From contig JAOTYB010000006.1 of assembly GCA_029862065.1 (NCBI GenBank), positions 1 to 32,423 on the forward strand: a DNA stretch of 32,423 bases, given 5' to 3'. The notes under the pieces are model-generated. The model was given only the letters and a program-made list of their open reading frames with translations. It made no database searches and was not told the origin of the DNA. Positions 1 to 32,423 of this stretch are shown here, in pieces; position 1 is the first letter of the stretch; each line of letters opens with the position of its first letter. The DNA is from Acidimicrobiia bacterium. Its GTDB lineage: Bacteria; Actinomycetota; Acidimicrobiia; Spongiisociales; SHLN01. The position numbers and the translations under genes were made by a program.

Positions 1-1454
1 TCGGTGACGTCGCGCTTGGCCTCGTGGAAGACTGGATCGTCGGTCGAGACCGGGTCGGTGTTGAGGGACTTGGCCAGGTAGTTGGCGATGGTGTACGGCA
101 GTACGAAGTAGCCGTCGGCCAGGCCTTGCATGAGGGCGCTCGCACCGAGGCGGTTGGCGCCGTGATCACTGAAGTTGGCCTCGCCGATGGAGTACAGGCC
201 GGGCACGGTGGTCATCAGCTCATAGTCGACCCAGGTGCCCCCCATCGTGTAGTGGGGAGCGGGGTAGATGCGCATCGGCGTCTCGTAGGGGTTCTCATCG
301 GTGATCCGCTCGTACATCTCGAACAGGTTCCCGTAGCGGGCCTCGATGACGTCCTTGCCGAGGCGCTCGATCGCATCGTGGAAGTCCAGATACACGCCGT
401 TGTGGAGGGGACCGACGCCCTTGTTCTGATCGATCTGGCCTTTGGCGGCCCGGGACGCCACGTCGCGGGGAACGAGATTGCCGAAGCTCGGATAGCGGCG
501 CTCCAGGTAGTAGTCGCGTTCGGCCTCGGGGATCTGCCCTGCCGGTCGTGGGTCCTCTGCCGCTTCTGGCACCCAGATGCGCCCGTCGTTGCGGAGTGAC
601 TCCGACATGAGGGTCAGCTTGGATTGGAACTCGTCGCTAGCCGGGATGCAGGTCGGGTGAATCTGCGTGAAGCTGGCGTTGGCGAACTGGGCGCCTTTCC
701 GGTAGGCCCGCCAGGCGGCGGTCCCATTGCAGGCCATGGCGTTGGTGCTGAGGTAGTAAGCGTTGCTGTAGCCGCCGGTTGCCAGTACGACGGCATGGGC
801 TGAATGGGTGGAGATCTCGCCGGTCGTGAGGTCTCGCACTACCACGCCGACTGCCTGACCGTCCTTGAGCACCACCTCCAGCATCTCGGCGCGGGTGTGG
901 AGCTTGACCGAGCCAAGTCCCACCTGCCGGGCTAGCGCCGAATAGACGCCCAGCTGGAGCTGCTGGCCGGTCTGGCCCCGGGCATAGAAGGTCCGGGACA
1001 CCTGCACGCCGCCAAAGGAGCGATTGTCGAGCAAGCCACCGTATTCACGGCCAAAGGGAACTCCCTGGGCGGTGCACTGGTCGATGATCTCGTTGCTGAC
1101 TTCGGCGAGGCGATACACGTTGGCCTCGCGAGAGCGGTAGTCACCGCCCTTGATGGTGTCGTAGAAGAGCCGGAAGATGCTGTCGCCGTCACCGCGGTAG
1201 TTCTTGGCGGCGTTGATTCCACCCTGGGCGGCGATGCTGTGTGCCCGGCGGGGGCTGTCGTGGTAGGTGAAGACATCGACGTCGTATCCAAGCTCGCCGA
1301 GCGTGGCTGCTGCAGATCCTCCGGCCAGGCCGGTTCCGATGACTATGACCTTGAACTTGCGCCGATTGGTGGGAGCGACCAGCTTCATGTTGAACCGGTG
1401 GCTCGTCCATTTCTCGGCCAGCGGTCCCTCGGGGACTTTGCTGTCGAGGATCAT
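1..1454 (-). CDS. sdhA: Succinate dehydrogenase flavoprotein subunit, 3' end outside window
   Basis: This is the FAD-carrying catalytic subunit that oxidises succinate to fumarate at the membrane and passes electrons to the iron-sulfur subunit. I translated the minus strand by hand, because the ORF runs off the left edge and is missing from the track. About 484 codons are visible of the usual 600-650. The dinucleotide-binding region reads [27 protein letters not shown] contains the histidine expected to bind FAD covalently. HPTCIP and [18 protein letters not shown] are typical SdhA/FrdA motifs. The ATG at 1454 overlaps the sdhC stop as ATGA, so translation is probably coupled. The gene order is sdhC-sdhA, and sdhB would be expected just outside the window. 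The family call is firm. Succinate dehydrogenase is preferred over fumarate reductase on general grounds only. Confidence 0.95.
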
Positions 1455-2170
1455 GAGCCGATCAACCCGGTGGTTATCGCCAGCGGAATGCTGACATTGC
1501 CCAGCACGATGACCGCTGCGAACCCGATAGCGAAGTTACGACGCCACTTGTTGAACCGGGGGCTTGTGATCCCGATGCTCTGGAACATGCTCCAGGCACC
1601 GTGGAGAACGTGCAGCCCGAGCGCCAGATTGGCAAGGATGTACCAGCCGGCGGTGAAGGGGCTCTCCAACCCCTCGATGAGGTTCTCGCGAGCTTCCCCG
1701 CGGGTGAAACTCGGATTCAAGAAGTCGAGCCCCCAGGTGAGGTGGGCTAGGTGATACACGATGAAGACGAGAACGATGACCCCGGTGATGAGCATGTAGC
1801 GGGAGGCAAACGTCGCTTCGACCCACTGCTGGTGCTCGTACCCGACGGGCTTGGCGTTGCGGTTCTTCCACCACAGCGTGAAAGCAGCGTGCAGGTGGAT
1901 CACAAATGCCGCCAGCAAGCCGAGCCTGGCCAGCCAAAGAATGAAGGTATGAGAGAAGACGGGCGTTCCGACTTCACGCAGGGATTCTGCGTACTCATCG
2001 AACCGGGCCTTTTCCTCGAAAATATGGAGGTTCCCGAACATGTGGAAGAAGAGGAACCCGAGTCCGACGATCCCCGAGATCGCCATGACCCACTTGCGGC
2101 CCACGTTTGAGTTGTAGAACTCGAGAAACCAGGGGAGGGGGCGTTTGGTGCGGGTGGCCTGGTCGGTCAT
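1451..2170 (-). CDS. sdhC: Succinate dehydrogenase cytochrome b558-type membrane anchor
   Basis: This is the membrane anchor of succinate dehydrogenase, binding haem and passing electrons to quinone. The protein is 239 aa with about five hydrophobic segments, matching the single-subunit b558 family rather than separate SdhC and SdhD. Histidines lie in or near membrane segments ([38 protein letters not shown]) and are the likely haem ligands. The track ORF begins at 2350, but its first 60 residues are low-quality and lack family similarity. The ATG at 2170 ([14 protein letters not shown]) is the natural start, although it has no clear Shine-Dalgarno. It is the first gene of the sdhCA(B) operon and overlaps sdhA by 4 nt. 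Confidence 0.93.
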
Positions 2171-2466
2171 CGCTATGAAAGCTAGCAATGGAGCCGCGCG
2201 TTGGGGAACCAACCGTGCCCGGGGGAAACCACCTTTTGCCCCCCGGTGGGGCTGCCGGCTTCCAGTCGCCAGTTCTCTGGCCTGGCGATTCCCGACTGTC
2301 CAGGGGCATACATGAGGGGTGATATCCCCTGCAGGCGACAGTCCGAACATCGAGTCAACTCGGAGCTGGCAGCTGCTCGCGACCTTCCGGACCGATCAGA
2401 TCAATGCCCCTCCGGGTGACAGACGCACTCTGAGTTGGCGGGCGGTTGGCGGTGGGCTGTCTGCCT

Positions 2467-2491
2467 CCGCTCGGCGCTTTGGGCCGAGCGG
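2467..2491. promoter_or_regulatory. Perfect 9-bp inverted repeat abutting the whiB -35 box
   Basis: CCGCTCGGC and GCCGAGCGG are perfect inverted copies separated by a 7-nt loop (GCTTTGG). The right arm ends three bases before the -35 hexamer of the whiB promoter. No T-tract follows, so a classical intrinsic terminator is unlikely in the plus direction. An operator for a dimeric regulator is the simplest reading. This is inference from position and symmetry. Confidence 0.5.
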
Positions 2492-2493
2492 AT

Positions 2494-2522
2494 TTGACCC
2501 GCGCGCGCGGGCACCCTAAATT
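2494..2522 (+). promoter_or_regulatory. Sigma70-like promoter for whiB
   Basis: TTGACC at 2494-2499 and TAAATT at 2517-2522 are separated by exactly 17 nt, which is the optimal spacing. Transcription would start near 2529-2531, leaving a leader of about 30 nt that contains a GAGAGG ribosome-binding site before the GTG at 2559. The leader also has TTAC/GTAA dyads (TTACAAGAACGTAATTAC) that could bind a regulator. Confidence 0.6.
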
Positions 2523-2558
2523 ACAAGAACGTAATTACACGTCTGTGAGAGGTGGGAA

Positions 2559-2840
2559 GTGGACACCAAACTGATTGAGGCTCTGGTACTCGACAAACTG
2601 TCGTGGCAGGATTTCGCCAACTGCAGCGGGGCCGATCAAGACCTGTTCTTCCCCGAACGAGGCGCTTCGACTCGCAAGGCCAAAGCCATCTGCGGTGCTT
2701 GCACAGTGAAGGACGAGTGCCTCGAATTTGCAATCACCCAGGGCGAACGATTCGGCATCTGGGGTGGGCTGTCTGAGCGCGAGCGTCGGAAGATTCGTCG
2801 TCAGCGAGCGCTGGTTGCCAGAGCTCGTGAGGTTTCCTGA
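2559..2840 (+). CDS. WhiB-family [4Fe-4S] transcriptional regulator
   Basis: This is a small iron-sulfur regulator of a family confined to Actinobacteria and their phages. Members bind sigma factor region 4 and respond to redox signals or NO. The 93-aa protein has all four cluster cysteines (C22, C45, C48, C54; spacing C-X22-C-X2-C-X5-C), the GIWGG turn at 66-70 and a basic C-terminal tail (ERRKIRRQR) for DNA contact. The GTG start is supported by GAGAGG 7 nt upstream and by the promoter above. It is probably monocistronic, as 39 nt separate it from the next gene, which has its own ribosome-binding site. The family is certain. The subclass (WhiB1-like or another) cannot be settled by eye. Confidence 0.95.
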   Translation: MDTKLIEALVLDKLSWQDFANCSGADQDLFFPERGASTRKAKAICGACTVKDECLEFAITQGERFGIWGGLSERERRKIRRQRALVARAREVS

Positions 2841-2879
2841 CGTTCTAGGCTCGGGCCTGTAACCGGACTAGGGGAGCAC

Positions 2880-3797
2880 ATGGGCGCAGCTATCGGGATC
2901 ATTCTTCTGCTGGTTGTTGTGGCCGGACTGGCGTATTTCGCCGTCACCGCCGCGCGATCGACGAAGCCAAGCGTCGGGTCACCGCCGGCGGCTGCTGCCA
3001 CACGGCCGGGCGCACCCGTGGCCGATTTCCACGTGAAGGGCGACGTCGCCGCCGTCTACTTCGACGTTCCGCTTCCGGACAACGCCGATCCGGTCCTCAC
3101 GCAACTCCTCGTGAACGAAGCCATCGAGGTCGTTCGAGAGAAGCGCCACTCGCTCCCCATCGATCAGGTCAGCCGGGTAGTTGCTTACGGCAAGAGCGGC
3201 ACGGAATATGCCGTAGCCGGCGAGCAGAGTCTCGAGACTCCCGGCACGCTTCCGCCGCCGGCTCCGCCCCCGGTGGTGTTCAAGCAGGCAGGGCCCGATC
3301 CGTTGGCGTCGTTCTCGGGTGCCCCGCAAGGCTCACCGCCGGGCATCGCCGCTTCAGTCCCCGACGAAGGTGTCGGGCCGGCTGGGGCTGATCTACAGAT
3401 CTCAGCCCAGCTCGAGTCCGGGTTGCGGTTGCAGGGAGTTGACCCACCGTCGGCAGAAGCCGGTGAGGTCGTGCTCGGTCTGCTCCGTCTCGGCGGCTAC
3501 ACGGTGTCGGCCCCGGCCGCCAAGGAGGGGTATGAGTCGTACGTCGCTTCCAACGCCTCCGGCAGGACCTATATCTGTGTTGACCCCCTCGGGTCGTCCG
3601 ATTACCCGGAGCTGAGTGAGCAAATGATCAGTCGATTCATGGTGGATTTCGAGCAGTCTGGCACGGATCGGGGCTTGCTTGTCTCCGACAAGTTCGGCCC
3701 CTTCGTCGTCTACGAGAAGGAGCGCCGCGAGCCCCGGGTTCGATTCGTCACCCGTGAACGGCTGCAGCAATTCGTGGATTCTCTCGCTCTCGGTTGA
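2880..3797 (+). CDS. Membrane-anchored protein of unknown function
   Basis: I do not recognise this 305-aa protein. It has one N-terminal membrane segment (about residues 4-24, GIILLLVVVAGLAYFAV). A short region follows that may be folded (DFHVKGDVAAVYFDVPLP, about 50-110), then a Pro/Gly/Ala-rich stretch (about 120-170). The C-terminal part (about 185-305) looks like an alpha/beta domain ending DRGLLVSDKFGPFVVYEKE and VRFVTRERLQQFVDSL. That ending loosely recalls the C-terminal half of Mrr-type nuclease-fold domains, but I see no clear PD-(D/E)XK residues. The ATG start has AGGGGAG just upstream. It is followed 36 nt later by tatA. The basic/hydrophobic N-terminus suggests the C-terminal domain may be outside the cytoplasm, but orientation is not certain. 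Confidence 0.75.
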   Translation: MGAAIGIILLLVVVAGLAYFAVTAARSTKPSVGSPPAAAATRPGAPVADFHVKGDVAAVYFDVPLPDNADPVLTQLLVNEAIEVVREKRHSLPIDQVSRVVAYGKSGTEYAVAGEQSLETPGTLPPPAPPPVVFKQAGPDPLASFSGAPQGSPPGIAASVPDEGVGPAGADLQISAQLESGLRLQGVDPPSAEAGEVVLGLLRLGGYTVSAPAAKEGYESYVASNASGRTYICVDPLGSSDYPELSEQMISRFMVDFEQSGTDRGLLVSDKFGPFVVYEKERREPRVRFVTRERLQQFVDSLALG

Positions 3798-3833
3798 GCC
3801 ACCGGTAACCTGCGAGCGATCAAAGGAGGCTCA

Positions 3834-4010
3834 GTGCGTGGACTCGGCTGGCCGGAACTCGTAATCATTGTTGTGGTCGTGGTCGTGCTGTTCGGTGCTG
3901 CCCGGCTGCCGCTCATCGCCCGCTCCATCGGTTCGTCCGCCAGGGAATTTCGACGGGGTCTCGACTCGGGGGATGACAACGGTGAAGAGCCGTCAGATTC
4001 GACTCCCTAG
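3834..4010 (+). CDS. tatA: Twin-arginine translocase subunit TatA/TatE-like, 58 aa
   Basis: This gene is below the track's size cut-off. The protein begins [20 protein letters not shown], matching the TatA pattern of a short N-terminal helix with a polar residue (E8). An FG hinge, an amphipathic helix ([20 protein letters not shown]) and a short acidic tail (DSGDDNGEE) complete it. TatA oligomers form the pore or membrane-thinning element that moves folded proteins bearing twin-arginine signals. The GTG start is fixed by a near-perfect AAAGGAGG four nt upstream. At 58 aa it is at the short end of the family. It lies just before an ECF sigma operon; mycobacteria have a sigE-rseA-htrA-tatB cluster, so Tat and envelope stress genes also adjoin elsewhere. 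TatB is less likely because the amphipathic region is so short. Confidence 0.88.
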
Positions 4011-4037
4011 GGAACTCTTTGCCCCTCTCTTGCCGTT
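4011..4037 (+). promoter_or_regulatory. Candidate ECF-sigma promoter upstream of the sigma gene
   Basis: GGAAC at 4011-4015 and CGTT at 4034-4037 are separated by 18 nt. This fits the GGAAC / GTT pattern reported for SigE-like ECF factors (mycobacterial SigE: GGRMC-N18-19-SGTT, from memory). It would make the operon autoregulated. Transcription would start only a few bases before the ATG at 4048 and overlap the possible AGGTGG ribosome-binding site, so the message would be almost leaderless. This is the main weakness of the call. Confidence 0.4.
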
Positions 4038-4047
4038 AGGTGGGTAG

Positions 4048-4557
4048 ATGGCCTCGAACGAGGCAATCCCGACCTGGGAGCAAGTAGCCACCGACTATGG
4101 GCGTGTTATCTACAACTTTGCCTACCGGCTCACCGGCAACCGCGATGATGCCTCCGACCTCGCCCAGGAGGTCCTGGTGCGGGTGCGGCGAGGGTTGGCC
4201 ACCTACCGGCCCGGCTCATTCGAGGGTTGGCTGTGGCGGATCACTCGCAATGCGTTCCTCGATGAGGTGCGACGCAAGCAGCGCCGCCCCACCACCGAGC
4301 TGCCGGCCGAAGATCGCTCGGCGCTGGTCACCTCGCCCACTCCGGATGACGTCCTGGCCGAAACCCGGCTCAGCGACGAGATGCAGGCCGCCCTACTCAA
4401 TCTCCCCTACGAGTTCCGGGAGGCGGTTGTGATGTGCGACGTGGTCGGCCTGACCTACCAAGAGATCGCCGACGCCGCCGAGGTGCCGGTGGGGACGGTC
4501 CGCAGCCGGATCCATCGAGGCCGTCTCATGCTGCGCGACGCGCTGGAGGCCGGCTGA
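4048..4557 (+). CDS. ECF-family RNA polymerase sigma factor (SigE/RpoE-like)
   Basis: This alternative sigma factor directs RNA polymerase to stress promoters, probably for envelope damage. The 169-aa protein has region 2 at about 15-80 (YGRVIYNFAYRLTGNRDDAS, then DLAQEVLVRV and WLWRITRNAFLDEVRR). Region 4 lies at about 115-165, with a helix-turn-helix (GLTYQEIADAAEVPVGTVRS) and RIHRGRLMLR. There is no extra C-terminal domain. It starts at ATG 4048 behind AGGTGG. Its stop overlaps the anti-sigma start by one base (TGATG). The following anti-sigma and RseB-like genes make this a sigma/anti-sigma/sensor unit like rpoE-rseA-rseB of proteobacteria. It is probably released when RseA is inactivated at the membrane. 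Confidence 0.93.
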   Translation: MASNEAIPTWEQVATDYGRVIYNFAYRLTGNRDDASDLAQEVLVRVRRGLATYRPGSFEGWLWRITRNAFLDEVRRKQRRPTTELPAEDRSALVTSPTPDDVLAETRLSDEMQAALLNLPYEFREAVVMCDVVGLTYQEIADAAEVPVGTVRSRIHRGRLMLRDALEAG

Positions 4558-4955
4558 TGCACCTCGAAGACCGGTTGTCGGCTTATCTCGATTCAGAGCT
4601 CGATGCGACCCAGCAGCGGCAGGCCGAAGAGCACCTTGTGGAGTGCGCCGAATGTCGAACTGAGCTCAGCTCGGTTGCTGAGGTGCGAGATCAGCTTCGC
4701 TCGCTTCCTGTTGTCGAGGTGCGAGCCGGGACCTTCGAGGATGTGGCAGAAGTCGTTCCCCTCCGGCGGGCCCGCTTTCGGCCCATGGCGGCTGCCGCGG
4801 CGGTGGCCGCGCTGGTCGTGGGGGTCGGTTTCGGCGTGGCCGGCAACCAGTCGGTGCCGCTGCAACTGAATCAGGTGGTCGAACAACATGTGGCCCGTGC
4901 TTCGTCCGACCCGGGATTCAACGTGCTGCAAGTGCAAGCGGTGGCCAACCGATGA
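4557..4955 (+). CDS. Zinc-binding anti-sigma factor, membrane-anchored (RseA-like)
   Basis: This protein holds the preceding sigma factor inactive at the membrane. The 132-aa protein has an N-terminal ZAS domain with the HX3CX2C motif (H26, C30, C33 in EEHLVECAECRTEL). A cytoplasmic linker follows, then one membrane segment at about 80-100 (AAAAAVAALVVGVGFGVAG) and a short outer tail. The track ORF starts at 4434 in a region that is sigma-factor coding in another frame. The real start is ATG 4557, overlapping the sigma stop (TGATG), with MHLEDRLSAYLDSEL a typical anti-sigma beginning. It overlaps the next gene as ATGA. The membrane segment suggests control by regulated proteolysis. Confidence 0.9.
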   Translation: MHLEDRLSAYLDSELDATQQRQAEEHLVECAECRTELSSVAEVRDQLRSLPVVEVRAGTFEDVAEVVPLRRARFRPMAAAAAVAALVVGVGFGVAGNQSVPLQLNQVVEQHVARASSDPGFNVLQVQAVANR

Positions 4956-5863
4956 CGCTGACCGCCACCCTCCTGCTCGTGACCCTTATCGGGACACTTC
5001 CTGCTCCCGATCTGGTGGATGATCTCGACCAAGCGGGCGACGCTGAATTCGTCGGTCGCCAGCTCGTCGTCTGTTGGACCGCCGATGGTGTGCTCGCCCA
5101 TGTCACCGACGTCGAACAATCGCAGGGAATGACGCGGGTGACCGGGCGCGACGGGTCGTTCGTGATCGGTGAAGGCAAGATGATCGAGCAGTACGCCGGG
5201 GGGGTTCGCTACCTGGAGATGGCCCCGACCAGTGAGTGGCGCCTCTGGGATGGCTACGCCGTGCAGGACGGAAATAGCGTCACCGGGCTTCGGGAATCGC
5301 GGACCGTCGAGGTGCGTCAGGGCTCCTCGCTCCGGGCCAAGTTCGTGCTCGACGCCACCACGGCCGCTCCGCTCACGACAGAGGTGTATCAGGGGAACGG
5401 TTCGCTCTATCGCTACTCGACCTTCCTCGAGTTCGATGCCCGCGGCGATGATGACATGGTGGACATGGATTCGATGCCCGAGCCCGACTATCGGGAGACG
5501 GCTTCCGCCGCCACAGTGCCGCAGTCAGCCGGTCACTACTGGGCCGCCGACTCGTACGTTGCTCCCGGGGGAGTTCAGGTGTTCTTCACTGATGGGTTGT
5601 TCCGATTCTCGGTATTCGAGGTCAGCCGCAAGAGCGACGGCGGCGGCCTGGCTAAATTAGGAACGGTGGACATTGGCGGCAACGGCGGGTACCACCGCGC
5701 CTACACACCGGGTGCCGTCAGTGTTTTCTGGCGCACGCCCGATCTCGCGTACGTGTTGGTCGGGGACCTGCCTCCCGATCACCTCGTCGAAGTGTTGGCG
5801 GACCTGCCCACCCCCAGTCGCCCGGCCCTCCTCAAACGAGCCTGGCGCTGGGCGTTCGGGTAA
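4952..5863 (+). CDS. RseB/MucB-like extracytoplasmic sensor of the ECF system
   Basis: RseB-type proteins sit outside the membrane, bind the outer part of the anti-sigma factor and shield it from cleavage until envelope damage is sensed. This 303-aa protein begins with a hydrophobic signal segment (MTLTATLLLVTLIGTLPAP) and continues as a beta-rich domain. Features resembling the MucB/RseB N-terminal lipid-binding fold include FVGRQLVVCW, EQYAGGVRYLEMAP, RAKFVLDATTAAPLTTEVY and FLEF. The C-terminal part (about 190-300: VQVFFTDGLFRFSVFEVSR, VLVGDLPPDHLVEVLADL) resembles the second RseB domain. ATGA overlap with the anti-sigma gene ties it to the operon. The assignment rests on context plus fold-like pattern; sequence identity to proteobacterial RseB is low. 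Confidence 0.78.
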   Translation: MTLTATLLLVTLIGTLPAPDLVDDLDQAGDAEFVGRQLVVCWTADGVLAHVTDVEQSQGMTRVTGRDGSFVIGEGKMIEQYAGGVRYLEMAPTSEWRLWDGYAVQDGNSVTGLRESRTVEVRQGSSLRAKFVLDATTAAPLTTEVYQGNGSLYRYSTFLEFDARGDDDMVDMDSMPEPDYRETASAATVPQSAGHYWAADSYVAPGGVQVFFTDGLFRFSVFEVSRKSDGGGLAKLGTVDIGGNGGYHRAYTPGAVSVFWRTPDLAYVLVGDLPPDHLVEVLADLPTPSRPALLKRAWRWAFG

Positions 5864-6173
5864 CCGAGTGAATAGTTGATAGTTGACAGTCCGCAGTTTG
5901 CCGTTAACAGGGCGTGCCGCGGTGCCACCAAGTCTCTGCTTACTGCTTAAGGCCGTCTGTCAACTCTCGACTATTACCTCACTTTGTCCCAACGATTGAG
6001 TCTTACGACCTATCGAAGTTTCGGCGGTAACTAGTTAGATTTCTCCATGACTCCCAAACCACGTGGGGGTCCTTGGCAGGAATAGTGTTTGCAACTACGC
6101 TGAGTGAGCGACCACTAAGAGTGGGGACTAGGGTAATAGCGTGGCTAACGGGGTTAGAGGGCGGAGAATCCAG
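5864..6173. other. 310-nt gap between rseB-like gene and sugar transferase
   Basis: The first 110 nt hold a degenerate copy of the heptamer/hairpin repeat described separately. The rest is the probable promoter region of the exopolysaccharide transferase. It contains a CCACGTGG palindrome (6059-6066) and an AACTAGTT dyad (about 6030-6037) that could be regulator sites. I found no convincing -35/-10 pair. Confidence 0.5.
5871..5975. repeat. Degenerate heptamer-repeat element with long inverted ends
   Basis: The left end AATAGTTGATAGTTGACAG (5871-5889) and right end CTGTCAACTCTCGACTATT (5957-5975) are inverted copies matching at 17 of 19 positions. Both ends are themselves pairs of 7-mers (TAGTTGA x2; TCAACTC/TCGACTA). 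Between them are CTCTGCT-TACTGCT, the same 7-mer type as the arrays near 9.0 and 15.0 kb, and GCGGTGCCACCAAGT. The latter resembles the reverse complement of the core at 9011-9023. It appears to be an eroded, partly inverted member of that repeat family. Confidence 0.6.
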
Positions 6174-6854
6174 ATGACACAAGCAGCCGAGACCATCGGG
6201 CGCCAACCACAGGTTGCGTCGGCTGAGGCGATGGCGGGCGTACGCCACCGGGGCTTCTACGAACGGTTCGTCAAGACCCTCATCGACCGACTGGTCGGCT
6301 TAGTTCTCTTGCTGTTGACCCTCCCAATCATCATTCCGGTTGCCATCGCCGTCTTCATAGATCTGGGTGGACCCATCTTCCTCCGCCAAGAACGGGTCGG
6401 GCGCAACGGCAGGGCCTTCAAAGTCCTGAAGTTTCGTTCAATGGAACCCGACCGTCGCGGCGGGTCGGCCCCCGATTTCGTTGGCTCAGACCGGCGGGTC
6501 AATCACAAGTCGGAGGACGACCCCCGGCTCACTCCGGTCGGCCGATTCATCCGCAAATGGAGCCTCGATGAGCTCCCCCAGTTGGTGAATGTGGTCGCCG
6601 GACAAATGAGCCTTGTCGGGCCGCGACCGGAGATGACTCAGATCGTTGCCCGGTACGAGCCCTGGCAGCACGCTCGCCACCTGGTGAAGCCCGGCGTCAC
6701 CGGCCTCTGGCAGGTATCGGCCCGGGGAGAAGTTCCCATGCACGAAGCCACCCACATCGACCTGGAATATGTCAATACCGTGTCGTTTGTGACCGATATT
6801 CGTATCCTGGCCAGAACCATTCCAGCTGCGCTCGGAGAACGCACCGGCCACTAG
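6174..6854 (+). CDS. Undecaprenyl-phosphate sugar phosphotransferase (priming enzyme)
   Basis: This enzyme starts polysaccharide synthesis by moving a sugar-1-phosphate from a nucleotide sugar onto undecaprenyl phosphate at the inner membrane face. The 226-aa protein is the short, monotopic form (bacterial sugar transferase family). It has one membrane hairpin at about 35-58 ([20 protein letters not shown]), then [39 protein letters not shown] with the catalytic Asp-Glu pair, VGPRPE, and [14 protein letters not shown]. The track starts at GTG 6141. I prefer ATG 6174, which has GGGCGGAGA upstream. It is followed by a Wzc-like gene and heads the exopolysaccharide locus. The sugar cannot be read from sequence; galactose, glucose or a diacetylated sugar are all possible. 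Confidence 0.92.
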
Positions 6855-6860
6855 CGGTCA

Positions 6861-6889
6861 ATTCCTGTAATCGGAATTGGTTTACACTG
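6861..6889 (+). promoter_or_regulatory. Inverted repeat and possible -10 element upstream of the first Wzc-like gene
   Basis: AATTCC-N7-GGAATT (6861-6879) is a perfect 6-bp dyad. TACACT at 6884-6889 could serve as a -10 box just after it. No good -35 box is seen. The dyad could equally be a weak processing hairpin between the transferase and the co-polymerase gene. Confidence 0.3.
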
Positions 6890-6946
6890 CTACTAGCCGG
6901 GGGGTCCCGTGATGATTGCCTCCCAACACCCACCAAAGGACGATTG

Positions 6947-8932
6947 ATGGACACCCTCCGCCCGAGAGAGTTTGATGAGTTAGCCGCCCTCGAGCAGCCG
7001 AGCATTGTCGCTTCGATGTGGCGCTACCGCTGGTTGGTCGCTCTCATCGTTGCTGTGTTCATCGGCCTCGGGCTGGCGTTCCAGGCCTATGTCCCGGCGG
7101 CCTTCCAAGCCACAGCCGAGATGGTGGTTGAGGATCCGCGAGCATCGCAGCTCTTCAACATCGGCGATATCCCCCGATCGACGAGCAACCCGCAGCGGTA
7201 TGTGGCCGACCAGGTGGAGATCTTGCGATCGCCCCGGGTGGCTGATGAGGCCGCAAGGCTCATCAGCCTGTGGGCCGCCAACACTCCAGAGGCGCTTAAT
7301 GGCGATCCATTCACGATAGAAGACGACCTATGGCCCTTTTGGCTCGACCAGCGTGACATCGCCGGTGTGGCGATTTCCCAGGACGAGTTCTTGTCCAACA
7401 TAAGCATTTCCTCCAGCCGCGATAGTAACCAGGTAGAGGTTTCCTTCACGGCCGACACGGCCAAGCTATCCCGCATCGGCGCCAATGCCCTCGTCGAGTC
7501 CTACCAGGACGTGCGGTTCGAGCAGTTGAAGGACACCGCCAACAAGGCCGTGCTGCAAATCGAGCGTCGGCGAACCGGATTGCGCTCAGACCTTGACGAT
7601 CTCCAGGCGCAGATCGACAGCATTACCGACGAAGTGCGCTCGGGTTTGGACGAAGAGTTCGAAGCCGACCTCGGTACGTTCCTCGACCTCCAGCGTCAGC
7701 TCAACGGCCTCGACCCGGAGAGCGACGCCGCCGCGACAGTCCGCTTGCAATTGGATGACCTATTACAAGATTTCCAGACCACCGCAGTCATCGACACGAT
7801 CGAGGCGGGTGACTCCGAGCTACAGGCGCTCCTCGCCGAGCAAGAGGCCGGGATTGACGAGTTGGCGACGCTGTCCGGCCGGGCCAACTCCATCCTCATC
7901 GATCTGGAGCTGACCGGCAGCGGCGTTACCAACCTCTCGCTGGCCCCGACCCCCAAGACCACCACCGGCTCGGGCCCGGCTCGCATTCTCGCCGCTGCCA
8001 TCGTGCTCGGCCTGGCTGTGGCCGCTGCCCTCACCTACTTCCTGGCCTCCCGCCGCCGGGCCTTCGGCAGTCGGACATTGCCGGAGCTCGTGCTCAACGC
8101 TCCGTTGCTGGCCGAGGTCCCCGACTTCTTGTTGGAGGGAATCAAGTCGCCCCTGCCCGTCACACAAGCGCCGACGTCGGCGTCGGCTGAAGCCTTCCGC
8201 TTTGCCGCGGCTGCCGTCGACATCCGGGCTTCGGCGGCCGGCGCCAAGTCGCTGATGATGGTTTCCGCCACCCTGGCCAGCGGAAAGACCACTGCGGCCG
8301 CCAACACAGCCATCGCAGCCGCCCGTGAGGGCTTGCGAGTGCTCGTCATCGACGCCGACTTCGGCAACCAGGAGCTGACCAGCCTCTTCCTTGGAGAGGA
8401 GCAGCCCGCAGCCGGCATTACCGAGGTGGTGGCCGGCATCGTGCCGCTTGATCAGGCCGTGCGTCAGGTGGTAGTCACCGACGATCGCTCGCTCTATCTG
8501 TTGTGGCGTGGCCGCCAGCCGGTCGAAGCCGCCAACTTCTTCCGTACCGAGGACACCCAGCGGTTCTTCACCGAAGTCAAGGAGCAGTTTGACCTGGTCA
8601 TCATCGATGGTCCGCCGCTCTTGCAGGTCGCCTACGCCAGCACTCTGGTTCGCTATGTCGACGCGGTGGTGGCGATTGTTGCCCACAACAGTCGTGTCAG
8701 CGAGCTGGAAGAGGTTGCCGACCGGCTCCACTTCATCGAGACGCCGGCCATCGGATATATCTACACCAAGGCGCCTTTGCGTGCCGAGATGACGGCCTCT
8801 GAGGGCTCGATGAAGGACATCCTCGGTCTCGGTGGCGAATCCGCCGGCCGGCCCACGGTCGGCCAGACCCGCTCAACCCGCCGCTCCCGTCGGGACGCCG
8901 GCAACGGCGGTGACTCGGCTCCGAAGAGCTAG
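6947..8932 (+). CDS. Wzc/CpsCD-like polysaccharide co-polymerase with kinase-type ATPase domain (copy 1)
   Basis: This inner-membrane protein controls polysaccharide chain length and export. The 661-aa protein has a Wzz-type part with TM1 at about 29-49 (LVALIVAVFIGLGLAFQAYV), a coiled-coil-rich outer region (about 150-320) and TM2 at about 345-366. A cytoplasmic BY-kinase-type domain follows: Walker A ATLASGKTT (K447), Walker A' VLVIDADF and Walker B LVIIDGPPLL. The C-terminal tail (RSTRRSRRDAGNGGD) has no tyrosine cluster, so the usual autophosphorylation target is missing. The track ORF begins at TTG 6944; ATG 6947 with AAAGGA upstream is better. A paralogue with the same architecture lies at 21417-23336 on the other strand. 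A hairpin and heptamer array follow the stop codon. Confidence 0.92.
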   Translation: MDTLRPREFDELAALEQPSIVASMWRYRWLVALIVAVFIGLGLAFQAYVPAAFQATAEMVVEDPRASQLFNIGDIPRSTSNPQRYVADQVEILRSPRVADEAARLISLWAANTPEALNGDPFTIEDDLWPFWLDQRDIAGVAISQDEFLSNISISSSRDSNQVEVSFTADTAKLSRIGANALVESYQDVRFEQLKDTANKAVLQIERRRTGLRSDLDDLQAQIDSITDEVRSGLDEEFEADLGTFLDLQRQLNGLDPESDAAATVRLQLDDLLQDFQTTAVIDTIEAGDSELQALLAEQEAGIDELATLSGRANSILIDLELTGSGVTNLSLAPTPKTTTGSGPARILAAAIVLGLAVAAALTYFLASRRRAFGSRTLPELVLNAPLLAEVPDFLLEGIKSPLPVTQAPTSASAEAFRFAAAAVDIRASAAGAKSLMMVSATLASGKTTAAANTAIAAAREGLRVLVIDADFGNQELTSLFLGEEQPAAGITEVVAGIVPLDQAVRQVVVTDDRSLYLLWRGRQPVEAANFFRTEDTQRFFTEVKEQFDLVIIDGPPLLQVAYASTLVRYVDAVVAIVAHNSRVSELEEVADRLHFIETPAIGYIYTKAPLRAEMTASEGSMKDILGLGGESAGRPTVGQTRSTRRSRRDAGNGGDSAPKS

Positions 8933-8933
8933 G

Positions 8934-8970
8934 CGAGTTCTGCTCGGCTACGCCGAGCTTGCGCAACTCG
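8934..8970. terminator. Two-tier hairpin just after the first Wzc-like gene
   Basis: GCTCGGC-TAC-GCCGAGC (8942-8958) forms a 7-bp stem with a 3-nt loop. An outer 6-bp stem (CGAGTT 8934-8939 with AACTCG 8965-8970) encloses it. It begins two bases after the stop codon. There is no T-run, so it may be a processing or stability element, or a REP-like unit, instead of a classical terminator. Its 3-nt loop and GAGTT/AACTC arms resemble the hairpins at 32264-32304. Confidence 0.5.
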
Positions 8971-8975
8971 ACGCC

Positions 8976-9094
8976 AATAGGCGATAGGCGATAGGCGATA
9001 GGCAAAACCTAGTTGGTGCACCGCCTCGGGTCCCCGAGATACTGCGTACTGCGTACTGCATACTGCGTACTGCTTGCCGCTCAACTGTCAACTG
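8976..9094. repeat. Heptamer tandem-repeat element, copy at 9.0 kb
   Basis: Four GATAGGC-type units (8976-9003) run into a 39-nt core that begins at 9001. The core is followed by five TACTGCG-type units (9040-9074), a short spacer and two TCAACTG units (9081-9094). The core contains CTCGGG-TC-CCCGAG (9025-9038), a 6-bp hairpin. It occupies the convergent gap between the first Wzc-like gene and the GT4 gene. The core is 29/39 identical to the copy at 14986-15024. Confidence 0.85.
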
Positions 9095-9107
9095 TTGACT
9101 TGGCTGC

Positions 9108-10388
9108 CTATCCGCTCGCGATGGCTGCTCTGATAGCGGCCTCGAGTGTGGCATGGGCTTCGGCAGTGTTGAGGTTGGGTGTGTTGTCGAGCCCGGAGGC
9201 CTGATAGAAGTGGGTCATCGCCGCTCCGAATTGTTCGGCGATCTCCTGGCGGGACCCGGGTGACACCAACCGCACCCGACCGGGGTCGATGGCAGATTCC
9301 GCCACGGTCTTGGCGCCACCGTTGGCGAACACGATGACCGGCGCGCCGCGCTGCATTGCCTCAGCCAGCGCGGTCCCGCCCTCCTCCCGAACGCCGGCGA
9401 ACACCACTGCCCCGGCCCGGTCGAGCAGATCCATTGCTTCCGGGTAGGGGAGCCACCCTCGGAGGTCGACCCGATCAAGGAGGCCGAGTTCCTCGATCAG
9501 GCCCTCTAGCGCCGACCGTTCCGGGCCATCGCCGACGATCACCATGCGCACGTCCGGGTGGGCCTCGGCCAACCCGCGGACGGCCAATCGAACCCCCTTG
9601 CGCGTCTCGAACGACGACAGAAACAGTATGAAGTCCTCCCGCGGTTTGGCGACCCGGTCGACCTCAGTGAACATGACATGGTTGAGAACCACGTCGGCCG
9701 GACGGGGCCTCCCGAGCCGCGCCTGGGTCTCTTCGCTTTGGGCGATGCGCACGGCTGCCTTCCGCCAGGTCCGCCGGGTAGCGGGGGCCAGCGACAAGAC
9801 CCGAACTGCGATGAGGTCGATCAACTCGGATGCGATGCCTTTCGCTCCCAGAGCCCGCCACATGTCTGACGGAGTGGTAACAGCACCGCCGACCGGGCCC
9901 CAGGCCAGAGGAATCGGGAGGCGACGCCCCGGAGAGGGCAGCCAGTAGACGGAGTAGGTGGCGTGATGGGTCACGTCGAAGGGTCGGTCCGCGTGGAGCT
10001 TTTTCGCCAGTCGCCGAGCGCTGCGCTGCCACCCCAGGTATGCGATGAAGTACCCGATTAAGTGTCTTCGCGACTTGTCGGTAGGCGCATGTGGCAACCA
10101 GCGCGCCCACTTCGGCTCGTTGACGAGTTGGAATTCGATCGTGGAATCCGGGTTCTCGCGCTCCCATTCCTGGATTGCGCCGATGTGCTCAGGTCCGACC
10201 AGCACGGTCAGTTCGCCGAACCGGGCAACCGACTGGACCAGGCTCCAGCCAACCCCTGGTTCGGATCCCCTTCCCGGTTCGCAGGCGTAGGCGATTACCA
10301 AGACACGCGGGCGCCGAGTCTCGGATGGAGCGGAGAGATTTGCTTGGCTCACCAGGCCTGTCGATTCGTGGCCGATCGACTTCGCCAT
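9108..10388 (-). CDS. GT4-family glycosyltransferase (last gene of the minus operon)
   Basis: This is a GT-B fold glycosyltransferase that adds a sugar to the lipid-linked repeat unit in the cytoplasm. The protein is up to 426 aa. Its N-terminal Rossmann half starts VLVIAYACEPGRGSEPGVGW, a pattern known in EPS transferases of this group. The C-terminal half has FILFLSSFETRKGVRLAVRG, MVIVGDGPERSALE, RVDLRGWLPYPEAMDLLDRA and EEGGTALAEAMQRGAPVIVF, with the donor-binding E-x7-E-like region. The ATG at 10388 overlaps the ligase gene by 40 nt and has AAGGA about 11-15 nt upstream. An alternative GTG at 10352 gives a GTGA overlap with the ligase stop and may be the true start. Donor and acceptor sugars are unknown. 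Confidence 0.88.
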   Translation of the reverse strand: MAKSIGHESTGLVSQANLSAPSETRRPRVLVIAYACEPGRGSEPGVGWSLVQSVARFGELTVLVGPEHIGAIQEWERENPDSTIEFQLVNEPKWARWLPHAPTDKSRRHLIGYFIAYLGWQRSARRLAKKLHADRPFDVTHHATYSVYWLPSPGRRLPIPLAWGPVGGAVTTPSDMWRALGAKGIASELIDLIAVRVLSLAPATRRTWRKAAVRIAQSEETQARLGRPRPADVVLNHVMFTEVDRVAKPREDFILFLSSFETRKGVRLAVRGLAEAHPDVRMVIVGDGPERSALEGLIEELGLLDRVDLRGWLPYPEAMDLLDRAGAVVFAGVREEGGTALAEAMQRGAPVIVFANGGAKTVAESAIDPGRVRLVSPGSRQEIAEQFGAAMTHFYQASGLDNTPNLNTAEAHATLEAAIRAAIASG

Positions 10389-11791
10389 TTCCCGACCGTT
10401 CCTTCAGTGGCCACGACCGAGCCAAGTCCGTAGATGCTCCACAGCCAAACGGCAGCCTGGGGACCTTCCAAGCTGGGGTCAAAGAAGCCATTGATGAGGG
10501 CCGCCATCGCTCCCACCATGCACCACGAGAGGACGGCGGCTTTCTGTGATTCGCCCAACTGGCTCAGCCGTTTTCGAGCCCTCCATAGATACACATACCA
10601 GACGGCCCACAATGCCACCCAGAGACTCGTTCCGATCAGGCCCATGCGGGCGAGCACCGATAGATGTGAGTTATGGGGATTGCGCAATTCGGGGCCCGTT
10701 TCCGCACCAGCATAGAACCCGTATTTACCGGCGAGGTTCGGCCCAAAACCGAAACCAGATAAGAAACGCTCGTTCGTCAACGTGTCGTCCAGTACGAGGT
10801 CCCAGAGCTCGAGTCGCCATGCAATGGTGCCATCATCCTCACCGGTACCCGGCTCGGCCCGGACGTTGATGTCGGTGATATTTGAAAACAGCTGGGATAT
10901 TGAGACTTCCCGTCGCTCCAAGTCGAACCGCACATCGAATGCAAAAGCCAGCAACATCGCGGCTATGAGAACGACCAGAACGTTGCCCATTGCCGGCCGC
11001 GCCCGCTTGCCTGCCAAGTAGATCGCAAAGAGAGCTATGAAGCCGGCGACCAGTGTGCCTCGGTTTTGGGTTCCCGCCAGAGCGAGCAAGAGAAGTCCGC
11101 CGACGGTAAGAAGCACATTTCGCACACGGTCACGTCGCTCCACTTCGGGTGCGACGACCAGCAAGAGAAAGGCGATCGCAATAACCGCCTGTACCCCCAC
11201 GTTGCCCGGCTTGTGTGACGTGATCAGGACCTCCGAGTCGGGCAGGAACAACCCGGTCTGCCGGTTGGCCAGTAGAAGACGCACCGTCCCGATCATCAGA
11301 AAGGCCGGGATGATCCTCGTGTACCAGCGAATGAACAAGTCATACGCCGGCTCCCAGGCCCGGACCAATGCCCCCAGGACAATTGCGAACAACCCGTAGT
11401 AGAAGATGGCGCTGTCACGCACCGCCTCTTGAACGGGGTTGGAAGTTGCGCCCAGGATGAGGAGCATGAATCCGAACCCCATGAAAGCGACAAGAAACTG
11501 CATCGGCAGACTCAGTCGGATGAATCGAACCGCCTCACCGGATCGGATGACGACATAGAGCCCGAGCGCCAGTATGAACTCGCCGACGAACAACGGTGTC
11601 CCTGGCACATGGATCCACGCGAACGCACGGTCGAAAAAGAGGTAGCCGCCGAGCAGGACGGCCAGCGCTCTGGTCAGGAAGCGGTAGCGGGCAGTGCGGT
11701 CTTTCAGCGCACTGGCGATCAACGCCTTTGAGGCGGACCCGTGCTCATTGCGGGGCGACCGTTCAGGAGGTGAGAAGATCGAGTCGGTCAC
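10349..11791 (-). CDS. O-antigen ligase / Wzy-type polymerase family membrane protein
   Basis: This is a multi-spanning membrane enzyme that either polymerises lipid-linked repeat units outside the membrane (Wzy) or ligates glycans to an acceptor. The 480-aa protein has about ten to twelve hydrophobic helices. A large outer loop near the C-terminus carries GFGFGPNLAGKYGF and the characteristic NPHNSHLSVLARMGLIG motif, whose histidine is the conserved functional residue. In a locus with a priming transferase and Wzc-like proteins, polymerase is the more likely role. The start is GTG 11791 with GAGAGGAGAG upstream. No Wzx flippase gene was recognised in the window. Confidence 0.87.
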   Translation of the reverse strand: MTDSIFSPPERSPRNEHGSASKALIASALKDRTARYRFLTRALAVLLGGYLFFDRAFAWIHVPGTPLFVGEFILALGLYVVIRSGEAVRFIRLSLPMQFLVAFMGFGFMLLILGATSNPVQEAVRDSAIFYYGLFAIVLGALVRAWEPAYDLFIRWYTRIIPAFLMIGTVRLLLANRQTGLFLPDSEVLITSHKPGNVGVQAVIAIAFLLLVVAPEVERRDRVRNVLLTVGGLLLLALAGTQNRGTLVAGFIALFAIYLAGKRARPAMGNVLVVLIAAMLLAFAFDVRFDLERREVSISQLFSNITDINVRAEPGTGEDDGTIAWRLELWDLVLDDTLTNERFLSGFGFGPNLAGKYGFYAGAETGPELRNPHNSHLSVLARMGLIGTSLWVALWAVWYVYLWRARKRLSQLGESQKAAVLSWCMVGAMAALINGFFDPSLEGPQAAVWLWSIYGLGSVVATEGTVGKWRSRSATNRQAW

Positions 11792-11846
11792 GCGACGCTC
11801 TCCTCTCGCCGGGTCGTCGTTGCCCTAGCAGGACGGTTTGCCGCGG

Positions 11847-12809
11847 CTACGCGGCGCCTTCTTTAACCTGCTTTTCGATCCAGCGATAGGTATCGACTAG
11901 GCCTTCTTCGAGGGCAGTAGTCGGTTCCCATCCGAGGACCTCGCGCAGCTTAGTGTTGTCGGAGTTTCGGCCCCGCACGCCCTGCGGCCCGTCGACGTGC
12001 TTGAGCGTAATCCCTTGCTTGCCGGAGATCTCGATGACGATCTGCGCCAGCTCGTTGATCGTGACCATGCGGTCGCGACCCAGATTGAGCGGCTCGGTGT
12101 AGCCCGAGTCCATAAGACGGACGAGGCCTTCCACGGTGTCGTCCACGTGACAGAAGGAGCGGGTTTGCTCGCCGTCACCCCAGATCTCGATCGTTCCACC
12201 GTCTTCGACCTCGGCGACCTTGCGGCACAGCGCGGCCGGGGCCTTCTCGCGTCCGCCGGTCCAGGTGCCGTAGGGCCCGTAGATGTTGTGGAAGCGGACC
12301 ACTCGCACGTCCATGCCGTAGTCGAGGTGGTAGTAGTGGGCGGCGATTTCTGAGACAAGCTTCTCCCACCCGTAGGCGTCCTGGGGAGCTGCCGGATAGG
12401 CGTCTTCCTCTTTGAGAGGCGTGACGTTGGCGTCCTCCTGGAGGTACTCCGGGTAGATGCAGGCCGACGACGTATAGAGGTACTTCGAGACCCCATTCTC
12501 CCGAGCCGCCTCCAAGGTGTGCAGGTTGATGAGGGCGTTGTTGTGGAGAATGGTCGAGTGGTTGGCCGAGATGAAGCCCATGCCGCCCATGTCGGCGGCC
12601 AATGCGTAGACGTGGTCGACGTCCTTGGTGGCCTCCTGGCAGGCTTCCCAACGGCGGAGGTCGAGGATCTTGAACTCATCGGCGTCGATGTCACTGAATT
12701 CGGGTTCCTTGATGTCGACACCCCGGACCCAGTAGCCGCGGTTACGGAGATCGGTGACGAGGTGGTGGCCGATGAATCCGCCGGCTCCGGTGACGAGTAC
12801 TCGTTCCAT
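11847..12809 (-). CDS. gme: GDP-mannose 3,5-epimerase
   Basis: This enzyme converts GDP-D-mannose to GDP-L-galactose (or the 5-epimer GDP-L-gulose) in the cytoplasm. The 320-aa short-chain dehydrogenase-type protein has the NAD site TGAGGFIG (7-14), ADMGGMGFI (72-80), TSSACIYPE, QDAYGWEK, RFHNIYGPYGTWTGGREKAP and GVRGRNSDN. These match the plant enzyme from memory almost block for block. C117, Y146, K150 and K189 correspond to Arabidopsis C145, Y174, K178 and K217 with a constant offset of 28, so no gaps fall between them. ATG 12809 has AGAAGGAA upstream. In plants the product feeds ascorbate synthesis; here it most likely feeds the polysaccharide. A generic NDP-sugar epimerase is possible but less likely. 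Confidence 0.9.
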   Translation of the reverse strand: MERVLVTGAGGFIGHHLVTDLRNRGYWVRGVDIKEPEFSDIDADEFKILDLRRWEACQEATKDVDHVYALAADMGGMGFISANHSTILHNNALINLHTLEAARENGVSKYLYTSSACIYPEYLQEDANVTPLKEEDAYPAAPQDAYGWEKLVSEIAAHYYHLDYGMDVRVVRFHNIYGPYGTWTGGREKAPAALCRKVAEVEDGGTIEIWGDGEQTRSFCHVDDTVEGLVRLMDSGYTEPLNLGRDRMVTINELAQIVIEISGKQGITLKHVDGPQGVRGRNSDNTKLREVLGWEPTTALEEGLVDTYRWIEKQVKEGAA

Positions 12810-12876
12810 TTTCAGTAGTTCCTTCTCTTTGGGTGGCCCTGTTCAGAGCTTGCTGGGCAAATGGCTCGGATGCCAC

Positions 12877-13692
12877 TCACTGTACTTCACTTTCCGCGGT
12901 TGTATCGGGGGCTTGGGGTCCCCGATACAACTCGGTAACGGTGACTAAACGGGGCGGTCTCCGGAGCACCCGGAACACGAACCGAGGGTTGTTTCCCAGG
13001 TAGCGCTTCCACAGCCTGCGAGGCTCCTTGAGCAGGCGATAGAGCCACTCGAGACCCCGCTTCTGCATCCATGCTGGGGCCTGGGGAAGCAGGCCGGCGT
13101 GGATGTCAAAGGCGGCTCCCACTCCGAGGAGGGCGGGAGCATTGAGCCGAGCCCGGTTGGCGTCCATCCAGCGTTCCTGCTTGGGGGTGCTGAGGCCGAC
13201 CCATACGAAGTCGGGCCCGGCGCGGTTGATGGAGCTGGTGATCTCGGTGACCTCGGCCTCGGTGAGGTCACGGAAGGGCGGCGAGTAGGTCCCGACCACT
13301 TTGAGGCCCGGAAACAGTTCGCCGAGACGGGCGGCCAGCAGTTCGGGGACACCCTCTTTGCCGCCGTAGAAGAAGTGGGTCCAGCCTGCGGCCGCCGACC
13401 GACCGAGGATCTCCAGCATGAGGTCCGGCCCATACACGCGAGACATATCGATGGCTCCGGCCCGCTTGCCCGCCCACACCATCGGCATCCCATCGGGGGT
13501 CGTGAGCCCGGATCGATTGTGGATGCGCAGCAAGTCGGGGTCGGCCTGCGACTCCATAACGCCGTGAACGCCGGTTACGCACACGTAGTGCGGCTCGTTC
13601 TCGTCCACCCAGCGGCTGAGCTCCGCCACCGCGCTCGTCATGTTGATCGCGCTGATGCCAACGCCCAAGACGTCTACTCGAGGGATTCCCAT
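12877..13692 (-). CDS. WecG/TagA/CpsF-family glycosyltransferase (GT26)
   Basis: Members move N-acetylmannosamine, its uronic acid, or glucose-type residues onto lipid-linked acceptors at the membrane. The 271-aa protein has the family blocks GLTTPDGMPMVW (with D67, the expected catalytic aspartate), YGPDLMLEIL, FFYGGKEGVPELLAARL, VWVGLSTPKQERWM and GVGAAFDIHAG. Its basic C-terminal region (LLKEPRRLWKRYLGNNPRF) is typical for membrane attachment. The track ORF begins upstream at 14229 in a frame antisense to sense of the GT4 gene. The real start is ATG 13692 (MGIPRVDVLGVGI), 7 nt after the GT4 stop and without a visible ribosome-binding site, so it is probably translated by coupling. In this locus it probably adds the second sugar. 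Confidence 0.92.
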   Translation of the reverse strand: MGIPRVDVLGVGISAINMTSAVAELSRWVDENEPHYVCVTGVHGVMESQADPDLLRIHNRSGLTTPDGMPMVWAGKRAGAIDMSRVYGPDLMLEILGRSAAAGWTHFFYGGKEGVPELLAARLGELFPGLKVVGTYSPPFRDLTEAEVTEITSSINRAGPDFVWVGLSTPKQERWMDANRARLNAPALLGVGAAFDIHAGLLPQAPAWMQKRGLEWLYRLLKEPRRLWKRYLGNNPRFVFRVLRRPPRLVTVTELYRGPQAPDTTAESEVQ

Positions 13693-13699
13693 GGAAGAA

Positions 13700-14881
13700 T
13701 TATCGACGCTCGGAGGTGGGACCTGAAATGGTACGAGCGACCCTTTCATAGACCGCTTCCAGCCCGGCCAGGCCGTGCTGTTCGGAGTAGCGGTCCTCAA
13801 AGAGGCGTCGGGCGCTGGTTGATCCGGCGGCGACGTGAGCGCGATCTTGCAGGCGAGCCAGGCCCTTGGCCAGGTCGTCCGGGTCGCCCGGTCGGGCCAG
13901 CCAGTCGGGCCCGAGCGGGGCAACGACTTCGGGAATCGGGCCGATGTCGGATGCGAGAACGGGCACGCCGGCAGCCAATGCTTCCAGCAACACCATGCTG
14001 AGGCCCTCGTACCAAATCGATGGCAGAACCAGTGCCCGGGCTTCGAGCATGTGGGACCGCACCGCTGATTGGTCCACCTGACCCAGAAGGGACACACTGG
14101 GCAGACCTCTCCGTCGCAGGTCGGCCTCGAGCGGGCCGACGCCGATGATGTCGAGCTCATAGTCGAGCCCGGCTCTCTCCCACGCATTAAGCAGCACGTC
14201 GGGAGCCTTCTCGGTGGTGAGCCGGCCAACGAAGAGCACCCGGTTGGAGTCTTCGGCCGCCCGGGTGCGGGGCCCGGGGTCGGGTACGAAATTGGGTTTC
14301 ACCGCGATCCGGTCGGCCGGGATCCCGCTTTCGATGAAGCGGTCACGGGCGAAATCGGTGAGAGCAAGGATGAGGTCGAGGTCTTTGCGCCAGGTCCCCC
14401 GCCGGCGGTTGAAGGCGATCGTCGAGGCCGATGCCAATGACTGGGTGTAGCTGTCGAGGTAGCACTTGTAACGCACGCCGTACCAGGCGTTCTGGCTCGC
14501 GACACACAGTTCGCATGCCTGGTTGTCTCGCAGCAACATGGCGTTGGCGCAGGCCAGCCGGTAGTTGTGGAGCGTGAGAACGGTTGGCGAGAACTCCCGA
14601 GCTGCCCGAAACACGGAGGGGGACAGGTGGTACCAGGTGTTGTGGAAGTGGGTGACGTCGGGGGCGTGCACCCGAACCAGGTCACGGACTCGCCGGGCGG
14701 CCGCCGGGTTCCAGGGGCTTCGGATCATGTCGCCGGCGGCGGCCAGCGGTCCCGGCGGGTTCTGCTCCCGATGCTCGATGACCGAATGCCCGGCGTCCCG
14801 CAACAGTTCCGCCTCATTGGAGGCCACCGAGTCCTCTCCACCCGGCTGACGATACTGGGTGTGGATCTGGAGGATTTTCAC
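13700..14881 (-). CDS. GT4-family glycosyltransferase (first gene of the minus operon)
   Basis: This is a GT-B glycosyltransferase of 393 aa. Its N-terminus MKILQIHTQYRQPGGEDSVA is typical of a large group of bacterial GT4 enzymes. A cysteine-containing stretch (QACELCVASQNAWYGVRYKC) follows HNYRLACANAMLL and may form a small structural or metal site. The C-terminal donor domain has NRVLFVGRLTTEKAPDVLLNA, YELDIIGVGPLEADLR, and SIWYEGLSMVLLEALAAGVP with the E-x7-E motif. It begins the operon that continues into tagA-like, gme, ligase and the second GT4 gene. Its promoter must lie in the 404-nt gap that contains the largest heptamer array. Sugar specificity is unknown. Confidence 0.9.
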   Translation of the reverse strand: MKILQIHTQYRQPGGEDSVASNEAELLRDAGHSVIEHREQNPPGPLAAAGDMIRSPWNPAAARRVRDLVRVHAPDVTHFHNTWYHLSPSVFRAAREFSPTVLTLHNYRLACANAMLLRDNQACELCVASQNAWYGVRYKCYLDSYTQSLASASTIAFNRRRGTWRKDLDLILALTDFARDRFIESGIPADRIAVKPNFVPDPGPRTRAAEDSNRVLFVGRLTTEKAPDVLLNAWERAGLDYELDIIGVGPLEADLRRRGLPSVSLLGQVDQSAVRSHMLEARALVLPSIWYEGLSMVLLEALAAGVPVLASDIGPIPEVVAPLGPDWLARPGDPDDLAKGLARLQDRAHVAAGSTSARRLFEDRYSEQHGLAGLEAVYERVARTISGPTSERR

Positions 14882-15285
14882 GGGAGGCCAGTGTACGGCA
14901 GCTCAATCCCCGGGCGTTTCAATCGGATACGCGATACGCGATACGGGATACGCGATACGCAATACGCAATACGCAATACGCAATAGGCAGTACCTTGTTG
15001 GTGCGCGGTCTCGGGCCTCCGCGCTACTGCTTACTGCTTACTGCTTACTGCTTACTGCGTCCGGCGTCCGGCGTCCGGCGTCCTAGCGTCCGGCGTCCGG
15101 CGTCCTGCGTCCTGCGTCCTGCGTCCGGCGTCCGGCGTCCTGAGTCCTGCGTCCTGCGTCCTGCTTCCTGCGTCGATTTCCGCCACTTTCCCCCCGCTCT
15201 GGCTGCTAACGGTTGGCTCAAGATATCACTCTCCGTGGTCGATAACGCTCTGAGTAACACATACAGACCACTGTGAGGGATGTAC
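14882..15285. other. 404-nt divergent gap dominated by heptamer repeats
   Basis: This gap separates the minus-strand glycosyltransferase operon from the first beta-helix gene, so it must carry both promoters. About 250 nt are the heptamer array listed separately. The remaining 110 nt before the beta-helix gene (15176-15285) hold AT-richer sequence such as AAGATATCACTC and GTCGATAACGCTC. I could not fit a convincing promoter. The 43 nt on the other side (14882-14924) are also unremarkable. Confidence 0.5.
14925..15172. repeat. Large heptamer tandem-repeat element, copy at 15.0 kb
   Basis: The left array (14925-14994) has ten 7-nt units drifting from GGATACG/CGATACG to CAATACG, CAATAGG and CAGTACC. 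The 39-nt core (14986-15024, counting from GGC) contains the GCGCGG/CCGCGC hairpin. The right array (15025-15172) has 21 units: four TACTGCT, one TACTGCG, then TCCGGCG and TCCTGCG variants. Only one unit is 8 nt long (15081-15088). The 7-nt register is otherwise kept while the unit sequence changes. The left array reads TATTGCG-like on the other strand, so the two sides are related inverted arrays. Confidence 0.92.
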
Positions 15286-17574
15286 ATGAAACGCCTAGCT
15301 GCGGCTATCGCTGTCTTTGCCATACTCGTACCACTGCAAGGAGCCATCGCCGGCGCCGACTCGACTTCCGGTACTGAGGTGGCCTTCTACGATCCGGGCT
15401 CGTCCAGCTGGCACATTCCCGGTGGCGACAGCTTCTACTACGGAGCCCCCGGCGACACCCCACTGTTGTGCGACTGGAACGGCGACGGTATCGCCACTGT
15501 CGGCGTGTATCGCGAGACCACCGGGTATCTGCTTCTGAGCAACGGACTCAGCACCGGAGTCGCCGACTATGAGTTCTACTACGGAAACCCGGGCGACCGG
15601 CCGCTGTGCGGAGACTGGAACGGCGATGGTGTTGACACGATTGGCATCTTCCGTCCGTCCGAGTCGCGGTTCTATCTGCGCGACACCAACTCGCTGGGAT
15701 TTGGGGACCGGGACTTCCAATTCGGTTTCTCCAAGGGGCTGCCGTTTGCTGGGGACTTCAATGGCGACGGTTACGACACCGTTGGTGTGCGTGATCCCAA
15801 GAACGGGTTCGTGGCCATCGCCCGCGGGCATGTGTCAGACGCGCCGGTGATGGAGGCCTACTTCGGGTCGTCCTCCGACACCCTGGTCGTCGGTGACTGG
15901 GACGGCGACGGCACCGATCGCATCGGCGTCTATCAGCCGGCCACCAAGACCCTGGCGGTCACCAACCTGTTCGGCACCGACAAGATCGCCCACGTCTATG
16001 ACCTGGGTGCTGTGACTGGCATCCCCCTCGCTGCCGAATTCGATGGTTCCGGCGGAGTCCAAACCAAGCATCCCGAGTACACGGGTGAGCTGGCCGACGT
16101 CGTCAAGCCAAAGGCGCAACCCGCTCCGGCAGCTCCGGCTCCGGCTCCGGCTCCGGCCGAGGAGCCCCCGGTTGAGCAATCGGCCACTCCTGTCCCAAGC
16201 GCCGCCCCGGCCTCCCCGATCGTCAAGCCGGCGGTTTCCATTCCCGGCAACGCGATCCGGATCGCCCCGGGCACCAGCATTCAGTCTGTAGTAGATCAGA
16301 ACGGTGGCAGTGCCACGTTCTTGATCGGCGCAGGTGTCCATCGCGAACAGTCGGTGAAGCCCAAGTCCGGCCAGACCTTCATCGGAGAGTCGGGTGCGGT
16401 GATGAGCGGTGCCCGGCTTCTCGAGGGTTGGCAGCGCGATGGCAATCTGTGGTTCGTCGGCGGACAAGGTCAGTCTGGCCGCTTGCACGGCGACTGTGTC
16501 TCGGGAGCTCCTCGGTGCAACTACCCCGAGGAGCTGTTTGTCAACGATGCCCGCATGAAGCATGTTTCGTCCAAGGGCTCAGTCGCAGCCGGTAGTTGGT
16601 TCTTTGACTACGGTTCCGACCGGATCTACATCGGCCAGGACCCGGCAGGCAAGCGAATCGAGACTTCGGTAACCGAGAGCGCCTTCACCGGTCAGGTGTC
16701 GAATGTCACGATCACCGGATTGGTTATCGAGAAGTACGCCAGCCCGGCCCAGGTCGGCGCGATCGATACGCGGGCCAACCCGAGCGGCAACACCAACGGC
16801 TCGGACTGGTTCATTGCCAACAATGAGGTCCGCAACAACCATGGTGTCGGCATCAAGTCGACCAACGGCAGCCGGGTGGTTGGCAACTACGTCCACCACA
16901 ACGGCCAGCTTGGCCTGGGTGGCGACGGTCCCGGAATGTTGATCGAGAACAACGAGATCTCCTACAACAATGCCTCGGGCTACGCCTACGGCTGGGAGGG
17001 TGGCGGCACCAAGTGGTCGAAGTCGACCGACCTGGTGGTTCGGAACAACTACTCGCACCACAACGTCGGTCCCGGCCTGTGGACTGACATCGACAACATG
17101 AACACGCTGTACGAGGGCAACCGAGTCACCAACAACGTTGGCATCGGTATCTTCCACGAGATCTCGTACAAGGCGGTCATCCGCAATAACTACATCGAGG
17201 GCAATGGCGCAGGCCACTCGGCGTGGTTGTGGGGAGCGGGCATCGTGGTGGCGGCTTCGCCCGATGTTGAGATCTACGGCAACGAGGTCATCAACAACGC
17301 CGACGGTATCGCCGGTATCCAGCAAAACCGCTCGGATGCTCCGGCCAGCTTCGGCCCGCAGATTGTCGCCAACCTGTACGTGCACGACAACAAGATCACG
17401 ATGAGTGAAGGTCACACCGGCCTCGTGCAGGACGTCGGTGACAACGCGGTGTTCACCAGCCGCAACAACCGCTTCGAGAACAATGAGTACACGCTCAACG
17501 GTTCCGACCGTCGGTTTGAATGGAACAACGGAGAGCGCAGCTTGCAAGAGTGGAACTCGTTCGGCCTGTCTTGA
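15286..17574 (+). CDS. Secreted 47-aa-repeat plus right-handed beta-helix protein (copy 1)
   Basis: This is an exported protein of 762 aa of unknown exact function, probably acting on or binding a polysaccharide. It has a signal peptide (KRLAAAIAVFAILVPLQGAIA). A repeat domain follows (about 27-260) with five units exactly 47 residues apart, marked DWNGDGI, DWNGDGV, DFNGDGY, DWDGDGT and a decayed EFDGSGG. Next come a Pro/Ala linker (about 268-320, APAPAPAPAEEPP) and a beta-helix of Asn-rich turns (NNEVRNNHGVGIKSTNG, HHNGQLG, GPGLWTDIDN, HEISYKAVIRNNYIEGNG). Cysteines 404 and 411 sit in CVSGAPRCNYPEELF. The track starts at ATG 15280, but GAGGG (15275-15279) touches that codon; ATG 15286 has the right spacing. 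The family resembles parallel beta-helix lyases and epimerases in fold only. Confidence 0.85.
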   Translation: MKRLAAAIAVFAILVPLQGAIAGADSTSGTEVAFYDPGSSSWHIPGGDSFYYGAPGDTPLLCDWNGDGIATVGVYRETTGYLLLSNGLSTGVADYEFYYGNPGDRPLCGDWNGDGVDTIGIFRPSESRFYLRDTNSLGFGDRDFQFGFSKGLPFAGDFNGDGYDTVGVRDPKNGFVAIARGHVSDAPVMEAYFGSSSDTLVVGDWDGDGTDRIGVYQPATKTLAVTNLFGTDKIAHVYDLGAVTGIPLAAEFDGSGGVQTKHPEYTGELADVVKPKAQPAPAAPAPAPAPAEEPPVEQSATPVPSAAPASPIVKPAVSIPGNAIRIAPGTSIQSVVDQNGGSATFLIGAGVHREQSVKPKSGQTFIGESGAVMSGARLLEGWQRDGNLWFVGGQGQSGRLHGDCVSGAPRCNYPEELFVNDARMKHVSSKGSVAAGSWFFDYGSDRIYIGQDPAGKRIETSVTESAFTGQVSNVTITGLVIEKYASPAQVGAIDTRANPSGNTNGSDWFIANNEVRNNHGVGIKSTNGSRVVGNYVHHNGQLGLGGDGPGMLIENNEISYNNASGYAYGWEGGGTKWSKSTDLVVRNNYSHHNVGPGLWTDIDNMNTLYEGNRVTNNVGIGIFHEISYKAVIRNNYIEGNGAGHSAWLWGAGIVVAASPDVEIYGNEVINNADGIAGIQQNRSDAPASFGPQIVANLYVHDNKITMSEGHTGLVQDVGDNAVFTSRNNRFENNEYTLNGSDRRFEWNNGERSLQEWNSFGLS

Positions 17575-17651
17575 GCTCCGCCGCTCTCCGGATTGGCGTT
17601 AGTGACACAGAGCGCTTATTGTCCCGGTGCGCTGACATGGGTTTTTGAGAA

Positions 17652-19805
17652 ATGGGCTGGAGAAAACGGATATTGCGTCGCCCCTTGCTGGTGGCATTTG
17701 CCCTGGTAGCGGCCGCGGTGGTGGGAGTTCCCCCCGCTGCGGCAGTCGATGGTGGGCCACAGGTGGCCTTCTACGACTCAAGCCTCGGACTGTGGCGCAT
17801 GGAGGGCATCGGGGACTTTTACTACGGCATCCCGTCCGACCAGCCGATGCTCTGCGATTGGAACGGTGATGGGACCGAGACGGTGGGGCTGTACCGTCCG
17901 ACTACCGGGTTCCTCCATCTTCGCCAGCAGAACAACTATGGATTTGCCGACGTCTCGATCTACTTCGGGATCCCCGAGGATCGCCCGGTCTGCGGTGATT
18001 GGAACGGCGACGGCATCGACACCGTTGGCGTGTACCGATCGTCGAACCGAACCTTTTACCTGCGGAACTCCAATGTGACCGGGATCGCCGAGCAGCAATT
18101 CACGTTCGGTGACGGTAACGGCACGCCGATCGCCGGCGATTGGAATGGCGACGGAAAAGACACCGTTGGCCTGTGGAAGCAGGGGAACGCGTACTACGAG
18201 CTCTCAAACGGGAACACGAGCGCCATCGGCCCCCACGCGTTCCTCGGTAATCCCGGGGACCCGGTGGTGGTAGCCGACTTCGACCAGAACGGTCGCGACA
18301 CCCTTGGCGTGTACCGGACCACCAATGGGCGCCTGTACCTCAGCGGTCTTGGTGAAGATGGCGGGACCCCTCGTGAATACTCGGTCGGGCTCCATGTTGG
18401 GATTCCGGTCGGTGGCGTAACCGGCGGAACTCCCGCCTCACCGGTCGGCGGTGCTGGCGGTGGTGGTGGCGGCACCGTGCCACCCGGAGCAATCAGCGTG
18501 TTCCCCGGCTCCAGCATCCAAGACGCCATCAATGCGGCCTCCGATGGATCGACCCTGTACATCCGGTCGGGCACCCACCGCATGCAGCGTTTCTCGCCCA
18601 AGTCCGGTCAGACAATCATTGGGGAGCCGGGAGCGGTTCTTAATGGATCGAAGGTGCTGAGCGGCTGGTCGCAAGACGGCGGCCAGTGGTGGGTGGGTGG
18701 CCAAAGCCAGCAGGGCGCTCAAGTTGGCGTTTGCGAGAACGCCAGCTCGCGTTGTCGCTACCCAGAAGAGCTGTTCATCAACAATGCTCGTCTCGAGCAC
18801 GTCAATAGTCGCTCGGCAGTTGGGCCCGGGAAGTGGTTCTTCGACTACGGCGCCGACCGCATCTACATAGGGGACAACCCCTCGGGCAAGACCGTCGAGA
18901 CCAGCGTGACGGAAGGGGCCGTTTACGGGAATGCCCCGAACGTCACCATCACCGGCCTGATCGTCGAGAAGTACGCCAACCCGGCCCAGCACGCCGCCAT
19001 CGACAACCGCCGCCACAACGGGGACGGCGGGGCCGACAACTGGGTCATCTCCGGCAACGAAGTCCGCTGGAACCACGGGGTGGGGATAAAAGTCGGCAAG
19101 AACGCCCGGGTCGAGAACAACAACATCCACCACAATGGGCAGCTCGGTGTGGGCGCAGTGGGGAGCGGGGCCGTCTTCAGTGGCAACGAAATCGCCTACA
19201 ACGGCCAGCTTTCGTTTCTGCTGGATTGGGAGCGGGGTGGATCCAAGTTCGCCGACACCACCAACATCCAGCTTCTCAACAACTACGTTCATCACAACTG
19301 GGGCCCCGGTTTGTGGGCCGACGACAACGCCAAGGACATGGTGTTCGCCAACAACACCATCAAGAACAACACCAAGGCCGGCATTTACTTCGAGATCAGC
19401 TACGACGCCCTCATCCGTGACAACTACATCGAAGGCAACGGGTTCGGGTTCACGCCCTGGCTGTGGGGCGGGGGGATCGTTATCTCGTCTTCTTCCGGAG
19501 TCGAGATTCGCGGCAACACCGTCGTCAACAACGCCGATGGCATCGGGGCGGTCGAACAGGATCGCTTTGAAACGGCCAAGTACGGGCCGCACATCATTCA
19601 GAACCTCTACGTCCACGGCAACACGGTCACCATGTCCGATGGGCTTACCGGCGTTGCCCAGGATGTCGGCTCAACCGCGGTGTTCACCAGCCGCAATAAT
19701 CGGTTCGAGAACAACACCTACAACCTGAGCGGCTCAGGCAACTGGTTCGAGTGGGACAACCGCCAGATGTCCTTCGACGCCTGGCGTGGCTACGGTCTCA
19801 ATTAA
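17652..19805 (+). CDS. Secreted 47-aa-repeat plus right-handed beta-helix protein (copy 2)
   Basis: This 717-aa paralogue of the preceding gene has the same domain order. It begins with a basic signal peptide (WRKRILRRPLLVAFALVAAA, cleavage after PPAAA). Five repeat units follow (DWNGDGT, DWNGDGI, DWNGDGK, DFDQNGR and a degenerate GGVTGG) spaced 47, 47, 46 and 47 residues apart. The linker is glycine-rich here (GGAGGGGGGT), not Pro/Ala-rich. The beta-helix shares CENASSRCRYPEELF (C361, C368), WERGGSKF, NWGPGLWADDN, FEISYDALIRDNYIEGNG and VVNNADGIGAVEQDR with copies 1 and 3. It lies 77 nt after copy 1 in the same direction. ATG 17652 has only a weak GAGAA upstream. An enzymatic role is inference; the conserved charged residues on the helix face are the candidates. 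Confidence 0.85.
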   Translation: MGWRKRILRRPLLVAFALVAAAVVGVPPAAAVDGGPQVAFYDSSLGLWRMEGIGDFYYGIPSDQPMLCDWNGDGTETVGLYRPTTGFLHLRQQNNYGFADVSIYFGIPEDRPVCGDWNGDGIDTVGVYRSSNRTFYLRNSNVTGIAEQQFTFGDGNGTPIAGDWNGDGKDTVGLWKQGNAYYELSNGNTSAIGPHAFLGNPGDPVVVADFDQNGRDTLGVYRTTNGRLYLSGLGEDGGTPREYSVGLHVGIPVGGVTGGTPASPVGGAGGGGGGTVPPGAISVFPGSSIQDAINAASDGSTLYIRSGTHRMQRFSPKSGQTIIGEPGAVLNGSKVLSGWSQDGGQWWVGGQSQQGAQVGVCENASSRCRYPEELFINNARLEHVNSRSAVGPGKWFFDYGADRIYIGDNPSGKTVETSVTEGAVYGNAPNVTITGLIVEKYANPAQHAAIDNRRHNGDGGADNWVISGNEVRWNHGVGIKVGKNARVENNNIHHNGQLGVGAVGSGAVFSGNEIAYNGQLSFLLDWERGGSKFADTTNIQLLNNYVHHNWGPGLWADDNAKDMVFANNTIKNNTKAGIYFEISYDALIRDNYIEGNGFGFTPWLWGGGIVISSSSGVEIRGNTVVNNADGIGAVEQDRFETAKYGPHIIQNLYVHGNTVTMSDGLTGVAQDVGSTAVFTSRNNRFENNTYNLSGSGNWFEWDNRQMSFDAWRGYGLN

Positions 19806-19829
19806 CCGCAGGGCCATAGACTCGACCCC

Positions 19830-21371
19830 GTGAAACCTTCACCCGGCCTGCTGGCCTTACGTCGCGACCTGGCTATTCCGCTGGCCATCCTGGGGGCGAC
19901 AATTCTGGTGGTAGCGGTGGTGGCCTGGCAGTCGGGAGCCGACGCCGGTCCGGCGGACGCCGCACCGCCCGGGACCGTCCCCGACGAGCGTGGATCAACC
20001 CAATCCGAGGGATCCACCACCACTCTTGCCCCGCTCGTGGCATCCGGGCCACCCACCCTGGTGGTGACGCCCGACGATGATCTCTCGAGCCTGGTGGCCA
20101 CCAGCCCGCCCGGATCCACCTTCGTCCTTGCCCCCGGAGTCCATCGGGGCGAGCTGCTGGAGCCCAGAGACGGGCAGGTGTTCACCGGCCGGCCCGGGGC
20201 GGTGCTCAGCGGTGCAGTGGTGGTGACCGGTTTTCAAGCTCGGGGAGCCATGTGGGTGGCGCAGGGGTTGGAGGCCGAAGGCCGGATTCATGGTCAGTGC
20301 TCGGGCGACAGCCCACGATGTTCATACCCGGAGGATCTGTTCATAGACGACCAGCTGCTGACTCATGTCGATTCGGCCGCACGGGTGGGGCCGGGGAGCT
20401 GGCACTTCGACCGAGGTGCCGACACCATCTACCTGGGCGAGAATCCGACAGGCCGAATCGTTGAGTTGAGTGTGGTGACTCACGCCTTCCGAGGCGACGC
20501 CGACGGGGTGACCATCGCCGACCTGGTGATTGAGAAGTATGCGGTGCCCGCCCAGGAAGGTGCCATCGACAGCCGTCGCGACACCAACGACCTGATCGGT
20601 GGCTCCGGCTGGGTGATCCGCGACAATGTTGTGCGGTGGAATCACGGAGTGGGCATCGCCGCCACCACCGGGGCGCTCGTCGAGGGAAACCAGGTCTACG
20701 AGAACGGCCAGCTGGGGATGGCCGCCAAGGGGGCAGGCGTGACCATTGTTGGAAATGAAGTGTATGGAAACAACACCGTCGGCTTCAGCACCGGCTGGGA
20801 GGCGGGTGGCAGCAAATTTGCCTTCACCCAGGGCCTGGTGGTTCAGGACAACTTCATTCACGACAATGACGGGCCGGGGTTGTGGACTGACATAGACAAC
20901 ATCGACACCACCTACGAGGGCAACCGGGTTATCGACAACACCGGCGCCGGGATCTATCACGAGATCAGCTATGACGCAGTGATCACCGGCAACGAGGTGC
21001 GCGGCAACGGATTTGGCTTCGATGCCTGGGTGTGGGGGGCGGGGATCCTCGTGTCGACCTCGGTGAACGTAGAGGTAACCGACAACCTGGTCTCCGGCAA
21101 CGCCGACGGCATCGTCGGCGTCGACCAGGACCGTTCTGATGCGCCAGCTTCCTACGGGGCACTCTCGCTGCAAAACCTGTCCGTCAGCAACAACGTGATC
21201 GCCGACAACGGTGGGTGGAGTGGGATAGGTCAGGACCGTGGCGACAACGCCGCTTTTAACTCGGCCAACAACCGCTTCTTCGACAACTCGTATACCCAGG
21301 ACGGTCGGCACTTTTTCTGGTTGAACGACCCTCGTACCTACGACGAGTGGGTGGCCTACGGCCAGGGGTGA
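19830..21371 (+). CDS. Membrane-anchored right-handed beta-helix protein (copy 3, no 47-aa repeats)
   Basis: This third paralogue is 513 aa and lacks the repeat domain. An N-terminal membrane segment at about 15-35 (IPLAILGATILVVAVVAW) has no obvious cleavage site, so the protein is probably anchored with the rest outside. A Ser/Thr/Pro spacer (about 40-75) leads into the beta-helix. Shared blocks are CSGDSPRCSYPEDLF (C157, C164), NHGVGIAATTGALVEGN, GWEAGGSKF, NDGPGLWTDIDN, YHEISYDAVITGNEVRGNG and GNADGIVGVDQDRSDAP. The start is GTG 19830, 24 nt after copy 2, so the three genes are probably co-transcribed. Copy 3 shows the beta-helix is the core function and the repeat domain an add-on. Confidence 0.85.
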   Translation: MKPSPGLLALRRDLAIPLAILGATILVVAVVAWQSGADAGPADAAPPGTVPDERGSTQSEGSTTTLAPLVASGPPTLVVTPDDDLSSLVATSPPGSTFVLAPGVHRGELLEPRDGQVFTGRPGAVLSGAVVVTGFQARGAMWVAQGLEAEGRIHGQCSGDSPRCSYPEDLFIDDQLLTHVDSAARVGPGSWHFDRGADTIYLGENPTGRIVELSVVTHAFRGDADGVTIADLVIEKYAVPAQEGAIDSRRDTNDLIGGSGWVIRDNVVRWNHGVGIAATTGALVEGNQVYENGQLGMAAKGAGVTIVGNEVYGNNTVGFSTGWEAGGSKFAFTQGLVVQDNFIHDNDGPGLWTDIDNIDTTYEGNRVIDNTGAGIYHEISYDAVITGNEVRGNGFGFDAWVWGAGILVSTSVNVEVTDNLVSGNADGIVGVDQDRSDAPASYGALSLQNLSVSNNVIADNGGWSGIGQDRGDNAAFNSANNRFFDNSYTQDGRHFFWLNDPRTYDEWVAYGQG

Positions 21372-21416
21372 TCGCGGCCGGCCGGGCCGTGAGGACGTCT
21401 AACGCTTGGGCTGCTC

Positions 21417-23336
21417 CTACGGCGCCGGGCTGTCGGTGGCGGCGGGTCGCTCGGGGGCGGGGGCGGGATTGGCCTGCCGCTTCTTCGGCATCGACCCCGG
21501 GGCGGCAGCCGCTCCCGGTACCTTGGACCATCGCTTCAGCAGGCCTTTGCTCGGTTCGCCGTTGCTGCGCATAGTCGCGACGCCTCCGCCGAGAATGTCC
21601 TTGAGGGAGCCTTCGATGTCGGTCTGATCAGCCCGCAGGGGTGACCGGTTGTAGATGTACCCGACCGGCTTGGTGCCGATGAACTCGAGCCGGTCGACGA
21701 CCTCTTCGAGCTCGGATACGGCTCCGCCGTGATTGACGACCAGCAAGGCCCCGTCGGCGTAGCGAGAGATGATGCTCGTATAGGCAACATGCAGCAGCGG
21801 AGGAGTGTCGATGAGGACGAGGTCGAACTCGTCGCGAATGCCTTCGAAGAACACCCGGGTGGCCGCGCTGCGAAAGAAGTTGGCGGCGATAACCGGACGG
21901 TGGCCGCGGGACAGCAGGTTGAGAGAGGCACCGTCGGCGACGGGGACTGTGACGATGGCCCGGCGCAGATCGGCCCCGGTCTCCACGACCTCGGTGATGC
22001 CCGTGGCGGGCGGGATGTTGCCTACCAGGAGCTGGCTGAGGTTCTGGCTGCCAAAGTCAGCGTCCACCACCAGGACCCGATTGCCCTCACGGGCAGCTGC
22101 CATGGCGGCGTTGGCCAGCACTGTCGTTTTGCCATCGCGGGCGCTGCCAGAGATAACGACCAGGCTGCGGGCGCCGGAGGAGGCCGACTGAATGTCGAGG
22201 GCGGCGGCGGCGAATCGGAACGCCTCCGCCGTTCGGGTCTGTGGCATGTCCTGCACGGGGAGGGCGGAGGTGATGCCTTCGTCGGCGAAGCGTGGGACTT
22301 CGGAGATGATCGGGGCGTCGATGACGATCTCAGGCTCGGCGCGGCTGGTGAAGCTGCGGCGGCGGATGGCGATGGAGTAGGCGGCGCCCATTGCCAGGAA
22401 AGAGGCAGCCACGGCGCCGATAATCCCGGCCCGGGTCGCTTCGCGCCCGTCACCTTTCGGCAGCGGGGCAGGCGAGGTGAGCGATATGCCTCGGGTCACC
22501 AGCTTGGAGTCGACGGCGATCTCGTCGCGGCGGGTCTCGAGGGTTGAGCGCCGAGCGATGGTGCTCTCCAGTTCCTGAATCAGCGGGCTGAGGGTGGGGT
22601 TGGTGCTCTCAACACTCTGGATCTCTTGATAGGTCTGTACCTGCAGCAGGAGGTCGGACAGCTCGAGGCGGATGGCGGCAGCCCGGATGTCGGAGGTTGT
22701 GTCTGCCAGCTCATCCTGCAATGCGACGATCCGGTCGACGGCGCGGGTGAACTGTCCATCGAGATCGGCTCGGAGCAGGCTGGATGAGCGGGCGACGGCC
22801 ACTCTGGCCTGAATATCGAGCACCTGGTTGTCCACCTCGGCCAGGGAGGCGTCGAGCTCGGCCAGGGCAGCTTCGGCGCTGGTCTCGGCCGTCTCTTCCT
22901 TCACCTGTTGATAGGCGGCAACGAGGGCATTGGCCACGATCTGCGCCTCTTGCTTGTCCGGACCGGAAACCCGAATCGTGATGAGGCTGCTGTCGGAGTC
23001 TCCGTCGATGGTCGACATGTCGCTGACGTCGTTGTCGAAATCGGGAAGTTGGGTGAGAACGATGGCCTCAGCACTGTTCTCCACAGCCGGTGAGTCGAGG
23101 ATCTGAACCTGATCCGCTGTGTAGCGGTCGGATTGGGCCGACCGAGTCGAGTCGAAGACGGTGATCGCGCCGGGATCCTCCACGATCAGCTCGGCCTTGG
23201 CGGTGAACACCGGCGAGGTAAACGTCGCCCAGGCGACACCGAGTACGGCGCCGACCATGACCAGGAATAGGACGAGCCACTTGTAGCGCCATACGGCGCC
23301 CGGAATCGTCGGATCGAGCGGTGAAATGTCGTTCAT
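21417..23336 (-). CDS. Wzc/CpsCD-like polysaccharide co-polymerase with kinase-type ATPase domain (copy 2)
   Basis: This 639-aa protein repeats the architecture of the gene at 6947-8932. TM1 lies near 20-40 (LVLFLVMVGAVLGVAWATF), the outer region has coiled-coil segments, and TM2 is near 305-330 (AGIIGAVAASFLAMGAAYSIA). The ATPase domain has Walker A GSARDGKTT (K403), VLVVDADFGS and LVLIDTPPLL. Shared motifs with copy 1 include the ADQV-IL block near residue 85 and GYIY plus PLRA before the tail. The Pro/Ala/Lys-rich tail has no tyrosines. ATG 23336 has GAGG four nt upstream. It converges on the third beta-helix gene with 45 nt between stops. It may act with a second export route or be a partner of copy 1. 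Confidence 0.92.
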   Translation of the reverse strand: MNDISPLDPTIPGAVWRYKWLVLFLVMVGAVLGVAWATFTSPVFTAKAELIVEDPGAITVFDSTRSAQSDRYTADQVQILDSPAVENSAEAIVLTQLPDFDNDVSDMSTIDGDSDSSLITIRVSGPDKQEAQIVANALVAAYQQVKEETAETSAEAALAELDASLAEVDNQVLDIQARVAVARSSSLLRADLDGQFTRAVDRIVALQDELADTTSDIRAAAIRLELSDLLLQVQTYQEIQSVESTNPTLSPLIQELESTIARRSTLETRRDEIAVDSKLVTRGISLTSPAPLPKGDGREATRAGIIGAVAASFLAMGAAYSIAIRRRSFTSRAEPEIVIDAPIISEVPRFADEGITSALPVQDMPQTRTAEAFRFAAAALDIQSASSGARSLVVISGSARDGKTTVLANAAMAAAREGNRVLVVDADFGSQNLSQLLVGNIPPATGITEVVETGADLRRAIVTVPVADGASLNLLSRGHRPVIAANFFRSAATRVFFEGIRDEFDLVLIDTPPLLHVAYTSIISRYADGALLVVNHGGAVSELEEVVDRLEFIGTKPVGYIYNRSPLRADQTDIEGSLKDILGGGVATMRSNGEPSKGLLKRWSKVPGAAAAPGSMPKKRQANPAPAPERPAATDSPAP

Positions 23337-23390
23337 GAGCCTCAGTGGGTAGAGCCTGGATATCGGACGAAACGGCGGTGCAATTGAGCG

Positions 23391-24455
23391 TTACGAGAGC
23401 AGCGTCCGTGCCGCCCAAGCAACCGGATCGGCCAGTTCTGCAGAGGTGGGGAGGCCATTTTCCCCTTCCCACACTGTAGTCGGAGCTTCCGAACCCCACC
23501 TACGCTCGATCTCTTCGAAAAAGCTGGTTCCGGCCTGGGGTCGCCCGAGCTCGAGGCCCAGCATTTTCTGGAGGAACGTCTCACCCGGGGAGGGCTCCGC
23601 TCGGCGTCGATCGACCGCTTCTCGAATACGCGGCAGTTCTGGGATGAAGTTGTGGTCGAGGTGGTTGAGCAGGAAGCCGGTGTAGCCCTCGATAACGGCC
23701 AGGAACGCTTGTATCTCGGCCAGGTCCTCGTCCTGGTGTGGCCCGGAGAACATGCCGGTGAGGAATGACGGATCCTGCATCATCTGGCCGATTTGCTCGG
23801 GGTCGAACCCGGCCTCGCTCCCGCCCAGGGACATCGCGTCCGGGTTCAGCTCGAGGCCGTCGACGTAGGTCGCGATGAGAGAGCGCAGGCGGGCTGAGAG
23901 CAACGGCTCGGCCAGCAAGCGGGTCTGTACCACTTCGTGGGCTACCACCCAGAAGCGTGCCTGGTCGATCTCCAGCCCGTGCGACGAGACGAACTCCTCG
24001 ATGTTGGGGGCGATGAAACGGTGATGGCTTCCAGCCAGTGGCGGCAGAGCGGCATCGAAGCTGGCGAGCGCCCGGTGGCTCATTGAGCCGACCATTGACC
24101 CGATTTGCAGGCCGACCATGATCGAGAAGATCGGACCGAGTGGTCCGGCGGTCTGGCCTGCGCTCAGCTTCGCCGCCAATGGCTCGGCAAGATAGTCGAA
24201 CTCGGGGATAGTGGCGGCGGTCCAGTCGCGCCGGTCGAGAACCGCGGTGGGCACGGACGGGAAGTCGAGCGGCGTGTGTTGGGCAAGCATCCGTTGGACG
24301 GTGTCGACCAGGCCAAGCCAATAGTCCTGGGCTCCGGCCGGCACGGTGCCCGGTTCGCCTGCCACGCTGGCGCCTAGCTCGGTGGCGAGTTCCCAATTCA
24401 CCGGTCCCGACGATGCCAGTAGCTCTGCCAGGCGGTCGAAAATGTTGTCGGTCAC
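23391..24455 (-). CDS. DUF2342 (zincin-like) family protein with altered HExxH motif
   Basis: This 354-aa protein belongs to the actinobacterial DUF2342 family, annotated as putative zinc metalloproteases; some relatives are linked to F420 gene clusters. The family's N-terminal pattern is visible (GPVNWELATELG and PLGPIFSIMVGLQIGSMVGS). The expected zinc motif reads HEVVQ (H173, E174, Q177), so the second metal-binding histidine is glutamine. The C-terminal part has GYTGFLLNHLDHNFIPELPR, where family members usually have an EGY-type motif. It is probably inactive as a canonical zincin or binds metal differently. The GTG start overlaps the htrA stop as GTGA, so the two are coupled. A role with the HtrA protease in envelope quality control is inference. 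Confidence 0.82.
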   Translation of the reverse strand: MTDNIFDRLAELLASSGPVNWELATELGASVAGEPGTVPAGAQDYWLGLVDTVQRMLAQHTPLDFPSVPTAVLDRRDWTAATIPEFDYLAEPLAAKLSAGQTAGPLGPIFSIMVGLQIGSMVGSMSHRALASFDAALPPLAGSHHRFIAPNIEEFVSSHGLEIDQARFWVVAHEVVQTRLLAEPLLSARLRSLIATYVDGLELNPDAMSLGGSEAGFDPEQIGQMMQDPSFLTGMFSGPHQDEDLAEIQAFLAVIEGYTGFLLNHLDHNFIPELPRIREAVDRRRAEPSPGETFLQKMLGLELGRPQAGTSFFEEIERRWGSEAPTTVWEGENGLPTSAELADPVAWAARTLLS

Positions 24456-25615
24456 TGGTTGATCCGATCGCCCAACTCGAGGCGCACCCGTAGCGGCGAC
24501 CCATCGCGCTGGACCTCGACGTCCACGCTGTCGCCGGGGCCGAACCGGCGCAACTTGGAGACGAGCCCTTCCATGGTGGTGACCAGCCGTCCGTCGACGG
24601 TAGTGATGACGTCGCCGGCCTCGATGCCCGAGATCCCGGCGCTCGACCCCTCAAGCAGCTCCGATACGAGCACTCCGATTGGGGCCTGGCCGCCATCGGG
24701 CTGGGCCGCCAGCTGGGTGGTTCCGAGGATGCCCAGGAACCCGTGTCCGCTCGACCCGGTGGCGATGATCTCAGCTGTGACCCGATTCATGACTTCTACT
24801 GGAGTGGCGAAACCCAGGCCCTCCGGACCGAGCTCTCCCACCCCGACGGCGGTGGTGATTCCGATGAGCCGCCCGAGGCTATCGACGAGGGCACCTCCGC
24901 TGGATCCACTGGTGAAGGGAGCGTCAGTCTGAACCATGCCGTACAAGTCTTGCTCGGCCGTCGACCCTTCGACGAGGCGGTCGAAGGCCGACACCACGCC
25001 AACTGTGACGGTTGGACCTCCCCGCAGACCGAGCGGGTTGCCGATCGCGATGGCCACATCGCCGACCGCCAGGCCATCGGTGCTGCCCCGCTCTATTTCC
25101 ACCAGGGCGTCGGCATCAATGCGGACGACGGCCAGGTCGGTGAGCGCGTCCCGGCCAAGAACCTCGCCCTCGTAGCGACGGCCGTCGGCCAGAACGATGC
25201 CAACCGTCGTGCTGTCGTCGATGACGTGCTCGTTGGTCACCACGTACCCCTCCTCGGCGTCAACGATCACCCCGGATCCAGAGCTGGTCAGCGCCGGCCC
25301 GTCAAAGACCTCGACCGTCACCACCGACGGAACTACTCGGAGGGCGACGGCCGCCGCCGTTGAGCTGGCGGAAATGTTCTCGGGTGTGACGATCTCGGTC
25401 CGTACGATCTCGGTGATCCGCTCCACCGGGGGGTCGCTCGACCGGCCCAGGTCGGTGACCAACACCGTTCCCATGGCCAGGCTGGCGCCGAGGACTCCCG
25501 CACCGAGCGGCAGCAGCCAGCCGCCGCGCGGCTTGGACGGCGGGAGCGCCTGCGTGGGTGGCAGAGTCTCGATCGGCTCAGGCCAGGTGATGGGTAATCG
25601 TTGGTGGTCGCGCAT
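24452..25615 (-). CDS. HtrA/DegP-type serine protease with PDZ domain, membrane-anchored
   Basis: This envelope quality-control protease is 387 aa. It has a Pro-rich cytoplasmic N-terminus, one membrane segment at about 33-55 (LLPLGAGVLGASLAMGTVLV) and a trypsin-like domain with the triad H130 (TNEHVI), D160 (LTDLAVVRID) and S239 (GSSGGAL, where GNSGGP is usual). The C-terminal PDZ domain (about 290-380) contains SAGISGIEAGDVITTVDGR. The protease active-site residues are all present, so it should be active. It heads an operon with the DUF2342 gene and perhaps the second Wzc-like gene. The ATG at 25615 is only 13 bp from the divergent moaE start. TACAAT (minus strand, 25624-25629) lies 8 nt before the ATG and fits a leaderless promoter. 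Confidence 0.93.
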   Translation of the reverse strand: MRDHQRLPITWPEPIETLPPTQALPPSKPRGGWLLPLGAGVLGASLAMGTVLVTDLGRSSDPPVERITEIVRTEIVTPENISASSTAAAVALRVVPSVVTVEVFDGPALTSSGSGVIVDAEEGYVVTNEHVIDDSTTVGIVLADGRRYEGEVLGRDALTDLAVVRIDADALVEIERGSTDGLAVGDVAIAIGNPLGLRGGPTVTVGVVSAFDRLVEGSTAEQDLYGMVQTDAPFTSGSSGGALVDSLGRLIGITTAVGVGELGPEGLGFATPVEVMNRVTAEIIATGSSGHGFLGILGTTQLAAQPDGGQAPIGVLVSELLEGSSAGISGIEAGDVITTVDGRLVTTMEGLVSKLRRFGPGDSVDVEVQRDGSPLRVRLELGDRINQ

Positions 25616-25628
25616 TATCGTGAATTGT

Positions 25629-26063
25629 ATGGTGCAGGAGAATCATCGGGACGTCGTTCGAGTAACTGAATCGCCGCTCGACCCGTCGGCCCTCCTGGGG
25701 GCCGTCTCTGACGAAACCGCCGGAGCGGTCGTCGCGTTCCTCGGCACCGTGCGCAATCACTCACCCGGCAAGGAAGGGGTCACCCATCTCGTATACGAGG
25801 TGTATGCCGAGCAGGTGGAGGCGAAAATCCTCGCCCTGGTGGCTTCGGCCCGGGATCGCTGGCCGCTCATCGCAGTGGCCGTCGAGCATCGGAATGGCCC
25901 GGTCGAGGTAGGGGAGGCATCGGTGGCCGTTGTGGTGAGCTCGGCCCACCGAGCCGACGCCTTTGAGGCTGCCCGCTTTCTCATCGACGAGGTCAAGGCC
26001 AACGCTCCGATCTGGAAGCAGGAGCATTGGGCAGGGGGCGTCGAATGGATTGCGGGTAGTTAG
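25629..26063 (+). CDS. moaE: Molybdopterin synthase catalytic subunit MoaE
   Basis: MoaE with MoaD adds two sulfurs to precursor Z (cPMP) to make molybdopterin in the cytoplasm. The 144-aa protein has AGAVVAFLGTVRNHSPGKEG, LVYEVYAEQVEAKI, AVEHRNGPVEVGEASVAVVV and EVKANAPIWKQEHW, which includes the conserved lysines at the active site. The track ORF begins at 25197, in antisense of htrA. The real start is ATG 25629 or GTG 25632, since VVRVTESPLDPSALL is the usual N-terminal block. AGGAG occurs after the ATG, which is too late to help, so translation is probably leaderless. No moaD or other cofactor gene is seen nearby. Its stop codon interlocks with that of the convergent HEAT gene. Confidence 0.93.
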   Translation: MVQENHRDVVRVTESPLDPSALLGAVSDETAGAVVAFLGTVRNHSPGKEGVTHLVYEVYAEQVEAKILALVASARDRWPLIAVAVEHRNGPVEVGEASVAVVVSSAHRADAFEAARFLIDEVKANAPIWKQEHWAGGVEWIAGS

Positions 26064-26653
26064 GACGTCGTTCCCGGCCGGCCCATCACCATCTCGGCCA
26101 CTTCCCGCACCATCGGATTGCGATCCATGCGGGCGGCCAGCAGGGCTTGTTCTACCTCCGGGCCATCGAAAGCCGTCAGGGCGACCACCGCTCGCCGCCG
26201 GATCTGCGGCTTGCCCCCGGTGGCAGCCTCCAGAATCCGCGGCAGCGCCCGCTCGTCTCCGATGGCACCAAGGGCGGCCACCGCCGCCTCTCGCACAATG
26301 GGCTCGGGGTGGTCGGCCAGCATTTCGCTCAGCCACTCAACCGCCCGGATGTCGCCGATCTCGCCCAGGGCGGTGGCGACAGCCTCAACCACCGTCGTCG
26401 CCGGGTCGCGGCGGGCAGGCCACACCACCGCAAACGCTTCTGAGCCGAGGCCTCCCAGCACCTCTATTGCTTCGGCTCGGGTGTGGGCGTCGGGCTCTTT
26501 TTCAATCAGCTCGGTCAGCGGGGCGAGGGCGGCCAAGCCCAGGCCGGCGCAGCCGGCTACGGCCAGCCTTCGTATGTCTGCCTGTGGACTCGCCAGATGA
26601 GGGATCGGGTGGCCGGCTGCGATCTGTTCCAGAATTTCGCGACCTTCGCTCAC
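26060..26653 (-). CDS. HEAT-repeat protein of unknown role
   Basis: This 197-aa protein is built of about five HEAT/PBS-lyase-type helical repeats, such as IRRLAVAGCAGLGLAALAPL, TRAEAIEVLGGLGSEAF, VVEAVATALGEIGDIRAVEW, VREAAVAALGAIGDERALPR and IRRRAVVALTAFDGPEVEQA. These repeats usually make a curved scaffold for protein binding. No catalytic motif is seen. The track start (TTG 26698) would reach within 10 nt of the livF start; GTG 26653 (VSEGREILEQI) is a better start, though it lacks a ribosome-binding site. It converges with moaE with a 4-nt overlap of stop codons. Nothing in the context gives its partner. Confidence 0.8.
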   Translation of the reverse strand: MSEGREILEQIAAGHPIPHLASPQADIRRLAVAGCAGLGLAALAPLTELIEKEPDAHTRAEAIEVLGGLGSEAFAVVWPARRDPATTVVEAVATALGEIGDIRAVEWLSEMLADHPEPIVREAAVAALGAIGDERALPRILEAATGGKPQIRRRAVVALTAFDGPEVEQALLAARMDRNPMVREVAEMVMGRPGTTS

Positions 26654-26706
26654 GACACGCAGGTTAGGCCGTTGGTAGGGTGGCCTGGCTGCTGACAAGG
26701 AGACGT

Positions 26707-27489
26707 TTGCTCGCTGTCAACAACCTGGAAGTTGTCTACAACGACGTGATTCTGGTTCTGCGCGGCGTGAGCCTGGAGGTGCCCGACGGCCAAATCGTTG
26801 CCCTGTTGGGTGCCAACGGCGCTGGGAAGACAACCGTGCTGCGTTCGATCTCAGGTTTGCTCGACGTGCACTCGGGCGACGTCACCAAGGGCGGCATCAC
26901 CCTGGATGATGCCCCGATCGAGAAGTTGCCGGCCTCAAAAATCGTTGAATCGGGGATCACACAGGTAATGGAGGGACGGCGTATCTTCGCCGAGTTCACC
27001 GTCGACGAGAACCTCCGGGTCGGCGCCCACACCAACCGGAGTGCCATGCCCGACAATCTCGACCGTGTCTACGGCCTCTTTCCCGTGTTGGCGGGCCGCC
27101 GCAAAGCCGTGGCCGGATATCTCTCCGGCGGAGAGCAGCAAATGCTGGCCATGGGCCGGGCCCTCATGTCTGGGCCGCGCTTCTTGTTGCTTGACGAGCC
27201 CAGCCTTGGGTTGGCGCCACTGTTGGTGGCTCAAATCCGCGACCTCATCGTCGAGATCAACGCTCAGGGCACCGGCGTGCTGCTGGTGGAACAGAACGCC
27301 ACCATGGCTCTGTCGATCGCGTCGCATGGCTACGTGATGGAGACCGGCAAGGTGGTCATGGACAAGCCGGCGACCGAACTGCTGGCCGACGATGACGTGC
27401 GTGAGTTCTATCTGGGCCTGGGTGGCGAAGACGAGTCCAAGTCATTCCGGGACATCAAGCATTATCGGCGAAGGAAGCGGTGGGGATGA
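26707..27489 (+). CDS. livF: Branched-chain amino acid-type ABC transporter ATPase (LivF)
   Basis: This is one of two ATPases that drive a HAAT-family importer. The 260-aa protein has Walker A GANGAGKTT (about 35-43), the LivF-like GITQVMEGRRIFAEFTVDEN block, signature LSGGEQQML, Walker B FLLLDEPSLGLAP and a switch histidine region (LVEQNATMALSIA). A basic C-terminal extension (RDIKHYRRRKRWG) goes beyond the usual 235-240 aa. The start is TTG 26707, in frame with the track ORF, because AAGGAG lies 4 nt upstream (26697-26702). The track's GTG 26680 has no such site. It is the first gene of livF-livG-acyl-CoA ligase-livH-livM and overlaps livG as ATGA. Confidence 0.92.
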   Translation: MLAVNNLEVVYNDVILVLRGVSLEVPDGQIVALLGANGAGKTTVLRSISGLLDVHSGDVTKGGITLDDAPIEKLPASKIVESGITQVMEGRRIFAEFTVDENLRVGAHTNRSAMPDNLDRVYGLFPVLAGRRKAVAGYLSGGEQQMLAMGRALMSGPRFLLLDEPSLGLAPLLVAQIRDLIVEINAQGTGVLLVEQNATMALSIASHGYVMETGKVVMDKPATELLADDDVREFYLGLGGEDESKSFRDIKHYRRRKRWG

Positions 27490-28337
27490 AGTCGCACGAA
27501 CGAAGCCTGGCCACCCATTTGCAGGCCGATCGGGGAGAGCAATCGGGACCCATCCTCGAATTCTCGGGCGTCCACCTGAGCTTCGGTGGGTTGAAGGTGC
27601 TCGACGAGGTTTCGTTTACCGTCGAGGGTGGGGAGCTCTTCGCCATCATCGGTCCGAACGGCGCGGGCAAGACGTCGATGTTCAACTGTCTATCGGGGGT
27701 CTATCACCCCCAGGAGGGGTCGATGCGATTCCTTGGAACCGACATCCTCGGTATGCGACCAAACAAGATCGCGGCTCTCGGAATGGCCAGGACCTTCCAG
27801 AATGTCGAGTTGTTTGAACGCCTTACCGTGCTCGACAACCTGATGCTCGGCCGCCACCTTCACTTCGGATATGGAGTTCCGTCTGCTGCCCTATTCGCCG
27901 GTCGCGCCAAGCGCCAGGAGTTGGCCAACCGGGAGGTCGTTGAGGACATCATTGACTTTCTCGAGATCCAGCCGTTCCGCAAGTCGTTTGTCGGGTTCCT
28001 CCCGTACGGCATCCAGAAGCGGGTGGAGCTGGGTCGGGCCCTGGCGATGGAACCCCGCTTGTTGCTGCTCGATGAGCCGGTCGCCGGCATGAACCTCGAA
28101 GAGACCGAAGACATGGCCCGGTTCATGCTCGACATCCGCGATGAGCTCGGAATCGCCATGATCCTGGTCGAGCACGACATGCGCATGGTGATGGACCTGG
28201 CCGACCGTGTCCTCGTGGTCGACTTCGGGCGGCCGGTTGCGCTCGGGCGACCGGCCGAGGTACAGAGCAATCCGGACGTCATCCGGGCGTATCTCGGACA
28301 GGAACACACAATCGTTGGAGAGGGAGGATCGGCATGA
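27486..28337 (+). CDS. livG: Branched-chain amino acid-type ABC transporter ATPase (LivG)
   Basis: This second ATPase of the importer is 283 aa. It has Walker A GPNGAGKTS, the Q-loop block MARTFQNVELFERLTVLDN typical of LivG, a variant signature (LPYGIQKRVELGRAL instead of LSGGQQ), Walker B LLLLDEPVAGMN and MILVEHDMRMVMDLADRVLV. The extra N-terminal 25 residues are polar. The track begins at GTG 27480, but ATG 27486 makes an ATGA overlap with livF. It also overlaps the acyl-CoA ligase as ATGA, so all three are translationally coupled. Confidence 0.92.
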   Translation: MKSHERSLATHLQADRGEQSGPILEFSGVHLSFGGLKVLDEVSFTVEGGELFAIIGPNGAGKTSMFNCLSGVYHPQEGSMRFLGTDILGMRPNKIAALGMARTFQNVELFERLTVLDNLMLGRHLHFGYGVPSAALFAGRAKRQELANREVVEDIIDFLEIQPFRKSFVGFLPYGIQKRVELGRALAMEPRLLLLDEPVAGMNLEETEDMARFMLDIRDELGIAMILVEHDMRMVMDLADRVLVVDFGRPVALGRPAEVQSNPDVIRAYLGQEHTIVGEGGSA

Positions 28338-30172
28338 CGCTGCTTGAAACGAAGCTGGTGACCAACCCGCGGCGGTTGCGCGACCGGGCGACGCAAACGC
28401 CCGATCAGGTAGCCCTGCGCGAGAAGTATTTCGGAATCTGGCAGGACATCACCTTCGCCGAGTACTGGGCGATGGCCGAATCCGTTGCCAATGGCTTGCT
28501 GGCTCTCGGGATCGAGCCGGGCGACCGGGTGGCGATTCATTCGGAGAATCGTCCCGAGTGGCTGTACGCCGATCTGGGGATCCAGGCGGTCCGGGCGGTC
28601 AGCATGGGCCTGTATCCCACCAATCCCTCTGCAGAGGTCAAGTATCTGCTCGAGAACTCCGAGTCGCGGGTGTTGTTCGCCGAGGACCAGGAGCAGCTCG
28701 ACAAGACGCTCGAAGTCATCGACCAGCTCCCGGCGCTCGCGCACATCGTCTACCTGGAGCCGCGGGGCATCCGTGGCCACTACGAGGACCCACGCCTCAT
28801 GTCGTGGGGAGACTTCCTCGCCCTCGGGCAAGAGCATCAGGCCGCCCACCCCGAAGCGGTAGACGAGGTGATGAGCTCGGCCCAGGAAGATGACCTGGCC
28901 ACCCTCATTTACACGTCGGGCACAACCGGCCCCCCCAAAGGAGCAATGCTGTCGGTCAAGAACGTCAACGCGGCGATCGCCATCGCCGGGGCAGATTCAG
29001 GCTTCGTCAGCCCGGAGCCAAACGAGAACGACCTCATCGTTTCCTATCTCCCGCTCTGCCACGTCTACGAACGAGCTTTCTCTGAGTGGTTCGGCCTTAG
29101 TGCGGGTACCGTCGTCAACTTTGCAGAGTCGATCGACACCATCCAGACCGATCTGCGTGAGATCCAGCCGTCGATCTTTCAGGCCGTCCCCCGTATCTAT
29201 GAGAAGATGTACGCCGGAGTGCTCATCCGGGCCGCCTCGGCCTCCCGGCTCAAGAAGCTCAACTACGTGGTCTGGATGAAGGCCGCCGATCGGATTGGCC
29301 ATACGCTCGAGCGCACCGAGGGCCGCCACACCTTCCTCTCCCGGCTGTTGTATGCGGCCGGTTCTCTGTTTCTGTATCGAGCGTTGAAGGAGCGCTTGGG
29401 CCTGCGCCGCTGTCGCCACGCCATCTCCGGGGCGGCCCCGATTGCTCCCGAGATCCTCCGGTTCTTCATGGGCATCGGCGTGCCCATCTTTGAGGCGTAC
29501 GGCATGACGGAGAACTCGATTGTGGCAACTACCAATAGGGCCGGCCGGGTCAAGCTCGGCACGGTCGGCGAGGCCTATCCGGGCATCGAGATCAAGATCG
29601 CCGAGGACACCGGGGAGATCCTTGTTCGCCATGAAGGGGTGTTCGAGGGCTACTGGCGAATGGCCGAGGCCACTGCCAGCACCATCACCGACGACGGGTG
29701 GTTGCACACCGGGGATGTTGGTGAGTGGGTGGACGGCACTCACATCAAAATCGTCGACCGGATGAAAGACATCATCATTACCGCCGGGGGGAAGAACATT
29801 TCGCCTTCCGAAATCGAGAACACCCTCAAAACCTCACCCTTCATCGGCGAGGCGGTCGTCATCGGCGATCGCCGCAAATATCTGACCGCTCTCATCGGCA
29901 TCGACTACGACGTGGTCTCGGGCTGGGCCCAGGCCAAGGGGATCAATCACACGACGTTTGCGGACCTGACCGGCAAGCCGGAGGTGCGCAAACTCATCGA
30001 GAAGGCGGTGGAGGAGACCAACGAGAAGTTTGCTCGCGTCGAGCACATCCGGAAGTTTGACTTCTTCACCAAGGAGCTGGACGAAGACGATGGGGAGTTG
30101 ACGGCCACCCAGAAAGTGAAGCGTTCGGCCATCGAACAACGGTTCAGCGCTGTTATCGAGGCGATGTATTGA
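28334..30172 (+). CDS. Long-chain acyl-CoA synthetase-type AMP-forming ligase
   Basis: This enzyme activates a carboxylic acid to its CoA thioester with ATP. The 612-aa protein is an ANL-family member of the FAA1-like (COG1022) type. It has LIYTSGTTGPPKGAML (about 192-207), YLPLCHVYERAFSEW, AISGAAPIAPEILRFF, EAYGMTENS, TGDVGEWVDG and DRMKDIIITAGGKNISPSEI, followed by the C-terminal domain with KVKRSA. All core motifs are present, so it should be active. It sits inside the importer operon between livG and livH with a 4-nt overlap upstream, so the importer may bring in a carboxylic acid that this enzyme traps as CoA ester. The substrate (fatty, aromatic or other acid) is unknown. Confidence 0.93.
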   Translation: MTLLETKLVTNPRRLRDRATQTPDQVALREKYFGIWQDITFAEYWAMAESVANGLLALGIEPGDRVAIHSENRPEWLYADLGIQAVRAVSMGLYPTNPSAEVKYLLENSESRVLFAEDQEQLDKTLEVIDQLPALAHIVYLEPRGIRGHYEDPRLMSWGDFLALGQEHQAAHPEAVDEVMSSAQEDDLATLIYTSGTTGPPKGAMLSVKNVNAAIAIAGADSGFVSPEPNENDLIVSYLPLCHVYERAFSEWFGLSAGTVVNFAESIDTIQTDLREIQPSIFQAVPRIYEKMYAGVLIRAASASRLKKLNYVVWMKAADRIGHTLERTEGRHTFLSRLLYAAGSLFLYRALKERLGLRRCRHAISGAAPIAPEILRFFMGIGVPIFEAYGMTENSIVATTNRAGRVKLGTVGEAYPGIEIKIAEDTGEILVRHEGVFEGYWRMAEATASTITDDGWLHTGDVGEWVDGTHIKIVDRMKDIIITAGGKNISPSEIENTLKTSPFIGEAVVIGDRRKYLTALIGIDYDVVSGWAQAKGINHTTFADLTGKPEVRKLIEKAVEETNEKFARVEHIRKFDFFTKELDEDDGELTATQKVKRSAIEQRFSAVIEAMY

Positions 30173-30189
30173 TGGCGGCTGCGTTGTGA
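30172..30189 (+). other. Five-codon mini-ORF bridging the ligase and livH
   Basis: ATGGCGGCTGCGTTGTGA encodes MAAAL and a stop. Its ATG shares a base with the ligase stop (TGATG). Its TGA overlaps the livH GTG as GTGA. It would let ribosomes leaving the ligase gene reach livH, which has no clear ribosome-binding site. It could be chance. Confidence 0.35.
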
Positions 30190-31079
30190 CCCAGTTTCTT
30201 CAGGCAACCATTAGCGGGCTAAGCCTGGCCGCCATCTATGCCCTGATCGCCGTGGGCTTCGTCGTGATCTACAAGTCGACGCAGGTGCTGTCGTTTGCCC
30301 AGCCTGCACTTGTCATCACCGGCGCCTATTTCGTCAGCTACTTCGCGTTTTCGCTGGGTTGGAATTTCTGGTTAGGGCTGGGGCTGGCCATCTTTATCGC
30401 GGTCGCGCTGGGCTTGACGGTGGAACGGACTGCCCTCAGACCGATGATCGGCAAACCGGTCTTCTCTGTAGCCATCCTGACGATCGGGCTCGACATTGCG
30501 ATCAGGACCGTTATCAACGACCTCATCGGGGTTGACTTCCGCGGAGTGGCTGCCCCCTGGACCGGCCAGTGGGATTGGGGTGACCTGCTGGTACTGCACT
30601 CCCAGGTGGCGACGGTCGTCATCACCCTGATCCTCGTGGCCGGGGTGGTCATGTTCTTCCAGTACTCACGATTGGGGCTGGCGATGCGGGCTGCCGCCTT
30701 CGATCAAGAGGTGGCGTTAGCTCAGGGCATCTCGGTGGCGGTGGTCTTCGCCGTCGCCTGGGGCATGGCCGGCGGTCTGGCGGCCGTGGCCGGCATGCTG
30801 ATCGGGACAAGTTTTGCGGGCGTTTCGGCCGGCAGCGCCTTCGTTGCCTTGAAAGCGCTGCCGGCGATTGTCGTCGGAGGGATTGATTCGCTTCCCGGCG
30901 CCATTGTCGGTTCCCTGATCGTCGGTCTGGCCGAGGCCTACACCGCTACCTACCAATCCGGGAACTTCGACTTCCTGGGTGCCAACTTCTCACAGGTGAC
31001 CCCGTGGCTGGTGATGTTCATCGTTCTGCTGGTTCGGCCCTACGGGTTGTTTGGAACCAAGGAAGTCGAGCGAGTATGA
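30186..31079 (+). CDS. livH: Branched-chain amino acid-type ABC transporter permease (LivH)
   Basis: This membrane permease subunit is 297 aa with about eight hydrophobic helices. Typical LivH blocks are GLSLAAIYALIAVGFVVIYK, VERTALRPMIGKPVFSVAIL, SRLGLAMRAAAFDQEVALAQ, WGMAGGLAAVAGMLIG and VGGIDSLPGAIVGSLIVGLAE. The start is GTG 30186, with the mini-ORF above in place of a ribosome-binding site. It overlaps livM as ATGA. It pairs with LivM to form the channel. Confidence 0.92.
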   Translation: MTQFLQATISGLSLAAIYALIAVGFVVIYKSTQVLSFAQPALVITGAYFVSYFAFSLGWNFWLGLGLAIFIAVALGLTVERTALRPMIGKPVFSVAILTIGLDIAIRTVINDLIGVDFRGVAAPWTGQWDWGDLLVLHSQVATVVITLILVAGVVMFFQYSRLGLAMRAAAFDQEVALAQGISVAVVFAVAWGMAGGLAAVAGMLIGTSFAGVSAGSAFVALKALPAIVVGGIDSLPGAIVGSLIVGLAEAYTATYQSGNFDFLGANFSQVTPWLVMFIVLLVRPYGLFGTKEVERV

Positions 31080-32188
31080 GGGGCCGCCCCGGGCTCATCA
31101 CGTCGTACAAGGCGGATATCGCCTTGTTCCGGACGGGCACGCAACGCTTCTGGCTCATCGTTCTCCTGGCAGTGGCGATGTGGCTGCCGCTGTGGATTTC
31201 CAACGATTGGCTGTTTCCGGCGACGATCGCCATGTTTGCCGCCATCGGGGCCATCGGTCTTAATCTGGTTACCGGATATGCCGGTCAGGTGTCCCTGGGG
31301 CATGCTTTCTTCCTGGGCGTTGGGGCGTATGTCGGTACGGCGCTGGCGACGCCGGAAGGCCCCGGCACCCGCGGCCTTATCGCCATGGGGCTCGACATGG
31401 TGGTGTGGCTCCCGGTCGCCGGACTGGTGGCGGCAGTGCTGGGGGCGATCGTGGCGCCGGTGGCCTTGCGCTTGCGCGGGCTCTACCTGGCGTTTGTCAC
31501 CCTCGGTCTGGTGTTTCTGGGCGAGCACGTCTTCCGGTCGTGGAGGGAACTGACCGGCGGGACGGGGATTGGACGGCGGGCGGCCGAGTTGAGCCTGTTC
31601 GGTTTCCGGTTCGATGAGGACGGCGAGGTGTTCGGCATCTTCATGAGCGACACCCAGAAGCTGTATTTCCTGGGCTTCGGCTTGCTGGTGGTCATGGCGC
31701 TGGTGGCCAAGAACCTGGCCCGGTCGCGGATCGGTCGGGCGTTCTCGGCCATTCGCGATCGCGATATCGCCGCCGAGATCATGGGCATCGATCTCACACG
31801 CTACAAGGTGATCGCTTTCGCCATCTCGTCGTTCTACGCAGGCATCGCTGGAGCGCTCCTGTTCACCGTCACGGGGTTCCTGGAACCGAATTCCTTCAAC
31901 CTGGAACTGTCGATCTTCTATGTGGCCATGGTGCTCATCGGTGGTGTCGCGACCATATCCGGGTCGATCATGGGGGCGTTCTTCGTGACGATGCTGCCCC
32001 GGTTGATCGAATCGGCCAGCGAGTACCTCCCCTACGATCCGGTCACCGGCCCCCTCAATACCGGCCAGCTAGAAGCGATCCTCTTCGGACTGCTCATCAT
32101 CGGTTTCCTAATCCTTGAGCCCCTTGGCCTATACGGCATCTGGATCCGCATCCGCAACTATTGGAAAGCCTGGCCATTCAGCTATTGA
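31076..32188 (+). CDS. livM: Branched-chain amino acid-type ABC transporter permease (LivM)
   Basis: This second permease is 370 aa with about nine to ten membrane helices. LivM blocks are AIGLNLVTGYAGQVSLGHAF, FFLGVGAYVGTAL, RLRGLYLAFVTLGLVFLGEH, SRIGRAFSAIRDRDIAAEIM, GIDLTRYKVIAFAISSFYAG and AMVLIGGVATISGSIMGAFF. The track ORF starts at 31004, but ATG 31076 overlaps the livH stop (ATGA) and is the natural start. The operon shows no substrate-binding protein (LivK) before the window ends. The stop is followed by a series of hairpins. Confidence 0.92.
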   Translation: MRGRPGLITSYKADIALFRTGTQRFWLIVLLAVAMWLPLWISNDWLFPATIAMFAAIGAIGLNLVTGYAGQVSLGHAFFLGVGAYVGTALATPEGPGTRGLIAMGLDMVVWLPVAGLVAAVLGAIVAPVALRLRGLYLAFVTLGLVFLGEHVFRSWRELTGGTGIGRRAAELSLFGFRFDEDGEVFGIFMSDTQKLYFLGFGLLVVMALVAKNLARSRIGRAFSAIRDRDIAAEIMGIDLTRYKVIAFAISSFYAGIAGALLFTVTGFLEPNSFNLELSIFYVAMVLIGGVATISGSIMGAFFVTMLPRLIESASEYLPYDPVTGPLNTGQLEAILFGLLIIGFLILEPLGLYGIWIRIRNYWKAWPFSY

Positions 32189-32229
32189 GAGCCTGTCATT
32201 GCAGATTTCTCAGCCGCGTAACAAGGTGG

Positions 32230-32368
32230 CGCTTGGCACTGAGCCTGACCTGATTCCAAGCGTGGAGTTGCGGAGCAACTCCCAAGCAACGCCGCAGGCG
32301 TTGCCGGCGCCGCCGGCGCCAAGTCCAGGGAAACCACGTTGACGGTTCCCAGCAACGCTGTTGGGACC
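32230..32368. repeat. Cluster of tandem hairpins after livM
   Basis: Hairpins follow each other closely. CGCTTGG/CCAAGCG (32230-32262) has a 19-nt loop. GGAGTTGC-GGA-GCAACTCC lies at 32264-32282, GCAACGCC-GCA-GGCGTTGC at 32286-32304 and GGCGCC-GCC-GGCGCC at 32306-32320. An imperfect GGTTCCCAGCAAC/GTTGGGACC pair covers 32344-32368. Three of them have 3-nt loops, two with perfect 8-bp stems. No T-tract is seen. They may end or stabilise the liv transcript, or be REP-like elements. Confidence 0.75.
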
Positions 32369-32379
32369 GAACACTCTTC

Positions 32380-32423
32380 GCCGGATGCCGGATGCCGGAT
32401 GCCGGATGCCGGATGCCGGATGC
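32380..32423. repeat. GCCGGAT heptamer tandem array running off the window
   Basis: Six complete GCCGGAT units and a partial seventh reach the last base, so the true length is unknown. The units are identical, unlike the drifting arrays near 9.0 and 15.0 kb. The unit length and intergenic location match the same family. Confidence 0.92.

Follow-up and report, generated by a model that had tools for sequence, protein, structure and literature searches.

The question raised by this locus is whether two short cores, each lying between arrays of heptamers, are copies of a single dispersed repeat and, if so, how this repeat spreads and whether its structure is kept by selection. The window (the whole stretch of DNA analysed, 32,423 nt) is contig C202 of an uncultured Acidimicrobiia metagenome-assembled genome, which comprises 2.14 Mb in 255 contigs and is 79% complete. 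Core 1 (positions 9001-9039, GGCAAAACCTAGTTGGTGCACCGCCTCGGGTCCCCGAGA) and core 2 (14986-15024, GGCAGTACCTTGTTGGTGCGCGGTCTCGGGCCTCCGCGC), both on the plus strand, are 39 nt each and agree at 29 of 39 positions. As the preliminary description had stated, GTTGGTGC and CTCGGG can be read in both. The best other ungapped 39-mer in the whole window (both strands) matched core 1 at only 23 positions, indicating that the resemblance between the two cores is not due to chance. The presence of heptamer arrays on either side of both cores was confirmed by TRF. In copy 1, the core is preceded by a 5' arm of about four GATAGGC units of the GCRRTAS type (8976-9003, plus strand; TRF 8977-9003, period 7, 100% matches) and followed by the 3' arm [TACTGCN]5 (9040-9073, plus strand), the unit of which is the reverse complement of GCAGTA. 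Copy 2 has a 5' arm of GCGATAC/GCAATAC units (14925-14992), a proximal 3' arm, [TACTGCT]5 (15025-15058), which pairs with the 5' arm, and a distal 3' arm with 17 units GTCCGGC/GTCCTGC (15055-15174), all of them on the plus strand and located by TRF. Pfam analysis identified positions 6944-19805 of the window as a polysaccharide cluster (a Wzz/AAA_31 chain-length protein, two glycosyltransferases, an O-antigen ligase (Wzy_C), an epimerase and two right-handed beta-helix proteins).

Heptamer searches and inspection of the loci in the same genome revealed five further copies of this core family, hereafter class A. A sequence-only model (R1) was built from all seven copies and recovered exactly these seven in the genome with E values of 1e-14 to 1e-19 (core 1 within a match at 8994-9052, E 1.3e-17; core 2 also matched), the next match having an E value of 0.11; as the seven copies are the training set of R1, the informative part is the score gap beneath them. 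Alignment of the seven cores (60 columns) gives a mean column identity of 88%, and their scores are 55-71 bits, against 13.7 bits for the next match. The search for more copies in the genome, a test named in the preliminary description, thus brought the copies to seven in all. This bears out its view that the elements form a single dispersed repeat whose heptamer arms vary and that they did not arise by separate slippage. The constant core length of 39 nt reported there is not strict, since a single insertion or a single deletion is present in other copies. No class A copy was found with R1 in 98 relatives, including four congeners, or in 296 sampled genomes of the class, and none was found in 84,980 GTDB genomes or IMG/VR (own genome excluded) using a stricter pattern, to which five of the seven copies conform. 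Weak R1 matches in genomes G044 and G098 (E 0.003-0.006) were rejected, as they resemble coding sequence and chance. Judged from these comparisons, the class A family is real and species-specific.

The class A copies are intergenic and noncoding, and the orientation of the genes around them is inconsistent. Copy 1 and the copy in contig C2 lie between convergent genes and copy 2 between divergent genes, whereas the neighbours are co-directional for the copies after ftsK (C98) and between truA and rplM (C113), functions that we take from the translations and general knowledge, Pfam having covered the window genes only. Among the copies, no evident shared sequence was found beyond the arms. The copy in C110 runs into the contig end, and contigs start or stop within heptamer arrays at C30:1-100, C110:7371-7432 and window positions 32380-32423; therefore, the assembly is probably broken by such repeats, which leads to an underestimate of their number.

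In each copy, a [GCRRTAS]n arm precedes the core and a [TACTGCN]n arm follows it; a distal [GTCCTGC/GTCCGGC]n arm often comes next. The arm units are roughly reverse complements of each other (GCARTAN ... NTACTGC), and in the own genome adjacent array pairs were more alike in inverted than in direct orientation in eight of nine cases. The anatomy is thus a 5' arm, a core of about 39 nt and a 3' arm, and the inverted arms let one strand fold into a long imperfect hairpin.

Class A is not the only core found between such arms. On the minus strand, the 3' end of the window (32190-32423) carries a core of another family, class C, with a [CATCCGG]n arm cut off by the contig end; it is alike in kind but does not belong to class A. 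Two core families with CATCCGG heptamer arms were observed, class B (GCGTTCCCAACAMGACYTGTTG, with GGAAAGCGAGC repeats of ~30 nt after it) and class C (GTTTCCCTGGGCCTGGCGCC), of which class C is common to several species; their loci are window 32190-32423 and contigs C6, C30, C50, C86, C96, C113, C144, C152 and C183. The class C core adjoins at least five arm units (GCAGGAC, AGGCAGT, CATCCGG, CACCAGC, CGCAGTA and others) in four genomes (G000, G001, G002 and G004), and the GTCCTGC unit borders class A and class C cores alike in the own genome. On the loci examined, these Acidimicrobiia have a wider modular system that combines heptamer arms with several unrelated cores, class A being one of its core families. 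Classes A and B share a word of 11-12 nt, CTTGTTGGTGC(A), above most shuffles for two of the nine class B copies only, which is suggestive, and kinship between them is not claimed. Forty-two period-7 arrays were counted in 775 kb of the own genome, a sample that includes contigs picked for arrays, versus 0-5 for other periods not multiple of 7 and none in shuffles. In G002, where the 400-kb sample was not so enriched, the count was 11 versus 0-5.

Comparison with the orthologous slots of congeners showed that whole elements come or go. Between conserved flanks, the gap with copy 2 measures 317-334 nt in the window, against 71-78 nt for its counterpart in G002 and G003, so that the element is extra DNA in the window. 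In the copy 1 slot, the same gap is occupied in G003 by a different heptamer-armed repeat, which is lacking in G002; the G003 sequence (L183 1-420) is a tandemly duplicated unit of ~155 nt that carries arms of [TGATTGC]n and, as its core, a CCTCCCCC hairpin. The truA-rplM slot contains heptamer arrays with other units or cores in G002, G003 and G004, and the ftsK slot contains arrays in G003 and G004, a short run in G001 and none in G002. In G004, the nearest relative, all four comparable class A slots (truA-rplM, ftsK, C2 and C229) have heptamer arms and a non-class-A core. The G004 slots corresponding to C2, C43 and C229 hold heptamer units, an agreement that is partly ascertained because the loci were chosen for having arrays.

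Different cores between similar arms in one slot, one core between different arms and the lack of shared flanks fit cassette copying by arm homology, and the empty sites in relatives indicate that arms and core can arrive together. The explanation that we favour, at about even confidence, is a modular non-autonomous intergenic repeat that is copied as a cassette by recombination or template switching through its arms, rather than by transposition in trans. The core and its arms, without a gene of their own, would be copied between intergenic sites through ectopic recombination or template switching, the shared heptamer units serving as homology, and the arms would later be lengthened, shortened and homogenised through slippage. 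A dedicated cellular function is unlikely for most of the copies. The slot of copy 2 tells against this model: the site is empty in relatives, and transposition accounts for such an insertion more easily than conversion between pre-existing arms does.

This last observation is one of the points in favour of the main rival, a MITE- or REPIN-like non-autonomous element, that is, a hairpin that a transposase moves in trans and whose inverted ends have secondarily expanded into the heptamer arms. The inverted arms, the small size and the dispersal between genes also agree with it. However, PF01797 (Y1_Tnp, RAYT/IS200) was absent from all eight genomes searched (the own genome, 79% complete, and seven related ones), in which positive controls were found, and this argues against a REPIN/RAYT system. 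No fixed outer boundary is visible, and the same slot holds different cores in different species; as for a target-site duplication, the copy flanks are too diverged from those of relatives for one to be read. Movement by a transposase is possible, but we consider it rather unlikely.

A further reading, of low probability and put forward only tentatively, is an undescribed transposase-independent modular repeat in which species-specific heptamer 'dialects' in intergenic slots would act as docking homology for the exchange of unrelated cores. In that case, the cores and units found in a given slot would differ between related species.

A separate question is whether the element is a transcribed structure under selection (a regulatory RNA, a terminator or a protein-binding hairpin); the preliminary description took the conserved length and the different stems of the two cores as a hint of selection on structure. 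The CTCGGG/CCCGAG hairpin proposed for core 1 does fold, but the 6-bp stem would leave a 2-nt loop and the folding closes 5 bp with a 4-nt loop. Folded alone, neither window core stands out from its shuffled versions (z -0.50 and -1.71). Among the seven copies, CTCGG/CCGAG is complete in three, and GCGCGG/CCGCGC only in copy 2. No pair changed on both sides was found in the alignment of seven copies, either for the CTCGG/CCGAG hairpin plus arms or for the GCGCGG/CCGCGC hairpin, and shuffled columns gave the same result; a small ACC/GGT stem is invariant across copies and therefore uninformative. The RNAalifold consensus contained one two-sided change, located in a different fold and with an unfavourable covariation term (+0.39), and it was rejected as evidence. 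The covariation test thus fails to support the claim of selection on structure, and upkeep of the hairpin by selection is not shown, seven copies giving little power. Some whole elements do fold better than shuffles (copy 2 on the minus strand, z -4.3; L042, z -4.0), and the arms pair at 70 of 77 positions on the minus strand versus 57 of 77 on the plus strand when G-U is allowed, both of which would suit a structured element. Nevertheless, the folds of copy 1 and L045 are no better than shuffles, and the strand asymmetry is no independent sign of selection because the copies share ancestry. The element had no Rfam match, and no terminator- or promoter-like site (no GC stem followed by a T run) was detected at the two window elements. 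Together with the inconsistent gene orientation and the absence of class A from congeners, these results make a selected structure improbable.

An assembly or binning artefact of the fragmented genome, to which its 255 contigs at 79% completeness and the contigs that start or end within arrays (the window end, C30 and C110) could point, is very improbable, since the gene neighbourhoods of the copies differ, with synteny to relatives at several of them, and the same kind of element is present in independently assembled relatives. Independent slippage with chance resemblance of the cores, even though heptamer arrays are widespread and variable in length, is refuted for practical purposes by the identity and score gap of the seven cores.

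With a period-7 excess and class A copies between genes, these sequences belong to the heptameric intergenic tandem repeats. Cyanobacterial STRR heptamers are abundant intergenic direct repeats, and the small dispersed repeats (SDR) of cyanobacteria are very small elements of unknown mobility. By description, class A resembles the SDR in being very small and dispersed. The SDR are named in the same report as REPINs and RAYTs (PMC3116915), which describes short intergenic inverted repeats that form hairpins in species-specific families. Class A is likewise short, intergenic, inverted-armed and species-specific, but no Y1 transposase was found in the eight genomes, conserved 16-mer REP ends are absent and the arms are heptamer arrays. 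In Xanthomonas, GGGAATC repeats (Rehm et al. 2015, PMC4692102) are, according to the available part of that report, intergenic, dispersed tandem heptamers of variable length with many convergent (inverted) array pairs, unlinked to insertion sequences and different between related species. The elements studied here share with them the dispersed intergenic arrays in inverted pairs. However, the accessible text presents each genome as having a single type of G-rich unit, which was examined as a G-quadruplex, and describes no dispersed core between arrays (PMC4692102), whereas no run of three or more G is present in the units found here (GCAATAG, TACTGCT and GTCCTGC) and the cores fall into families. 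The multicopy elements of Geobacter metallireducens consist of four or five tandem heptanucleotides, some as opposite-strand pairs at variable distance, and the part of that source available to us proposes them as regulatory RNA or regulator-binding sites and does not describe core exchange (PMC2700814). TAACTGA heptamers of Beggiatoaceae and cyanobacteria are abundant intergenic direct repeats of sporadic distribution, some relatives having shorter repeat-free intergenic regions; these are mostly direct arrays of a single unit, and inverted arms around a shared core are not described in the available portion of the paper (PMC4679880). As far as these partly accessible sources go, the bacterial heptamer excess, the inverted pairs of Xanthomonas and the paired sites of Geobacter are already published (PMC4692102, PMC2700814, PMC4679880). 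A core family with seven dispersed copies, and cores that are exchanged between arms, appear to be new, no description having been found in the mostly open-access literature. Many bacteria over-represent heptamer arrays; as the cause, the accessible part of one source suggests slippage of the polymerase, linked to the portion of DNA that its active site accommodates (PMC4692102). A clade with near-exclusive non-coding period 7, inverted arms, interchangeable cores and comparable orthologous slots would allow a direct test of slippage, transposition and recombination models.

Further palindromic repeats, CGAGTTGCGAAGCAACTCG and GGGAACGCCTTCGGCGTTCC, were observed in G002 (L137 11300-11365, in G002:C12, and L111, in G002:C3), and a repeat of the CGAGTTGCGAAGCAACTCG type is also present near the 3' end of the window.
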